Of a stretch of DNA of 64,000 nucleotides, positions 1 through 64,000 are shown piece by piece. The notes under the pieces were generated by a model, which did no database searches, was not told the DNA's origin, and worked only from the letters and a program-made list of their open reading frames with translations. Origin of the DNA: a bacterium (lineage in GTDB: Bacteria; Bacteroidota; Ignavibacteria; Kapaibacteriales; UBA2268); the NCBI GenBank assembly GCA_024711295.1, contig JANJTB010000028.1, forward strand, positions 1-64,000, in the 5' to 3' direction. Numbering within the stretch: the first letter of the stretch is position 1; each line of letters begins with the position of its first letter. The translations under genes and the position numbers were made by a program.

Positions 1-1
1 C

Positions 2-1624
2 ATGGTTAATGGACACATTGCAGTTAAGAAATTGGCTATGGGATGCTTTAAAGAATTTGGTGAAGGTAATCTGGATGCTGATATTCAAAAACTTCCTGGC
101 AAGAAAAGATTCATTAATGAAACAATTGATGTAGTTAGAGCAAACATCAAAGCTTTAGTTACTGACTCAAAGTTGCTAGCTCAGGCAGCCAAAGATGGTA
201 AATTAGATACTCGTGCAGATGCTACAAAACACAAAGGTGAATTCAGAACAATAGTTCAGGGCGTTAATGATACATTAGACCATGTAATCGGTCCATTGAA
301 TGTTGCTGCTGAATATGTTGACAGAATTTCCAAAGGCGATATACCTCCAAAAATTACTGACAACTACAACGGTGATTTCAACGAAATAAAGAATAATCTT
401 AACCAGTGTATTGATGCTGTTAATGTTCTGGTTAATGATGCCTTGATGTTGGTTGATGCTGCAGACAAGGGTGCATTACAAACGCGCGCGGATATCACTC
501 ATCACCACGGTGATTTCCAAAGAATAGTTCAGGGTGTTAACCAAACACTTGACATGGTAGTAACTCCAATTGAAGAAACAAGTACTGTTATGTCAGTATT
601 TGCAACTGGCGATTTAACTACAAGAATACTTAACGAATATCAGGGTGACTTTGCAAGATTGAAGAATGACATCAACCTGTTCGCAGATTCTTTGAGTGAT
701 TTGATTATCAAGATTACCGACTCAGTACAGAATACCGCAAGTGCTGCACACGAAATTTCATCTACAGCCGAATCACTTGCTGCTGCTTCACAGGAACAAT
801 CAGCTCAAGCCGACGAAGTAGCAAACGCTGTTGAAGCAATGAGTCGCACCATCACCGAAAATGCTATGAGCGCGAGCAGAACAGCTGAAGTAGCAACCAA
901 GAACAGTACCATGGCATCAGAAAGCGGTAAAGTTGTAGAACAAACTGTCCAGAAGATGAAAGATATAGCCGGTGTTGTGCAAAATTCTGCAAACAGTATT
1001 GAGCAACTAGGTGAGTCAAGCAAGCAAATTGGTGAAATCATCTCTGTTATTGACGATATTGCTGACCAAACAAACCTTCTGGCTCTCAATGCAGCAATCG
1101 AAGCCGCAAGAGCAGGAGAACAAGGTAGAGGTTTTGCAGTTGTTGCAGACGAAGTTCGTAAATTAGCTGAGAGAACAACTGAAGCAACCAAGCAAATAGC
1201 AAAGATGATTAAAGGCATTCAGCAAGAAACAGAACAGGCTGTTGTTGCCATGAACAAAGGTACTGTTGAGGTACAAAGTGGTATCCAACTTGCAGATAGA
1301 GCCGGTGAATCCCTGAAGCAAATCCTAACTTCAACTCACGAAGTCTTGGATATGGTTAATCAAATTGCTGCTGCAAGTGAAGAGCAGTCAGCTACCAGCG
1401 AGCAAATAAGCAAAAACGTAATTGCGATCTCAAAGGTCACTGCGGACTCAACTTCTAGAATTGAAGATGTGGCAAAAACCGCAGATGAATTAGCTCAACT
1501 TACCGAACAGTTAAGAGACCTCGTTATGACTTTCAAGGTTGATGATGGTAGAGGCGGCGGATACAATGCGTCTAAAACACTCGGCGGAAGAGGCGGCAAG
1601 CAACTTAACGCTGCAAGATGGTAA
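2..1624 (+). CDS. Methyl-accepting chemotaxis protein, 3' part (5' end outside window)
   Basis: This is the cytoplasmic signalling part of a chemoreceptor that would control a CheA/CheW array. The visible 540 residues open directly inside a HAMP-like region; no membrane segment or sensor domain is seen, so the true start almost certainly lies before the window and the ATG at base 2 is internal. About three HAMP-like modules follow one another (about residues 1-75, 80-160 and 165-240), each with repeated features such as GEFRTIVQGVN and GDFQRIVQGVN. The long coiled coil follows, and the signalling hairpin with the family core (NAAIEAARAGEQGRGFAVVADE) lies at about 365-390. The C-terminus is Gly-rich and has no NWETF-type CheR/CheB tether. 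Poly-HAMP receptors are known in other phyla; the ligand cannot be inferred. It fits the motility genes further along. Confidence 0.93.
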   Translation: MVNGHIAVKKLAMGCFKEFGEGNLDADIQKLPGKKRFINETIDVVRANIKALVTDSKLLAQAAKDGKLDTRADATKHKGEFRTIVQGVNDTLDHVIGPLNVAAEYVDRISKGDIPPKITDNYNGDFNEIKNNLNQCIDAVNVLVNDALMLVDAADKGALQTRADITHHHGDFQRIVQGVNQTLDMVVTPIEETSTVMSVFATGDLTTRILNEYQGDFARLKNDINLFADSLSDLIIKITDSVQNTASAAHEISSTAESLAAASQEQSAQADEVANAVEAMSRTITENAMSASRTAEVATKNSTMASESGKVVEQTVQKMKDIAGVVQNSANSIEQLGESSKQIGEIISVIDDIADQTNLLALNAAIEAARAGEQGRGFAVVADEVRKLAERTTEATKQIAKMIKGIQQETEQAVVAMNKGTVEVQSGIQLADRAGESLKQILTSTHEVLDMVNQIAAASEEQSATSEQISKNVIAISKVTADSTSRIEDVAKTADELAQLTEQLRDLVMTFKVDDGRGGGYNASKTLGGRGGKQLNAARW

Positions 1625-1649
1625 TTGATTGATTGTCTTGAAAAACTTG

Positions 1650-1680
1650 AGGCTGCTTCACAATGAGGCAGCCTTTTTTA
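1650..1680 (+). terminator. Intrinsic terminator after the chemoreceptor
   Basis: A 7-bp stem AGGCTGC/GCAGCCT (1650-1656 with 1668-1674) is followed by a run of T. It lies 26 bases after the chemoreceptor stop codon, so it should end that transcript. Confidence 0.85.
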
Positions 1681-1755
1681 TCTGATAAATAATTGAAAAA
1701 ATTTTACTTGGTTTATTTATTATTTTATCCTTAAATTAAAACATAGATATTAAAA

Positions 1756-2151
1756 ATGACTTTACTAAATACCGATGTAACTAAGCTTATAGAATCACTG
1801 AATCATCCCTTGATTAATGAATTGGCTGAGCTTAGAGAAATAATACTATCATCTAACATTAAACTAACTGAAAATATTAAATGGAATTCCCCTAATTTCA
1901 GTATTGACGGTAATGATTTGTTTACAATCAAGATTTATCCGCTCACTAAGGTACAGATAATTTTTCATCGGGGTGCGAAGAAGCAGCAGCCTATCGAAAA
2001 TAAATTGATAAATGACCCGCATAACCTTTTAACATGGCGGGAAAACGACAGAGCAATATATACTTTGAATTCAAAAAATAGTATCGGGGCTCATAAATTA
2101 AAAATTCAACAGTTAATTAACGATTGGATAAAATCCTGCGAATTTATTTGA
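1756..2151 (+). CDS. DUF1801 (YdhG-like) domain protein
   Basis: A small 131-residue soluble protein without signal peptide or membrane segment. The overall pattern fits the DUF1801/YdhG fold: an N-terminal helix with repeated Leu/Ile, then KWNSPNFSIDG, a central strand region with LTKVQIIFHRGAK, and a C-terminal helix ending in INDWI. No enzymatic activity is established for the family, although its fold resembles small ligand-binding or iron-chaperone proteins. It stands alone between the chemoreceptor terminator and the convergent amidohydrolase gene, whose stop codon is only 5 bases away, so the two genes meet tail to tail. The start is the first ATG after an AT-rich leader. Confidence 0.75.
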   Translation: MTLLNTDVTKLIESLNHPLINELAELREIILSSNIKLTENIKWNSPNFSIDGNDLFTIKIYPLTKVQIIFHRGAKKQQPIENKLINDPHNLLTWRENDRAIYTLNSKNSIGAHKLKIQQLINDWIKSCEFI

Positions 2152-2156
2152 AAAAT

Positions 2157-3620
2157 TCAGATATGATTATTATTAAGCACATCAATAATTTTCTTACTGC
2201 TGTCCATTATAATCAAGTCACACTTATGACCGACACAGATTTCGCCATAGTTATGGATGCCTAATGCAAGATAAGGCTTAACAGTGTAGCATTCAACAGC
2301 TGAACTGAATTCAACACACTCTCTAAAAATCTCTTTTGCTCCCAGTTGATTGGCTCTTTGAGTGAAAGCTTCAATACCGGCAGCAACATCATAACTTTCG
2401 ATCGGGAAATCAGAACCAGCAATCATCATCACGTTATTGTTTAAGAATTTTTCCCAGGGATAACCTGACTCAATCAACCGTTCGATTCCAAGCCTTTTTT
2501 TTGCCATGTTCGAATCACTTACAAAATGAATTGGCTGTACAGATGCAATCACATTCAACTCTTTGTATCTACTGATATCATCGGGGTTCACAATTTGGGA
2601 GTGCTCAATTCTAAGGTTGATACTGCTTTCAGATACTGCATTCCTGAACAATTCAAAGCCATCCAATACTTCACGAACTGCTCTATCACCTATAGCATGC
2701 ACCGCTACATCAAAGCCTTTGCTATGTGCGAACAAACAATGCTTAAATATTTCTTCTGAGCTGAGCATTAGAATGCCCTTCTCATTAGGTTTATCAGAAT
2801 ATTCATCTAGCAATGCTGCACCATAAGAGCCTAATGCACCATCAGCATATAACTTAATACCTTGTAACTTGAAATTACCTATTTGCATTGGTTCTAAGTC
2901 TAGTTTCTCTGCTTCACCATTTTGATTTCCAAAAAAAGCAAAAACTTTTATTTTTAGTAAATTTTCATGTGCTAATTTTCTATAACAATCCAGATGTCTG
3001 ATATTTAAATCCATATCATGAACACAAGTGATACCAGACTTTGAAACAAGGTCTAAACCTTTAATAATGAAATCTGAAAGTTGAGATTGAGAAAACTCGG
3101 GAATATTCTTTTCGGCTAAATACATTGCATTATCAATCAGAATACCGGTCGGACTGCCGTTGCTATCCTTTTGAATAATTCCACCGTTTGGATTGGAAGT
3201 ATTTTCATTTATACCTGATATTTCAAGTGCTTTAGAATTACACCATATTGCATGGCCGTCAATGCGTGTTAGTGATACCGGATTATCTGGAAATAATTTG
3301 TCTAATATTGATTTATCGGGTAGATTGCCTTCCCCCCACAACTCATTATTCCATCCTCTTCCAACGAACCAATTATCCCTCATAAACCTATTTGAATAGG
3401 CCTTAAGAGCAGTTTCTTCTGCTGAACTGCACCCAGAAACATCAAGACCTGAATTAATCATTCCCAGACCCCAAACATGACAATGTGAGTCTGTATAGGC
3501 AGGTAATATCTCACAATCATGATAGAGATATTCCTGGCCTTCCCACAATATTCTTGTAATTTCAGAATTACTGATATCAGTTATAACACCATTTTCAACT
3601 GTAATGCTTACGTTTTTCAT
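2157..3620 (-). CDS. YtcJ-like amidohydrolase family protein
   Basis: A 487-residue metal-dependent amidohydrolase of the YtcJ (amidohydrolase 3) group, with no signal peptide. The metal-binding HxH (HCHVW, residues 46-50) follows the first beta-sandwich part. Later family signatures are ADGALGSYGAA (about 260-270), VHAIGDRA (about 304-311), RIEHSQ (about 337-342) and AGSDFPIES (about 400), which carries the catalytic Asp. Family members hydrolyse amide or related C-N bonds, but substrates are mostly unknown, so none is assigned. It is the last gene of a four-gene minus-strand run and its ATG lies 26 bases inside the end of the ferredoxin gene, implying translational coupling. No internal truncation is seen. 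Confidence 0.9.
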   Translation of the reverse strand: MKNVSITVENGVITDISNSEITRILWEGQEYLYHDCEILPAYTDSHCHVWGLGMINSGLDVSGCSSAEETALKAYSNRFMRDNWFVGRGWNNELWGEGNLPDKSILDKLFPDNPVSLTRIDGHAIWCNSKALEISGINENTSNPNGGIIQKDSNGSPTGILIDNAMYLAEKNIPEFSQSQLSDFIIKGLDLVSKSGITCVHDMDLNIRHLDCYRKLAHENLLKIKVFAFFGNQNGEAEKLDLEPMQIGNFKLQGIKLYADGALGSYGAALLDEYSDKPNEKGILMLSSEEIFKHCLFAHSKGFDVAVHAIGDRAVREVLDGFELFRNAVSESSINLRIEHSQIVNPDDISRYKELNVIASVQPIHFVSDSNMAKKRLGIERLIESGYPWEKFLNNNVMMIAGSDFPIESYDVAAGIEAFTQRANQLGAKEIFRECVEFSSAVECYTVKPYLALGIHNYGEICVGHKCDLIIMDSSKKIIDVLNNNHI

Positions 3621-3813
3621 GTTTACCTGATTTAGTGACTACATCAACCGGACAAACTGCCACACATTGAGGTTCATCGTGGTATCCTTTGCATGATACA
3701 CACTTTTTTTTGTTGATTTCGAAAATTTCAAAACCCATGCTTATTGCTTCTACAGGGCAGTGACGTGCACACTTGCCGCAAATAATACATCCAAGGTTTA
3801 TTTGATAAGCCAT
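3595..3813 (-). CDS. 2[4Fe-4S] ferredoxin (YfhL type)
   Basis: A 72-residue protein with two cluster motifs: CIICGKCARHCP (Cys 9, 12, 15, 19) and CVSC then, after an 8-residue loop, CVAVCP (Cys 38, 41, 50, 54). The longer loop in the second motif is typical of YfhL/Alvin-type ferredoxins, which carry electrons at very low potential. The Lys/Arg/His-rich tail (KHEKRKH) may be shaped by the overlap with the next gene. It overlaps the glycosyltransferase gene upstream by 16 bases and the amidohydrolase downstream by 26 bases. Neither neighbour is a redox enzyme, so its partner is not visible here. Confidence 0.9.
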   Translation of the reverse strand: MAYQINLGCIICGKCARHCPVEAISMGFEIFEINKKKCVSCKGYHDEPQCVAVCPVDVVTKSGKHEKRKHYS

Positions 3814-4637
3814 AATTTTCCTTTTTCAAATTCATTATTCCAATCTATTCCGGGCGACATGCATTTATTATCTAAATGTAAGGCAAATGAAGGAATTGGG
3901 GTAAATAAGTTATATTTTTTTCCGAACAATACTTGCAAAGGTGTATAAATCCAACTCTTGGCAAAAATCTTTAACGTCTCTTTGTGACTTTTTAATAATT
4001 TAATAAATCTAATGGGGTTGTGTACATTATATCCGGTTAGAGCCATCCATAAAGAACTATCATAATTCTTTCGAATGTAAGTCGAAAAAACTGATTTTGT
4101 TTTTGCCAATGTGCTTTTTGTTGTCAGAAAAGTCATGGTTGTTGATGCACAAGAACGCCAATGACTATCTGAAAGATATCTTATCTCATACTTTTCATTA
4201 TGGAATGTACTTGTATATAGGTCAAGATGATCGTAAGGACTAAGAAAATCTATATCATCCAACTTGATGACAGAAAGCATCTTTTCGAAATTACCGTTAA
4301 TATAAAAATAATCATCTTCAGCAAAATAAATGTAATCTGAATATTTTTGTTTCAACAATATATCCATTTGCATACCAAAAGTAGCACCATTGCTTCTAAC
4401 ATTTGTAGAAATATATTCTGCATCTTCAGGTAAGTATTTTCTAAACATTTCAAAGTAAGAATCTGGGCAATCATCAAAAATCACAAACCACTTTACCTTT
4501 AAGTTTTCGACAGACTTAACCAAAGACGCCAGGCACAGCTCAGATAACTTGTACTTATCTTCAGGATAAATAGGTGGTACCTTAGAAATTTTGGGGTAAA
4601 TCCTGTAGGCAATTGCTAAATCATAGTTTTTATCCAA
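3798..4637 (-). CDS. Glycosyltransferase-like protein (GT-A fold, family 2-like)
   Basis: A 279-residue soluble protein. Its start, LAIAYRIYPK, resembles the first strand of a GT-A fold, followed by FVIFDDCPD (about 51-59). The motif AEDDYFY (106-112) fits the metal and nucleotide-sugar binding DxD position. SHWRSCASTTMTFL further on resembles acceptor-side residues in polysaccharide-type transferases. It is probably a cytoplasmic transferase acting on a surface glycan or lipid-linked sugar; donor and acceptor are unknown. It overlaps the upstream family 2 glycosyltransferase by 8 bases and the downstream ferredoxin by 16 bases, so it is very likely cotranscribed with both. The family is recognised by pattern only. 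Confidence 0.7.
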   Translation of the reverse strand: MDKNYDLAIAYRIYPKISKVPPIYPEDKYKLSELCLASLVKSVENLKVKWFVIFDDCPDSYFEMFRKYLPEDAEYISTNVRSNGATFGMQMDILLKQKYSDYIYFAEDDYFYINGNFEKMLSVIKLDDIDFLSPYDHLDLYTSTFHNEKYEIRYLSDSHWRSCASTTMTFLTTKSTLAKTKSVFSTYIRKNYDSSLWMALTGYNVHNPIRFIKLLKSHKETLKIFAKSWIYTPLQVLFGKKYNLFTPIPSFALHLDNKCMSPGIDWNNEFEKGKLWLIK

Positions 4638-5559
4638 TTTTCAGCTCTCTCCAAAACTTTATTATTGCCTTGAATATTCTTTTTTGAGTCATATATTTGC
4701 TTGATTTTTTATTATTTATTATTTCAAAAATAGAAATAATAAATAACATAATGTACATTTTTGTAATTCTACTAAACCTTTGAAATCTTAACTCGCTAAT
4801 AGAACCGTTTTTTCTGATGAAAATTACATGAGACTTCTCATTCATCAAAGCAGCAGCTTCCAGCTTATCTTCATTTTTTGTACTTGCACCTTTATAATGT
4901 ATTACTCCGGCAAAGGGTAGTATTGTTACTCCATAACCAAGTCTTGAAGTTTTCAAACAAAAGTCAGCTTCTTCAGAATAGAAAAAGTAATCCTCATCAA
5001 ATCCTCCAACTTCATTAAAAACACTTCTTCGGATCAAAAGGGCAGCACCCTCTATGTAATCAACATCAAAAGGTTCATTGTACCAAATATTTAATTTTCG
5101 AAGCAACAAGTGAACTTTCTCAAATATTTTATCAACCAAAAATAGCTCTAAGAATGCTAATTTCCAACCAGGTAAATATCCATAACTGCGCAATGGATGC
5201 AGATTCTTAGTATATTGAAAAAATCCACAAATGCCACAAATTGAATTACTTTGCAGGTATTTCTCAGATTTATAAATTGAATTTTCCAAGAAAAGAATAT
5301 CAGAATTCGAAACCATCGCATATTCAGAATTTGTATTATTCACTCCAATATTAACAGCTTTAGCATATCCGAGGTTTGTTTCATTCACTATAATTTTAAC
5401 ATTATCAAATCTATTTGTTAGATAATCTACAGAATTATCTGAAGATGCATTATCAACAATCACAACACGGGATTCCGGGCTGTAAGTATCATATATAGAC
5501 TGAATACACTCAGCGGTAAGCTCCGGTGTGTTATAGTTGATAATTACAAAATCTATCAT
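4630..5559 (-). CDS. Family 2 glycosyltransferase (rhamnosyltransferase-like)
   Basis: A GT2 enzyme of 309 residues. The ATG at 5559 is chosen because the protein then begins MIDFVIINYNTPEL, the usual first strand of this family; an upstream ATG at 5598 would add 13 unrelated hydrophobic residues. VIVDNASSDNS is the nucleotide-binding segment, NSDILF the DxD-like segment, and FFYSEEADFCLK the acceptor/catalytic region seen in WbbL/rhamnosyltransferase-like members. The hydrophobic segment near the C-terminus (MYIMLFIISIFEI) suggests membrane attachment. It probably builds a cell-surface polysaccharide. It is the first gene of the four-gene minus-strand overlap cluster. There is no clear Shine-Dalgarno sequence, which is common in this phylum group. 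Confidence 0.9.
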   Translation of the reverse strand: MIDFVIINYNTPELTAECIQSIYDTYSPESRVVIVDNASSDNSVDYLTNRFDNVKIIVNETNLGYAKAVNIGVNNTNSEYAMVSNSDILFLENSIYKSEKYLQSNSICGICGFFQYTKNLHPLRSYGYLPGWKLAFLELFLVDKIFEKVHLLLRKLNIWYNEPFDVDYIEGAALLIRRSVFNEVGGFDEDYFFYSEEADFCLKTSRLGYGVTILPFAGVIHYKGASTKNEDKLEAAALMNEKSHVIFIRKNGSISELRFQRFSRITKMYIMLFIISIFEIINNKKSSKYMTQKRIFKAIIKFWRELKIG

Positions 5560-5793
5560 TAAATTGATAATTAAAATTATTAAACTGCAAATATACAAAT
5601 TTGTTCATTATTCATAAAGCTTGAACAGTAAATAATTTACTGTCGAAAGTTATTTTATTCTTAACAAGAACAATAATTTAATTCTCAAAAAGTGTCATCT
5701 TGGCTTTTTTTTTTGATTATTTCCTAAAAAAACAGCTTTTTTGTATGTTATTAATTTGATTTTTTCTAAATACTGATAAAAACAGGAGTAAAA

Positions 5794-6996
5794 ATGGAAA
5801 AAAAACCTGCTAACAGAATACAGGATTATTTAGTTTTTGGAGAATTTGGAGGTGTAAATCCTTCAATAACAGATTCTTCTACATTTACTTTTTTGACAAG
5901 TGAAAAAATGTCTGAGATATTTGAGCATGAAATAGAAGGGTGCTACTTATACTCTCGTCACATGAATCCTATGAATCATTTTCTGAGCGATGCTTTGGCT
6001 TTGCTCGAAAACACTCCTTCTGCTCATGTTTTTGCATCCGGTATGGGTGCCATAAGTTGTGCTACATTGCAACTTTGTCACTCCGGAGATGAAATAGTCT
6101 CAAGCAGAACAGTATATGGTGGTACATTCGCTTTATTCAAAAATATTTTTCCTAATTTAGGTATTAAATGTAATTTCGTTGATATAATCAATCTTGATGA
6201 AGTAGAGAAAGCAATCACACCAAGGACAAAAGTAATTTATTGCGAGACTATCAGCAACCCAATGCTCGAAGTAGCTAACATTCCTGAGCTTCGTAAGCTT
6301 GCAGATAAATATAATTGCAAACTTGTTGTTGATAATACATTTACGCCTATGATTATTTCACCTTACAACTTAGGTGCTCATGTTGTGGTGCACAGCCTTA
6401 CAAAATACATTAACGGTGCCAGCGACGCTGTTGGCGGATGTGTTTGTGCTGACAAAGAATTTATTTCGAGTCTTAAAGATGTAAATTCAGGTTACTCGAT
6501 GTTGCTTGGTCCAACCATGGATAGCTTACGTGCTGCAAGCATATTGAAAAATATGAGAACATTACATGTTAGAATGCAGCAACACAGTAAAAATGCAATG
6601 TTCATTTCCAGACAATTGCAAGAGTTAGGGCTAAGAGTGATATATCCAGGTCTTGAAAATCATCCTCAATTTGAATTGATGAACAAATTGATGAACCCTG
6701 GATTAGGCTATAGCGGAATGGTAACTCTCGATGTTAAGACCGATGAAATTGCAGCCAAATTACTACCTATGATGCAAGATAATTTAGTTGGATATTTTGC
6801 AGTATCACTTGGATTTTACAAGACATTATTCAGCTCGCCAAGCCATTCTACATCATCTGAAATCCCCGAAGATGTTAGAAATGATATCGGAATGACAGGT
6901 AGTATCGTAAGGTTCTCATTCGGTCTTGATTTCGAAATTGAAAGAACATTCGAAAGAATCAAAGAATGCCTATATAATGTTGGTTTACTTAAATAA
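5794..6996 (+). CDS. Cys/Met metabolism PLP-dependent enzyme (methionine gamma-lyase/cystathionine gamma-lyase-like)
   Basis: A 400-residue PLP enzyme, full length for the Cys/Met family (fold type I). The PLP lysine lies in SLTKYINGASDAVGG. YLYSRHMNP corresponds to the phosphate-binding Tyr/Arg of the neighbouring subunit, and TVYGGTF holds the ring-stacking Tyr. The residue after YG is Gly, where methionine gamma-lyases usually have Cys, so specificity for methionine is doubtful; cystathionine lyase or O-acyl-homoserine chemistry is equally possible. The usual GHSD after the lysine reads GASD. An AGGAG element ends 5 bases before the ATG. An HMG-CoA-lyase-type gene follows after a hairpin terminator, so they are probably separate transcripts. 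Confidence 0.85.
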   Translation: MEKKPANRIQDYLVFGEFGGVNPSITDSSTFTFLTSEKMSEIFEHEIEGCYLYSRHMNPMNHFLSDALALLENTPSAHVFASGMGAISCATLQLCHSGDEIVSSRTVYGGTFALFKNIFPNLGIKCNFVDIINLDEVEKAITPRTKVIYCETISNPMLEVANIPELRKLADKYNCKLVVDNTFTPMIISPYNLGAHVVVHSLTKYINGASDAVGGCVCADKEFISSLKDVNSGYSMLLGPTMDSLRAASILKNMRTLHVRMQQHSKNAMFISRQLQELGLRVIYPGLENHPQFELMNKLMNPGLGYSGMVTLDVKTDEIAAKLLPMMQDNLVGYFAVSLGFYKTLFSSPSHSTSSEIPEDVRNDIGMTGSIVRFSFGLDFEIERTFERIKECLYNVGLLK

Positions 6997-7015
6997 TTTG
7001 ATTTCTAAAATTTTC

Positions 7016-7051
7016 ATTCCGTCAGCATCCAATTACTGACGGAATATTTAT
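7016..7051 (+). terminator. Hairpin terminator after the PLP enzyme gene
   Basis: A 10-bp perfect stem ATTCCGTCAG/CTGACGGAAT (7016-7025 with 7036-7045) lies 20 bases after the stop codon. The following T-tract is weak (ATTTATTC), so termination efficiency is uncertain. Confidence 0.6.
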
Positions 7052-7138
7052 TCAAAATGTAATGATAATTATTTATAGCAATTTTTGAAAAAATTAAATA
7101 TTACATTATTTAGTATTTGTATATAATAGCAGAATGTA

Positions 7139-8038
7139 ATGTCAAAAAATATCAAAATTCATGAAGTTGGCTTCAGAGATGGATTGCAAAACGAAAAAGT
7201 TGTAATACCTACCGAGCTTAAAATAAGATGGATAGAAAGGATCCTAAACAGCAATGTTGATATTATCCAACTTGGCTCATTTGTTAATAAGGAAAAAGTA
7301 CCTCAGATGGCAGATACTGATATACTTTTTAAACATTTCAAGTCAAACGATTACAAAGTACTATTCTCCGCTTTGGCACTTAATGAAAAGGGTGCTGACA
7401 TGGCAGTTGAATCAGGTGCCGATGTAATTTGTTTAGGAGCTTCGGCAAGTAATACACATAGCCTCAAAAACACTGGCATGAACACTTCAGATGCGGTGAG
7501 CAGAATTATAAATATTGCCAGAATGCTTACCAATGAAGGCAAAAAAGTTCAAGTATCTGTTCAAAGTGCATTTGGATGTGGCTTCGAGGGTAGTATTTCA
7601 GAAGAACATGTATTGAATATCGCAAAAAAATATATTGAAAACGGTCTGATAAATATTTCTCTGGCAGATACTGCCGGACACGCATATCCCGAACAGGTAA
7701 CACGTCTGTTTTCAGCTATTAAATCTTTTGATGAAAATACTGTACTAACCTCACATTTTCATAATACATACGGATTAGGTATTGCTAATTGTTATGCAGC
7801 TATGAATGCAGGTGCAGAATACTTCGAAACAGCATTTGGCGGATTAGGTGGATGTCCATTCACCAAAGTTGCAGCTGGTAATGTATCTACAGAGGACTTT
7901 GTTCATTCCTTAAATAGAAATAATGTAAGAAAAGACATCAAGCTGGAATCATTTTTTGAATTGTCAAAAGAATGCTCTGATTTTCTTGAAAAAACGATGC
8001 AGAGTTATGTACTCAATGTAGGTCAGATATCATACTGA
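7139..8038 (+). CDS. Hydroxymethylglutaryl-CoA lyase family protein
   Basis: A 299-residue TIM-barrel acyl-CoA lyase, the usual length for HMG-CoA lyases. The start VGFRDGLQNE carries the catalytic Arg-Asp pair; SHFHNTYG supplies the two metal-binding His; GLGGCPF holds the catalytic Cys on the lid loop; and AAGNVSTED holds the conserved Asn. These residues together make cleavage of HMG-CoA to acetyl-CoA and acetoacetate, or a close analogue, plausible, as in leucine degradation. However, the usual SLGDT segment reads SLADT, and no other leucine-degradation gene is near, so a related 3-hydroxyacyl-CoA substrate is possible. It converges on the cyclase gene, overlapping its 3' end by 16 bases. 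Confidence 0.85.
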   Translation: MSKNIKIHEVGFRDGLQNEKVVIPTELKIRWIERILNSNVDIIQLGSFVNKEKVPQMADTDILFKHFKSNDYKVLFSALALNEKGADMAVESGADVICLGASASNTHSLKNTGMNTSDAVSRIINIARMLTNEGKKVQVSVQSAFGCGFEGSISEEHVLNIAKKYIENGLINISLADTAGHAYPEQVTRLFSAIKSFDENTVLTSHFHNTYGLGIANCYAAMNAGAEYFETAFGGLGGCPFTKVAAGNVSTEDFVHSLNRNNVRKDIKLESFFELSKECSDFLEKTMQSYVLNVGQISY

Positions 8039-8640
8039 GCAATTATTCTTGCTGGTGCTCCACAGACTTTAGCTTTAAGAGGTAGAGCATAGATTCTGAT
8101 ATTTTTTCTACCTATAAGTTTCTCGGTATTAATAATATTTTCAGCAATCAATATATTTGCCCCAAAGAGTCGTGGATGTATCTCATAAGGAGATTTATCA
8201 GGTGAAGGTGTATCAAGCAGTATCATCTTCACCCTTTTTTTTATAAGTTCATCGCAGAGCTCGTGACTTATGACAGGATAATTACTATAGTATTCATCCG
8301 TACCCCATTTGTTGTAGTGCATAGTGCAGAATACCAGCATTTTAGAGTGAATTTCTAAACCATTAATTAGGTCTGTATCAAGGAAAAATTTATTCCTTGC
8401 ATCTATTAATACTGCATCACCACAGAGCAAGTCAAGCTCGATGTCATTTATCTTAATACCATTTTCCAAAAAGTGCGCCGGAGCATCAATATGGGTACCA
8501 ATATGAAAAGACGCCTCAATTCGAAAATTTGAATAGCCATCTTCATTCACTTGATGTGTTTGGTTTATTCTAACAGGCTTATCACCAGGGAAAACCGGCA
8601 TATCATTATAAATATCTCTTGTTAAATCTATTAATATCAT
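8023..8640 (-). CDS. Cyclase family protein (kynurenine formamidase-like)
   Basis: A 205-residue metal hydrolase of the cyclase/KynB family. The metal-binding signature HIGTHIDAPAHF (HxGTHxDxPxH) is intact, and the N-terminal DLTRDIYNDMPVFPGD is typical. Relatives hydrolyse N-formylkynurenine in tryptophan breakdown or act in polyketide cyclisation; no other kyn gene is present, so the substrate is open. AGGAG lies about 10 bases before the ATG. Immediately before that lies a strong hairpin followed by a U-tract on the same strand, so expression may be controlled by transcription attenuation. The gene ends 16 bases inside the convergent HMG-CoA-lyase-type gene. Confidence 0.88.
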   Translation of the reverse strand: MILIDLTRDIYNDMPVFPGDKPVRINQTHQVNEDGYSNFRIEASFHIGTHIDAPAHFLENGIKINDIELDLLCGDAVLIDARNKFFLDTDLINGLEIHSKMLVFCTMHYNKWGTDEYYSNYPVISHELCDELIKKRVKMILLDTPSPDKSPYEIHPRLFGANILIAENIINTEKLIGRKNIRIYALPLKAKVCGAPARIIAQYDI

Positions 8641-8659
8641 TTATGTTTACTCCTAAATA

Positions 8660-8700
8660 TAAAAAAATCGGCTGCCTGAGGTTGGGAGCCAAAGACAGCC
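8660..8700 (-). terminator. Intrinsic terminator/attenuator in the leader of the cyclase gene
   Basis: Read on the minus strand, GGCUGUCU pairs with AGGCAGCC (8 bp with one G-U), with a small inner TTGG/CCAA stem, then GATTTTTTTA. It ends 19 bases before the cyclase ATG and before its Shine-Dalgarno. It therefore either ends a short RNA started in 8700-9000 or acts as an attenuator. Confidence 0.7.
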
Positions 8701-8790
8701 AAAGTTCGCTAAACGAGGTAATTTAGCTCGTGGATATGATCGGGATTAGAGGAAGCTTTTTCCATCATATGTGGTAAAAATATTTATATT
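8701..8790 (-). ncRNA. Putative structured leader RNA or small RNA upstream of the cyclase gene
   Basis: Part of the 423-base gap 8641-9063. Read on the minus strand, an ATATGAT/ATCATAT stem encloses a small GGAA/TTCC stem (about 8733-8769). Next, GCTAAA/TTTAGC (8708-8713 with 8722-8727) competes with an overlapping CGAG/CTCG pairing. The terminator at 8660-8700 follows. The base composition is clearly richer in G+C than the flanking AT-rich DNA. No known riboswitch core was recognised. The rest of the gap (8791-8995) is AT-rich with no gene seen. Direction is inferred from the U-tract only. Confidence 0.4.
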
Positions 8791-8995
8791 TATATTCCTA
8801 ATTGAATTAATTTACATACTAACTTTACACTTGCAAATATAATACTGATTTTGATAATTCCAAAACTTTTTTTAAATTTTCTTGTTTTTTTTTAATTTTT
8901 TAAATAATTAATTTTTATGAATATTTTTTTTAAACATAAGTATCATAAATTAAAGTGTAATTAACAAAAAAATATTCGACATTTTTAATTTAATA

Positions 8996-9027
8996 TTTGT
9001 TTAGTTTTGAGTAATCAGTTAGTTTTG
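8996..9027 (+). promoter_or_regulatory. Candidate Bacteroidota-type promoter for the PBP4 gene
   Basis: TTTG at 8996-8999 is separated by 20 bases from TAGTTTTG at 9020-9027, matching the Bacteroidota -33/-7 pattern (TTTG, TAnnTTTG). A second TAGTTTTG lies at 9002-9009. Transcription would start about 30 bases before the ATG at 9064. Confidence 0.45.
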
Positions 9028-9063
9028 TATTATAGATTATCGACCTATTCAAATATTAAATCA

Positions 9064-10740
9064 ATGAACAGCAGCATAAAGAAAAAAATTGTTTTTTTAG
9101 TTAGTTTTTTAGTATTTTCTCTCAATTTATATTCAGTAGATTCAGCAAGAGTTTATGATGAAACTTATTTCTCAGGTCCATCAGAAATTGACTCCTTAAA
9201 TTCAATTTTCAAGCTTGTTAAGGATATTGACGATCAGCTGAATATCAATTCTAAAAATCTGAAATCCACTAAATACTCATTGGGAGTATATTCAATAACT
9301 CATAATAGATGGTATTATTCAAAGGATATTGACAAACCCCTTACTCCTGCATCTACAACCAAACTTTTTACGACATATACCTTGATTAACCTCTTAGGCA
9401 TTGATTATTCAATACCAACAGAAGTATATTATGATGGCAGTATAAATGATAACGGTACTCTCAATGGTAATCTTTATATCAGAGGTAAAGGTGACCCACT
9501 TTTTTCAACTTCAGATTTAGAGTTGCTGGCTGACAAAGTAAGAAAGTCAGGCATCTTAAAAATCAATGGAAAGATTATTGCCGATCCAACATACTTTGAT
9601 GAAAAGACGGAGCGTTCGGTTTATAGCGGAGATAATGAAGTTGTTCAGCATACTCCTCCAATCACTTCTTTGAATATTGATAGGAACACTTCTACCATAA
9701 TAGTCACAGCAGGTAGCCAAAATGGAGTTAAGCCCAATATCCATGTAATGCCGAATTCGGATTCACACATCATTATAAACAACGCAAAAGTTGGAACACC
9801 TGCCATACCAAAACGCAAGCCACAAACTAGAAGAAAAAAAAGGAGTCGAGGTGAAAATAATATCCAACATTATGACAATTTTATTAAACCAAGTGAAGAT
9901 TTGCCAATGGGTGATTTTAATTCATTGATGCTGCTTAATAGTTTTGCAGGGATTAAAGTTGGTACAAATCTTACCTCTGATGGTAAACAGCAATTTATAG
10001 TTAACGGTACATTAAAACCAAACAGTACTTATTCATATCAGCATTTACTTTATAATCCACCACTGAGTATTGCAGGAGCATTCAAAAATAGATTAAAAGC
10101 CGGAGGAATTAATGTTACAGGTGATATTTCTGTAAAAGGTTGGGATTCAGTTTCAAATAAGACAGAACTTAAGTTTCTTACTGATTTCAGACGACCTGTC
10201 TTTGATGTAATTAATATTGTCAATAAGGACAGTGACAATTATTTGGCAGAAATTTTATTCAAAATAATAGGAGCATCAGCTGGAGAGCAAAATGACGTTG
10301 CTTCACAAACAAGAAGAATAACCGACAGCATTATCAAAAACCATGGTATTAACTTCTCGGGTTGTGTGCTAAATGACGGTTCAGGACTATCAAGACGTAA
10401 TTTAGTAACAAGTAAATCATTAATACAAATTTTAGAAAAAACCTATCACTCAGTCGGTAAAAATAAGTATTGGAATTCACTTTCGTTGGCATCAGTTGAC
10501 GGAACTCTTAAAAAAAGAATGAAGGATACACCTGCAGAGAGAAATTTAGCAGCAAAGACAGGTACCCTAAGAAATGTAAGCGCTCTAGCAGGATATGTTA
10601 CAACAATAGGTGGCGAAGAGTTGGCTTTTGCATTTATATTCAATGGTCCAAATGTTGGAGCATATAAATTGCTGGAAAATGAGTTAGGTAGGATTTTATC
10701 ATCATACCAAGTTGTGGACTCCAATCCGGAAGTAAAATAA
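9064..10740 (+). CDS. dacB: D-alanyl-D-alanine carboxypeptidase/endopeptidase (PBP4, DacB family)
   Basis: A 558-residue periplasmic peptidoglycan hydrolase that removes the terminal D-Ala or cuts cross-links. The ATG at 9064 gives a signal peptide (MNSSIKKK, then a hydrophobic stretch). A longer reading frame from a TTG at 9007 would start inside the candidate promoter. All three active-site motifs of S13 peptidases are present: SxxK in PASTTKL (about residues 97-103), SxN in SDNYLAE, and KTG in AAKTGTL. A Lys/Arg-rich patch (KRKPQTRRKKRSRG, about residue 255) interrupts the domain inserted between the motifs and may bind acidic cell-wall polymers; that is inference. The stop codon overlaps the ATG of the following permease by one base. 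Confidence 0.92.
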   Translation: MNSSIKKKIVFLVSFLVFSLNLYSVDSARVYDETYFSGPSEIDSLNSIFKLVKDIDDQLNINSKNLKSTKYSLGVYSITHNRWYYSKDIDKPLTPASTTKLFTTYTLINLLGIDYSIPTEVYYDGSINDNGTLNGNLYIRGKGDPLFSTSDLELLADKVRKSGILKINGKIIADPTYFDEKTERSVYSGDNEVVQHTPPITSLNIDRNTSTIIVTAGSQNGVKPNIHVMPNSDSHIIINNAKVGTPAIPKRKPQTRRKKRSRGENNIQHYDNFIKPSEDLPMGDFNSLMLLNSFAGIKVGTNLTSDGKQQFIVNGTLKPNSTYSYQHLLYNPPLSIAGAFKNRLKAGGINVTGDISVKGWDSVSNKTELKFLTDFRRPVFDVINIVNKDSDNYLAEILFKIIGASAGEQNDVASQTRRITDSIIKNHGINFSGCVLNDGSGLSRRNLVTSKSLIQILEKTYHSVGKNKYWNSLSLASVDGTLKKRMKDTPAERNLAAKTGTLRNVSALAGYVTTIGGEELAFAFIFNGPNVGAYKLLENELGRILSSYQVVDSNPEVK

Positions 10741-11564
10741 TGGATTTCAAAAGAATAAAACAAATCCTGTTGCACATTATACTGATAATTGTAGCAGTTG
10801 GTATGTTATTCCCTTTATTTTGGATGATTTTGCTTTCAATAAAAGAGTTTCCTGAGAGATACAGAACTTTTGCCGAAATGATATTCTCTCCATATACTAT
10901 CGGTAATTACCTTGATACCTTGAGCTCGGATATTTTTGGCACATATTTTTTAAATTCAGTTATTGTTGCAACTCTTGTAACTGCAGGAAACATTGTTTTC
11001 TGTATTATGGTTGCTTATGTTTTTGCTAGAAAGGACTTCCCGGGTAAAGACGCCATTTTCGTTAGCGTCTTGGCTGTATTAATAATACCTCCGCATGTTG
11101 TAATGATTCCATTGTATCGCATGATGGTTAATTTTGGCTGGATAAACAGTTATTTTTCACTTGTAATACCCTGGATGGTAACTCCTTTTGCAATTTTTTT
11201 GCTTCGCCAATTTATCAGCACTATACCTGTTGATATTGAAGATGCAGCCAGGATTGACGGAGCAGGTCAGTGGTACATTCTCTTTAGAATCATTATGCCT
11301 ATATGCAAGCCTATTCTGACTGTTTTAGGCATTTATACATTTCTTGGTAATTGGAATTCATTCCTTTTTCCATATCTTTTTACAAATGATGATTTTTATC
11401 GCACATTACCGGTTGGATTAACATTTTATCTTGGAAAACAATCAATTGACTGGGGTCATTTAATGGCAGGTGCAGGGATTTCAGCACTGCCTATCATTGT
11501 GATTTTTATATTTTTCCAAAAGCAAATTATACAAGGTTTGACTGCAGGAGCACTCAAAGAATAG
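10740..11564 (+). CDS. Carbohydrate ABC transporter permease (MalG-like)
   Basis: A 274-residue inner-membrane permease with about six membrane segments. The cytoplasmic loop that contacts the ATPase is clear: DIEDAARIDGAGQWYILFRI, the EAA motif of binding-protein-dependent sugar importers. The end, IQGLTAGALKE, is also typical of MalG/UgpE-type subunits. Family members work with a MalF-like permease, an ATPase and a solute-binding protein, but none of these is in this window. It overlaps the dacB stop codon (TAATG), so the two are probably translated together. Whether it pairs with subunits encoded elsewhere cannot be told from this sequence. Confidence 0.9.
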   Translation: MDFKRIKQILLHIILIIVAVGMLFPLFWMILLSIKEFPERYRTFAEMIFSPYTIGNYLDTLSSDIFGTYFLNSVIVATLVTAGNIVFCIMVAYVFARKDFPGKDAIFVSVLAVLIIPPHVVMIPLYRMMVNFGWINSYFSLVIPWMVTPFAIFLLRQFISTIPVDIEDAARIDGAGQWYILFRIIMPICKPILTVLGIYTFLGNWNSFLFPYLFTNDDFYRTLPVGLTFYLGKQSIDWGHLMAGAGISALPIIVIFIFFQKQIIQGLTAGALKE

Positions 11565-11621
11565 CTCACAAAACAATATTTTGTATTTTTTTTATTCTTA
11601 AATACATACAAAGAAATAAAT

Positions 11622-12068
11622 TTGAGCATTTATTTGAAATCTGACTTAATCGGGAAAAGAATTGCCGGAATTGATTTCGGTACCAAAAGGATAGGTGTTG
11701 CTGTTTGCGATGAATTGCACATATCAGTCAAACCTGTAAAAACTATTCATACTGACAAAGATGACATTTTTGAGTCATTTACCGAAATATTTAGAAATGA
11801 AAGAGTCGAAGCATGTGTCATAGGCATGCCAGAAACCCGTGATGGTAAAGAAAATGCCATTGCCGGAAAAATTCGAAAGATGGCAGATACGATTAATAAA
11901 AAATTCAATCTTGAGATTTTCTTTGTTGATGAGTCTTTCAGCTCAAAGCAAGCAGGTGGATTTATGATTAATTACGGTATCAAAAAAAAGAGCAGAGCTA
12001 AAAAGGGAATGTTGGACATGTATTCAGCAGTAATAATTCTTGAGCAATTTTTGTCGGAACTGGAGTAA
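11622..12068 (+). CDS. ruvX: Holliday junction resolvase-like RuvX (YqgF family)
   Basis: A 148-residue RNase H-fold nuclease of the YqgF/RuvX family, thought to act in pre-16S rRNA maturation and Holliday junction resolution. IAGIDFGTKRIGVAVCD carries the first acidic residue, VIGMPETRDGKEN the glycine-rich middle segment, and FVDESFSSKQA the second acidic pair; a C-terminal Asp is in LDMYSAVIILE. The family's typical length is matched. No ATG is available near the start, so a TTG at 11622 is used; a second TTG at 11634 is possible. The gene is followed after three bases by the GWxTD-type gene, which suggests one transcript. Confidence 0.9.
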   Translation: MSIYLKSDLIGKRIAGIDFGTKRIGVAVCDELHISVKPVKTIHTDKDDIFESFTEIFRNERVEACVIGMPETRDGKENAIAGKIRKMADTINKKFNLEIFFVDESFSSKQAGGFMINYGIKKKSRAKKGMLDMYSAVIILEQFLSELE

Positions 12069-12071
12069 AAA

Positions 12072-13424
12072 ATGATTAAATATATAGTAATATTTTTAGC
12101 TTTTATTAGTATGGCTTCAGCCCAAAAAGAGCAGTTCGACAGAGCCTCTTATTATTCTTATGGTGTAAAAATGTTTGCTGAGGCCCACACCTTACCCGAT
12201 GAAGCACCTGACAGTGTGAATGTGCTTTTTTTGTTCAAAACTATATATGATGCACTGATATTTATTCAGGTTAATCCTTTGGATAATCCGGGTAGTTTTC
12301 AAGCAACTCCAAACATTGAAATTATACTTAAAGATGATAATGGTGTAATTCGAAACAGAATGATATGGAGCGATACTGTTTGGACAAAAGATTATAATGA
12401 TACTAAATCAAAAGAGAAGTTTGCTGAGGGATTCGTCACCTTAAAAATGTTGGCAGGAAATTACAACTGCACAGTAAACTTGCTGGATAGATATAAAAAA
12501 GTAATAGAAAAAGTGGAACTGAATTTGAATTCAAAGTTTGACTTTCACAAATCAAATATCATTTCTGATCCCATTTTTACAGCTTCTAATTCTAGCTTAG
12601 CCGAGTATAGGTCTGTGCCTTTCATACTCTCAAACAAAATCAATTTCACTTCTAAAGATGCAAAAATTCTAATCCCTGTAAGCTATAGCTTAAACCATAA
12701 TGTTTTTTATTATTCCATCAAAAAAGATACAAAAAAGGAAGATCAGTTTTGGAATGATATGATTAACCTTTCAGGCAAAAGTATACCTAGTGATAATTGT
12801 AATATTGTAGCATCAAAAAACTTAGATTTACCTGTAACTGTAAGCATTAAAAGCGGATATAAATATAACACAGGTAATGACAGGGCAATTGGAGTCCTTG
12901 ATATCAAATTGCCATCAGAGAATTTATCACCCGGTAATTACACATTAACCATAAAGAATGATAATAATAAAGACTCAGCTGAATATAGTTTTGAAGTAAT
13001 TTGGGTTGACATGCCTCTTTCGATGCGAAATCCCTCTTATTCATTGGAAATGATGTATTACATTCTTAATGATGAAGAATATGATAAATTAAATTCCGGC
13101 TCGAATGATAAAAAAGCTACAAAAATAATGGAATATTGGAAACAAAAAGATCCAACCCGCAGCACACCCTTTAATGAAGCTATGACAGAATATTTCAGAA
13201 GAGTTGATTACGCTTTTTTTAATTTCCAAACAACCAGAGACAAAGACGGTGCAAAAACAGAAAGAGGAAAAATTCACATTTTGTTTGGCAAGCCTGATAA
13301 TATCGAAAAAGATTTAATATCAGGAAAGCAATATGAAATATGGACTTATATCAAGCTCAAAAAGAAATTTCATTTTGAATTGGTATCAAATGGCTTGTAT
13401 CAGTTGACCAAAATTGATGAATAA
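12072..13424 (+). CDS. GWxTD domain-type secreted protein
   Basis: A 450-residue exported protein (signal peptide MIKYIVIFLAFISMASA) with a beta-rich middle and a C-terminal domain seen in GWxTD proteins. The domain signature, normally GW.TDRG.IYI.LG.PD, reads GAKTERGKIHILFGKPD at about residues 394-410, so the hallmark Trp is Ala and the Asp is Glu. Function of the family is unknown; members are common in Chlorobiota, Ignavibacteriota, Acidobacteriota and Bacteroidota and are expected in the periplasm or outer membrane. GGAG lies before the ATG and ruvX is three bases upstream. It converges with the tolC-like gene, one base apart, with no terminator between. Confidence 0.8.
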   Translation: MIKYIVIFLAFISMASAQKEQFDRASYYSYGVKMFAEAHTLPDEAPDSVNVLFLFKTIYDALIFIQVNPLDNPGSFQATPNIEIILKDDNGVIRNRMIWSDTVWTKDYNDTKSKEKFAEGFVTLKMLAGNYNCTVNLLDRYKKVIEKVELNLNSKFDFHKSNIISDPIFTASNSSLAEYRSVPFILSNKINFTSKDAKILIPVSYSLNHNVFYYSIKKDTKKEDQFWNDMINLSGKSIPSDNCNIVASKNLDLPVTVSIKSGYKYNTGNDRAIGVLDIKLPSENLSPGNYTLTIKNDNNKDSAEYSFEVIWVDMPLSMRNPSYSLEMMYYILNDEEYDKLNSGSNDKKATKIMEYWKQKDPTRSTPFNEAMTEYFRRVDYAFFNFQTTRDKDGAKTERGKIHILFGKPDNIEKDLISGKQYEIWTYIKLKKKFHFELVSNGLYQLTKIDE

Positions 13425-13425
13425 T

Positions 13426-14877
13426 CTAAATCTTGTGATTTATTACCCTTTTTTCAATAAAGTCATACAAGGTTAATCTCCTCAGATTATAATATGAAGT
13501 CCAGAATGCCTTAAGCATTTGAATATATGACTGAAATGCAGAGTCTTTTTCGTTTTGAGCAATAAAAAATGAATTTAAATCTATCTTACCAATGTAGTAT
13601 CTGTTTATAGCAACTTCGAATCTGCGTGATGCAATTGTATCAGCTTTGGCAGCAATACGAACCTGATTCATGAGTTGCTTCAATCTGAGTGCTTCATACT
13701 TAATTTCGGTTTCAAGGTTATTTTTTTGCAAGTCAGTATTGATTACAGTTCTATTTTTATCTTCTAAAGCAGCTTCAACCTGTGCAGAATTTCTTCCCCA
13801 TTGAAATATTGGTATCTGCAAAGTAATATCAAGCCGCTGCTGCTGAAGTAACTCTTTATATGCATCAGGTAATAAGTCAGAACTATTATTAAGTCCAAAC
13901 GAGGCAACAAGATTTGCATTCAGATTGTTAGCTGCCTCAACCTGCATCAAAGACATCTCAGCTCTCAACTTTGCAATATCAAAGTTGCGAAATGACGGAT
14001 TGTTTTCTAAAGCATATTTTAAAGCTAAGCCATCATTGATATCAAGCTCGGGCATTATCAAATCCGGATTAATATTTATTTCTTTGTCAGCACTAATACC
14101 CAATAATATTCTGAACTCGTCTATAGATTGTTTATAGTCCAGCAGAGCTCTTTCATAAGAATTTTGCGCATTGAGGTATGCAAGCTCGCTCTGAAGAAGG
14201 TCATTTTCTGCTATCTTTCCAACTTCGAATCGCCCTTTTGATATAATGTATAGAGTATCGTTTACTGAAACATTCTGTTCAGCATTTTTCAGGTTCATTT
14301 TGGATATATATACATCAAAGTATTTTTGGGTAACATTTACGGAAATATTCTCAATCTCAGATGAATACTCGTTGTCATTAATCTCTTCATTAATTTCCTG
14401 AACTTTAGATTCCCATTTGAGTGAGTTGTAAAAAAAGATCGGCTGACTATAGGAAATCATAATTGGTGTACTACGCCATATAGAATAATCTCTCGAGCCA
14501 AAGGCATCAATTCTTGATAATCCTGAACTAATTGATATTTCTGAGCCAAGTGGATTGATTGCTTGTCTCAAACTAACAGATCCACTTCCAAAGTATTGGC
14601 TTTGCGGCTGAAATAACTGGCTACCATCAGGTTGTAATACCGGAATAATTTCTCTTGATAATCCGGGGAGTGAAGCATTCAAGCTTATTTGTGGCAAAAA
14701 ACCCGCATTAAATGCTTTTATTCCATTGGTTCTTGATTTGTATGATGCCTTTGCCGATTTTGCAGCAGGGCTATTTTTGATAGAATATTCAATACAATCA
14801 CTCAAAGTAAATTTGGCTAAATTTTGAGATAGCAAACTAACATTAATCAAAAAAAACAGGATAATTACAATTTTCAT
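13426..14877 (-). CDS. TolC family outer membrane channel protein
   Basis: A 483-residue outer-membrane efflux protein with a signal peptide (MKIVIILFFLINVSLLS). FTLSDCIEYSIKNSPAAKSAKA is the usual first helix of TolC proteins, and a second copy of the same helix-rich unit begins near LALKYALENNPSFRNFDIAKL (about residues 275-295), giving the double OEP repeat. Long helices with Gln/Asn/Ala coiled-coil character form the tunnel. Family members partner with periplasmic adaptors and inner-membrane pumps; neither is encoded nearby. It lies two bases after marC on the same strand and is probably cotranscribed with it. Confidence 0.92.
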   Translation of the reverse strand: MKIVIILFFLINVSLLSQNLAKFTLSDCIEYSIKNSPAAKSAKASYKSRTNGIKAFNAGFLPQISLNASLPGLSREIIPVLQPDGSQLFQPQSQYFGSGSVSLRQAINPLGSEISISSGLSRIDAFGSRDYSIWRSTPIMISYSQPIFFYNSLKWESKVQEINEEINDNEYSSEIENISVNVTQKYFDVYISKMNLKNAEQNVSVNDTLYIISKGRFEVGKIAENDLLQSELAYLNAQNSYERALLDYKQSIDEFRILLGISADKEININPDLIMPELDINDGLALKYALENNPSFRNFDIAKLRAEMSLMQVEAANNLNANLVASFGLNNSSDLLPDAYKELLQQQRLDITLQIPIFQWGRNSAQVEAALEDKNRTVINTDLQKNNLETEIKYEALRLKQLMNQVRIAAKADTIASRRFEVAINRYYIGKIDLNSFFIAQNEKDSAFQSYIQMLKAFWTSYYNLRRLTLYDFIEKRVINHKI

Positions 14878-14879
14878 TT

Positions 14880-15518
14880 TTAAAGCATTCTATAAATATC
14901 AACAATAATTGGTTTTAAACCACTAAAGAAAAATTCAACAGCTATTACCATTACAATCAATCCCATTAGCCTCATCATTACATTTTTGCCTGTATCTCCC
15001 ATAAATCGGAGTATCTTTGATGAGAAGAATAAAATAAAATATGTTATGAGTATAACTAAAACAATTGAACCGAAAAAAGCAATTTTTAGTGGAATAGTGT
15101 TGGAGTCTTCCATCAAAACAATAGCATTTGTAATAGCACCCGGACCACAAATCATTGGAATTGCAAGTGGCGTAATAGAAATATCATTAACATATGTTCG
15201 TACTTCGGATTCGGCAATTTTAACTTTGCCTAACCTTGCCTGAAGCATATCCATACCCATCATGAAGAAAATTATTCCTCCAACTATCCTTAAGCTGTTG
15301 ATGGAAATACCAAAAAACTTAAACAGAAACTGACCTGTAAATGCAAACCCAATTATTGTAAGTAATGCAACTAAACTTGCCTTTCTTGCTGTTTTGGTTC
15401 GGTCTTTTTCGCTTAAATCTCTTGTCATGGTCATAAAAACAGGCATAGTACCTATCGGATTTATCAAGGTAAAAAATGATGTAAAATACAAAATACCTGT
15501 TGTTAGAAACTCATTCAT
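14880..15518 (-). CDS. MarC family integral membrane protein
   Basis: A 212-residue inner-membrane protein with about six hydrophobic segments and the family signatures FFTLINPIGTMPVFM (near the start), GGIIFFMMGMDML and ITPLAIPMICGPGAIT. The function of MarC/YhgN proteins is still unclear: the name comes from linkage to multiple antibiotic resistance in Escherichia coli, but a direct role there was not supported. It is preceded by an envelope protein gene 47 bases away and followed by the TolC-family gene after two bases, so all three are likely one operon. Full length for the family. Confidence 0.9.
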   Translation of the reverse strand: MNEFLTTGILYFTSFFTLINPIGTMPVFMTMTRDLSEKDRTKTARKASLVALLTIIGFAFTGQFLFKFFGISINSLRIVGGIIFFMMGMDMLQARLGKVKIAESEVRTYVNDISITPLAIPMICGPGAITNAIVLMEDSNTIPLKIAFFGSIVLVILITYFILFFSSKILRFMGDTGKNVMMRLMGLIVMVIAVEFFFSGLKPIIVDIYRML

Positions 15519-15565
15519 GAGATTATTTCTTAAATAGAATTTTATTTTAAAATCAAAAGTAGCAA

Positions 15566-16216
15566 TTATTTATTCAAAAAGTCACTCATTTTAGTAATTT
15601 TGACATTTAAATCATTATTACTTTGTTCCTTGCCCATTTTATTAAATTCAATTCTAGCTTTTTCTCGTGTCCATGATTCAACATAATTCTTTAGAAAATT
15701 CAGTCTTGACTCATACAGATTCTCTTTGTTCGAAATCTCGAAACTAACGTAAAGTGAACGATTAAACCTAAGAAGCATCTGCAATTCTTTGAGTGATTCA
15801 ATCCCTTGTTCACTTAGATTTGATGAGGAATTCAAAAAAATGTTTCCTCCAAAAATTCTGGAACCTACTTTTGGCTTTATTGCTGTCCATTCGGTCTTTT
15901 GCTCGATAAATTTATCTGAATCATCAACGATGAAATTAAATTCCTTTCTCAAAATACTGTCACTGTTAAGGATAACCAGATACTTGCTTCCACTTGGTAA
16001 AAGTTGCTCAAATTCACCATTACTATTCGACTGAGTTTTAATTTTTTTCCCTTCCTGCGAGCGAAACTCAATACTAAGTACTAATGGCTCAAGGGTATTT
16101 TCTTCAAAAATTTTACCTTTAACAAGTACTTGAGCATCTTTTCCACTTAGAAATTGAGAGTAAATTGCGTTAAAATTAAATATTAACAAAACCAGTAGTA
16201 ACTGATATCTTATCAT
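15566..16216 (-). CDS. Envelope protein with carboxypeptidase-regulatory-like and divergent OmpA-like regions
   Basis: A 216-residue exported protein (signal peptide through NAIYSQ). Residues about 30-105 (VLVKGKIFEENTLEPL, SNGEFEQLLPSG, Y-x-V-I-L) fit the carboxypeptidase-regulatory-like beta-sandwich. The C-terminal half resembles a worn-down OmpA domain: LSEQGIESLKELQMLL, then RSLYVSFEIS where the family has a GHTD-type turn, then SRLNFLKNYVES where the family has the RA..V..YL helix. The peptidoglycan-binding Asp and Arg of that domain are not recognisable, so binding is doubtful. It is the first gene of the marC/tolC-like run and diverges from an OmpA/PD40 gene 84 bases away. Confidence 0.55.
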   Translation of the reverse strand: MIRYQLLLVLLIFNFNAIYSQFLSGKDAQVLVKGKIFEENTLEPLVLSIEFRSQEGKKIKTQSNSNGEFEQLLPSGSKYLVILNSDSILRKEFNFIVDDSDKFIEQKTEWTAIKPKVGSRIFGGNIFLNSSSNLSEQGIESLKELQMLLRFNRSLYVSFEISNKENLYESRLNFLKNYVESWTREKARIEFNKMGKEQSNNDLNVKITKMSDFLNK

Positions 16217-16299
16217 AGAGAAAAAACCTAATTTATATAAAATACTTATCTATAATAAACGAATTAAATCGAATTAGGTTATAATTTAGAGATATAAAA

Positions 16300-18342
16300 T
16301 TGAAATTTATAATTAAATTTGCAATTTTGTGCACTATTTACATAGTTTTTTCTTACTCAGAACTTATTTCTCAAAAGTCTCTTAATCTGAGAGCACCTCT
16401 AACTGAAGATGTGTTTAAAGAATTTGATGATTTCATTAAGAAATATGCACCCTCTGACAGTGCATTTAATGCTATGATTGTATTGGCAAACAAACATTTT
16501 GTTTTGCAAAGATCTGCTGTATCTGCTTACATTTTCAACATGTATAAACCTCTTTTCCCAAAAAACTCAAAAGTTATTGAAAATCAAATTGAGATTTTCG
16601 AAAATGTAATGATATCACAAACAGCAACACACGATATGTACTCGCTTTACATTGATTACATTAAGCGTAATGCACCATCTGACAATGCATTTTTTGCTTT
16701 ACAAAGAATTACGGATAGTTATATTATCAGACAGGAATGGGACTCTACCATAATGATTCTAAACACATTCAAGCCACTTTTTCCAGAATTACATGAAAAA
16801 TTTGACCGATTAGTAGTAGTTTTGAAAGAACCGCTTCAAAATTTAGTGGTTAAGAACTTAGGACCAAACATAAATTCCGTTGATAGTGAATGGGACCCTA
16901 GCCCTACTTTGGACGGAAAATACATTTATTTCTCTGCTGACCACAGGAATGGTGGATTAGGTGCAGCAGATATTTGGGTCTCAGAAAACATTGACGGTCA
17001 GTGGCAGAAAGCAGTAAATATAGGAAGGCCAATCAATTATTACAAAGATGAAACAGTTGACAATGTAAGCCCCGATGGCACAGGGCTGCTACTATCAGGG
17101 AATTTTTCCGGAACTTATGGGGAGTACGACATTTACTTTGCAGAAAAGGACAGTATTGGTTGGAAACCTCTCGAGCACCTTCCTAAACCCGTAAACTCTG
17201 AATATCATGAAGAATCAGGTTGTTTATCAGCAGACGGCAATGTTTTAATATTCACCTCTGACAGACCGGGAGGAATAGGACCTTATGTACCTATTAACAA
17301 AGGTTTCTACGGTGGAACAACAATGGGCAATATGGATATTTATGTTTCATTAAGGAATGGAAACTCATGGAGCACACCAATTAATCTAGGACCAATATTA
17401 AATACTCCTTATGCTGAACGAGCTGCTTACCTTCATCCTGACGGGAAAACCCTTTACTTTAGCTCAAATGGTCATCATGGCTTAGGAAGACTTGACGTAT
17501 ATAAAACAACCAGACTAAACGATACTTCCTGGCAAGAATGGTCAGAACCTGTAAATTTGGGAAAAGAGATCAACGGCGCATTCGATGACTGGGGTTATGT
17601 TGTTACTTTAGATGGTTCTATGGCATATTTTGCAAAAGATGGGTCCACAAATGGTTATGGTAATTGGGATATTTTTTCTATAACCTTGCCAGAAAAGGCA
17701 AAACCTGAACAATTAATAACTATCACAGGAAACGTAATTGATAGCTATGGAAATCCAATTTCTGCTTCCATTACCTGGGAAGATCTTGAAACAGGTAAAA
17801 TTGTTGGCCATATAAAAAGCGACCCTCGTGATGGTTCGTATTTGATAACACTCAAACCTGGGAAAAGATATGGCTATTTTGCTGAATCAAAAGGCTATTA
17901 TCCAACATCTCATAATATCAACTTAAAGGACATTATTAATAAAAATACTATCAAGCAGGATATAGTAATAAAAAGTGTTAATTCTATTGTTGATAAGCTT
18001 GAACAAGTCACAATAAACAATATATTTTTCGATTTCAACAAATCTGAACTTAAAAACGAATCTTTTCCAGAACTAAACAGACTTGTAAATTTTTTAATGG
18101 AGAATTCAGATTATCGTGTTCTTTTGACAGGACATACTGATAATACAGGAGATTCTATTTTTAATACTAATTTAAGCCTTGATAGAGCTAAAGCTGTCAG
18201 TGATTATTTAATTAAAAATGGCATTGCAAGAAGAAGAATTGTCTTTGAAGGAAAGGGAAGCTTGATGCCCGTTGTTCCAAATGATTCTGAGGAAAATCGT
18301 GCTAAAAACAGACGAGTTGAGTTTATGCTTTTTGATAAATAG
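16300..18342 (+). CDS. OmpA family protein with PD40 beta-propeller
   Basis: A 680-residue exported protein that probably tethers the outer membrane to peptidoglycan. The TTG at 16300 gives a good signal peptide (MKFIIKFAILC and on). Residues about 30-175 are helical and repeat-like (KYAPSDSAFNAM and RNAPSDNAFFAL). A PD40/WD40-like propeller follows at about 190-460, with repeats such as DGKYIYFSADHRNGG and DGKTLYFSSNGHHGLG. Next comes a carboxypeptidase-regulatory-like domain (GNVIDSYGNPISASITW) and then a C-terminal OmpA domain (IFFDFNKSELK, LTGHTDNTGD, NLSLDRAKAVSDYL, NRRVEF) with the expected Asp and Arg. This order is common in Bacteroidota. A bidirectional terminator follows. Confidence 0.92.
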   Translation: MKFIIKFAILCTIYIVFSYSELISQKSLNLRAPLTEDVFKEFDDFIKKYAPSDSAFNAMIVLANKHFVLQRSAVSAYIFNMYKPLFPKNSKVIENQIEIFENVMISQTATHDMYSLYIDYIKRNAPSDNAFFALQRITDSYIIRQEWDSTIMILNTFKPLFPELHEKFDRLVVVLKEPLQNLVVKNLGPNINSVDSEWDPSPTLDGKYIYFSADHRNGGLGAADIWVSENIDGQWQKAVNIGRPINYYKDETVDNVSPDGTGLLLSGNFSGTYGEYDIYFAEKDSIGWKPLEHLPKPVNSEYHEESGCLSADGNVLIFTSDRPGGIGPYVPINKGFYGGTTMGNMDIYVSLRNGNSWSTPINLGPILNTPYAERAAYLHPDGKTLYFSSNGHHGLGRLDVYKTTRLNDTSWQEWSEPVNLGKEINGAFDDWGYVVTLDGSMAYFAKDGSTNGYGNWDIFSITLPEKAKPEQLITITGNVIDSYGNPISASITWEDLETGKIVGHIKSDPRDGSYLITLKPGKRYGYFAESKGYYPTSHNINLKDIINKNTIKQDIVIKSVNSIVDKLEQVTINNIFFDFNKSELKNESFPELNRLVNFLMENSDYRVLLTGHTDNTGDSIFNTNLSLDRAKAVSDYLIKNGIARRRIVFEGKGSLMPVVPNDSEENRAKNRRVEFMLFDK

Positions 18343-18405
18343 ATTTCAATCACTTAACGATACAATTAATTTTACAATTATTCTGCGACTAAAAATACAT
18401 TTACA

Positions 18406-18448
18406 AAAAAAAGCTCATCAATTTGTTGTATTTATGATGAGCTTTTAT
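18406..18448. terminator. Bidirectional terminator between the OmpA/PD40 and dsbD genes
   Basis: A perfect 9-bp stem AGCTCATCA/TGATGAGCT (18412-18420 with 18435-18443) has A-rich DNA before it and TTTTAT after it. It can serve both converging genes. Confidence 0.8.
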
Positions 18449-18465
18449 CTTAACAAATAATATCT

Positions 18466-20466
18466 TTACTTCAATCCTTTCTTCAGAAAATCATTAAATT
18501 CATTTTCATCCCTGGTGAAAGCTTTTGTAGCAATCAATTTTTCTTCATTGTCGAGAAGCACATAAAGCGGTAAATCTATTGAGCCGTATCTATCCTGCTG
18601 CATTTTTCTGTTTGCAATTTCGCTCTCTTTACGACTATCAGTATAGAGTTTAACCTTAACCATCTGATTTAGCATCGAATTTGTTTCGGATCGGGTAAAC
18701 ATGTTCATCTCCATCCATCTGCAGTTTGTACATTGCCAACCTGTAAAATCAACGAATAATGTTTTATTTAGTTTTTGAGCTATAGCAAGTGCTTCATCAT
18801 AATCCTTGTACCATGTTGTCAGTTCAATATTAGCACCGGCACTCCTAGTAGAAGCTCCCATTATAAGGGGTTGCTCAGGTACTCCATATTCCTTAGGTGG
18901 CATAAAAGCATCAAGTTCACCCAATGGTTTGCCAAGTAATCCTGTGAAGAACCATACAGTAATTGCACCAAAAATCAATGCTATCATTATTCTTGTAGCA
19001 CTAACTCCATGAACCGGGCTATCATGCGGCAATTTAAACAAACCAATTATATATAAAACAATCATAATTGTACAAGCAATCCAAATAGCTATAAATAAAT
19101 CTCTGGTAATTAGCTCGAATGACCAATATAAATCAGCATTACTGAAAAATTTGATTGCTGCTGCGATCTCAATAAATCCCATAACTACCTTAATGTTATT
19201 CATCCAGCCACCTGCTTTAGGCATTTTGTTCATAACAGAAGGGAAAAGAGCTAATAAGAAAAATGGCAGCGCAAATACAGTCGAAAATCCCAACATCCCA
19301 AGTATAGGGTAAAACCACTCACCTGAGCTGACGGAAATAAGCGATGAACCAACAAACGGCACGGTACAAGTAAATGAAGTAAGTGAGAATACTAATCCCA
19401 TTACCAATACACTTACTATACTATCTCCTTGGCTCTTTGAGTTCAGTTTGTTCATTAATCCTGTAGGTAGCTGAATCTCGAAAGCACCAAACAAGTTCAA
19501 TGCAAAAATTACAAATACAGATGCTATTCCCAAGTTTACCCAACCGTTGGTTGCTAAATCAGAAATACCTGTAGGTCCTGCGATTGCGGCAACCACAATA
19601 CCTATAGCAGTAAATGTTGATATTATACCCAGTGAGTAAACTAATGAATCCCTAAGCCCCTTGCCTTTGGTTTTTTCTGCTCTTTTTGTAAAAAATGAAA
19701 CAGTTATCGGTATCATTGGAAAGACGCATGGTGTCAACAAAGAAATTGCACCCATAAGCATAGAAAACCATAAAAAGGAAAATATACCTTCCTGCTTCTT
19801 CTTTTCGATTATTTCATTCGACTCAGTCTGCTGAACTTCCATATTGCTATCATTCTTTTGATTGGAATCAGAAATACTTACGTAATCATCAGGATATTCA
19901 GCTTTTGGATAACCATTTTCGTCGTAAGTAACACTAAGTAAAACTAATTCACTTAATAAGTTATCATCAACACTAAACTCTGACGCTTTTACTAATGCAG
20001 GAAATTCTTCTGCCGGCAGACATCTGACGGTATCACAGAGCTGTAAATATAAAACAATTTCAATCTTGTCTTTTTCGAAATCCATATCAGTTTTCGCTTT
20101 CAGAGGAATGTAAAATTCTCCTTTTTCGTAAACATCTATGTCAATCTCGAATCCTTCATCATATTTTGTCTTTGGCTTTTGTGCATAAAATTTATCAATA
20201 ATTTCAAATTTCTCTTTTGGCTTAATTGATAGTTCGGTAGGTGCGGGACCAATGCCTTCGGAGTTAAGTTTCTGGACAAATCCGTATGTGTACCAATATT
20301 CGTCAAGTTTGATGTTGACTTTAATGTAAAAGTCTTGCCCCTGAGTAACTTTTTTGACAGAGCTTTGTGCTTCGATTTTAATATGTTTATTATCTTCAGC
20401 TTTAGTAACATATACAAAAAACAAAGAAATTATGAACAGCAGGTTGATAATTTTTTTTAGCATCAT
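18466..20466 (-). CDS. dsbD: Protein-disulfide reductase DsbD
   Basis: A 666-residue inner-membrane protein that passes reducing power from cytoplasmic thioredoxin to periplasmic partners. A signal peptide is followed by the DsbD N-terminal domain with the cysteine pair CDTVRC (about residues 143-148). The CcdA-like membrane core of about eight segments carries its two cysteines in LTPCVFPMIP and FTCTVPFVG. A C-terminal thioredoxin fold has WQCTNCRWME (CxxC Cys-Thr-Asn-Cys). All six catalytic cysteines are present, so it should be active. It is encoded alone, converging on the OmpA/PD40 gene. Reductant transfer fits the many Cys-containing exported proteins in this window. Confidence 0.93.
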   Translation of the reverse strand: MMLKKIINLLFIISLFFVYVTKAEDNKHIKIEAQSSVKKVTQGQDFYIKVNIKLDEYWYTYGFVQKLNSEGIGPAPTELSIKPKEKFEIIDKFYAQKPKTKYDEGFEIDIDVYEKGEFYIPLKAKTDMDFEKDKIEIVLYLQLCDTVRCLPAEEFPALVKASEFSVDDNLLSELVLLSVTYDENGYPKAEYPDDYVSISDSNQKNDSNMEVQQTESNEIIEKKKQEGIFSFLWFSMLMGAISLLTPCVFPMIPITVSFFTKRAEKTKGKGLRDSLVYSLGIISTFTAIGIVVAAIAGPTGISDLATNGWVNLGIASVFVIFALNLFGAFEIQLPTGLMNKLNSKSQGDSIVSVLVMGLVFSLTSFTCTVPFVGSSLISVSSGEWFYPILGMLGFSTVFALPFFLLALFPSVMNKMPKAGGWMNNIKVVMGFIEIAAAIKFFSNADLYWSFELITRDLFIAIWIACTIMIVLYIIGLFKLPHDSPVHGVSATRIMIALIFGAITVWFFTGLLGKPLGELDAFMPPKEYGVPEQPLIMGASTRSAGANIELTTWYKDYDEALAIAQKLNKTLFVDFTGWQCTNCRWMEMNMFTRSETNSMLNQMVKVKLYTDSRKESEIANRKMQQDRYGSIDLPLYVLLDNEEKLIATKAFTRDENEFNDFLKKGLK

Positions 20467-20705
20467 TATTTCCTGATTGAAAAAGAAAAAAGTTTAATTA
20501 CAAAAATAATAATAATATTACTATCGACGAATATAAATTAAATATTATGAATTGAATATTAAATTATCAATAAATATTATACATATCAAATCAATAAACG
20601 ACAAAAGAATGGAAAAAGCAAAAATTAATTTTTATTATGTCATTATTCTTATTATTTTTAAAACAATCGCTATAGAAAAATTAGAAAACTAATGTGAGCA
20701 TAGAG

Positions 20706-23057
20706 ATGAAAAGATTATTACTATTTTTCCTTGTAATGTTTATTACAATCATACCATTGAGTTCTCTTAAATCTAATGACCTTGAAATAACAAGAGAATT
20801 TACACTTATCACTTCTGATAATGCAACCGGATACCTCAAACCATTATTTACTACAATTGGTGAAGGTTTGAATACGTCCCTCTATAATACTGCATACCAC
20901 AGCAATGGCTGGTCTTTTGGTTTCAATCTTTCGCTAATGGGCATGCTGATACCTGACAGTCATAAGAATTATGATGCTAAGTTACCTGACTTGTATGGTA
21001 ATCCTGTAAGAGTCAAAACAGCAGGTATGCATGATGGCCGTTTGATTGAGAATTTTAAGGGAACAATCCAACAACCTACTATATATGGCGGCAATTCGTA
21101 TTCCATTTTCGCATCTCCTCAGGGTGCATTTCCACCAGATTCATTTTATAAATCAGTTGGATTCCTAGAAGGAAATAATATTGGAATTATGCCTGGCTTG
21201 CCGATATTACAAATGTACATTGGATTGCCAACCCGATCAGAGTTGAGATTTAGATTCCTTACTTTGCCGGTACAAGACTCTCCACTTACTTATTTTACGA
21301 TTGGTGCAAATCAGAATATTGATAAAGAGTTTGGATTGCAGGAACCTGATAATCCGCTATCTTACGGATTGACAGCTGCATTTCATTCCATATCCAGACC
21401 TCAGGGAATAAGCATTTCTTCATTTGCCTTTGGAGTAAATGCCAGTAATAAATTTTCTGACGAATTTCAGGTTTATGGAGGTCTGCAGTTTGAAACTTTC
21501 TCGGGGAATATTGAACTTATAAGAACTGATTTCAATCCTAACGATGTAGTGAACTCTCCGTTTTCAGAAATTCGAAATGGAGAAAATCTTAAAATTGATG
21601 TCCAGTCGTACAATTTTTTCAGACTTACTGCCGGTGCTTCTTATGATTTGCCTATTATAAGATTTCATGGAGATATAAGTTGGGCTGCACAACCTGTATT
21701 CAATTTCGGTGTGTCACTCAAAATATTTGAGCACAAAGAAGAGTTCTTCAAACCACGTGAGTATTTCACACCGGATATGGATGAAATGAGATCACCAAGA
21801 ATTGCATTTAAAGACTTTACTACACCATATATTGCTAAAGCAGCACCAGTCTCTAAGTATGTGCCCAAAGAGTTTGATTTCAGGATCAATCTAGAAATGC
21901 AGGGAGAATACGAAGGTAACCTAAGCAAACTTGATACTATTGTGATAGAAGAGTTTGAATCAAGACAAACAAGAGCTATTTTACCTTATATTTTCTTCGA
22001 TCAGGGAGAATCAAACATTCCTTCCAAATATAATCTGATTACCCGAGACAAGACATCAGGTTTCAATTTCTCTGAACTCTCAGGCAAGTCTTCTCTTGAA
22101 AGTTATTATGATGTTTTAAATGTTATTGCACACAGACTTAAAGACAGACCAAATGCAAACCTTACCTTGACAGGTACCAACAACAATATTGGTAAAGAGA
22201 AGAATAACAAAAAACTTTCTAAACAAAGAGCCGATAATATTAAAGATTACTTAGTCAATGTGTGGAATATTGAAGAAAATAGAATTATAGTTAAGGCTCA
22301 GAATCTGCCAACAGTTCCATCAAATTCATCTGATGTTGATGGTCAGGCAGAGAATAGAAGAGTTGAGATATCATCCAATGATATTGATATTACTGCACCT
22401 GTATTCATTGTTGACACCCTTCTGAGAGTAAAACCTGAATCCATTAAATATCTGCCAAAGATTAATTCCGAAGCAGGTTTAGCACGCTGGTCAATCAACA
22501 GCTCATCAGGTAATACAAAGCTAAGAGAAATGAGTGGTGAAGAAAACATTGAGTCACTTTACAACTGGATGCTTGCAAGTGAAGGAACCCGTAAAAAATT
22601 ATTAAGTAGTAATTTGATTACAAGATTTGTTGCTTACGACAAAGAAAATCAAATGCAAGAACTGACACTTATAAATCCTGTTAAAGTAATTTCGGTTAAG
22701 GATAAAAGACTGAATGCTACAAAGGATACATCACTAAACATGTATAACTTGATCTTATTTGATTTCAACAAATCTGATCTGAATATTGTCAATAAGAGGA
22801 TTACTGATTTTATTAAATCAGAGCTTACACCAAATACAGACGTAACAATATATGGTTATACCGACAGAATAGGTAATGATGATTATAACTTAAAATTATC
22901 TACTGCAAGGGCTGAATCAACAGGTAAAGCGCTTGGTGGTCATCCATATAAAACAGTTGGGGTAGGCGAATCAAAGCTCATTTATGACAACGATTTGCCG
23001 GAAGGAAGGTTTTACTGCCGTACAGTTGTTGTCGAAGCTAAAGTTCCAATTAATTAA
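20706..23057 (+). CDS. Outer membrane protein with two OmpA-like domains
   Basis: A large OmpA-family protein of 783 residues. The ATG at 20706 is preferred because it opens a clean signal peptide (MKRLLLFFLVMFITIIPLSS); a GTG at 20694 would add only four residues. Residues about 30-330 look like a beta-rich, barrel-like region. Two OmpA-like domains then occur: one at about 420-545 (ILPYIFFDQGES, KLSKQRADNIKDYL, QAENRRVEI) and one at the C-terminus (LILFDFNKSDLN, IYGYTDRIG, LKLSTARAEST). The second has an unusual end, where the NRRVE motif reads YCRTVVVEA. A Shine-Dalgarno-preceded lipoprotein gene follows after 16 bases, so the two are probably one operon. Confidence 0.85.
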   Translation: MKRLLLFFLVMFITIIPLSSLKSNDLEITREFTLITSDNATGYLKPLFTTIGEGLNTSLYNTAYHSNGWSFGFNLSLMGMLIPDSHKNYDAKLPDLYGNPVRVKTAGMHDGRLIENFKGTIQQPTIYGGNSYSIFASPQGAFPPDSFYKSVGFLEGNNIGIMPGLPILQMYIGLPTRSELRFRFLTLPVQDSPLTYFTIGANQNIDKEFGLQEPDNPLSYGLTAAFHSISRPQGISISSFAFGVNASNKFSDEFQVYGGLQFETFSGNIELIRTDFNPNDVVNSPFSEIRNGENLKIDVQSYNFFRLTAGASYDLPIIRFHGDISWAAQPVFNFGVSLKIFEHKEEFFKPREYFTPDMDEMRSPRIAFKDFTTPYIAKAAPVSKYVPKEFDFRINLEMQGEYEGNLSKLDTIVIEEFESRQTRAILPYIFFDQGESNIPSKYNLITRDKTSGFNFSELSGKSSLESYYDVLNVIAHRLKDRPNANLTLTGTNNNIGKEKNNKKLSKQRADNIKDYLVNVWNIEENRIIVKAQNLPTVPSNSSDVDGQAENRRVEISSNDIDITAPVFIVDTLLRVKPESIKYLPKINSEAGLARWSINSSSGNTKLREMSGEENIESLYNWMLASEGTRKKLLSSNLITRFVAYDKENQMQELTLINPVKVISVKDKRLNATKDTSLNMYNLILFDFNKSDLNIVNKRITDFIKSELTPNTDVTIYGYTDRIGNDDYNLKLSTARAESTGKALGGHPYKTVGVGESKLIYDNDLPEGRFYCRTVVVEAKVPIN

Positions 23058-23073
23058 AAAAGGAGTGAAATTA

Positions 23074-23703
23074 ATGAAAAAATATATCTTTATATTGATG
23101 GCGGTTTTAATGTCAGGTTGTTATACTGAGGTAGTGGATAATTTAAGTACATTCAGTATTCAGGTACCGATTTTGTTTGATACACCTTTCGAAAACAGAT
23201 CAGTACCTGACACATCAATTGATTTTACAAATTTACACAAGTATCCTGAATATACAGAGTACAAGGACAGAGTCCAAAAAGCAGAAATCCTTCAGCTAAA
23301 TTATCGTATTGATTCATTGATTTATGGTGATGGCAGTGTATTCAATAATTTAGATGATGACTTAGAGTTTGAGTACATTAGATATAGTTTCCAGTTTGCA
23401 AATCCTTTGAGTTTTCCAACATCACCCAATAAAGGTGACTTTGTACCTGACCCTAATTCTCCGAAAATTCTTTTAGGAGAATTTAAAAATGTTAAAATAA
23501 AAGACTATTTCAGAACGGCAAAGCATATCATTGAAGTACCGGAAGCATCAGCAAAAGCTATATCTGATGGACTAAAATCCAAACCCTATTTCTATGTTTA
23601 TACAGAATATAGCAGGATTAAAGGACAAACAGAAGATGAGTTTCCATTCGACCTCATAAAAGCGAAGTTTGATGTTATTCTACGTCTAGAGATTAAATTG
23701 TAG
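23074..23703 (+). CDS. Lipoprotein of unknown function
   Basis: A 209-residue predicted lipoprotein. The ATG at 23074 is chosen because AGGAG lies 8 bases before it and the protein then begins MKKYIFILMAVLMSGC, a signal peptide ending in a good lipobox (Leu-Met-Ser-Gly-Cys). A longer frame starting at 22984 runs inside the previous gene and spoils this. The rest is beta-strand-rich with repeated aromatic residues and no domain was recognised. It follows the two-OmpA-domain protein by 16 bases and ends just before a strong bidirectional terminator, so it may help that protein in the outer membrane; this is inferred from context only. Confidence 0.7.
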   Translation: MKKYIFILMAVLMSGCYTEVVDNLSTFSIQVPILFDTPFENRSVPDTSIDFTNLHKYPEYTEYKDRVQKAEILQLNYRIDSLIYGDGSVFNNLDDDLEFEYIRYSFQFANPLSFPTSPNKGDFVPDPNSPKILLGEFKNVKIKDYFRTAKHIIEVPEASAKAISDGLKSKPYFYVYTEYSRIKGQTEDEFPFDLIKAKFDVILRLEIKL

Positions 23704-23720
23704 TATGCAGAATTATTCAC

Positions 23721-23766
23721 AATAAAAAACGCTTCTGTAAGAAATAATTGCAGAAGCGTTTTTTTA
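23721..23766. terminator. Bidirectional terminator between the lipoprotein and motA genes
   Basis: A perfect 10-bp stem AACGCTTCTG/CAGAAGCGTT (23728-23737 with 23751-23760) is flanked by A-runs on the left and T-runs on the right. It can end both the lipoprotein transcript and the flagellar operon. Confidence 0.88.
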
Positions 23767-23783
23767 TACTTTTTTAGCATTGA

Positions 23784-24626
23784 TTAAACTTCGGCGACTA
23801 CTGCCTCAGTTTGATTCAGCTGATTCAATTCTTTTGCCTCATCCTTATATTTTTTGGGCAAAATCACAGAGGATTGCTCACTAATTGGCAGAGCAGAAAC
23901 CAGTTTAGCATGTATTACAAGTGGAATATCACCTTTTTGGATAGATTTGACTCCATTGATAATAACATTTAACACAACCATCTCTTCATCATGCAAAAAT
24001 CGTAACTTATCAGCAATAGGAAGCCATACTATATTTGCCATAAAGATGCCCCAAAGTGTAGCGATAAATGCTGATGCGATATTTGCAATCAGCTCATTAG
24101 GATCTGAACCAACGGCTGATAATGTTGCTATCAACCCCATTACAGTACCGATAATACCCATCGTAGGTGAGTATCCACCTAGTTTATTAAAAAATCCTAT
24201 ATAAACAAGATGTCTTTCTGTAATTGAGTTTAGTTCATTCTCTGCTAAATGTTCTAGGGATTCTTGGTCTGCCCCGTCAATGACATTTTCCATTAACTTT
24301 TTTAGATAAGGATGTTTTGCGCTGCTTAGCTTATTTTCGAGTGAGAGCAAACCTTCCCTTCGGGCAGACGCAGCAAAATTAACAATTTGAAGAATTATGC
24401 TTTTTATATCATGATGAGGTGGTGATATTGTATATTTTATTAAAGCAGGTATCTTTCTAAATACATTGAATGAATGGCCGGCAAGACCTGCAGCAAGTGT
24501 TCCGATAATGACAATTATCATTGGTGGAATTAGGAATAAAGACTCGGACTTTCCGCCCTCGAGCAGAAAAGACCCAAGGATAGCAATTGTACCTATAATA
24601 ATTCCTATAAGTGTGCTGTTTTTCAT
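23784..24626 (-). CDS. motA: Flagellar motor stator protein MotA
   Basis: A 280-residue MotA/PomA-type stator subunit with the four expected membrane segments. LLEGGKSESLFLIPPMIIVIIGT covers the first loop and second segment; a large cytoplasmic loop contains the charged residues that touch the rotor (ARREGLLSLE and following); GGYSPTMGIIGTVMGLI is the conserved third segment, with Pro in the channel-forming position. The C-terminal tail is longer than usual. It is the last gene of the flagellar operon, 18 bases after flgL. MotB, the plug and peptidoglycan-anchored partner, normally follows motA but is not here; a bidirectional terminator follows instead. Confidence 0.92.
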   Translation of the reverse strand: MKNSTLIGIIIGTIAILGSFLLEGGKSESLFLIPPMIIVIIGTLAAGLAGHSFNVFRKIPALIKYTISPPHHDIKSIILQIVNFAASARREGLLSLENKLSSAKHPYLKKLMENVIDGADQESLEHLAENELNSITERHLVYIGFFNKLGGYSPTMGIIGTVMGLIATLSAVGSDPNELIANIASAFIATLWGIFMANIVWLPIADKLRFLHDEEMVVLNVIINGVKSIQKGDIPLVIHAKLVSALPISEQSSVILPKKYKDEAKELNQLNQTEAVVAEV

Positions 24627-24644
24627 TTTACCAAAATAACACTT

Positions 24645-25664
24645 TTATCTGAGAAAATCAAAAAGTGATGTTTGCATTATCCTCGCACCTACCTGAAGAC
24701 TGTACTGAAGAGCTGTTTCATTTTTTCTCAGCTCAATAGTTGTGCGTGCAATATCTGTATCACTTTTGATTGAATTAATTTCCTGTAACCTGATATTATC
24801 ATTTAATAGTTGATTTACCAAACTATCCAATCTATTATATTTTGCTCCAAAAAGTGCAATTGTATTGGAAATTTTTTGGTCGTGGTCGAGAAGTGTTTTT
24901 TGCAAAGTATCAACTTGATTGATTTCTGCAGTTGTAATTTGGTCTGTTTCAGTTCTTAAGCTTCCGTCAGACTTAAATTTTATAATATTATATATTTTTA
25001 TTATATACTGAAATAATTGAGGCTCATAACCGGAGCCAAACAATTCTTCAGATTTTACGTTTGTAATTTCTTCAGTATATTGATCTTTATTGATTAGTCT
25101 GTCATTATTGTTACCTTTAAATATAACCCTCAATCCTGAGGGATTATTTATAGGGTCACTTGGAGGTACTTCTTCAATAAGTTCGAATGGCAAATCATTG
25201 TTTGCTACCAAATCATCAGGTGGAATGGCAACCAGTGTTTGCGGAGTAGTTGCTGTACCCGAGAACAGAGTTTTCCCGTTATAATCCTTATTTGCCTGTC
25301 CTATTATATCATTCAGTAAATCTTTTATCTGGCTGGCAAAAGTTTGAGGGCTGGTACTTGCACTGATACTAAGTGCATCAATGGCAGTCTGTCGAAGTCT
25401 TTTTAAAGTATCGGATATGAAATCCATATTCTCACTTGCGACTCTCATTTCAGAGAGCGTTTCTTCGAGTATATTAATATAATTTGTATTTTTTGCAATC
25501 CTAGATTGAAGAATTTTTATTTCATTAAGTCTTTCTGGTTCTTCTTCAATTCCTGTAATTCTTTTTCCGGTAGTAAGCCTAATCTCTTCTTTGTATTTGC
25601 TGCTCTGAATGTTTTCGAGTTGACCGAGATAATTGAAATATACTGATTTATTAGTTATTCTCAT
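24645..25664 (-). CDS. flgL: Flagellar hook-associated protein 3 (FlgL)
   Basis: A 339-residue hook-filament junction protein. The N-terminal D0/D1 helices (MRITNKSVYFNYLGQL, TGKRITGIEEEPERLNEIKIL) and the matching C-terminal helix (TTIELRKNETALQYSLQVGARIMQTSLFDFL) are typical of FlgL and flagellin-like proteins, and the variable middle is short. It is exported through the flagellar apparatus, so no signal peptide is expected or seen. It lies three bases after flgK and 18 bases before motA. A FlgN-like chaperone gene occurs in the same operon. Confidence 0.92.
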   Translation of the reverse strand: MRITNKSVYFNYLGQLENIQSSKYKEEIRLTTGKRITGIEEEPERLNEIKILQSRIAKNTNYINILEETLSEMRVASENMDFISDTLKRLRQTAIDALSISASTSPQTFASQIKDLLNDIIGQANKDYNGKTLFSGTATTPQTLVAIPPDDLVANNDLPFELIEEVPPSDPINNPSGLRVIFKGNNNDRLINKDQYTEEITNVKSEELFGSGYEPQLFQYIIKIYNIIKFKSDGSLRTETDQITTAEINQVDTLQKTLLDHDQKISNTIALFGAKYNRLDSLVNQLLNDNIRLQEINSIKSDTDIARTTIELRKNETALQYSLQVGARIMQTSLFDFLR

Positions 25665-25667
25665 GTT

Positions 25668-27098
25668 TTACTTCCCTAAATTAATCAGCGTTGTAAGCAT
25701 TTCATTTGTAATAGATATAATTCTGGAAGCAGCTTCAAACCCTTTTTGAAATTTAATTAAATTTACAGCCTCTTCATCCAAATTTACTCCCATAAGTGAT
25801 TCTCTTTGAGTATTTAATTGCTCGTCAACTGCTTTACTGGCTGCCAACCCATCATTCGCAACCCTAGCTGCAGAGCCCACTCTTGTTACCAATCCCGAAT
25901 AATACTCAACGGGTGTTAAATTGTTCAAAAAGGTTTTACTCTCGGCTAATCTAGCAACTTTTCTTGCAATTGCTGTATTGCCCGGTTCACCGGGTAATTC
26001 AGACAGAGGCAAATCTTTCGGGTTGTTGATCAAGGATGTATTGATAGTTATGGTACCAGCATTTGTACCTAATGGATCAAAGAATAACCGACCTGGAGGC
26101 GGACCGGACAAATCATCCATACCATAACCAGTTGCCATCAGCGCATTAATTTGTGTAACAAAAGCATTTACGAAGTCGTTAAGCTCTTTGTAAATAGACA
26201 AATTTCCACTTGTATCATTGGGGTCTAGAATTTCATTGTATAATTTTACATTTGAATATAACTCACCTGCCTGTATGGCAAGGGGAGTCTCGTTTCCGGT
26301 ATCAATATCTTTTTTTATAATACTTACAGTTTTTTCACCTGCATTATCGGTTACTTTGTAATCAATTTCAGAGTAGTATGTCGATGAAACAACATTTATT
26401 CCATTTACAAAGACATTCAAGGTATTATCTTCATTTGATGTTACCTTAATATCCATAAATTTTGCAAGTTCCTGTAGCTTTAGTTCTCTTTGGTCTATAA
26501 ACTGCTGAGATGTAGCACCATCTTTATTTGTATTATAAGTAACAAATTTATTGAGCTCTGCAATATCCTTAAGTAATGTGTTTATAGTACCAGTTAGTGA
26601 GCCGACGAAATTTAGTGTTTGTTGTCTGAACTCATCAAAATTGCTTGCAATATTGTTGAATCTCTGAGAAATAGCAACTCCTCTTTCAACAATATAGCTA
26701 CGAAGTGCTACATTATCAGGATTAAGAGCTACCTGGTCGAATGCACCAAAGAAATCAGTAATCATGTCATCAACGCTATCGTTTAGCGGCTCTCCGAGAA
26801 CAGTCTCAATCCTTTTGAGAAATTGATAATCTACATCATGACTCGAACGTTTTGATATATTGTTGCGTATTTCACGATCATAGTACTCACTACGAAAAGT
26901 TTGGATTTTTTGGACAATTACACTATTGCCCATAAAAAAACCGTTTCGCCTTACCGAAATATCTTCATTAAGCACGGCTACTCTTCGAGAATAACCATCA
27001 GTATTGACGTTAGCAATATTATTTGCAGTAACATCAAGACCGAATCTCTGAGCAAGAAGTGCTTTTTTCCCTATTTCAAGTGCTGCAAAACCTGACAT
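25668..27098 (-). CDS. flgK: Flagellar hook-associated protein 1 (FlgK)
   Basis: A 476-residue hook-filament junction protein, a little shorter than in enterobacteria. The rod/hook N-terminal motif is clear (LDVTANNIANVNTDGYSRRV), and the C-terminal motif (GVNLDEEAVNLIKFQKGFEAASRIISITNEMLTTLINLG) is the standard FlgK ending. Between them is the long coiled coil (about residues 60-200) and a beta-rich insert. It lies three bases before flgL and three after a 115-residue gene of unknown function, all on the minus strand, so it is part of one operon. Confidence 0.93.
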   Translation of the reverse strand: MSGFAALEIGKKALLAQRFGLDVTANNIANVNTDGYSRRVAVLNEDISVRRNGFFMGNSVIVQKIQTFRSEYYDREIRNNISKRSSHDVDYQFLKRIETVLGEPLNDSVDDMITDFFGAFDQVALNPDNVALRSYIVERGVAISQRFNNIASNFDEFRQQTLNFVGSLTGTINTLLKDIAELNKFVTYNTNKDGATSQQFIDQRELKLQELAKFMDIKVTSNEDNTLNVFVNGINVVSSTYYSEIDYKVTDNAGEKTVSIIKKDIDTGNETPLAIQAGELYSNVKLYNEILDPNDTSGNLSIYKELNDFVNAFVTQINALMATGYGMDDLSGPPPGRLFFDPLGTNAGTITINTSLINNPKDLPLSELPGEPGNTAIARKVARLAESKTFLNNLTPVEYYSGLVTRVGSAARVANDGLAASKAVDEQLNTQRESLMGVNLDEEAVNLIKFQKGFEAASRIISITNEMLTTLINLGK

Positions 27099-27100
27099 AA

Positions 27101-27448
27101 TTAATTTAGTGTTCCGCTATTAATTAAAAGTAAGTTTGAGAGCTCATCAATTTGCTGGTTAACATTTCGTACATCAGTTCTTGATGACTTATGTATATAG
27201 TCCAGATAATCCTTGCATTCCATCAATCGGCCTACAATATTTACAAATCTACGGACTCTTTCAATTTTGTTATTAAGGGCAAACCCATCAAGAATATTAT
27301 CTTCAAGGTCGTTGATTGTGTCTAACATTCTTTTTCGTACTTGGTAAAGCTCATTCTCCGGCAATGTAAATGCGATATCATTGACCTGAGATTTAACTTC
27401 TATGGCTTTAATTAAAGCCGAATCTGTGATTGTACGTGTGGTACTCAT
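27101..27448 (-). CDS. Unknown small protein in the flagellar operon
   Basis: A 115-residue, mostly helical, charged soluble protein with no signal peptide, Cys-rich motif or recognised domain. It has repeated heptad-like Leu/Ile/Val positions (RKRMLDTINDLEDNILDGFALNNKIERVRRFVN and beyond). It lies three bases before flgK and 29 bases after the FlgN-like gene. Its position suggests an assembly factor, export chaperone or anti-sigma-like regulator of the hook-associated proteins, but it does not resemble FlgM by eye. No function is assigned. Confidence 0.6.
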   Translation of the reverse strand: MSTTRTITDSALIKAIEVKSQVNDIAFTLPENELYQVRKRMLDTINDLEDNILDGFALNNKIERVRRFVNIVGRLMECKDYLDYIHKSSRTDVRNVNQQIDELSNLLLINSGTLN

Positions 27449-27477
27449 AACTGTTCAAATGATAAATTCATAATAAA

Positions 27478-27915
27478 TTATACTCTTACATTACATACAT
27501 TATTTGTGCCATTTGTAAGTATATTAATTAATTCAGACACAGAATGCTTAGCTCTATTTGTTAAAACCCTGTTTGTCAAATTTAATGTAACCAGTTGATT
27601 TGTCAATGTGTTCATTGACTCTTGCATAAGTGATAAAACACTATAATTGTTGTTATCTGAAAATGCGATAATCTGAGTCATAGTCATACTTGATGCTTCT
27701 TTTTTGGCGATATTTAGCCAATCAGCAATATAATTAATTCTGGCATCTTCGGCGTTTCTTAGTCTGTTTAATAACTCTTCCTGCTCTGAGCTAATATCAT
27801 CAAGCTTGTTAAGATGCAGATTTATTAAACATGCTTGTTGAATTTTAGCCAAATCAACTAATTCTTGAAGTAGTTGTTCCTCGTACCTCAGATATATCAT
27901 CAATTTTTCAATCAT
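27478..27915 (-). CDS. flgN: FlgN-like flagellar export chaperone
   Basis: A 145-residue helical protein that fits the FlgN chaperone family. FlgN binds the C-terminal helix of FlgK and FlgL and escorts them to the export gate. The first helix (MIEKLMIYLRYEEQLLQELVDLA), the KLDDISSEQEELLNRLRNAE segment and the later helix (LNLTNRVLTNRAKHSVSELINIL) match the family's three-helix pattern. Sequence similarity in this family is low, so context is part of the argument: it lies between flgJ and flgK, its clients' genes, on the same strand. Confidence 0.75.
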   Translation of the reverse strand: MIEKLMIYLRYEEQLLQELVDLAKIQQACLINLHLNKLDDISSEQEELLNRLRNAEDARINYIADWLNIAKKEASSMTMTQIIAFSDNNNYSVLSLMQESMNTLTNQLVTLNLTNRVLTNRAKHSVSELINILTNGTNNVCNVRV

Positions 27916-27930
27916 AAATAATTTCCTGTT

Positions 27931-28824
27931 TTAGGATATTTTTTCTTCTTTAAATGTATTCAAATATTTATTTACTTTTTTAACATAGCTTTGAGTTTCC
28001 TTGAATGGTGGTATTCCACCATACTTTTCAACATTTCCGGGACCGGCATTATATGCAGCAAGTGCATTATCCAAATTACCAAACTTATTCATCATTCTTC
28101 TCAGATATAACGTTCCGCCAAATATATTCTGTGCAGGGTCGAAAGAATCCACCACACCAAGATCTCTGGCTGTACCATCCATCAATTGCATTAATCCTTT
28201 GGCTCCGGCTTTTGATTTTGCATGATTGTGCCCGGCAGACTCAACTGTTATCACTGCCTTTATTAGTTCCTTAGGAACATTATACTTTGCTGATGCTGCA
28301 TCAATAATATTATCGTACACTTCAAGTCTGTTCTTTACTTTGTTTACAAAATTTCCGGAAATTGGGGTTTCATTGATGGCATTTGCATGCTTTACTTCAG
28401 TTACAGGTGTATTGATTTTTATTTCATTGCTAAAGTTCTTTATTGCATTGACAGGAGTATTCATTATCTTAGAAGATTTATGTTCTGCCAACTCTTCGCC
28501 AGTCAGAAATTTATATACCTTTTCCGCTATTCCAATACCTGCACCAACCGTAGAAACCTGTTCAGAAAAAAGTATGTCAGTATATTCGCTCAATGGTCCA
28601 TCAAAATCACTGTCTTCATCAGAGAATTTTGTGGTTTTCATTTCTTTAAGCATCATATTTATGAACATTGCCTCGAATCCTCTCGACACCTTGGCAAATT
28701 TGTTCTTTTCATCATCACTAAGCTTTGATGATGAAGAATTGACATTTTTGCCAAGCTCTTCAGTTTTAGTCTTTAGAACTTGCTGTAGAGGATCAAAGTT
28801 AATATTTCGGCTAAGTTCATTCAT
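27931..28824 (-). CDS. flgJ: FlgJ rod-binding domain fused to a lytic transglycosylase (SLT)
   Basis: A 297-residue protein with two functions. The N-terminal half (about residues 1-115) is the FlgJ rod-cap/rod-binding domain, with FAKVSRGFEAMFINMMLKEM and GIGIAEKVYKFL. A linker (about 115-170) follows. The C-terminal half is a family 1 lytic transglycosylase: ELIKAVITVESAG contains the catalytic Glu, followed by SKAGAKGLMQLM and NALAAYNAGPGNV. In enterobacterial FlgJ the second domain is a GH73 glucosaminidase, so the muralytic partner here is of a different fold but could serve the same task, opening peptidoglycan for the rod. It has no signal peptide, as for FlgJ. It sits one base after flgI. 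Confidence 0.92.
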   Translation of the reverse strand: MNELSRNINFDPLQQVLKTKTEELGKNVNSSSSKLSDDEKNKFAKVSRGFEAMFINMMLKEMKTTKFSDEDSDFDGPLSEYTDILFSEQVSTVGAGIGIAEKVYKFLTGEELAEHKSSKIMNTPVNAIKNFSNEIKINTPVTEVKHANAINETPISGNFVNKVKNRLEVYDNIIDAASAKYNVPKELIKAVITVESAGHNHAKSKAGAKGLMQLMDGTARDLGVVDSFDPAQNIFGGTLYLRRMMNKFGNLDNALAAYNAGPGNVEKYGGIPPFKETQSYVKKVNKYLNTFKEEKIS

Positions 28825-28825
28825 A

Positions 28826-29932
28826 TTATTGTAATACCAATTCTCCCTGTAAAGCTCCGGATTCTTTGAGAGCTTGAAATATTGAAATTAAATCTCGCGG
28901 GCTGACTTTGAGTAAATTAAGAGCATTTGCCAGGTCTTGAACTGTTGCCCCCTGGACGACAAGCGGGACAGACTCTTTTAATTCTTCTTTAGAATTAATT
29001 CTCGAAAACCTTTCGCTTTGCTGCGGATTGAGTGTAAATGGAGCCTGTTGCGGTATTAATACATCCTGCTGCACTGATATTTCTAAACCACCATGAGCAA
29101 CAACAGTAGGCAATAATTGGACATTCCCTCCAACGACAACAGTACCGGTACGTTCGTTGATAACCACTCTGGCAATAGGGTCAGCAATAACATTAGCAAG
29201 TTCAATTTGTGAAATTATTTGCATAATTTGTTGCTGAGTTTGATTTTGGGGTAATTTTACCTCAATTGTGGCTGCATCAAGAGGTGTTGCAGAATTTGAT
29301 AATCCTGATAAAGCATTTACAGCATCAGTGACTCTTGCTGCAGTAGTAAAATCAGGCTCCCTGAGTGTAATTCTTAATTGATTATTCTGAACATACTCTG
29401 CATTCATAGGCGAATCTAAAATCAAACCATTTGGAATTCTGCCTGTTGTAGAAACATTCTTCGAAATGCTGGTACCTAATGAGTTAAAATCATATCCACC
29501 CACAGAGAGAGGTCCTTGTGCTAAACCGATAATGTTGCCATCAGCAGTTGATATGGGTGTCATAAGCAATACACCACCCTGCAAAGAGTTTGCATCACCT
29601 ATTGATGATACTGTTACATCAACTTTCGAACCTTTTTTCAAAAATGTAGGTATTGTTGCTGTAACCATAACTGCAGCTACGTTTCTAATCCTTGGATTAC
29701 CTTGCGGAATAGTCAACCCAAATCTTTTAAGCATATTTGATACAGACTGTACTGTGTATGTAGTTTGCTGATTATCACCTGTCTGATTTAATCCTGTGAC
29801 TAAGCCATAACCAATCACCTGCACTCCCGATACTCCCTCGATATATGCGATATCTTTTATTCTTGCTGCCTGTGAATCAAATACAAACAGTAAAAATAGA
29901 AGCAGGTATAATATGTATATTTGTTTCATCAT
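28826..29932 (-). CDS. flgI: Flagellar P-ring protein FlgI
   Basis: A 368-residue periplasmic ring protein with signal peptide (MMKQIYILYLLLFLLFVFDSQA). The family signatures are clear: RIKDIAYIEGVSGVQVIGYGLVTGL at the start, GVLLMTPI and AQGPLSVGG in the middle, GTVVVGGNV, and the C-terminal VQDLANALNLLKVSPRDLISIFQALKESGALQGELV. Length matches FlgI elsewhere. It begins inside the last base of the flgH stop codon and ends one base before flgJ, so it is tightly coupled. FlgA, which assists P-ring assembly, is encoded two genes upstream. Confidence 0.94.
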   Translation of the reverse strand: MMKQIYILYLLLFLLFVFDSQAARIKDIAYIEGVSGVQVIGYGLVTGLNQTGDNQQTTYTVQSVSNMLKRFGLTIPQGNPRIRNVAAVMVTATIPTFLKKGSKVDVTVSSIGDANSLQGGVLLMTPISTADGNIIGLAQGPLSVGGYDFNSLGTSISKNVSTTGRIPNGLILDSPMNAEYVQNNQLRITLREPDFTTAARVTDAVNALSGLSNSATPLDAATIEVKLPQNQTQQQIMQIISQIELANVIADPIARVVINERTGTVVVGGNVQLLPTVVAHGGLEISVQQDVLIPQQAPFTLNPQQSERFSRINSKEELKESVPLVVQGATVQDLANALNLLKVSPRDLISIFQALKESGALQGELVLQ

Positions 29933-30501
29933 TAAAATAGTATTCTCAAAAATTTAGTTATCAGACCCGGCTCCTGAACTTCTGATACTGAGCCGTCACC
30001 TTCGATATATAGTGTAAGATCGAGTATTGAATATGAATATATGGAGTTATCGGTCGTAATATCAACAGGCCTGACTGTTCCTTTTAGGATAATTGTTTGC
30101 AATTCACCATTTACTTTGGTTGTGCGGGTGCCTTCAATTCTCAGATTACCATTGTCAACTACTTCCATAACCTTTACACTTATCTTTGAGCGAATTTTTT
30201 CGCTTCTGGAAGTGTTACCTCTTCCTTGATGTCCATTTCCCGTATTTATGCCCCCGCCGCCTCTGGTACCTGATGAACCTGCATTAAAGTCAAAACCTGC
30301 CTCCAGTGATGTACTTCGGCTTGATGATGTAGTTGCTGCATTTCCGGCTTCGGTATCTTCCATGATCAACACTGTAATAGCGTCACCTGGCTTGAATGCC
30401 CTTACATCAGAAAATAGAGACCTCGAACTATTTTGAATAAACTGAGAATAGAGTTCTGAGCTTGATAGTAAAATGAGAAATATTAAAATTATCTTTTTCA
30501 T
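29932..30501 (-). CDS. flgH: Flagellar L-ring protein FlgH
   Basis: A 189-residue outer-membrane ring subunit. The family pattern is visible in SLFSDVRAFKPGDAITVLIMEDTEAGN, GNLRIEGTRTTKVNGELQTIILKGTVRPVDI and the C-terminal YIEGDGSVSE; a Gly-rich, disordered stretch occurs at about 72-92. FlgH is normally a lipoprotein with a Cys right after the signal peptide, but here the leader (MKKIILIFLILLSSSELYSQ) has no Cys, so lipidation is not expected. The start overlaps flgA by four bases and the stop overlaps flgI by one base. It is slightly shorter than the usual 220-230 residues. Confidence 0.9.
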   Translation of the reverse strand: MKKIILIFLILLSSSELYSQFIQNSSRSLFSDVRAFKPGDAITVLIMEDTEAGNAATTSSSRSTSLEAGFDFNAGSSGTRGGGGINTGNGHQGRGNTSRSEKIRSKISVKVMEVVDNGNLRIEGTRTTKVNGELQTIILKGTVRPVDITTDNSIYSYSILDLTLYIEGDGSVSEVQEPGLITKFLRILF

Positions 30502-31235
30502 TTCTTGTTCTTCTGATTATAAGTAATATTACCCGAATTAATTACAACTGAGCCATCAGAAGCTATTTTGCCGCTTACAACATTTTGAGAACCGTCTCTT
30601 TTGACTCTTATCATATCTCCAACGACACCTTCCTGCAAAGTTGTTCCGCTACATCTAATTACTACAGCTCCGGAGACTACAACAACAGTAACTTTGTCAC
30701 CCCTCTTTACCTTTACATCAGGAGCAATCATTTCAACTTTTAGTACATCGTCTTTGTTTATGCTCCTGCTGGCAGTTCGTCCAACCAGCTCATTTTCGGA
30801 TGGGAAATTAACATCATTAAAAACTACTATCTCTCTCAAAGTTAGGTCATTCATACTTATAACACTGTTTGCAGCTATTTTGTTTGCTGCTACCCATACA
30901 TCTTTAAGCAGTTTGACTCTGATATTGTAATCAATATATTTTAGAAGTTTACCATTAATTGTATATTTTACTGATACATTATTAATTCCAGCTTTTATTT
31001 CGTCAGGAACAATAATATCTGCTTCAACGTTAGGCTCTTCGAACTCTATTGTTCTGGGCACGCTAATGAAATCTAACTGAGCTTTATTCATTGATTTCTG
31101 TATAACAATCTTTTCTATTGCATCTTTTACCCTATCACCCGAAAAGGTTGATTTGGAATAAGAACAATTAAAAGATGCTACAGCTATAATTAATAAGCTG
31201 TATATAAATGGCAATATGTTACTTTTGTTTGTCAT
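30498..31235 (-). CDS. flgA: Flagellar P-ring assembly chaperone FlgA
   Basis: A 245-residue periplasmic protein that helps FlgI form the P-ring. It starts with a hydrophobic export leader ending around FNCSYS; the Cys there could form a lipobox, but its surroundings (VASFNC) are imperfect. The SAF-type middle (WVAANKIAANSVISMNDLTLREI, VGRTASRSINKDDVL) and the C-terminal ring-like part (VKRGDKVTVVVVSGAVVIRCSGTTLQEG, GDMIRVK) are typical. It begins within the last base of the flgG stop codon and overlaps flgH by four bases. Confidence 0.9.
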   Translation of the reverse strand: MTNKSNILPFIYSLLIIAVASFNCSYSKSTFSGDRVKDAIEKIVIQKSMNKAQLDFISVPRTIEFEEPNVEADIIVPDEIKAGINNVSVKYTINGKLLKYIDYNIRVKLLKDVWVAANKIAANSVISMNDLTLREIVVFNDVNFPSENELVGRTASRSINKDDVLKVEMIAPDVKVKRGDKVTVVVVSGAVVIRCSGTTLQEGVVGDMIRVKRDGSQNVVSGKIASDGSVVINSGNITYNQKNKK

Positions 31236-32023
31236 TATCTCTTCAAGTTAACAGCAGTAGTCAAAATTTCATCGGCGGTACGGACAGACTTTGAATTCAA
31301 TTCATAAGCACGTTGAGCATTAATCATGTTTACCATTTCTTCAACGATATCAACATTGCTTGACTCGATATGTGCCTGTATAAGCTCTCCTGTATTCATA
31401 ACACCCGGTACTTCGAGCAATGCAATACCCGAAGCTGGAGTTTCGGTAAATAAATTATTTCCCAGTGCTCTCAAGCCGGCAGGATTAATAAATCTGGCAA
31501 GATTAATTTGACCTATACTTTGCTCTTCAGCTGAGCCATCCAATACAACACTTACGACACCATCTCTCGAAATATTGATTTGGACTGCATCATTTGGGAT
31601 ATTAAATCCGGGATCGAGTTGATAACCCTGTGATGTGACTATTTGCCCGTTCCTATTCAACTGAAATGAGCCATCACGTGTATATACAAACGAGTTATCA
31701 GGACGTCGCAAAACAAAGAACCCTTCACCGCTTATTGATAAATCCAAAGGGTTCTCGGTACTTTTAATATCCCCTTGTGAGAATAACTTTTTGGTTGCAA
31801 CCAATTCAGTACCCGAACCAATCTGAACTTCGTTCAACGCTTCTACACCTGTTCTCGAGGTATTACCGGCAGGTTTTAGTGTTTCGTACAACAAATCCTG
31901 AAATTCCGGACGTATTTTCTTGAAACCGGTAGTGTTAATATTCGACAGGTTATTGGCTATAATCTCAACATATTTTTGCTGAGCCGATAATCCTGTTGCA
32001 GCTGTTCTTAATGTTTTATCCAT
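31235..32023 (-). CDS. flgG: Flagellar distal rod protein FlgG
   Basis: A 262-residue rod subunit that connects the basal body to the hook. It has the axial-protein N-terminus (RTAATGLSAQQKYVEIIANNLSNINTTGFKK) and the common C-terminus (IESSNVDIVEEMVNMINAQRAYELNSKSVRTADEIL). The segment DLLYETLKPAG corresponds to the FlgG-specific stretch that stiffens the rod. It is exported by the flagellar type III system, so no signal peptide is expected. It lies 29 bases after flgF and overlaps flgA by one base. Confidence 0.94.
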   Translation of the reverse strand: MDKTLRTAATGLSAQQKYVEIIANNLSNINTTGFKKIRPEFQDLLYETLKPAGNTSRTGVEALNEVQIGSGTELVATKKLFSQGDIKSTENPLDLSISGEGFFVLRRPDNSFVYTRDGSFQLNRNGQIVTSQGYQLDPGFNIPNDAVQINISRDGVVSVVLDGSAEEQSIGQINLARFINPAGLRALGNNLFTETPASGIALLEVPGVMNTGELIQAHIESSNVDIVEEMVNMINAQRAYELNSKSVRTADEILTTAVNLKR

Positions 32024-32052
32024 AAAAGCACCAAAATAGTTATTCCGTTAAA

Positions 32053-32832
32053 TTACACAAATCTACCTGTCATAATAGATTTTTCGATAGTATTATCATT
32101 TGTCTGAATTACCTTGCTTCCTGCATCATACATTCTTTGTAATTCAATCATTTGCACCATCTCTTTTACTATATTGACATTAGAGCCTTCGAGCCATCCC
32201 TGGCGTATAGTCACCTTATTCATTTCAAGCTCTTCCTTTTCTGCTTCCTCCGAAAGAGTAAAAAGTGACGCCGAAGCTCTCTGCAAGGTGTTCAAGTCCT
32301 TTGGTTCAACTACCGAAATTCTTGCTACTTCCGAATCATTCACAAAAACTTCGCCGGCGATTCCGATTCTGATACTCCTTGCAGTGTTATCAGCGGTTAT
32401 CGAATGACGGGAAAAGAACTCCCTGTTAATGCTTATCGGTCCTTCCGAACCCTTAAGCTTTTTCCCATCCATAGACAGAATTGTCCCGTCTTCCGATATC
32501 CGAAAACTACCTCCTCTGGTCAGGTACTCTTTACCATCTACATCCATCAGAGTGAAAAAACCTTTTCCTTCGATAGCAAGGTCGAGAGGGTTATCGGTAA
32601 TTTGCATTACACCTTGTGAAAAATCAAAATATGAGCCTGTGGCAGGATCATCCTGCTCAACATCACCCTCAATATTATTCAGATTATCCTGGGCTAATAT
32701 CAAATCTCTCTCAAAGATTGACATCCTCTTGTAGCCTGTGGTCTGCGCATTGGCAATATTATTTGCCGTTGTTTCGAGTCTTGTAATCTGGCTCTGCATT
32801 CCAAGTGCGGCTGTATAGATTTCTTTAATCAA
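32053..32832 (-). CDS. flgF: Flagellar basal-body rod protein FlgF
   Basis: A 259-residue proximal rod protein. The N-terminal motif (YTAALGMQSQITRLETTANNIANAQTTGYKR) and the C-terminal motif (SNVNIVKEMVQMIELQRMYDAGSKVIQTNDNTI) are those of flagellar rod and hook proteins; the FlgF assignment comes from its order before flgG and the absence of FlgG-specific residues. The start is a TTG at 32832, because no ATG is available before the conserved helix. It is the first gene of the flagellar operon in this window, with a sigma-54-like site 40-56 bases upstream. Confidence 0.9.
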   Translation of the reverse strand: MIKEIYTAALGMQSQITRLETTANNIANAQTTGYKRMSIFERDLILAQDNLNNIEGDVEQDDPATGSYFDFSQGVMQITDNPLDLAIEGKGFFTLMDVDGKEYLTRGGSFRISEDGTILSMDGKKLKGSEGPISINREFFSRHSITADNTARSIRIGIAGEVFVNDSEVARISVVEPKDLNTLQRASASLFTLSEEAEKEELEMNKVTIRQGWLEGSNVNIVKEMVQMIELQRMYDAGSKVIQTNDNTIEKSIMTGRFV

Positions 32833-32872
32833 TGCTATTTACCCTTGCTATTCTTTTTCACAAATCTTTAGA

Positions 32873-32888
32873 CACAAGCATTGTGCCA
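32873..32888 (-). promoter_or_regulatory. Sigma-54-like promoter upstream of flgF
   Basis: On the minus strand the sequence is TGGCAC, five bases, TTGTG, against the consensus TGGCAC-N5-TTGCA. The GG and the following elements keep exact spacing, but the -12 GC reads GT. Transcription would begin about 30 bases before the flgF TTG. The rest of the gap 32833-33102 shows no gene. Confidence 0.4.
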
Positions 32889-33082
32889 CTATGTTTTTTT
32901 CACTTAATATTAATGTGGATATTAAATTATTAACCTTTTTATTTCAATGGTTTAGCTAATCATACCATCAATTTTGGATTCTTATTTTCTACAAATTTTT
33001 ATCGTAGATATTTAGCCAATGGCGAATATTGTCATAATAGTATGAATAGTTAGGAATATTTTTTTATTACAGGAAAATGACT

Positions 33083-33090
33083 TACTTTTG
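33083..33090 (+). promoter_or_regulatory. Candidate -7 promoter element of the tRNA-Leu gene
   Basis: TACTTTTG matches the Bacteroidota TAnnTTTG -7 element and ends 12 bases before the tRNA. A clear -33 TTTG was not found at the usual distance, so this is tentative. Confidence 0.35.
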
Positions 33091-33102
33091 TAATCTGTAT
33101 TT

Positions 33103-33185
33103 GCCCGGATGGCGGAATTGGCAGACGCGCTACATTCAGGTTGTAGTGAGCTACGCTCGTGCAGGTTCAAGTCCTGTTCCGGGTA
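33103..33185 (+). tRNA. tRNA-Leu (CAG anticodon)
   Basis: The acceptor stem GCCCGGA pairs with TCCGGGT (one G-U). The anticodon stem CTACA/TGTAG encloses the loop TTCAGGT, whose middle is CAG, reading CUG Leu codons. A long variable arm (TGAGCTACGCTCG region) marks a class II tRNA, and the T arm GCAGG-TTCAAGT-CCTGT is standard. The 3' CCA is not encoded, so it must be added after transcription. A hairpin terminator follows at once. Confidence 0.95.
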
Positions 33186-33187
33186 CA

Positions 33188-33230
33188 AAAAAAAAGCGAT
33201 GTAAACTTTATTTACTCGCTTTTTTTATTT
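33188..33230 (+). terminator. Intrinsic terminator after the tRNA-Leu gene
   Basis: AGCGA pairs with TCGCT (33195-33199 with 33216-33220) and inner GTAAA pairs with TTTAC past a single-base bulge. A run of seven T follows and A-runs precede. Confidence 0.8.
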
Positions 33231-33385
33231 AATGGGGAAAAGCTACTTTTTTCATATTTTCAAAAAATATATTGCTGTTTAACAAGCAACATTAAATTTA
33301 TTTCCACTAAAATTGGATTCAAATATAAATTACTATCAACAAAATTCGTCAATTAAAAGTATATTGAATCATTAGGTACAAAAAT

Positions 33386-34096
33386 ATGTTTCTTAAATAT
33401 GGAATTTTCGGCACGATATTATTAATTTTAATAGTAGTTACAAACAACAAAATTTTTCCCAACAACTATGAAAAAGTAAATATTGAAACAATTAAAAGTG
33501 AGATCAGCGACGAAAAGTCAATTTATTTTTATCCAGAATTATTTGCACGTTATTCAGCAAATGATACAAATTTGCATTTGGATGATTACAGGCGTCTTTA
33601 CTACGGTCATTCACTTCAGCCCTATTTTAATCCATCACTTACTCAGCTCCACGACTCCGTTATCGCATTACGTAAATATTTGTATCAAAAAGAGATATCT
33701 TTTGAGCGCGTAATTGAACTTGCAGGATTTGTACTTCGACTCGACCCGTTTTTTATTGACGGAGTTCATCTAACAGCTCTGAGTTATGATAAAACAGGCA
33801 AACCCGAACAAGCAAGTCTATGGATGGATAAGTATATCAAGTTAATTAAAACTATTTGGGCATCAGGAAATGGTAAGACTCCCGAGACCGCTTTCACAGT
33901 TCTTTCAGTATCAGATGAATATGCTATATTAGATGCATTGGGACTGGAGTTCAAGGAGCAAAAACTTGTAGAAATAAACGGCAAATTCTATGACATACTG
34001 TATGTGAATGAGAATGACCGCGGTTACGAACAGTTTTACTTCGACATTAATTTATTCTATGAGAAAAGCTTAATCAATAATCAGGATAAACGATGA
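33386..34096 (+). CDS. DUF4919-like exported protein
   Basis: A 236-residue protein with an N-terminal hydrophobic segment (MFLKYGIFGTILLILIVVTNN) that serves as signal peptide or anchor. The pattern FARYSANDTNLHLDDYRRLYYGHSL fits the DUF4919 family of Bacteroidota, where a similar DTTL..EEYR.LYYG motif is common. The central part (FERVIELAGFVLRLDPFFIDGVHLTALSYDKTGKPEQASLWMDKY) is helical and TPR-like. Function is unknown. Its stop overlaps the ATG of pyrF by four bases (ATGA), so both are translated from one message even though they seem unrelated. Confidence 0.65.
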   Translation: MFLKYGIFGTILLILIVVTNNKIFPNNYEKVNIETIKSEISDEKSIYFYPELFARYSANDTNLHLDDYRRLYYGHSLQPYFNPSLTQLHDSVIALRKYLYQKEISFERVIELAGFVLRLDPFFIDGVHLTALSYDKTGKPEQASLWMDKYIKLIKTIWASGNGKTPETAFTVLSVSDEYAILDALGLEFKEQKLVEINGKFYDILYVNENDRGYEQFYFDINLFYEKSLINNQDKR

Positions 34097-34884
34097 ATTC
34101 ATATCAAAAAATCAAATATTACCAATCAGAAAAGAAATCTTTGCTTTGTGTCGGATTAGACAGTGACGTGAATAAATTACCTGATGTATTCGAAAGAAAA
34201 GTATCATCTCTGCTTGACTTTAATCTCGAAATCATAAACAGTACTTTAGAGTTCGCATCTTCATACAAAATCAATTTTGCATTTTACGAGCAATACGGTA
34301 GTGAGGGCTTAGATGTTATAAAAAAAACAATGGAATATCTTAAAGATAAGTCATTTGTAATAGCTGATGCAAAAAGAGGTGACATTGGTAATACAAGTAA
34401 TGCTTATGCGAAGTCGTGTTTTGATTATTTCGGTGCAGATGCAATAACAGTTGCACCATATATGGGCTACGATTCTGTCGAGCCATTCCTTAAATTTTCA
34501 GATAAAATGACATTTATATTAGCACTAACATCCAATCCAGGATCAGCCGATTTTCAACGTTTAGTATTTGATGGCAAACCTCTATTTCAGCATGTTATCG
34601 AAAAGTCAATCTCGTGGGGAACAATCGAAAGCACAGGATTTGTAACCGGTGCCACTCACCCTGAGGATATTTCCAAAATCAGAAAAATCATACCGGAAAA
34701 TTATTTATTAATACCCGGGGTCGGAACGCAGGGTGGTGATGTACAATCATTAATGAGGTCGAATGGAAATGGACCATCCATAATTAATGTTTCCCGCGAC
34801 ATTATTTATGCAAGTAACGGTAAAGATTTTGGTGCATCTTCCTCAGTTAGAGCAAAGTATTACAAAGAACTGTTTGCTTTTTGA
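34093..34884 (+). CDS. pyrF: Orotidine 5'-phosphate decarboxylase (type 2)
   Basis: A 263-residue TIM-barrel enzyme for the last step of UMP synthesis, converting OMP to UMP. LCVGLDSDVNKLP carries the first Asp of the active site. DAKRGDIGNTSNAYA carries the catalytic Asp-Lys-x-x-Asp group in the form specific to type 2 enzymes. PYMGYDSVEPFL and LIPGVGTQGGD (phosphate binding) follow. All expected residues are present. It overlaps the upstream DUF4919-like gene by four bases and is followed by a hairpin terminator. No other pyr gene is in the window. Confidence 0.95.
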   Translation: MNSYQKIKYYQSEKKSLLCVGLDSDVNKLPDVFERKVSSLLDFNLEIINSTLEFASSYKINFAFYEQYGSEGLDVIKKTMEYLKDKSFVIADAKRGDIGNTSNAYAKSCFDYFGADAITVAPYMGYDSVEPFLKFSDKMTFILALTSNPGSADFQRLVFDGKPLFQHVIEKSISWGTIESTGFVTGATHPEDISKIRKIIPENYLLIPGVGTQGGDVQSLMRSNGNGPSIINVSRDIIYASNGKDFGASSSVRAKYYKELFAF

Positions 34885-34911
34885 TTTTCATACTCAATTT
34901 CATTATATTTC

Positions 34912-34951
34912 AAAAAAAACTCCCTACCCGAAAGAGTAAGGAGTTTTTTAG
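34912..34951. terminator. Bidirectional terminator between pyrF and the T9SS beta-helix gene
   Basis: The stem ACTCCCTAC/GTAAGGAGT has one A-C mismatch and is flanked by an A-run on the left and a T-run on the right. It can terminate both converging genes. Confidence 0.85.
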
Positions 34952-34968
34952 TTATGAGTGTAAGAAGA

Positions 34969-37900
34969 TTATCTTACAACAATCATTCTCTGAGCAAGAC
35001 GGATACCATTAGATTCTAAGAAGTAATAATAAGTACCACTAACTAAATTAAGAGCTCTTGCATCAATATTAAGGTTATGAGTACCTGCATTGTAAACGCC
35101 ATCAGTTAATACAAGATTAGAAGTTCCTGTAACATCTGTCAATGTAATCTTTACATTTGACTCATTAGGAACAACGAATGAAATAACCGAGTTAGAGCTT
35201 ACAGGGTTTGGTGTAGCAGTAGTTAAGCTATATCCTGCTTTGCTGACTTCGAATACGCTGGTAGTACCTGTAGTAACAGTAACAGTAATTTTTTCTGATA
35301 CAACTTTACCGCAGTCATTAAATACTTCTACCCAGTATTGTCCTTCATCGTCAGGAGTAACAGGGTCAACCACATATACAGATTCTTCTGATGTGAATAA
35401 TAACTCATCATCTTTGAACCATGAATATTGTAAGTTGTCACCTTCTGCAATAACGTCTATTAACAGCTGACGACCGCTTTGTACCGTAGCATCCTGTGGT
35501 TGAACTTTAATTTCAGGAGATAAAGTAACATTCAGCATAGCCATAGGAGATTCAGTTAGAGCAGTACCAACAAGCGATACAAGAACTGTATAAGTACCCT
35601 GGTCAGTTTTACTAATATCAGCAATTACTAATTTATTAGTGTTGGCACCACTGATTTTTCCAGCTAAGTCATTAAGTGGCGTACCATCTTTCGACCATTT
35701 GTAAGTAATCTCAAAATCAGTTGAAGTAGTTGCTTCTACTTCGAAAGTAGCTTCATTCCCACTGCAAAGAGCAGCATCAACAGGAGCTTTAGTAACAGTT
35801 AAGTCAATAAGTTCTTCTGAAACATTTACCAACTTGGTCTTAACAGTACCGCAAAGGCCTTCGATAACAGCGTAGTAGTCGCCTTGATCAGCAAGACGGA
35901 AATTACGGAATGATAAATAGTTTGATTTTGAGCCGCTTATCCAGTTGTTATCAACAAGTGGAATATCATTAGCTTCGTCAACATATTTAAACCACTGAAC
36001 TTTAACTTCATCGTTAACTATAGCAGTTTCGATTTCTTTGCCATTAACATGAGCGTCAAAGCTGAGAGCAGTATTTTCACCAATCGCAACTTTTTGTGAA
36101 GCCGGCTGACGAGTAATGTCTGTAGGACGAGCTACATATACAGCAACAGGGCGTGAATAAACAGGAACAGTTTTACCGGGACCAGATACTAAACAGCGAT
36201 AAACACCGGCCTGTGAATGACGTAAGTTAGTAAAGTAGAAAATAGGTTCGTTTGCACCTGGGATAGCCATTCCATCATGTTCCCACTGATATGTCATAGG
36301 AGCATTATAACCGATAGCAGATGAAACAGTCAAGAAGTTATCAGTAGAGCCATTACAATCAGTAAAGCCATCTGTCTGACGTTCAATTGAAATAGTAAGG
36401 TTAATTTCATCAATACCGGCATAATAAGAAATTCTTTGCTCATCATCAAAATCAGTTGATTCAATGTACCAACCATTCCAGTTAGTGCTTATGTTGAATA
36501 AAGGTGAATTAAACAACAATGCAGCATTATACACTTTTAGGTGTGGGTCGCTTGGGCTGAAGAATTCAACATCTACCTGTGAAGAAGCAGGCATCAATCC
36601 TGCAACTTTGATTGCAAACATGTCAGCATAGTTAACACCGTTGATTGTAGCTAAAACATTGCCACCTGTTGAGAATAATATATTTTGATCAACGTTAACT
36701 GCAGTAGCTACATTTAGAGCAACTCCATTACCTTTATTCATAAAAATATTTCTCCAGGTGTATGGAGAAACACCGGCAGAACGAAATACAGGAATACCAT
36801 TAGCTTCAACAGATACAGTATTATAAATAACATAGTAATTAGGTGAGTTATTAACATCAATACCCATAATGTTTGAACCCATAAGCATATTATTGCCTGC
36901 TGCGCCTAAAGCATTATTAAAGTCTAACAACGCACAACCGTAATTTGCTGATTGAGACATAACGACGATATTCTTATTTACAAGAGCACTTGCATTATTA
37001 ACTCCAATACCATTAATATTTGAGCAATTTGTAATTATATTATCTTCTATCCATGATGTATTATCAGCATCAGGGTATGTATGGCTAACATAAATCAATG
37101 CATCGTTAGCATTACCGGTACCTACAATATCACCAATAGTGTTATTTTTGATTGTTGAGCTGTTATGTGACCAAATAGCACCATTTGGATTTCCTGCACC
37201 AGTTAACTTCAGAGTATTGTTTGAAATCAAGAAATCTGAGCTGTTGTAATAATCAAAATTACTCCAAATACCATACCAAGAGAAGTTCATAATCATATTG
37301 TTATCAAAATTCATTCTTGCAGGCATAGCAGCAGTATTATAAACTGAAGCTGAACCGAAATAAAATTCTGATGATAAGAAATCAACATTCTTTGTATTGT
37401 TAAGAGTAACAAGATTATAGCTGACAGATTTAGGTGCATTTGAAACACCATTAATAACTACTTTATTAAATCTGAGACCATCAACATTATCAACAACAAA
37501 TACTCTACCAGCATTGCTGATATTTGAATTATTATTCTGGAATGTTAAATTTTCGAAAGAAAGGTTGTAGAAATCACGTAATTGCACAACAAAGTTATTA
37601 GCAGTAGAAGGAGCATTAACTATAGAAACATCAAATGCTCTGCCTGTTGAAGAACGGAAAACTATTGGATTTTTGTTTACCAATGGGTTGTTCAAAATAA
37701 TTTGACCGTTGTAAGTACCTGGTCTAACTTCAATCACTACAGTACCTTGACCAAATACACCACTAGAGTTTAAGTATGATGCTGCTTCAGCCGGATTTGC
37801 AAAGTGAGCGTTTACACCACCAGCATAATAGATACCGGCTGTCAATGAAGGACCTATACCACCAACATATTTGTCGTTTGATGTATTTTCATCAGCAACA

Positions 37901-39042
37901 TTATTAGGATTTTCTGTCCAAACTTCAACAGCAAAAGGACCTAGAGGTGTTTTGTTGTAGAAGAAGAAAGTACCCATATTGAGGTCCTGATATTGATTTT
38001 GTTTGATATTCAATCCGGTAAATGTAACAGGAGTCTGGTCAACGCCATCAACTTTCCAGTAAACAGTAACTCTTGACAAAGGCTTAGGAGCGTAATTCAT
38101 AACTCTTGCTCTTACAGGAGTTAGCCCGGCACCAAATCCTTCGGGAGGACCAAAGAAACCAATAGCACCACAGTCATTGAGTGAAGGAACAGTTGAAGTT
38201 TGGTATGTATCATTACCCGGATTAGCATCAGGGTTGTCATTATTGACATCACGAACAGTAAATTTCATCTGAAATGGGCTGAAATTAACTTCATTTTCAG
38301 GGTAGCTAAAATTATAATTTCCTAGGTTAACATTTGCAGTTTGACCGTTTCTGATATTTCCGGTCCATACTGAAGTGCCTTGAAATACATTGTTTACCCA
38401 CCAGTCAATTTTACAAGTTGTCATTGCAGTTTCATTATTTGAACGCAGAGTAACAATTACAGGATATGTACCAACCAAGTATGGTTTAACAGGGCTTGTC
38501 ATAGCTGAAACTTCTGCATCAGGAATTGGTGGAATTAGGTTTACGGTATAATCTTCAGCCTCACCGTATCCTTGTGAGCCACATGCTATAGGAGTATTAT
38601 TCCATGTTACTCTTGCTCTTAATCCGGTTTCACCTGATTTTGCAGTAGTTGGGATAGTAATCTTTCCAGTAAATGATCCTGAACCAGAACCACCTGGCTG
38701 TGATAAAGTAACATATTCAGAATCATCAAATGTACCACTTTGGTCGTAATCAATCCAAACGCGCATTTGCTCACTTCCGTCGTCAAGTATTTTGACATTT
38801 ATATCGTAAGTCTTTCCCATGAATAAATTGGTCTTGACATCAGAAAAATTCTGGTAACCATTACCTGATGAGCCTGATTCATTCTTGATATCACCAATCT
38901 CAAAATATAGAATATGTTCCCAAGTGTCATTTGCACTTGCATCACAGTATTGTGCCGCAGATTGACTGTACATCAGAGGCAACAAAATGGTACCCAAAAG
39001 CAATATCCTGATTGACTTTAGGTAATCTGTAAATTTTTTCAT
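34969..39042 (-). CDS. Secreted T9SS protein with GEVED, beta-helix and Ig-like domains
   Basis: A 1357-residue secreted or surface protein. After the signal peptide (through QSAAQ), a GEVED-type domain is visible at about residues 50-170 (MRVWIDYDQSGTFDDSEYV, GYGEAEDYTVNLI). Two CARDB-like beta-sandwiches follow (about 175-400), then a right-handed parallel beta-helix at about 430-830, with rungs such as SDFLISNNTLKLTG. Three or more Ig-like domains (about 880-1260, each with a Cys near the start) come next. The C-terminal 80 residues are a T9SS type A sorting domain (TPNPVSSNSVISF, SGTYYYFLESNGIRLAQRMIVVR). The beta-helix may bind or cut polysaccharide, but no catalytic residues can be identified. 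Confidence 0.9.
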   Translation of the reverse strand: MKKFTDYLKSIRILLLGTILLPLMYSQSAAQYCDASANDTWEHILYFEIGDIKNESGSSGNGYQNFSDVKTNLFMGKTYDINVKILDDGSEQMRVWIDYDQSGTFDDSEYVTLSQPGGSGSGSFTGKITIPTTAKSGETGLRARVTWNNTPIACGSQGYGEAEDYTVNLIPPIPDAEVSAMTSPVKPYLVGTYPVIVTLRSNNETAMTTCKIDWWVNNVFQGTSVWTGNIRNGQTANVNLGNYNFSYPENEVNFSPFQMKFTVRDVNNDNPDANPGNDTYQTSTVPSLNDCGAIGFFGPPEGFGAGLTPVRARVMNYAPKPLSRVTVYWKVDGVDQTPVTFTGLNIKQNQYQDLNMGTFFFYNKTPLGPFAVEVWTENPNNVADENTSNDKYVGGIGPSLTAGIYYAGGVNAHFANPAEAASYLNSSGVFGQGTVVIEVRPGTYNGQIILNNPLVNKNPIVFRSSTGRAFDVSIVNAPSTANNFVVQLRDFYNLSFENLTFQNNNSNISNAGRVFVVDNVDGLRFNKVVINGVSNAPKSVSYNLVTLNNTKNVDFLSSEFYFGSASVYNTAAMPARMNFDNNMIMNFSWYGIWSNFDYYNSSDFLISNNTLKLTGAGNPNGAIWSHNSSTIKNNTIGDIVGTGNANDALIYVSHTYPDADNTSWIEDNIITNCSNINGIGVNNASALVNKNIVVMSQSANYGCALLDFNNALGAAGNNMLMGSNIMGIDVNNSPNYYVIYNTVSVEANGIPVFRSAGVSPYTWRNIFMNKGNGVALNVATAVNVDQNILFSTGGNVLATINGVNYADMFAIKVAGLMPASSQVDVEFFSPSDPHLKVYNAALLFNSPLFNISTNWNGWYIESTDFDDEQRISYYAGIDEINLTISIERQTDGFTDCNGSTDNFLTVSSAIGYNAPMTYQWEHDGMAIPGANEPIFYFTNLRHSQAGVYRCLVSGPGKTVPVYSRPVAVYVARPTDITRQPASQKVAIGENTALSFDAHVNGKEIETAIVNDEVKVQWFKYVDEANDIPLVDNNWISGSKSNYLSFRNFRLADQGDYYAVIEGLCGTVKTKLVNVSEELIDLTVTKAPVDAALCSGNEATFEVEATTSTDFEITYKWSKDGTPLNDLAGKISGANTNKLVIADISKTDQGTYTVLVSLVGTALTESPMAMLNVTLSPEIKVQPQDATVQSGRQLLIDVIAEGDNLQYSWFKDDELLFTSEESVYVVDPVTPDDEGQYWVEVFNDCGKVVSEKITVTVTTGTTSVFEVSKAGYSLTTATPNPVSSNSVISFVVPNESNVKITLTDVTGTSNLVLTDGVYNAGTHNLNIDARALNLVSGTYYYFLESNGIRLAQRMIVVR

Positions 39043-39285
39043 TTTTTACCACCATTATAATAAATAAAAATAACTATTATATTTTCAATTGTTTACAAAA
39101 ATCTGTCAATAGTCAAAAAGTAATTTAACAAAAAAAAATAAATAAACAAAAACAAAAATGCTGTAGAGATAGATTTTTACTGAATTTGTATCATTTATTC
39201 ATACTTAGTTCATTTTTTAAAGATTAATCTATGTTTTATCCATTAATCAGGAGTTTAAATCTAATATGTACCCTTTCTTATCTTG

Positions 39286-41250
39286 TTATCTAATTCTTAC
39301 TTCAATTTGAAATAAAAACCTATTATCAAGATTTGAATTAATTTGTTCATTTCCGGTTCCGATCGTGCTAACTTCGTTTTTGATTGTAGTCATAAATGAA
39401 CCCTGCAATTTTATTATTTCAATTGGCCTGTACTCGCATCCGAATAAAATTCTGCTGCCTTTTCCATACAAAGGAATAGTCTGTATAATACCCGGTTGAT
39501 TATACTCAAACTGATATACTGCTGAATTCAAATCATCAGTCGAAAACAGTGAATACCGAAAATTCAACCTGATTCTTTCACTACTTCTCCAAGTGATATC
39601 TACAAAACTCATAAGTCCCTCAGAGTTCAAAGAATTATCTAATCTTTTAAACATTGCATATTCACACCTCATTCTTCCTGATAATTCTTTTGAAAGAGTT
39701 TTATAAACCTCAAAACGAATAGAATTTTTTCTGGATAAATCAACTACTCTATTCCCTTGTAAATCATTATAGCTATCTGTTTTTGTATCACTCCTGAGTC
39801 TTAATGTAAACTTTGATTTTCTGTCCGGTTGATAATTAATCTCAGAGAATAAATCCAATCCCCTAACTATCGACGGTATTGTATAAGTGCGTGAAATGGA
39901 ATTAAATATATCAGCAAATAATGAAATTCTCATCTTCTTGGATAGTTTTATCAGTAAGCCCGAGTATAATCCCTGTTCATTAGCAGGAGCGCTAAATTCT
40001 CCGAAATGATAACCATAGGGTGAGCGAAATTCCGGTTCGATATACCTTGCAGATAATGAAAAGTCCGCGAATTCGCCATTGTGAGTAAACCCAAATTTAA
40101 AGTTTTTATTTGATTTTGCATCATTAGATAATTCAAACGCAACAATATTATTGGAAAAATTATATGCTGCATTAGCTGCTACTAATGTACCGGCATTACC
40201 TCTAAATGAATTTGATGATTCAGAAATTATGGCTTTATCATAATTTAAGTTTAATAAATTGATTCCTAATCTGAATCCATGCAAGCTTATCAAATCAAGA
40301 TTAAACCCAATGGCTCTTTCGTTAAGCTTGCCTTTTTTTTCGATTTCAGACTCTGTTCTGAAATAACCGGCAGTATAAATTGATGTTGCAATATTATTTA
40401 TTGTGTCTATCGTTGCACTCTTACTACGGTCTGAGTAAAATCCCGAAATATTAAAACGTAATTCATCTCCTATGCGATTTGAATGACTTGCTGATACTCC
40501 TCTGAAAAATGCAAACTCAATACTAGACCTATACGGATTGATGCCACTACCGAAACTTACTGCCGGAGATATTACTTCAGAACCTTTTCTGTAGGAGAAT
40601 TGCCTCCATAACAATGAGCCCATTCCATAATCTGCATAAAAGTCTCCTATTATAATTTTTGTATTGCTTGTATTGTATGCAGCATAAAAACTTGTAAATT
40701 CATTCAGGTTGCTTTCACCTGATTTCTTATTTGTCAGAACACCGGTTTCAAAATTGGAATAAGAAGTAATGATTCTATTATAAATGTCTCCTCCGGGACC
40801 TTTATATAAGCCATTTTCTAATCCCTTAACAGTCTCTAAACGATCACGGTATCTGGACCTTGATGCAAGCTCAAAATTAGTTTTCATCTTTTCCGGCTCA
40901 ATATTAATTGTGCAATGCTCAAGTAGGAGTTCAATTTCAGGACTTAAATTCAAATCATCACAAATTACACTGATTTTGGATAAAGGATTTGAGTGGATTA
41001 TTTCAAGAATCCTTTGTGCTATCAATAGGCTGATTCCCGGCAATTGTGATAACTCTTGAGCATCAGCTGTTCTGAGATTAATAGGATAATCTCTGAAGTA
41101 TTCAATAAGGTCAATTTCCGGTGATGAGTAGGTCTCCTCACCAATATTCTCAATTAAGTTTTCAATTGTTACGTCTTCTTGTGAGTACGTTCCCAAAGTA
41201 CAAAAGAAAACTAATAGTAGAATGAAGCTGTATTTACTAAATGAAAACAT
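39286..41250 (-). CDS. Helix-hairpin-helix protein with predicted outer-membrane beta-barrel
   Basis: A 654-residue exported protein. Starting at the ATG at 41250 gives a signal peptide MFSFSKYSFILLLVFFCTLG; an ATG at 41265 would add five residues. The first 100 residues of the mature protein carry a ComEA-like helix-hairpin-helix (INLRTADAQELSQLPGISLLIAQRILEII), and the rest is a long run of alternating beta-strands typical of a barrel. The combination is known in Bacteroidota and Ignavibacteriota and its function is not established; DNA uptake across the outer membrane is a possibility. Its first ATG overlaps that of the divergent NYN-domain gene by ten bases, so the promoters must lie inside each other's coding region. 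Confidence 0.8.
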   Translation of the reverse strand: MFSFSKYSFILLLVFFCTLGTYSQEDVTIENLIENIGEETYSSPEIDLIEYFRDYPINLRTADAQELSQLPGISLLIAQRILEIIHSNPLSKISVICDDLNLSPEIELLLEHCTINIEPEKMKTNFELASRSRYRDRLETVKGLENGLYKGPGGDIYNRIITSYSNFETGVLTNKKSGESNLNEFTSFYAAYNTSNTKIIIGDFYADYGMGSLLWRQFSYRKGSEVISPAVSFGSGINPYRSSIEFAFFRGVSASHSNRIGDELRFNISGFYSDRSKSATIDTINNIATSIYTAGYFRTESEIEKKGKLNERAIGFNLDLISLHGFRLGINLLNLNYDKAIISESSNSFRGNAGTLVAANAAYNFSNNIVAFELSNDAKSNKNFKFGFTHNGEFADFSLSARYIEPEFRSPYGYHFGEFSAPANEQGLYSGLLIKLSKKMRISLFADIFNSISRTYTIPSIVRGLDLFSEINYQPDRKSKFTLRLRSDTKTDSYNDLQGNRVVDLSRKNSIRFEVYKTLSKELSGRMRCEYAMFKRLDNSLNSEGLMSFVDITWRSSERIRLNFRYSLFSTDDLNSAVYQFEYNQPGIIQTIPLYGKGSRILFGCEYRPIEIIKLQGSFMTTIKNEVSTIGTGNEQINSNLDNRFLFQIEVRIR

Positions 41251-41774
41251 ACTTAATTGATACATTAAATGTAATACATAAAAGCAGTGAACTCAAGAAA
41301 TTGCTGAATCAATCAAAAGAAACTGCTGTATCAGGGCTTTGCAGCAGATTGGCAAATCATTTCAAAAAATATCCCACATATAAAGCAACCCTTGTTATTG
41401 ATGGCAAACTTGATGTTATAAATACTTTTAGTACAAATATCACAATTATTGAATCCCAAAATAACACTGCTGACAATAAAATCAAAGAAATAATTGAAAA
41501 ATCAAACAAAAAAAGTAATATTATTGTTGTAAGCTCTGATGCTGAGGTTTTTAAGTTTGCTCGAATTTATGGTATTGTTGCAAATGAATCATTGTCTTTT
41601 CTGAGTGAAATTGACACTAATCATTCAATATCACCCAAATACAATCAACCTGACAAAAAAAATCCCAAATCAAAACCTCAAAGAGCAACAAAAAAAGAAA
41701 TGAGCGAGTTTATGAATCTGTTTAATAATGAGCTCGATACCAAAGAATTTGATTCTTACAGACATAAGAAATAA
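41241..41774 (+). CDS. NYN domain (YacP-like) RNase
   Basis: A 177-residue protein of the PIN-like NYN/YacP family. MKTYLIDTLNVIHKS is the first strand with the catalytic Asp, TLVIDGKLD the second acidic segment, and NIIVVSSDAEVFKFARIYG the third (SSDAEV fits the family SD..V motif). Relatives, such as Rae1 in Bacillus subtilis, cut mRNA on the ribosome. The C-terminal tail is Lys/Ser-rich (KKNPKSKPQRATKKE) and suits RNA binding. The ATG at 41241 is required to keep the first Asp. It is followed after 65 bases by lysS. Confidence 0.8.
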   Translation: MKTYLIDTLNVIHKSSELKKLLNQSKETAVSGLCSRLANHFKKYPTYKATLVIDGKLDVINTFSTNITIIESQNNTADNKIKEIIEKSNKKSNIIVVSSDAEVFKFARIYGIVANESLSFLSEIDTNHSISPKYNQPDKKNPKSKPQRATKKEMSEFMNLFNNELDTKEFDSYRHKK

Positions 41775-41839
41775 AACTATTTGAATAATTTTTCGTTAAT
41801 ATATAATTATACAATTGTTAAATTAAAAATTCCAATAAA

Positions 41840-43363
41840 ATGTCTGAAAATCGCAGTGAACAAAGTAAACGCAGATTTGAAGAACTTGAAATTCTTGAAT
41901 CTACAGGTCTAAACTGTTATCCGTATAGCTTTGAAAAGACCCACTCCAGCACACAAATTTTATCTGAATATGACGATAATTCACCTGAGACACTATCAAG
42001 AGTAGCAGTAGCAGGCAGAATTATGGCTATTCGCAGGATGGGAAAAGCATCTTTTTTTCATATTTTAGACCAAGACGGCAAAATACAGATTTATCTAAAA
42101 AAAGATGATTTACCTGACTTTTACGAAAACCTGAAGTTACTCGATATAGGCGATATAATTGGAGTAAACGGCTACGTATTCAGAACTAAGACTGGTGAAG
42201 TTTCTATACATGCTCAAAGTGTTGAGCTGCTTTGTAAATCTTTGACTCCTTTGCCAGTAGCCAAGGAAGAAGTAGATGAACAAGGTAACAAAATAGTTCA
42301 TGATGCATTTACAGACAAAGAAGCAAGATACAGAAAAAGATATATAGATTTGATTGTCAATCCTGATATCCGAAAGACTTTTTTAAAAAGGTCAAAGATT
42401 ATAACCCTAATGAGAAACTACTTCGACAAAAATGGATGGCTTGAAGTGGAAACACCTGTGTTGCAGCCAATTTACGGTGGAGCAACTGCCCGCCCATTTG
42501 TTACTCATCACAATGCTCTTGATATACCTCTTTACCTTAGAATTGCTGACGAACTTTACCTCAAAAGACTCATTGTAGGCGGTTTTGAAGGAGTTTACGA
42601 AATTTCAAAAAATTTCCGCAACGAAGGTATGGACAAAATGCATAATCCTGAGTTTACATCTATGGAAATTTATGTGGCATATAAAGATTACAATTGGATG
42701 ATGGAGATGACTGAAGATTTAATCAGCTCAATATGCATGGAAGTAAACGGCACTACCGAGATTGATTTTGCAGGGACTGAAATTTCGCTGGCTAAGCCAT
42801 TCAGACGTGCATCCATGTTTGACTTGTTTAAAGAATATACAGGAATGGATTTAAAGGGTTTAAGCAGAGAAGAGCTCCTCGTAGCAGCTAAATCAATTGG
42901 CATTGGTATTGACCCTACTATGAGCAGTATGAAAATTCTCGACGAGATCTTCTCAGAGAAAGTTGAAGAGAATCTGATTCAACCGACATTCGTAATTGAT
43001 TATCCATTAGAGATGTCACCACTGGCAAAAAAACACCGTAATATTGACGGATTAGTTGAGAGATTTGAGCTATTCATTAATGGTGGTGAGATTGCTAACT
43101 CCTTTTCTGAATTAAATGATGCGCGCGACCAACGTCAAAGGTTAGAAGAGCAAGCAACAATAAGAGCCGCCGGAGATGATGAAGCAATGATTGTTGATGA
43201 AGACTTTTTGAATGCTCTCGAAATAGGAATGCCACCCACTGCCGGATTGGGAATTGGTATAGATAGACTTGTTATGCTTATGACAGGCGAAACATCTATA
43301 AGAGATGTGCTATTTTTTCCACAGATGAAGCCTGAAAAAGTAATAGTTCAGGATAATATTTGA
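41840..43363 (+). CDS. lysS: Lysyl-tRNA synthetase (class II)
   Basis: A 507-residue class II synthetase, full length. The N-terminal OB-fold anticodon-binding domain ([30 protein letters not shown]) is followed by the catalytic core. Motif 1 is around [12 protein letters not shown], motif 2 is [18 protein letters not shown], and motif 3 is [14 protein letters not shown]. It charges tRNA-Lys using ATP. The gene follows the NYN RNase gene by 65 bases and has a terminator after it; transcription with the RNase gene is possible. Nothing unusual is seen. Confidence 0.97.
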
Positions 43364-43374
43364 TTTAACAAATG

Positions 43375-43410
43375 GGCACATTCGCTTAGTTAGTCGGTGT
43401 GCCTTTTTAT
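43375..43410 (+). terminator. Intrinsic terminator after lysS
   Basis: A 6-bp stem GGCACA/TGTGCC (43375-43380 with 43398-43403) is followed by TTTTTAT, 11 bases after the lysS stop. The hairpin loop is large (17 bases), so its strength is moderate. Confidence 0.65.
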
Positions 43411-43438
43411 AAACTGTTATTCAGTCACAAATAGAATA

Positions 43439-44506
43439 ATGCAAGACCATATCAATACTAACCCCTCAATAAATAAGATTACGCATAAAGAACTACTTGT
43501 TTTTATAACATTATTATTGTCAACTTTTTTGACATGTATGATCGCAGGTACACAGTGGGCATTCAAAGATTATCTTGAAGTAAGCAACTGGCATTATGGG
43601 GTTCAGTATTCAATACTTATTCTTACTTTTTTATCAGCACATGAATTCGGTCATTATATTGCGGCAAGAATTCACAATGTAAAAGCTACTCTACCCTTTT
43701 ATATCCCGATTCCTTTAACATTCACAATAAATTTTGGCACATTAGGAGCTGTAATCAAAACCAAAACACCTATTCCAGACAAGAATGCTTTATTCGATAT
43801 TGGGGTAGCGGGACCATTATCAGGTTTTATTGTAGCTTCATCCTTTCTGATTTACGGGCTTACGACACTCCCCGGTATAGAATTTATTTATAACCTTCAT
43901 CCGGAGTATATTGACTATTTCGGAGGCCAAATACCTGAAAAAGGACTTTTTTTTGGCGATACTTTATTTTACAATTTACTTGCTTCCACGATTGGTTCTA
44001 AAAGTGGCTTCTTACCTCCAATGAATGAAATTTATCACTACCCATTTTTAAATGTCGGCTGGTTCGGATTATTTGTCACTGCTCTTAATTTATTGCCTAT
44101 GGGACAACTTGATGGTGGTCATATCATTTATTCAATGTTTGGCAAAAAGGTTCATAAAATTTTAGCAAAAAGTACATTTTATATCCTATTGATTATAGGA
44201 ATTGGTGCTTTGCTTGGTGAAATCCATCTTTTACTCTCTGATAGTTTTAATAACCAAGCTTTAATTATCCTAAAATCTGTGCTATACCCGCCCTTAGATT
44301 TTATAAAACAGCACTTCCCTATTGCCTATAAGGGTTGGATTGGATGGCTCTTGTGGGCATTAATAGCAAGATTTGGTATCAAGCTTAATCATCCACCGGT
44401 GTATAACGAATCACCTATAAATTACAAAAGAAAAATTATTGGATATATAGCAATCGTAATACTTATAACAAGTTTCTCCTTTAATGGTATTTATATCATT
44501 CAATAG
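43439..44506 (+). CDS. Site-2 protease family (M50) membrane metallopeptidase
   Basis: A 355-residue integral membrane protease. The zinc motif HEFGH lies inside a membrane segment (AHEFGHYIAARIHNV), and the second motif, LPMGQLDGGH, supplies the third zinc ligand (Asp). About seven hydrophobic segments are present. The ATG at 43439 is preferred; an upstream start at 43397 would lie within the lysS terminator hairpin. Such proteases cut membrane anti-sigma factors or signal peptides inside the membrane. No PDZ domain is seen. No obvious substrate gene is nearby. Confidence 0.9.
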   Translation: MQDHINTNPSINKITHKELLVFITLLLSTFLTCMIAGTQWAFKDYLEVSNWHYGVQYSILILTFLSAHEFGHYIAARIHNVKATLPFYIPIPLTFTINFGTLGAVIKTKTPIPDKNALFDIGVAGPLSGFIVASSFLIYGLTTLPGIEFIYNLHPEYIDYFGGQIPEKGLFFGDTLFYNLLASTIGSKSGFLPPMNEIYHYPFLNVGWFGLFVTALNLLPMGQLDGGHIIYSMFGKKVHKILAKSTFYILLIIGIGALLGEIHLLLSDSFNNQALIILKSVLYPPLDFIKQHFPIAYKGWIGWLLWALIARFGIKLNHPPVYNESPINYKRKIIGYIAIVILITSFSFNGIYIIQ

Positions 44507-44565
44507 TTAGTGCTTAGTAAATAATTTTACAGATTATGGCATTTTAGTTCTTCTCTTTAACATTT

Positions 44566-47500
44566 TTACCTCACCACAACCACCTGCTCCCTAAGCAGTG
44601 TCCAGGGGGCTGTTAAGTGGATTGTGTAAATGCCATTGCCCAGATTTTGGGTGTTGATGTTGTAGTCTTTTTGCTCGAATGTTTTGTCGGATTTTGTAAA
44701 TTCTGTGCGATACACTTCACGACCCTGAACATCAAATATTACAAGGCGGAAACTGCCCTCCTCCTGCGTGCCGATGCTGACCTTCAACTCTCCGTCTGTT
44801 GGATTAGGGGAGATAGACATACGGGTTGGGGTGTATTGCTGTATCCCACGAATTGGCACCTGACATAAGGAATCCAGTGTCAGTGAGCCGTCACGGGTAG
44901 TAACAGAAAGCGATGCTTCACTTTCGATAAACTCAATATGAATTGGGGTGGTCATTCTTGGTGAAAATAATACATCACCATTCAGATGGAAAAGTACAGT
45001 TTCTGTGCTTGTAATTTCTGGGAAAGTATTCTCAATGACCATACTTTCATAATTACCATCAGGGGTTTTACTTAGAATTTGAGCGTCAGGACTTGATACG
45101 TTGTAGTATAATTCAGGTAAATATCGTAAATTGAGTTTATATTTCTTGCCACTTATTTGTGCTCCAATATCTGTATCTGCAAATATTGGAATTTCATAAC
45201 CTTTTATTCCAACTTCAGAAGTGTGATGATTAGCCCAAATTGTCATTAATCGGCTGACATCTGATTTAAGCGCAATTTTGATTGAATCTTCACAATCACC
45301 AAGTCTAAAATATACAGTCATTTCATCGGCATATTCACCAATTATATCTGATGAGAATGATAGGTTTATCAATCCTTTTTCATTTTTGTAGATTGTTTTA
45401 GTAAATGATAAAATGCTGAAATTTGATGTATTAATTTTTACATCTGAAATTTCAATTTCTTCACTTCTATTCAAAATTTCAAAATTAATATTCTTGATTT
45501 CACCCGGTTTCAATTTGCCAAAGTCTAATTCAGTCAAATACTCAAGTTCAGGAATTACTCTTTCACCATTTATTTCTGCATCAAAATTTCTTTCAGAGCC
45601 ATCAATCATCAGTTTAGCCCGGACTTTTGCGAAATTCTGAGATTTCACTTTGTCTTGTGGTAAATACCGCACTGCAACAGCTATATATTTCCCTGACACC
45701 AATTCAATAGGTAATGTTAAAACATCCACGAATTCAAAACTACCATCATTTTCTATAAACGAAATATCAGTTACCTGAACAGGCGAATTTCCTGTATTAT
45801 AGATGCGGAGACTATCAATAAGTTCTTCGCACCAAGGCACTTTTCCAAAGTCTATTCCGATGATTTCTGCTTTTGAGGAATCAAACTTGCAAATCAAATT
45901 ACTTGTTAAATTTTGCGAGCATCTGCCACTGATAATAAACTCCAAATCTGCATTGATTTCGCCTGTTATTGAGGAAGACATTTCTAATTCAATTTCTATT
46001 TCCTGCATTGAGGGAATTTCAATCGGAAGTGCTGTTGCTAATGTTACTCTGTTATCACCAATTATAATATTATTTAGTGTGATATTATCTCTTGTATTAT
46101 TTCTGATTGTAAGCACTGTATCGTATAATACGTTTAGATTTCTGATGCCCATATCAATATCATTTGCTGATAAATCTATTTCGGCATATTCTCCTTTTAG
46201 TGGGCAATTAATAGTTTTTTCGGATGTAATAATTTCTAATATTGCGGTTTTATTACCATAAGGAGTTAGCGGTTTGTACTCTATAACAAAATTCACAGGA
46301 TTACCCCGTAACAAAATAGTTCCGTCTGTCGGCTTTTCAAGAATAGTGAAATTATCTGCATTTAATCCTATGATTTGTGATGAGTTGTATGTTACCGCGA
46401 AGTTGGTTACATTTTCAATCGTTATAGTATCTGTTTTATTCTCACAAAAATACAGATAGCCAAAGTCAAGTGAATCAGAATCAATGACGATACTTTCAGT
46501 TACTCCCACTCCCTTGATAAGTACCTCAAGTGTGTCAGGACAGCCCGTTCCGGCATAAATTTTATATTTGTACTCAAATGTTCCGGCAACTGTAGGAGTA
46601 AATTCTATTGTATAATCAAGGAATTCACCGCCTTTTATGAAATTGCTTGAACTTTCGGGAATTATCTGTTTAAATTCACTTGGCAAATCTTTAATTGCTT
46701 GTATCCATGAAGCAACATCACCATTATTGTGTATTCTGAATGTACCCGATGCTGTATTATTAATAAGTATTGTTCCCAAATCCCAGACTAAATCAGTTTC
46801 AATTATTACTGCTTTGGTTACTCCGCTAAACTCAACAGTATGGCTGAAATCTGAAATACTATTCTGCTTAAATACTACACTACCTGTATGAGTTTTATGC
46901 TGCTTGGGTGCGAAGATTATAGTAAATTCCTTCTTTTCACCCGCCTGAAGTGTGAATGCTTCATTTGGTACTATTCTGTATCCTTCTCCTGTCAAGTGCG
47001 GTGGCTCAAATTCCATTTGTGAGTGCCATTCGTTGCGGACTTCTACCTTAAATGAGGTCTCGTGATTTACGCATATTGTATCACTGATTTGTATTTTGGT
47101 TGGTGTTACACTCACAAGTTTGCTGTCATCAAGCTTAAAGCGGAAAGTAATCAGGTCAAAAAGTGCATTGGTACTCCAATATTTATCAATGGTATTCCAA
47201 TCCTGGTGTATGTGTGTATATGATTCTATTGGATAAAAATCATCAATATTATATTTGCTGCTATCCTGCATATAAGTCATTTCGTCAACATTGGAAACAA
47301 AATAGTCCAAATAAAGTTCATGATTAAATATTCGTGAGCTCTTAATTTCAAACAGTTGAAATTTTCTTGAACCTTCTTTAAGATTATCATATTTGATATA
47401 AAGAGCCGCAGTATCCTGCCAGATGACATCACCATCCGGTGACATTTTTGTTACCACAAGCCGCCTTGTGGTGGGGTGTGAGCGGTATTCAACTGAATCT

Positions 47501-49698
47501 ACAAATCTTTGTATAAATATATTACCTATGCTGTCCAAACTCATTATCAGTTCAGTTCCTGTGTTCATTGTTGTGTTGAACATAACTGTATGGTTATGAT
47601 ATATATTATCATTCATATCCAAATAATAATAATTTTCTTGCTCCCTTAATACCTTATCAAAAGTAGCTTCCAATTCACCATTATCATTAAAATCTGTATA
47701 ACTTGTACCAACTGTAGACCGCAAATCGCTAATTGAATAATTATCAGGAAATTTAAGGAACTGACTTAGCCATAAAAGTTTTCCTGTGCTATCGAATTTC
47801 ATAAGACAGGGCTGACCCTTATCAAGATTCGGATTATATGGATTAATCTTAATTCTGTCTTTGTACTTTTTCCATAATATATCATTCTTACCTAAGTTTT
47901 TTGTTAGATATATGTTTTTACTGCTGTCTATATGATATATTGTGTAGGGATGGTACCAACCATAACCTTCTCTTAGAGAATCTCCGCCCCTATATTTTTC
48001 AAAAAGAAATCTGAAATCATTATCCTGTTCGGATGTAAAAATAAGTTTCCCGTCTGAATCATAAATGTTGTAATATACGTCAAAGAAACTTTGGTTTTGT
48101 TTAAATTTTTCCTTATTTTTTATTTCCTGATTCATTGTTAAAAACGAACCATCATTTAAAAAACGCACAGTTTTATAATCCATGGTTATACTACTATAAC
48201 CAAAGTCACTTCTTGAAAAGTCAACTTGCCGCTTGTTTGCGATTAGATAGATTTTGTTACGTTTGATTTCATGGTTATAAATGAGGTCACCGCTCAGATT
48301 ATATTTCTGAAGGAACAATCCGTAATCATAAACTGTATCATTATTACCCGGATATTGCCCTAAAGCAATCAGAGTTATTGTACTATCTTTCAAATAGAGT
48401 ACTTTTTCATAAGACTTGTTATTATTCCATTCAAATCCACTATTATGTAATATACTCGCTTGATAATTGCTATTCACATCAGAAATCATGTTGAAGAATA
48501 ATTCGCCATCCATGTAAGTATGTTTGAGTTGTTTTATTCCTTCGGGTTTTTCGAGTTCAAAACGGTTAAGAAGCAATCCGCTTTTCATATCGAACATACT
48601 AACAAATACTGCCTCTCTATCATAAAAAAATGATGTACTATCGTAATATGTGTAAGATTGTGAATATACTGACGCTATACTGTCTGTTGCATCCCAGGAT
48701 ATGACAAAATTATATTTCTCATAAATATATGTACTCCATTCCTTTTCTCCTTCAGAATTATACTTGTATATTACAGCCGGTAAAAAATCAGTATAACGCC
48801 CATAGTATCGAATATGCTTTTTTGTACGAAATTTTGCATCCTCAATAAAATCCCTGTCTCTGACATCATTTGTAACAAGAAACATTGAGTTATCACTTAG
48901 TCTTTTTACATTGTTATAATTAAGTGAAAAGCTATAATAAAAAGGGTCCCAAGGACTTCTATCAAATCTGTATAATGATTTAATTCTGTTTAGTTTGGCA
49001 CTCACGAGGGTAACGGGGTCTATAATTAGTTCTTTTGATGTATCATAAGTATCTGTTTCAAAACTTAAAATATTACCGTTTAATACGTAATTACTGTTTA
49101 TTTCTTCTTCTTTGTTGTCAGTGATTTGGTATGTATAAGGAGCTTCCTTGTTAATCTCGCCAAGCAAAGTTGGTATAATCAGTTGCATATTATCATTTAA
49201 TGTCGGATTTTCGGAATGAATTATCTCCATACTGATTTGATTGGGGTCTGTTCCTGCGTGAACGATATAGTCATACCGCAAACTGCCTTCATCGTAATAA
49301 AATCTCAAATCAATTCCATCGTAAATTCCCTCATACACAACTTCTTCGAAGCTAAAAACTTTTGAAATGAACTCGCTTCCGCTCATAATAAAATTATCAT
49401 ATCCGGGCAATTTATGTTTTGTATCAGTTTTGAAATTAATATTACTGCTCTGTAATTCCACATCAACCCTCACGGCATCTAAACCTGTGCTGTCATAAGA
49501 TTTGATTACATAACTCCAACCGCTTTTACGAAGGTAAATAGTATAATTGTCAGCTTCACCGGTAAACAGGACTTCACTGCGGATATTGCCGGCATTATCC
49601 CTGATTTGTCCTTTGTTTTCTTGAAAAGAATAGGAAGCAAATACAAAATTAACACTCACTAAAAGCGAGACAATTACAGATAGTAGTAATCTTTTCAT
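44566..49698 (-). CDS. Giant T9SS secreted protein with SBBP-type N-terminus and anchor-D domains
   Basis: A 1710-residue secreted protein. After the signal peptide (through FVFA), the N-terminal region (about 25-230; FQENKGQIRDNAGNIRSEVLFTGEADNYTIYL) matches the domain that opens SBBP/anchor-type proteins (DUF7948-like). Residues about 240-880 look like a propeller or SBBP-like region with many Trp and Tyr. From about 890, repeated beta-sandwich modules of choice-of-anchor D type occur (FSHTVEFSGV, LDFGYLYFCENKTDTITIENV). The C-terminal 80 residues are a T9SS type A sorting domain (ISPNPTDGELKVSIG, LREQVVVVR). The end is nearly identical to that of the next giant gene. It is probably a surface protein; its role is unknown. 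Confidence 0.9.
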   Translation of the reverse strand: MKRLLLSVIVSLLVSVNFVFASYSFQENKGQIRDNAGNIRSEVLFTGEADNYTIYLRKSGWSYVIKSYDSTGLDAVRVDVELQSSNINFKTDTKHKLPGYDNFIMSGSEFISKVFSFEEVVYEGIYDGIDLRFYYDEGSLRYDYIVHAGTDPNQISMEIIHSENPTLNDNMQLIIPTLLGEINKEAPYTYQITDNKEEEINSNYVLNGNILSFETDTYDTSKELIIDPVTLVSAKLNRIKSLYRFDRSPWDPFYYSFSLNYNNVKRLSDNSMFLVTNDVRDRDFIEDAKFRTKKHIRYYGRYTDFLPAVIYKYNSEGEKEWSTYIYEKYNFVISWDATDSIASVYSQSYTYYDSTSFFYDREAVFVSMFDMKSGLLLNRFELEKPEGIKQLKHTYMDGELFFNMISDVNSNYQASILHNSGFEWNNNKSYEKVLYLKDSTITLIALGQYPGNNDTVYDYGLFLQKYNLSGDLIYNHEIKRNKIYLIANKRQVDFSRSDFGYSSITMDYKTVRFLNDGSFLTMNQEIKNKEKFKQNQSFFDVYYNIYDSDGKLIFTSEQDNDFRFLFEKYRGGDSLREGYGWYHPYTIYHIDSSKNIYLTKNLGKNDILWKKYKDRIKINPYNPNLDKGQPCLMKFDSTGKLLWLSQFLKFPDNYSISDLRSTVGTSYTDFNDNGELEATFDKVLREQENYYYLDMNDNIYHNHTVMFNTTMNTGTELIMSLDSIGNIFIQRFVDSVEYRSHPTTRRLVVTKMSPDGDVIWQDTAALYIKYDNLKEGSRKFQLFEIKSSRIFNHELYLDYFVSNVDEMTYMQDSSKYNIDDFYPIESYTHIHQDWNTIDKYWSTNALFDLITFRFKLDDSKLVSVTPTKIQISDTICVNHETSFKVEVRNEWHSQMEFEPPHLTGEGYRIVPNEAFTLQAGEKKEFTIIFAPKQHKTHTGSVVFKQNSISDFSHTVEFSGVTKAVIIETDLVWDLGTILINNTASGTFRIHNNGDVASWIQAIKDLPSEFKQIIPESSSNFIKGGEFLDYTIEFTPTVAGTFEYKYKIYAGTGCPDTLEVLIKGVGVTESIVIDSDSLDFGYLYFCENKTDTITIENVTNFAVTYNSSQIIGLNADNFTILEKPTDGTILLRGNPVNFVIEYKPLTPYGNKTAILEIITSEKTINCPLKGEYAEIDLSANDIDMGIRNLNVLYDTVLTIRNNTRDNITLNNIIIGDNRVTLATALPIEIPSMQEIEIELEMSSSITGEINADLEFIISGRCSQNLTSNLICKFDSSKAEIIGIDFGKVPWCEELIDSLRIYNTGNSPVQVTDISFIENDGSFEFVDVLTLPIELVSGKYIAVAVRYLPQDKVKSQNFAKVRAKLMIDGSERNFDAEINGERVIPELEYLTELDFGKLKPGEIKNINFEILNRSEEIEISDVKINTSNFSILSFTKTIYKNEKGLINLSFSSDIIGEYADEMTVYFRLGDCEDSIKIALKSDVSRLMTIWANHHTSEVGIKGYEIPIFADTDIGAQISGKKYKLNLRYLPELYYNVSSPDAQILSKTPDGNYESMVIENTFPEITSTETVLFHLNGDVLFSPRMTTPIHIEFIESEASLSVTTRDGSLTLDSLCQVPIRGIQQYTPTRMSISPNPTDGELKVSIGTQEEGSFRLVIFDVQGREVYRTEFTKSDKTFEQKDYNINTQNLGNGIYTIHLTAPWTLLREQVVVVR

Positions 49699-49764
49699 GA
49701 TATAACTCCAAAATAATTTTTATTCTATTCAAAAAACAACAAAAAAAGATTTTTTTACAACAAC

Positions 49765-52700
49765 TTACCTCACCACCACTACCTGCTCCCTCAGCATTGT
49801 CCATGGGGCTGTGAGATGTATAGTGTAAACTCCGTTTCCTAAGTCGTTGATATTAAATAAGTATTCGTGTATCTCAAAATTTCGGTTTGATTTGGTAAAT
49901 GTTTCTTTGGCGACTTCACGACCTTGAATTTCATAAATCGAAATTGTAAAATTACCTGATTCCTGTGAACCAAATTGTACTTTAATTTCTGTATCGCTCG
50001 GGTTTGGAGTAACTTTCATCGTTGTTGGCTGAAACATCTGTAAGCCACTGATATTATTGATACATCCGTCAACACGAAGCGAGCCGTCTTTGCTTTCGTA
50101 CAAATATTTTGGATTAGGGAAGTTTGCATTTGTGATTTTCATCGGAACGGTTTCTTCGCGACCAATTAGTGCCTGACCATAAATCAAGTTGATTTCACTT
50201 TCATTTTTATGAAAATCGGAATTTGCCGAAATTGTGATAACTCTATCATTTCCAATGATTTTATTTGATGATATAAGACCAATTTTAACGCTATCCGGCT
50301 TGAAATATTCCTTATCAATTGAAATTTCAAGGTCGTAATCTGAGCTTAAATTTTGTGGTTCTGGACAAATAATTTCAGCATTAACCGGTATTTCGATAAA
50401 TTTTCCCGGCTCAGTAGATATTTCTGAAAGTGAAAATTTTATGATTTGTTTTGCAGATGCGAAAATTGGAATAATTTTCTCAAGTTCACACGGAAAAATT
50501 GATTTTATGACTAATTCATCATCAAAAGTTCCTGCATCTGTTGGTTTGTAAGTTACCGTAATATCAATACTTTCACCCGATTTAACAACATTTTTTTCCA
50601 AATTTATTTCAAAAGCCGATGAGTTTGTTGAAACCTCAGATATTTTAAATTCTTCACCTTCATTTAATGTTATTTTTACTGTTTTCGATTGAGTTTCGCC
50701 AACGCATAAGTCATTGAAATTAAGTCGGTTAATATCAGTTGAGATTTTTGCATTATATTTTGTGATCGTAATTTCTGACGTATCGGCGCATCCAAACTCA
50801 TTTTTAACAATAAGTTTGTAAATTCCCGCATCTTTCACAGTAATTGAAGGAGTAGTTTCTCCGGTTGACCAGAGGTATTCTACGTAATTTTGCTTAGTAG
50901 AAATTGTTGCAAAATCATCGAAACATAGATTTGTTTTATCTGCTATTAATTCAAGAGCTAAATCAGGATAAATTTTCACTTCAATTTCGGCAGTATCGGC
51001 ACACAAATTTCCATTGCCGGCGATTAATCTATAAGTTCCTGATTCCGAAACACTTATGCTTTCTGATGTTTCTCCTGTTGACCATAAATATGAAAATTTA
51101 GTATTGAAATTATCGGCTGTGAGTGTGATTTTATTGCCGTAACAGACCTCTGTTTCAGTTGCAGAAATTTTTGCAATCGGAATTTCCAGAACATCAATTT
51201 TTACAAAAGCAGTATCATTACAGCCATTTGTCATACTTGCAATTAGATATAAATCTGCATTCTCGCTGAAAGTTCGCTCCGGTTCAGTGATTCCGTCTGA
51301 CCAAATATAATTATATTTAGTGTCAATTTTTATGGGTTTTATTGTCAATTTTTCACCTTCGCAGATTTGATAAAATGACTTTTCAAAAGTTACTTCCGGC
51401 TTTTCAAATTCTTCAATAATTACAGAATCCATTCCTTCGCAGCCCGCATCAGTTCTGACTTTCAGGACATATTTTCCGCCTTTTGTGATTAAAATTTGTG
51501 GAGTTTTTTCACCGGTTGACCAATCAAAATTGAAGTCATTACCAATTAAATTTGTAGAAATCAGCAAAGTATCGCCGGTGCAAAGTTTAGTTTGGGCAAC
51601 CATATCGAACTCTAAATCACTGCTATATATTACGTTTACGGTGTCCGACGCTTTACATCCATTTTCATTTTCAACTGTGAGAATATACCTGCCTTCATTT
51701 TTGACAGTGATACTTTGTGTTGTTTCACCTGTTGACCATTTGTATTTGTAACTATTTCCATTATTTGCACTTAGTGTAGTCGAGCCATTTTTACAAAAGG
51801 ATAAATTTCCCGATATTTTTGCTAAAGGTTTCGGGTAAATTTCAATCATTATTGAATCTTCACGAATCGTAGAATTTATATCAACCGTAACTTTGTACAT
51901 TCCGGAGTGCTTTTGATTTGTGTTCGATATTTTTATTGTTTTCCCGGTTCGCTCAGAGCCATCCGGAAGTAACCACGTATATTTATTGACAGTTATATCA
52001 GGGTTTGCATGAGCTGTAAGTACCAGTTCATCACCATCACAAACATTTTCTGAACTTATTTTTACATCAAAATCAAATATTCCGGTAGGGAAATTTGGAA
52101 AACCCCAATGACTACCTGATGATATAATTTTAGTACCACTCAAACTAAACTCACAGGAATCACCACTTAAATTCGGTTTATTAATGGCTGATAGTTTCCA
52201 ATCACCTGGTGAATAAAGTACTCCGTCAATATTAACAGTGTTATCCCTTGCTACATAAATTTTACCATTTGGTGCGAGTTGCAAACCATACATCCAACCT
52301 TGAATTCTATCTTTATATTCAGGATTATTTTCATAAATTATTTTTTTGCTGTCCAATATTGAAGAAACATCCATTTTTGAAATTTCATATTGATAAATAA
52401 TATTATTTTTATAAATTGAATCTTCAAAACCATGAACATAATTATGCAGAACATATAATTTACTATTATCCGGCGAAAACTCAATATCATATATATATAG
52501 ACTGTCAATTTTAAAATCAATCAATGATGATATTTTTCCGGTCATTTTATCAAATTTTAAAAGTTCAGTATTGCCATCAACTGAATTTACTAACAAATCA
52601 CCTTTCAAATTTGAACGTAATATTCTTAAAATCCCCGGAATGGGAAAAAACAAATTAGTTGAACTTATAATAGGAGTTTCAATATTAAGTCCATTCTCAT

Positions 52701-53334
52701 TAAATAAATATACAAAAAATTGTCTTGAATTATATTTATGAGTAATTATCCAATAATCTTTTCCATTAGCGTGTCTTATTGCCCTTAGTTGACCAGATGT
52801 TGGAGAATAAATTGGATTATTAATTGAAACAATTGCACCTTTACCATCGTTTTTACTCATATCCACAACTGAATAATAATAACCTGTATCAAGAATGTTA
52901 TTTACACTACAATAACAATGCGAAGTAAATATGTAATAAATATTATTATTCCCAGGGAGCTTGGTTATAACAGAGCTATATTGAGCTACATGAAATCCAA
53001 ACATTCTATTTGATATTAATCCCAGTAAAGAATCATTAAATAACATATAATCTGAATCATTTGAATAATTATATAGATATACTCCATCAGAAGAAAATAG
53101 AAATTTACCAGTTGAATCGGAAATAGCTGAACTTCCCCAATTAATCCAATTATAATCAACAAACTTATGTGAATATTTTCTCATCACACTTGGCATTAAT
53201 ATAGCCGGCTCGCCATCCGGTGTATTAAATGTAATTACATTTGGACCACCAAAGTCCCAGTTATATGCTTCTTTTTGGGCAATTGAAGTAGAGAAAGAAA
53301 AAATAAATATAAGAAATATGTATAGAGTTTTCAT
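49765..53334 (-). CDS. Giant T9SS secreted protein with six repeated Ig/PKD-like modules
   Basis: A 1189-residue secreted protein. The start at 53334 gives a signal peptide (MKTLYIFLIFIFSFSTSIA); an ATG at 53379 would lie in a terminator hairpin. Residues about 20-420 form a propeller-like head (GDLLVNSVDG, DIEFSPDNSKLYVLHN). About six modules of roughly 70 residues follow (about 425-900), most with CxGD near the start, a central YxWSTGETT and GCxDT at the end; the paired Cys suggest one disulfide per module. An anchor-D-like domain (about 915-985) and another beta-sandwich precede the T9SS type A sorting domain (VTPNPSDTEIKV, LREQVVVVR). Adhesion or surface-gliding roles are possible, but not shown. 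Confidence 0.9.
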   Translation of the reverse strand: MKTLYIFLIFIFSFSTSIAQKEAYNWDFGGPNVITFNTPDGEPAILMPSVMRKYSHKFVDYNWINWGSSAISDSTGKFLFSSDGVYLYNYSNDSDYMLFNDSLLGLISNRMFGFHVAQYSSVITKLPGNNNIYYIFTSHCYCSVNNILDTGYYYSVVDMSKNDGKGAIVSINNPIYSPTSGQLRAIRHANGKDYWIITHKYNSRQFFVYLFNENGLNIETPIISSTNLFFPIPGILRILRSNLKGDLLVNSVDGNTELLKFDKMTGKISSLIDFKIDSLYIYDIEFSPDNSKLYVLHNYVHGFEDSIYKNNIIYQYEISKMDVSSILDSKKIIYENNPEYKDRIQGWMYGLQLAPNGKIYVARDNTVNIDGVLYSPGDWKLSAINKPNLSGDSCEFSLSGTKIISSGSHWGFPNFPTGIFDFDVKISSENVCDGDELVLTAHANPDITVNKYTWLLPDGSERTGKTIKISNTNQKHSGMYKVTVDINSTIREDSIMIEIYPKPLAKISGNLSFCKNGSTTLSANNGNSYKYKWSTGETTQSITVKNEGRYILTVENENGCKASDTVNVIYSSDLEFDMVAQTKLCTGDTLLISTNLIGNDFNFDWSTGEKTPQILITKGGKYVLKVRTDAGCEGMDSVIIEEFEKPEVTFEKSFYQICEGEKLTIKPIKIDTKYNYIWSDGITEPERTFSENADLYLIASMTNGCNDTAFVKIDVLEIPIAKISATETEVCYGNKITLTADNFNTKFSYLWSTGETSESISVSESGTYRLIAGNGNLCADTAEIEVKIYPDLALELIADKTNLCFDDFATISTKQNYVEYLWSTGETTPSITVKDAGIYKLIVKNEFGCADTSEITITKYNAKISTDINRLNFNDLCVGETQSKTVKITLNEGEEFKISEVSTNSSAFEINLEKNVVKSGESIDITVTYKPTDAGTFDDELVIKSIFPCELEKIIPIFASAKQIIKFSLSEISTEPGKFIEIPVNAEIICPEPQNLSSDYDLEISIDKEYFKPDSVKIGLISSNKIIGNDRVITISANSDFHKNESEINLIYGQALIGREETVPMKITNANFPNPKYLYESKDGSLRVDGCINNISGLQMFQPTTMKVTPNPSDTEIKVQFGSQESGNFTISIYEIQGREVAKETFTKSNRNFEIHEYLFNINDLGNGVYTIHLTAPWTMLREQVVVVR

Positions 53335-53354
53335 AACTGGCTCAGTATTATAAA

Positions 53355-53398
53355 TTAAAAAAATACAGATGCCCGGCAATTAAAAAATGCCGGACATC
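53355..53398 (-). terminator. Intrinsic terminator after the Cys-rich T9SS gene
   Basis: Read on the minus strand, GATGTCCGGCA pairs with TGCCGGGCATC (10 of 11 positions), followed by a T-rich tract. It lies 30 bases after the stop of the Cys-rich gene and just upstream of the giant gene starting at 53334. Confidence 0.82.
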
Positions 53399-53427
53399 CA
53401 TTGTCATTATATTACAATTTTCTTCAT

Positions 53428-54825
53428 TTAGTTTTTAATAAACTTAATGCTTGAAATTTGTAAACCATTCTCAATAATTTGTAAATAATAAACACCGTTT
53501 GCTATGTGTGATAAGTCAATTTTAAAGTTATTATTACCGGATTTCGCACTTATTTCGGTAAAAAAGACTTCCATACCAGTCATGTCAACAATTTTAATTT
53601 TGTGTGAACCGCTATTTATAGCATCAAAATTAAGGTTAAACAATCCTGTTGTCGGATTAGGAATAATATTAACTTTAATTTTTTCATTATCTTTGGATTC
53701 GTTAACACTCAATTTAGGTAATGAATAAGGACCCGAATTTAAAATATCACAAATGTCTGTGCAGTTAATTGTGCACAATTCAGGAGATGGATTTCTATTT
53801 ACTTCAGTAGCAGTTATGTTTGGTAAAGTGCCGGTTATCTGAAATTCTATCGTACAGCATCCATTTGTACAACCTATATAAATTGGCAATGCAGAATAAA
53901 GCTGAGTTAAACATTTCCATACATTTACTTTAATATTGAATGGAAGGGTTACACCGGGCTTACTAGCATAGTCAAATAATGCTTTCTTAATCAACAATTC
54001 TAAAGCTGTTTCAGGAGTTAGAGGTCCTGAATGTATCCAAAAATAATGTAAATTAATGCAAGGAATACCACCATTAAAGCCAATTGAGAATTCTCCGGTA
54101 ACTCTATTACCTCCCGCATTATGTTCAACTAACATAGGCATAATACTTTGGCTGGTATTACAACCGGAAGTACAAGCACTTGGTAATTTTCCAAATAAAT
54201 CAAATAAACCATTTTCTGGAAATAATGTATCAGCACAATTATCTCTGCAAGTTATACATCCTGGTATAACTGTACATGGTGCACCACCAGTTAATCTTGA
54301 ATCAACCAAACTTACATCATTTGCAACACTATCCCAACCTGCTTTAAAGTCAAATCTACAACATCCTGTTCCACAACTTTCAAATACAGTAGTCATTGTT
54401 GGGTCATCGCAGTTTTGTGCAATAATACAAGCTGGAACAGAAATTGAACCCTCTCCAATATTGTGTCCTGCACTTGCAGCAATGACTGCTTTTACTGCAG
54501 CATCCATCATTTTGTCTTGATCTTTGTAACAATCACCAACAGCTTTAATACTAGTTATATTAAATCTCCAGTAAGGAAATAGACTAGGAGGGCATGCCTG
54601 ATAACGTGTTAATGTATATGTAACATCAACGCAGCAGTATGTATTTGTACTTCCATCAAAAGTACATGCGGTAGTTTGGTAAGTAATTGGAACAAAGCCA
54701 GGGTCTGGAAGGCAGTCCGGTAATGGACAAGGTGGAGGCTCGTTCATAGAACGAACATTGGTAGAAACGATAATCATCATCGCAAAAACTACGATGAGAG
54801 CGAAGAAAAAGTTAGACTTTTTCAT
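53428..54825 (-). CDS. Cysteine-rich T9SS secreted protein with duplicated modules
   Basis: A 465-residue secreted protein with signal peptide (through VRS) and a T9SS-type C-terminal domain (IIPNPTTGLFNLNFD, NGVYYLQIIENGLQISSIKFIKN). The region between has an exceptional number of cysteines, including CC pairs at YCCVD, GCCRFDF and GCCTIEF. The second and third pairs close similar modules: an amphipathic helix (DAAVKAVIAASAG or ELLIKKALFDYAS), a strand region, then CxxGCCx(F/I)xF. The first CC (YCCVDVTYTL) may be a partial third copy. No known domain was recognised. GGAG lies before the ATG. A structured intergenic element (54876-54977) lies upstream, and a terminator follows. Confidence 0.85.
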   Translation of the reverse strand: MKKSNFFFALIVVFAMMIIVSTNVRSMNEPPPCPLPDCLPDPGFVPITYQTTACTFDGSTNTYCCVDVTYTLTRYQACPPSLFPYWRFNITSIKAVGDCYKDQDKMMDAAVKAVIAASAGHNIGEGSISVPACIIAQNCDDPTMTTVFESCGTGCCRFDFKAGWDSVANDVSLVDSRLTGGAPCTVIPGCITCRDNCADTLFPENGLFDLFGKLPSACTSGCNTSQSIMPMLVEHNAGGNRVTGEFSIGFNGGIPCINLHYFWIHSGPLTPETALELLIKKALFDYASKPGVTLPFNIKVNVWKCLTQLYSALPIYIGCTNGCCTIEFQITGTLPNITATEVNRNPSPELCTINCTDICDILNSGPYSLPKLSVNESKDNEKIKVNIIPNPTTGLFNLNFDAINSGSHKIKIVDMTGMEVFFTEISAKSGNNNFKIDLSHIANGVYYLQIIENGLQISSIKFIKN

Positions 54826-54875
54826 AAAGAGACTCCTTTAAAATTTAATAATATATAAATTAATAAACCACAGGA

Positions 54876-54977
54876 GTATTCGTCTCTGTCTGTTAGAAGT
54901 TGACCAAACTTCAGACAGTATAAACGAATACCGTCGGCGGCTATAACATTCATTGTTGTAGCCGTTTTTATTTTTTC
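54876..54977 (+). ncRNA. Putative small structured RNA with intrinsic terminator
   Basis: In the gap 54826-55109. GTATTCGT pairs with ACGAATAC (54876-54883/54924-54931), inside it CTGTCTG pairs with CAGACAG (54886-54892/54912-54918), and inside that AAGTT pairs with AACTT, a nested stem of about 20 bp. A second hairpin, CGGCTATAACA/TGTTGTAGCCG (54938-54948/54954-54964), is followed at once by TTTTTATTTTTT. The U-tract points to a plus-strand RNA of roughly 100 bases; there is no plus-strand gene upstream that needs a terminator. Alternatively the fold acts in the minus-strand leader of the Cys-rich gene. No known RNA family was recognised. Confidence 0.5.
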
Positions 54978-55109
54978 ATTAATGACATATCCACAAGTCA
55001 TAATTATTTGATTTTTTCAAAATATTATTTGCAAAATAACAAATAATTTTGTATGAAGCAAATCAATTTTTTAGTTTATATAACATTTAGTCGATATTTA
55101 CTATTTTAG

Positions 55110-55910
55110 CTAAAATATAATCAAATTTATATTTGGCAGTAGGTGCCATTTTCCTCCAAAAGGGTATTCTCCGTAACATAACTTTGCACCACCAATAATA
55201 TTGACTTTCTTTGATACTTTCCAAACCAGATTAGTATTAATTTCTGTAAAATAGCGCATGTTGCTGTGCTCGGGGTATTCATCATCAATTTTAGTAGCTG
55301 TCAAAGGGAACGAAAATAATGTTACACTTCCATTAAAATTGAAATTTTTGTCGATATAGTTCTCAGAAATGCAAGTAAAACTTATCCCTAAAGACTTATA
55401 TAATACTGCCGTTCTAGGAAAAATTACAGGTAGGTCAATTGATGTTGCCGGGCTTAAATTTTTGTTATTTAGAGCAAAATCAATCAATATCATTGCTGAA
55501 ATATAATTCAATGAATCAATTTTAAATGTAGATATTAATCCATTTGAGACCGAAACCATATTTGGAATTTCAAACTCCGGAGATATAAATCCTCCTGCAC
55601 CTGAGCTTTTGACCAATGACAACAGCAATGTGGGGTAATTGACCGAGTGTAATGACGAAAAAGCCAGATCAGCATCTTTATAAAAACTATATTTCAGTTC
55701 AACTGAGGGCGAAATGAAGAAGGATAAAGGATTTAATGATAATGAAAGATTTTCGCTGAAAGTGTACTCTGAAAAAGTAAAAAGTGAAAGGTAGTAGTTA
55801 TTAGTTTCGGGAATAAATGAGTTCTTGTCGGAGAATTTGAATAACTCAGAAGAATTGGATATGTTGTAGTTCATCAGAAATATTATTATCAGAAATATGT
55901 ACTTTTTCAT
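55110..55910 (-). CDS. Exported envelope protein of unknown function (beta-barrel-like)
   Basis: A 266-residue exported protein. GGAGG lies five bases before the ATG at 55910, which makes that start secure, and the protein then begins MKKYIFLIIIFLMNYNISNS, a signal peptide. The mature part has alternating strands with aromatic residues (YYLSLFTFSEYTFSENLSLSLNPLS and onward), suggesting an outer-membrane barrel, and the end (HLLPNINLIIF) fits the hydrophobic last strand with terminal Phe. No family was recognised. It lies 86 bases after the nuclease-fold lipoprotein gene on the same strand. Confidence 0.65.
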   Translation of the reverse strand: MKKYIFLIIIFLMNYNISNSSELFKFSDKNSFIPETNNYYLSLFTFSEYTFSENLSLSLNPLSFFISPSVELKYSFYKDADLAFSSLHSVNYPTLLLSLVKSSGAGGFISPEFEIPNMVSVSNGLISTFKIDSLNYISAMILIDFALNNKNLSPATSIDLPVIFPRTAVLYKSLGISFTCISENYIDKNFNFNGSVTLFSFPLTATKIDDEYPEHSNMRYFTEINTNLVWKVSKKVNIIGGAKLCYGEYPFGGKWHLLPNINLIIF

Positions 55911-55996
55911 TTTAACCTCCAAAGACAGCTAACAGCAGCATGGTCGGAAAGCGCTCTCAGGTTACTGTAAACGGTATGTGAATCATTTACCCACTC

Positions 55997-56986
55997 TCAG
56001 TTCGAAAATAAGTAATCTAAAGTTCTATCCCATGATGTTTTCGGATTAGTGGTATGAGTAAAATATATGTTAGTATTGAGATATCTGTCAAGACCTAAAG
56101 AGGCATGAAAATCCTGAAAAAAGGGAGTCAACCAATTGATTTCGGGTGTATAAAAACTACCTTCCTTATGAAAAGGATTATCGCCACCTCCGTGAAAATG
56201 TTCATCAGGGCACATGTCTTCGATGCAATAATCACTTTTCTCGGAATTTGGAGGTAATAAATTAAAATCTCCACCAATAACTAATGATTTAGATTCTTGA
56301 TTACACTTATTCATAAAATTGAGTACAACATCTACTTGCCTTTTCTTTGTGTCATCTGTAGAAAAGGCTTCGAGATGAACATTCGCAACTGTAATTTCGA
56401 TATTGCTGCCTAAATCAATTGTGCACTCTATGAAATTCTGACGAAGATAGAAGTATTTGGTAAGTGCGTCTAAATCATTTCTCAATGGGAATGGATGCAA
56501 CTTATGGCTCTTAATTTTCCATTTTGAAAAAATAGCTTTACCGTCGTTTATTTTGCCTAATCCATCACTTGGTACAAACTGAACATCCCAATTTGAACCA
56601 AAAACAGCATTCGTAAATGAGGTTTTTTGAAGAATATAATCAACTTCATCAATATATGCAGTTTTTTTGCTACTGATGTCAATCTCCTGAATCAATAAAA
56701 TATCAGGATTAATTCGGTTAATTTCAGTAATAATGTTGTTTAAGTTATTTATTACTTCAGCTCTAGTAAATAAAGACCTATTACCGCAGGCATCACCAAA
56801 CCACTGTTCAAGACCACCACATGCAAAACGAATATTCCAGGTCATAATTAGTAATGTGTCTTTAACCGGATGTTCAGTTTGGGATTTTGAATAATATTTA
56901 CATTCCTGAATTTCGTCAAGTGTATTGACTAATGGCTGACAGCTACAGATAACAAACACCAGCAAAAAAAGAAGCGTTTTTTTCAT
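55997..56986 (-). CDS. Endonuclease/exonuclease/phosphatase family lipoprotein
   Basis: A 329-residue predicted lipoprotein. The ATG at 56986 has GGAG upstream and gives a signal peptide with a lipobox (LLFLLVFVICSC); longer starts lose it. The EEP fold is visible in LLIMTWNIRFACGG (first strand with Asn), DILLIQEIDI (catalytic Glu), NVHLEAFSTDD, VIGGDFNLLP (Asp and Asn) and SWDRTLDYLF (final Asp in RTLDYLF where the family usually has IDYIF). The usual final SDH motif is absent because the protein ends there, so activity on DNA or phosphoesters is uncertain. It diverges from typA with 268 bases between. Confidence 0.82.
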   Translation of the reverse strand: MKKTLLFLLVFVICSCQPLVNTLDEIQECKYYSKSQTEHPVKDTLLIMTWNIRFACGGLEQWFGDACGNRSLFTRAEVINNLNNIITEINRINPDILLIQEIDISSKKTAYIDEVDYILQKTSFTNAVFGSNWDVQFVPSDGLGKINDGKAIFSKWKIKSHKLHPFPLRNDLDALTKYFYLRQNFIECTIDLGSNIEITVANVHLEAFSTDDTKKRQVDVVLNFMNKCNQESKSLVIGGDFNLLPPNSEKSDYCIEDMCPDEHFHGGGDNPFHKEGSFYTPEINWLTPFFQDFHASLGLDRYLNTNIYFTHTTNPKTSWDRTLDYLFSN

Positions 56987-57160
56987 TTCAGCTCCAAATT
57001 TTATAGTTTCAGATAAGAAAATTTTCATTTCTTAATACATTATTTTTAATATTCAAACTTAATGATTTTTATAGTAATTAGCAAGATATTTTTTAATCTT
57101 TGTCAATCATTTTAATTGTATATATTATATACTATAAAATTGTTTTAATCGTTTTATTTA

Positions 57161-57187
57161 TGTTATATTGTTCGCAAAACAATAACA
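57161..57187. repeat. Inverted repeat upstream of typA
   Basis: TGTTATATTGTT and AACAATAACA flank a short CGCAAA loop, giving an imperfect hairpin 68-94 bases before the typA ATG. It may be an operator or part of the typA leader. The rest of the gap 56987-57254 is AT-rich with no gene seen. Confidence 0.4.
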
Positions 57188-57254
57188 TTTATATTTACAT
57201 TCTCAAATTATAACACATAGAAATTTACATTTATCATATCAGGTATTTTATTTA

Positions 57255-59072
57255 ATGAGAAAAGAGAATTTTAGAAATATTGCCATCATAGCGCACGTTG
57301 ACCATGGCAAAACAACATTAGTTGACCATTTACTTCGCCAAAGCGGCACATTCAGAGCTAATCAGCAAGTAGATGAAAGAATCATGGACTCGATGGATTT
57401 AGAAAGAGAGCGCGGTATAACCATTTCGGCAAAAAATACGTCGGTTGAGTACAAAGGAATCAAAATAAATATTATGGATACTCCCGGTCACGCCGATTTT
57501 GGTGGCGAAGTAGAGCGCAGTCTAAATCTGGTTGATGGTGCATTACTTTTGGTTGACTCAAGCGAAGGTCCGCTACCACAAACAAGATTTGTTTTGAAGA
57601 AAGCGCTTGCTAGAAGTTTACCAATAATAGTTGTAATAAATAAAATTGACAGACCTGATGCAAGAATTCAAGAAGTAATTAATGAAATTTATGATTTATT
57701 TATTGATTTGGACGCTGATGACTCTCAAATAGAATTCCCGATTATTTATACAATTGCCAAAGAAGGAAAGGCTTTCCTAAAAGTTGGAGAGGAGTCAGAC
57801 TCGTTAGAAGTGTTATTCGAAGCAATTATTAACACCATACCTGGTCCTATTGCCACTGATGACGAAGTACCCCAATTTTTGGTAACAAGTTTGGACTATG
57901 ACTCTTATGTCGGGCAAATTCTTATCGGAAGGTTGTCGCATGGTAGTCTTGCTATGAACAAGAGTTATCTGTTATATGGCGAGAATGATTCTAAAACAAC
58001 AGTTAAGTTCTCCGCTCTATATACTTTCAAAGGATTACAAAAAAAGCAGGTTGACACAGTAGAAGCCGGGGATATCATTGCAATTGCTGGTATCGAAAAT
58101 GCAAAAATCGGAGATACTATTACTTCAATTGATAATCCCAAACCTCTCGAAAGAATAAAAGTAGATGAGCCAACTGTATCTATGATTTTTTACGTTAATA
58201 ACAGCCCGTTCGCAGGCACTGAAGGTCAATACCTGACAACAAGACATCTAAAAGGACGCTTGGAAAAGGAACTTCTGCGTAATGTATCAATTCAAGTCGA
58301 ACCTACAGACAGAGCAGATGCATTCGAGGTAAAAGGACGTGGTGAACTTCAGATGGCTATACTTATTGAAACCATGAGAAGAGAAGGATTCGAATTTATG
58401 GTTTCGAAACCAAATGTAATCACAAGAGAGGAAGACGGAAAGACTTTAGAGCCATACGAAATGGTTTATATTGATGTTCCTGAAGAGTTTACGGGAGTGG
58501 TTACAGAAAAACTTTCAATCCGAAAAGGAATCATGCAAAATATGATAAACCATGGACATGGTAGAGTAGATTTAGAATTTAGAATACCAGCACGCGGATT
58601 GATCGGTTATAGAAGTCAGTTTCTGACCGATACCAAGGGCTCAGGAATAATGAATACATTGTTTGATGGGTACGATAATTGGGCAGGAAATATACCTCAA
58701 CGTGTTTCAGGTGCATTGGTTGCCGACCGTCCAGGAAGAGCAACAGCGTATGCGGCATTTGGAATGGAAGATAGAGGCGATTTATTTATCCCTGTAGGAA
58801 CTCAAGTGTACATGGGCATGGTAATTGGTGAAAGAAACAAAACATCTGATCTCGATATCAATATTACTAAGGAAAAGAAGCTCACAAACATGCGTGCTTC
58901 CGGTTCTGATGCAACTGTTGTACTCAGACCGCCAAGGATGCTTACTCTCGACCAGGCTATCGAATTCATTGCTGATGACGAGCTGATTGAAGTAACTCCA
59001 GAAAATATTAGAATCCGTAAAATGGAGCTTGACTACAAGTACCGTAAACCGAAGACCAAAGATTTAGACTAA
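57255..59072 (+). CDS. typA: Translational GTPase TypA/BipA
   Basis: A 605-residue ribosome-binding GTPase involved in growth at low temperature or stress and in ribosome assembly. The G motifs are complete: AHVDHGKTT (G1), RGITI (G2), DTPGHADFGGEVER (G3) and NKIDRPDAR (G4). The EF-G-like domains follow, with SPFAGTEGQYLTTRHLKGRLEKE typical of BipA, then RGLIGYRSQFLTDTKGSGIMNTLFDGY in the C-terminal part. The tail KYRKPKTKDLD is short. Full length. A strong terminator follows, so it is probably monocistronic. It is a highly conserved boundary to the AT-rich block downstream. Confidence 0.97.
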   Translation: MRKENFRNIAIIAHVDHGKTTLVDHLLRQSGTFRANQQVDERIMDSMDLERERGITISAKNTSVEYKGIKINIMDTPGHADFGGEVERSLNLVDGALLLVDSSEGPLPQTRFVLKKALARSLPIIVVINKIDRPDARIQEVINEIYDLFIDLDADDSQIEFPIIYTIAKEGKAFLKVGEESDSLEVLFEAIINTIPGPIATDDEVPQFLVTSLDYDSYVGQILIGRLSHGSLAMNKSYLLYGENDSKTTVKFSALYTFKGLQKKQVDTVEAGDIIAIAGIENAKIGDTITSIDNPKPLERIKVDEPTVSMIFYVNNSPFAGTEGQYLTTRHLKGRLEKELLRNVSIQVEPTDRADAFEVKGRGELQMAILIETMRREGFEFMVSKPNVITREEDGKTLEPYEMVYIDVPEEFTGVVTEKLSIRKGIMQNMINHGHGRVDLEFRIPARGLIGYRSQFLTDTKGSGIMNTLFDGYDNWAGNIPQRVSGALVADRPGRATAYAAFGMEDRGDLFIPVGTQVYMGMVIGERNKTSDLDINITKEKKLTNMRASGSDATVVLRPPRMLTLDQAIEFIADDELIEVTPENIRIRKMELDYKYRKPKTKDLD

Positions 59073-59093
59073 TATTAAAGATTATAATATTTA

Positions 59094-59130
59094 CCCCCGG
59101 AAATCATACAGGTTCCCGGGGATTTTTTTA
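59094..59130 (+). terminator. Intrinsic terminator after typA
   Basis: A GC-rich stem (CCCCCGGAA with TTCCCGGGG, one mismatch) is followed by a run of seven T, 21 bases after the stop codon. Confidence 0.88.
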
Positions 59131-59272
59131 TTAAAAAATAATTAATTTATTTATGCTTTTCTTTCGAAGCCTATTTATTTGATTTTTCAGCTCAAAACTA
59201 ATTATTCAAGATTATAATTAATGTTGATTCTTGAAATATGCGGCCTTTTCAATCTCTTCAAAATATTGGTAA

Positions 59273-60040
59273 CTAATATCCAAATATAGTTAATCTGTAT
59301 CTGATCGGAATATAAATCCACATATCAATTGGCTCACCATCAATAAGTGCCGGCTGAATAGCTCCTTTGATGTTGTTTAATTTACTTAAACAGCGAACTG
59401 CTTCCTCAATAAAAAGTTTGGAGTGTAAATTATCATATATTATTAATACGATTTTCCCAAATTTATTAATCAAAACTCTTAGAATTACATCTTCTTCTAT
59501 TCCTTCTTTTCTTAATGAATCAGGATACATTAGGCATTGTCCAAATTTTTCTATTTCAATTACAGGCAATTTCTCATATTCAGTGTGTTTAACCAAATCG
59601 CCGAGACTATCGAAACAATTACCTTTGATTAATTTCATATCCTTAAAATAATCTTCTCTTTTTAATTTTCCATTGGAATGATAAATCTTTACTTCAGAAT
59701 ATAAATTCTTCTTATTATAAATAATAGATTTTTTAAGTTTTCCGTCAGAATAAAAATATTTTGATTCTCCAATAAAGTTTCTGTCTGCTTCATTATCAAA
59801 ACTCTCTACTGAAACAATCACACAATCATTATTTAATGTCTTGACAATCGTATTCTCTGATTTGTCTTTCAATACGATTTCTTTAATACTTTTATCTTTA
59901 ATCTGATAATTAGAGTCAAGTATAATTTCAGAATTAAATTTCTTTGAAACGTAACTAATATTATGACAAGAGTTTAAACCTAATAATAAAGTTACATTTA
60001 CAATAACTAGTAAAACTAAACCATGTTTATTTATTTTCAT
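59273..60040 (-). CDS. Lipoprotein with YwqK-type repeats and a TonB C-terminal-like domain
   Basis: A 255-residue lipoprotein (leader MKINKHGLVLLVIVNVTLLL, lipobox LNSC). Residues about 90-155 carry YwqK/MORN_2-type repeats (KYFYSDGKLKKSIIYNKK, VKIYHSNGKLKREDYFKD). The last 90 residues match the TonB C-terminal fold (EEDVILRVLINKFGKIVLIIYD, FIEEAVRCLSKL, PALIDGEPIDMWIYIPIRY). TonB domains normally contact the TonB box of outer-membrane receptors; here, with no membrane anchor besides the lipid, it may act as a periplasmic binding module. YwqK repeats occur in antitoxin-like and repeat proteins. It is the last gene in the AT-rich block. Confidence 0.75.
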   Translation of the reverse strand: MKINKHGLVLLVIVNVTLLLGLNSCHNISYVSKKFNSEIILDSNYQIKDKSIKEIVLKDKSENTIVKTLNNDCVIVSVESFDNEADRNFIGESKYFYSDGKLKKSIIYNKKNLYSEVKIYHSNGKLKREDYFKDMKLIKGNCFDSLGDLVKHTEYEKLPVIEIEKFGQCLMYPDSLRKEGIEEDVILRVLINKFGKIVLIIYDNLHSKLFIEEAVRCLSKLNNIKGAIQPALIDGEPIDMWIYIPIRYRLTIFGY

Positions 60041-60229
60041 ATTTTTTTCCCTTGTTAGATATTTAAATATATCTGAATATACAAAGTGCGTTAGAAAGGA
60101 AAATTTTGTTACTTTTTTTCAAAAATCAAATTGATTTTCCCACTTTTCCCTTTAAGGGTTTCTCAATTACCTTATTTTTACCTAAAGCAATTTATCAAAT
60201 TCAATCGCACCTTTTTTTTCAGCGAAATA

Positions 60230-61033
60230 CTACTTTTTATCATCGAACATTGATTTAATCATAGTCATATTGTGCTCATAGTAACGATGAGGAAGATACT
60301 TCAAATTCGGAAGTTTCTCTTTAAGCTTATCCATCTCTTTTTCTGAAAGTCTAAATGGCCAATTTATAGTTTTTAGATTTTTAAGATTATATAAAGGATC
60401 AATTCGTTTGTCTTTACAACTCACCATTGCTGAACTAAAGTAAATCAAATTAGTCAGTTTGCTAAATGGTTCGAATGAATCAACTTTTTGTTTTGTGTAC
60501 ATTCCACCTTCCAACGAGAAAAATTGAAGATTTTTTAAATCCGATATAGGAGTGTAGTCGGTTATTTTTTTAAAATTTTCAATATATAACACTTCAAGTT
60601 GCTTCATTTTGGATAACGGCATAATACTCTCCACTTGAGATGAACTGCCTATTTTCAAGTGCTTTAATTTTGTCAATTTTGATATATTATCAAGTTTTTT
60701 AATATTGCTCCACTTGATGCTGAATCCGACTAAGTTTTTTAATTCACATGCACTATCAAACAGATTTTGAGTAGTATGCGATGAAAACCAGAGCATTTCT
60801 ATGTTTTGACATGTTGGTAAAAATTCAATCCACTCCTTGAGGATTTTTTTTTGTTCTTTAACAGGTACTTGCCAAAGTTGAGTACAGGCGATAGCCACAT
60901 TAGTTTGTCCGGTGTACTCTTTGGGATAAGTAATTACATCATATGGGGAGCCTTTTGCTCTATCCCAATACCAAAAACCACTTTCTATTTGTTTCTCAGT
61001 TATCACGTAATCATATTCGTTAAATTTTATCAA
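60230..61033 (-). CDS. Leucine-rich repeat protein
   Basis: A 267-residue protein with about six LRR units (LKHLKIGSSSQVESIMPLSK, LEVLYIENFKKITDYTPISD, LQFFSLEGG, LIYFSS, LKTINWPF), of the internalin-like or DUF-type spacing of about 21-24 residues. No signal peptide is seen, so it is probably cytosolic. An N-terminal stretch (SGFWYWDRAKGSPYDVITYPKEYTG) is not part of the repeats. Such proteins often bind other proteins. It lies between the radical SAM gene (146 bases) and the YwqK lipoprotein gene, on the same strand. Its base composition is very AT-rich. Confidence 0.75.
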   Translation of the reverse strand: MIKFNEYDYVITEKQIESGFWYWDRAKGSPYDVITYPKEYTGQTNVAIACTQLWQVPVKEQKKILKEWIEFLPTCQNIEMLWFSSHTTQNLFDSACELKNLVGFSIKWSNIKKLDNISKLTKLKHLKIGSSSQVESIMPLSKMKQLEVLYIENFKKITDYTPISDLKNLQFFSLEGGMYTKQKVDSFEPFSKLTNLIYFSSAMVSCKDKRIDPLYNLKNLKTINWPFRLSEKEMDKLKEKLPNLKYLPHRYYEHNMTMIKSMFDDKK

Positions 61034-61179
61034 ATATTACTCCTCTAACTACAAATTAAAAAACTCTTTCTTTGAGTAACATAATTTTTCTTTCATTTAA
61101 TTTAGTTAATAATTTGAATTCTTAATTGCCTCTCACTCCCACTAAGTAGTCTTCAATGTAACGATTAAATGATGTAAAT

Positions 61180-62046
61180 TTAATTAAATAAATTATTAAA
61201 TTTATAAAAAGTCATATTGTCAAGAAGAATTTGATTTGTTTTAAATTTATCTATAAAATCAGGAAAAATCTCAATTAATAAACTATTAAACTGTTGTTTA
61301 GTAAATTTTTTTTCAAATTTTACTTCCCTGTAGCTTAATCTTTTATTCACATGAGGAAATAGAGATGTATTTTTTATATCAACTGCAAGCGGAAGCAAGT
61401 CATGAATAGAATTTAACAGAAGAACAAAATTCTTTATTTCTTGTAAATGATAAAAATCGATCATGGTATTAATACCTACAGTAAATCCTTTATTAACCAA
61501 TTTTCTTAAGTTTTTCAATTGTAAGAACCACAATTCCTTATCACAATCAGTTATAAGATTAAAATACTTTGGACTTATTCCTTTGAGGCTATAATAAATC
61601 ATAAGGTGATGCTTATATTTATCTAACTCCGAAATGAATAAATCATCTAATAGAATACCATTGGTTTCTAAAATAAAGTTAATGTCATTCTTTACAACAA
61701 TATCTATTGTTTTTAATAAATGCACTTTGTTTAAAGTAGGTTCACCTCCACTTAATCTAGAATTTTTAAGCTGATATTTTCTTGCTAATGATATTAAAAT
61801 CTCAGCAGATTCTTCTGCAGATTGGAATTTAAATTTTTCTTTATTACATTTAATTCCTTCTGAATATCTTTTAAATTCTGGTACCCAGCAAAAGATACAA
61901 TTTAAAAAACATCCCACAACATCAATTGTTGCAATACCTCCATAATACTTTGAGGTCCTAACCTTATGACAAAGCCTTCTTTCTCCATCGCTGATTAATG
62001 GATTTAATAATTTAATATGCTTTTCAATATTTTGTTCAAATACCAT
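61180..62046 (-). CDS. Radical SAM protein
   Basis: A 288-residue radical SAM enzyme. The cluster motif CxxxCxxC is CFLNCIFC (about residues 47-54), SGGEPTLNK (about 99-107) is the SAM-binding GGEP motif, and ILETNG lies further on. It lacks the extra C-terminal Cys cluster of SPASM proteins, and it is not like viperin at the Cys motif (CIFCW rather than the CxFCFH-type). The family members nearest in appearance activate glycyl radicals or modify nucleotides and peptides; the substrate is not known. The start overlaps the HNH gene by 11 bases, implying coupled translation. Very AT-rich (10 of 60 G+C at 61201-61260). It is inferred to work with the HNH protein. Confidence 0.88.
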   Translation of the reverse strand: MVFEQNIEKHIKLLNPLISDGERRLCHKVRTSKYYGGIATIDVVGCFLNCIFCWVPEFKRYSEGIKCNKEKFKFQSAEESAEILISLARKYQLKNSRLSGGEPTLNKVHLLKTIDIVVKNDINFILETNGILLDDLFISELDKYKHHLMIYYSLKGISPKYFNLITDCDKELWFLQLKNLRKLVNKGFTVGINTMIDFYHLQEIKNFVLLLNSIHDLLPLAVDIKNTSLFPHVNKRLSYREVKFEKKFTKQQFNSLLIEIFPDFIDKFKTNQILLDNMTFYKFNNLFN

Positions 62047-63001
62047 AATAACTCATTAGTTTTTTTTCTGTAATACTAATACCTCCTTTATCTAGAGCTT
62101 CTTTTCTATTATTGAATAATTTACTTAATATCTCCTTTTTTTCTTTAATGATAGAATGATGGAGCAATCTATGGCAATTTGGACATACGCTAATAATATT
62201 ACTTTTATGATCAAGACTATTTTGAAATTCATTTTGAAATTTCATTGGTATTAAATGATGAGCTTCAACATATTTGTTATTTGTTACTCTCGATGTAAAT
62301 GTATTATGAGAACTATCTACTTCACAAATAAATTCTGCAGAGATTAGAGCACTTTTAGATATCCCAGGCTTTGTTTCCCAATAGCTTCGGTTCCCCATTA
62401 CTCTTTGATTTGTTCGGGGTAAAGGATTATCATTTGTTTCAATTGGTTCTGATTCAAATATCTTAATTATTTCTGAATCTTCGATATCATCTATTGATTC
62501 GTGTAAATCAACTTGCAAATATCTATCAAATGGTCCATTTTTTTGAATAAAATCATATTCTTTAGTTCTATCAATTCGTATTTGACCAGGAACATTAAAA
62601 TTAATATTGTATCCTAATTTTAAAATAAAATCTGACTTTGATATATCAATTTTTTGAATTTTCTTTAAAAAATATATATTCTCCCAAGGTTTACTCCCCG
62701 AAACGGGCCATAAAGCTTTTCCTAAATTGATATTACAGAGCTTATAAGATACAATTCCAAAGTCAGTAAATTTCCCAGTTTTACTCTCTGAGAATATAAC
62801 CCAATCACCGATTTCCATGGAATTATATGCACTTTGGAGTCCTTTGGTCATTGCCCAACAATGTATTTTATCATCTGATGATTCCAATATAGATTGTAAT
62901 TCATCAAATGATAGGTACTTTTTTAACAATTTAATAGGTACACTTTTTCGAATGCTAGTATTTAGATTTTTTTTGCTAGCTGGTGATAAATAAATACTCA
63001 T
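62036..63001 (-). CDS. HNH endonuclease with EVE/PUA-like N-terminal domain
   Basis: A 321-residue protein. The C-terminal part is an HNH nuclease: AHHLIPMK, then NIISVCPNCHRLLHH, with the zinc-type CxxCH and both catalytic His visible, like McrA-type enzymes. The N-terminal part (about residues 45-145) has an EVE/PUA look (HCWAMTKGLQSAYNSMEIGDWVIFSE, FGIVSYKLC, ALWPVSGSKPWENIYFLKKI). In known EVE-HNH proteins the EVE domain reads modified cytosine, so this may be a modification-dependent restriction nuclease (type IV-like); that is inference. It overlaps the radical SAM gene by 11 bases and stands first in the minus-strand AT-rich block. Confidence 0.82.
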   Translation of the reverse strand: MSIYLSPASKKNLNTSIRKSVPIKLLKKYLSFDELQSILESSDDKIHCWAMTKGLQSAYNSMEIGDWVIFSESKTGKFTDFGIVSYKLCNINLGKALWPVSGSKPWENIYFLKKIQKIDISKSDFILKLGYNINFNVPGQIRIDRTKEYDFIQKNGPFDRYLQVDLHESIDDIEDSEIIKIFESEPIETNDNPLPRTNQRVMGNRSYWETKPGISKSALISAEFICEVDSSHNTFTSRVTNNKYVEAHHLIPMKFQNEFQNSLDHKSNIISVCPNCHRLLHHSIIKEKKEILSKLFNNRKEALDKGGISITEKKLMSYYGI

Positions 63002-63090
63002 TTAATTCTCCGATTAAGTTTATTTAAAACAAGAATCGATATTTATATTTGATTGCATATTGATACAAATTCTATACTTCGTAATAGTCT

Positions 63091-63120
63091 TCATCTATAT
63101 TGGTCTATATTCGTCTATAT
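63091..63120. repeat. Three tandem 10-bp repeats upstream of the HNH gene
   Basis: Three units with the pattern T-C/G-A/G-T-C-T-A-T-A-T stand head to tail: TCATCTATAT, TGGTCTATAT, TCGTCTATAT. The period is exactly one helical turn. They lie 90-119 bases before the HNH gene start and just after the guaA stop, so they could be regulator sites for the HNH/radical SAM pair. Confidence 0.55.
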
Positions 63121-63126
63121 CAAAAA

Positions 63127-64000
63127 TTACTCCCACTCAATAGTTCCCGGTGGTTTGCTTGTGATGTCATAGACTACGCGATTGATACCACGCACTTCAT
63201 TTATAATTCGGTTGCTCATTCTGGCGAGGACATCGTATGGCATAGGGAACCAATCGGCAGTCATACCATCTACACTAGTTACGGCACGAAGGACGCAGGT
63301 ATTCTCGTAAGTACGCTCGTCCCCCATAACCCCGACTGATTTCACAGGTAGAAGAACTGCAAATGCCTGCCAGATTTGGTCGTAAAGTCCGGCATTGCGA
63401 ATTTCTTCGATATAGATTGCGTCAGCTTTTTGGAGAGTAGCAATTTTCTCACGAGTTATTTCTCCAAGGATACGAATACCTAAACCTGGACCCGGAAATG
63501 GATGACGATTTACAAACCAGTCAGGTACACCAAGCTCACGACCAACAGCACGAACCTCATCTTTGAATAGCTCGCGGAATGGCTCAAGGAGTTTCAGACC
63601 CATTTTCTCGGGCAGACCACCAACATTGTGATGCGATTTGATGACAACCGATGGACCTTTGACTGATACAGATTCGATTACATCAGGATAGAGTGTTCCC
63701 TGTGCAAGCCATTTTGCGTTATTGAATTTCTTTGCAGCTACATCAAACAAGTCTATGAAAGATTTTCCGATAATTTTCCGTTTCTGCTCTGGGTCACTCA
63801 CTCCTTCAAGCCCGTTTAAGAAATGTTCGGAGCCATCTATAAGTTCAATAGACATATTGAAGTTTTCATCAAAAAGTTTCATCAGTTTTGTACTTTCATT
63901 CTGTCGCATTAAGCCTGTATCAATATGAATACAATGCAGTTTGTCGCCAATAGCTCTGTGCAAAAGCACAGCAAGAACAGTAGAATCTACCCCACCGGAT
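63127..64000 (-). CDS. guaA: GMP synthase (glutamine-hydrolysing), C-terminal part, truncated by window end
   Basis: The 3' part of GuaA, which converts XMP to GMP. The upstream end lies beyond the window. The ATP pyrophosphatase loop SGGVDSTV is encoded at the very edge (about 63976-63999). The rest covers the ATP-PPase domain ([20 protein letters not shown]) and the GMP synthase dimerisation domain ([17 protein letters not shown], ending [11 protein letters not shown], the standard terminus). The N-terminal glutaminase domain must lie outside. Base composition is much richer in G+C (30 of 60 at 63541-63600) than the adjacent block. No obvious terminator is seen after the stop. Confidence 0.97.

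Follow-up and report, generated by a model that had tools for sequence, protein, structure and literature searches.

The intergenic gap at positions 54826-55109 of the window (the whole 64,000-nucleotide stretch of DNA that was analyzed) contains a folded structure, confirmed to be real, at 54876-54977. It consists of a long hairpin and, 4 nt further along the plus strand, an intrinsic terminator, which serves no accepted gene because no plus-strand gene is called between 44506 and 57255. With a probability of about 0.4, this element would form the 3' end of a short noncoding RNA that is read from the plus strand and lies antisense to the leader of the adjacent minus-strand gene for a Cys-rich protein (hereafter, the Cys gene). 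The features of the locus are the following:

53365-53401, minus strand: terminator, 26 nt 3' of the Cys gene
53428-54825, minus strand: Cys gene, encoding a Cys-rich protein with a T9SS sorting tail (PF18962, from Pfam), with one homologue found, in genome G074
54056-54520, plus strand: 154-codon ORF within the Cys gene, which stops about 415 nt ahead of the terminator of the element, taken as a shadow
54672-54679, plus strand: best promoter-like -7 box upstream of the element (from 54600 on), inside the Cys gene, score 10.0
54822-55001, minus strand: 59-codon ORF, ending with ATGA on the start codon of the Cys gene, judged not coding
54832-54837, minus strand: AGGAGT, ribosome-binding site of the Cys gene, in line with Shine-Dalgarno (SD) use in this genome
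54873-54877, minus strand: ACTCC, at the base of the long hairpin, a possible partner of this ribosome-binding site by predicted pairing
54876-54931, plus strand: long hairpin of 20 nested pairs, stems GTATTCGT/ACGAATAC, CTGTCT/AGACAG and GAAGTT/AACTTC
54936-54977, plus strand: intrinsic terminator with a 13-pair stem, a 5-nt loop and a T tract (-18.7 kcal/mol on plus, -11.5 on minus)
54992-55063, minus strand: two weak promoter-like sites, with -7 boxes at 54999-54992 and 55039-55032, both upstream of the hairpins

A stable fold with a plus-strand terminator

The original prediction of about 20 nested base pairs is borne out: the stems of the long hairpin comprise 8, 6 and 6 pairs, 20 in all, interrupted by a 2x5 internal loop and a 4-nt bulge. 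The region 54860-54980 folds with -39.4 kcal/mol on the plus strand (z -7.7) and with -36.0 kcal/mol on the minus strand (z -4.6), and on either strand none of the 200 shuffled sequences was equally stable. Taken alone (54874-54933), the long hairpin is predicted to lean slightly to the minus strand, with -22.6 kcal/mol compared with -20.8 kcal/mol on the plus strand, a U-G pair lengthening the lower stem on the minus strand. The background set consisted of the window and 400 kb of the same genome beside it (464 kb in total), with genes called by ORF length, and the folding scan of this set covered 1616 windows of 110 nt in 158 intergenic regions, with 20 shuffles each. The gap ranks third among the 158 regions by folding z-score and holds the second-lowest window energy of the scan, behind a window over tRNA-Pro; omitting the two of the 1616 windows that had been set on the element manually leaves it in third place, with a z-score of -8.1.

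The second hairpin, described at the outset as 11 bp long with a U-tract, indeed has 11 inner pairs (one of them G-U), or 13 with the two G-U pairs at its end, and then the T tract. Thus, a GC-containing stem-loop directly followed by a T tract, beyond chance expectation, which is the mark of an intrinsic terminator, is found at 54936-54977. The hairpin is better on the plus strand because three G-U pairs on this strand become A-C on the minus strand, and the T tract is present on the plus strand only; as modeled, the terminator speaks clearly for the plus strand. The detector, one and the same for both strands, gives it an energy of -17.6 kcal/mol. A chance fold is unlikely because shuffled DNA almost never yields such energy: in dinucleotide-shuffled intergenic DNA (185 stretches, 35 kb, both strands, 12 rounds), the mean number of terminators at or below -15 kcal/mol was 0.08, and that of terminators at or below -17 kcal/mol was 0.0 per 35 kb.

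Across the 464 kb, there are 46 terminators at or below -15 kcal/mol, of which 33 have a same-strand gene before them, 10 lie inside called genes and three are gene-less, the one at 54936-54977 being the strongest of the three. Of the other two, one belongs to the leader of a cyclase gene, and one is a two-way terminator read in reverse, at the edge of the 400-kb stretch. The classing knew only ORFs as genes, not RNA genes, and two terminators beside the tRNA-Leu gene, one per strand, were also classed as gene-less, so that RNA genes leave gene-less terminators as a trace. In genome G000, a hairpin at C38:147142-147187 has terminator scores of -14.0 on one strand and -12.1 on the other, without a preceding same-strand gene.

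The element lies downstream of the minus-strand operon formed by an endonuclease gene and the gene at 55110-55922, a position that would suit a terminator of that operon. This explanation is hardly credible given that the T tract is absent on the minus strand and that the hairpin begins 143 nt past the stop codon, compared with 12-39 nt for 25 of the 28 terminators that follow a gene in the list of the 40 strongest.

Coding potential, relatives and gene neighborhood

The original claim that the element contains no ORF holds for its plus strand but not for the minus strand, where the 59-codon ORF at 54822-55001 crosses it. No plus-strand ORF of at least 20 codons is present in 54842-55109, and a 27-codon ORF ends at 54841. 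As a coupled leader peptide, the 59-codon ORF was rejected: with a codon score of -0.053, it falls under the 5% point for pieces of real genes (0.005) and inside the range seen for intergenic DNA. Its length was matched in 21 of 2000 shuffles on its own strand with an ATG start, and in 68 of 2000 when any start and both strands were allowed; ORFs of at least 40 codons ending near the downstream start occur in 7 of 93 gaps, this one counted. It has no Pfam match, and the one weak match among 122 other genomes of the order (E 0.0023) contains two stops. Inside the five minus-strand genes of the neighborhood there are three plus-strand ORFs, of 88-154 codons. The 154-codon ORF has a codon score of 0.134, the second highest among 38 antisense ORFs of at least 100 codons (the Cys gene scores 0.119), and such a gene-like value speaks against a shadow; it is nevertheless considered a shadow, since the similarity between the Cys gene and its homologue extends along the whole gene whereas the plus-strand ORF shows no similarity to that region of G074. 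A Pfam match for this ORF was not found either. A longer, coding plus-strand transcript is still conceivable.

The element is single-copy in its own genome, where a further 26 matches are all short, the best having an E value of 0.011. A repeat or mobile element was therefore rejected, and no phage or plasmid record matches. Elsewhere in the genome, the pattern of the inner stem is found once more, with a different loop, and the three-stem pattern is absent from the viral contigs searched. A covariance model search of 53 other family genomes, a check that the original prediction proposed, gave no convincing homologue; the model was built from this one sequence, and the best non-self E value was 0.043. 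Matches at E <= 10 are found in 10 of these 53 genomes; of the seven matches in other genomes shown as alignments, five, with the four best among them (E 0.043-0.67), are simply terminators that differ in sequence, and in the remaining two, from G068 (E 0.68) and G017 (E 2.6), it is chiefly the long hairpin that is aligned. Several pairs are broken in these two, which are taken for chance matches and not for homologues of the element. Searching 59 other genomes with blastn gave no convincing homologue; there are matches at E <= 1 in 45 of the 59, and among the matches listed most cover only the T-rich end, the longest reaching a few dozen bases. The positive control in this search, the cyclase leader (8650-8835), found its counterpart in the same-genus genome G002 with an E value of 1.6e-21. 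In Rfam 15, no family matches the element at or above the gathering threshold, and the whole 64-kb window gives only the tRNA; two matches far below gathering in 54800-55110 fall at 55006-55068 and none on the element.

The leader of the PF04199 cyclase gene (8641-8841, minus strand) combines a strong TAnnTTTG promoter (score 22.5) with an intrinsic terminator shortly before the SD, and has no Rfam match above gathering. The counterpart in G002 (L220:1435-1609) is 83% identical over 103 nt, and the gene 3' of it encodes a protein 46% identical to the cyclase over 202 aa. Between the two terminator stems there is one two-sided change (G-C to A-U) and one one-sided change. The leader is a candidate attenuator or riboswitch that is better supported than the element at 54876-54977.

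The gap is flanked by two minus-strand genes, one at 55110-55922 and the Cys gene. Between the M50 peptidase gene, which ends at 44506, and bipA, which starts at 57255, five genes are called, all on the minus strand, and three of the five carry T9SS sorting tails. The block at 44566-57028 appears to be an accessory one, either inserted here or lost in G002, because in the latter genome the M50 peptidase gene is separated from bipA by 10 bp. Partner pairs of the block are found separately, the Cys gene with an Ig gene in G074, and the endonuclease gene with the gene at 55110-55922 in G009 and G012. PF18962 is the sole Pfam family above the cut-off in the Cys gene, which is no susC homologue. 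Among the 54 family genomes searched, the only homologue of the Cys gene is that in G074, which has 30% identity and, next to it on the 3' side, a homologue of the same Ig gene; a profile including this homologue found no third one in 391 genomes of the class, and of 12 pattern matches in genome contigs none was confirmed.

The 10-bp distance between the M50 peptidase gene and bipA in G002, and the separate occurrence of the flanking pairs in G074, G009 and G012, would fit a 12.7-kb block of mosaic origin in which the terminator is left over from a plus-strand gene once located to the left, or stops antisense read-through, with the hairpin functionless. However, no mismatch has accumulated in the stems of the long hairpin, which is unlikely for an old relic, and the gap is free of plus-strand ORFs of at least 20 codons save for the end of the 27-codon ORF. 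This explanation is possible but not the favored one.

Promoters and the leader of the Cys gene

The genome contains 39 tRNA genes. An exact TAnnTTTG is present in 24 of the 31 tRNA upstream stretches examined, and clear TTTG and TA(T/C)TTTTG boxes are seen, a type of pattern given for the Bacteroides sigma-ABfr (PMC7366714). The promoter matrix, with the motif TAnnTTTG, was built from 23 tRNA upstream stretches of this genome, of which 20 score at least 19.9 in training, and the left-out tRNA-Leu site scores 25.7. A de novo search for promoter words upstream of genes gave no informative result. The genome combines Bacteroides-type TAnnTTTG promoters of tRNA genes with clear Shine-Dalgarno use, a combination that differs from descriptions of F. 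johnsoniae.

On the plus strand, none of the 14 best TAnnTTTG-type sites of 54600-55150 (the lowest of which scores 1.6) lies in 54680-54876. The box at 54672-54679 ranks 51 of about 128,000 positions, which is about chance level, and a sigma-70 scan of 54500-55300 yielded no plus-strand site. The two minus-strand sites in the gap score 11.6 each and rank 22 and 23 of about 128,000 positions, and are considered weak because, among 38 control gaps between tandem genes, a score of 11.5 is reached on 9 sense and 6 antisense strands. The promoter evidence counts against a strongly expressed plus-strand RNA with its own promoter and leaves the strand undecided. Of the plus-strand small RNA originally proposed, the strand-specific terminator supports the RNA end, but neither a nearby plus-strand promoter nor a homologue was found. 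An invertible promoter was also considered and rejected, there being no promoter-like site between the arms of the long hairpin. Both minus-strand promoter-like sites are enclosed by an AT-rich 81% inverted repeat (54847-54867 and 55067-55087).

The Cys gene probably ends its own transcript at the terminator at 53365-53401 and, having a terminator of its own, probably needs its own promoter in the gap. This would suit a structured minus-strand leader of the Cys mRNA, the other possibility raised originally. Such a leader would start near 55028 or 54985 and include both hairpins, CTCC-GGAG pairing would keep translation low until it is opened, and the likeness to a plus-strand terminator would be secondary. 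The two best minus-strand sites in the gap are located upstream of the hairpins, compared with a best score of 3.4 within 54826-54875, and the slightly greater stability of the long hairpin on the minus strand points in the same direction. Against these stand the weakness of the promoter scores, the region upstream of the Cys homologue in G074, which is without such a hairpin pair and where the SD is predicted to be paired differently, and the plus-strand bias of the terminator, which a minus-strand leader leaves unexplained. On balance, this reading is possible but doubtful.

Some leaders control translation via an anti-SD segment, and the predicted ACTCC-GGAGT pairing in the Cys leader is of this kind, although for the Cys leader there is no known alternative fold, ligand or conservation. 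The segment had been placed inside the fold; this is incorrect, as the plus-strand GGAGT at 54873-54877 lies at the base of the fold and contributes two of its five bases to the 8-pair stem. The genes of this genome use SD sequences, in contrast to F. johnsoniae as described in abstracts: SD-like words show a strong positional preference, with 99 at -15 to -6 of 250 genes compared with 2 for the complement. With the leader and 60 nt of coding sequence, the predicted probability that the Cys SD is unpaired is 0.07-0.12, compared with 0.53 without the leader and 0.56-0.57 with the partner changed in silico; the cost of opening it is 3.5 kcal/mol in one construct. For the folding windows -150..+60 and -100..+30, the accessibility of the Cys SD is the lowest among 67 genes with an SD. 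The occlusion depends on the folding window, however: with -200..+30 the value is 0.2, and 16 of the 67 genes are at or below it, the Cys gene included, whereas the longer leader with only 15 nt of coding sequence gives 0.40, the SD being paired largely elsewhere. Thus, both the minus-strand regulatory leader and the control of translation by SD pairing that were originally suggested are possible, inasmuch as the SD is used in this genome and occlusion of the Cys SD is predicted, though not equally in all folding windows; the CTCC-GGAG pairing may hide the Cys SD, given an mRNA start upstream of the hairpins.

The two strands might also work together as a switch, the minus-strand leader hiding the SD of the T9SS cargo gene and a plus-strand antisense RNA forming a duplex with the ACTCC segment, by which translation would be turned on. 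Blocking 54870-54975 in silico raises the accessibility of the SD from 0.07-0.40 to 0.26-0.55, with a rise in all 8 of 8 window choices; such a switch is still a long shot.

The candidate antisense RNA and known systems

The preferred reading is a plus-strand RNA that would start in the AT-rich part of the gap, at about 54840-54870, or within the 5' end of the Cys gene, fold into the 20-pair hairpin and stop at the intrinsic terminator near 54977. It would be perfectly complementary to any Cys mRNA leader transcribed through this stretch and would act in cis on the Cys mRNA, either by duplex formation or by polymerase collision. The existence of this transcript, its start site and its action on the Cys gene are what we infer from the terminator and its setting.

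DonS, an antisense RNA of Bacteroides, reportedly overlaps the 5' end of the opposite gene. The DonS-like cis-antisense RNAs, as described, have susC homologues in polysaccharide loci as their partner genes, and they have been detected as RNAs (PMC7366714). Like these, the candidate RNA would be located opposite a gene for a surface or secreted protein, in the same broad bacterial group; unlike these, it would face a T9SS-tailed Cys-rich gene, not susC, and is a prediction from the sequence. A second point of reference is the B. thetaiotaomicron catalogue of intergenic small RNAs, for which a defined transcription start is required (PMC7366714). The element resembles the small RNAs described there in being intergenic and in having a stable fold and a Rho-independent terminator (PMC7366714), whereas on its plus strand no TAnnTTTG-type promoter was found in 54680-54876.

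If the preferred reading is true, a T9SS cargo gene of an uncultured lineage would be under the control of an RNA encoded here. More generally, strong gene-less terminators, with three among 46 in 464 kb, seem to be rare enough to suggest that they mark unannotated RNA in this genome.
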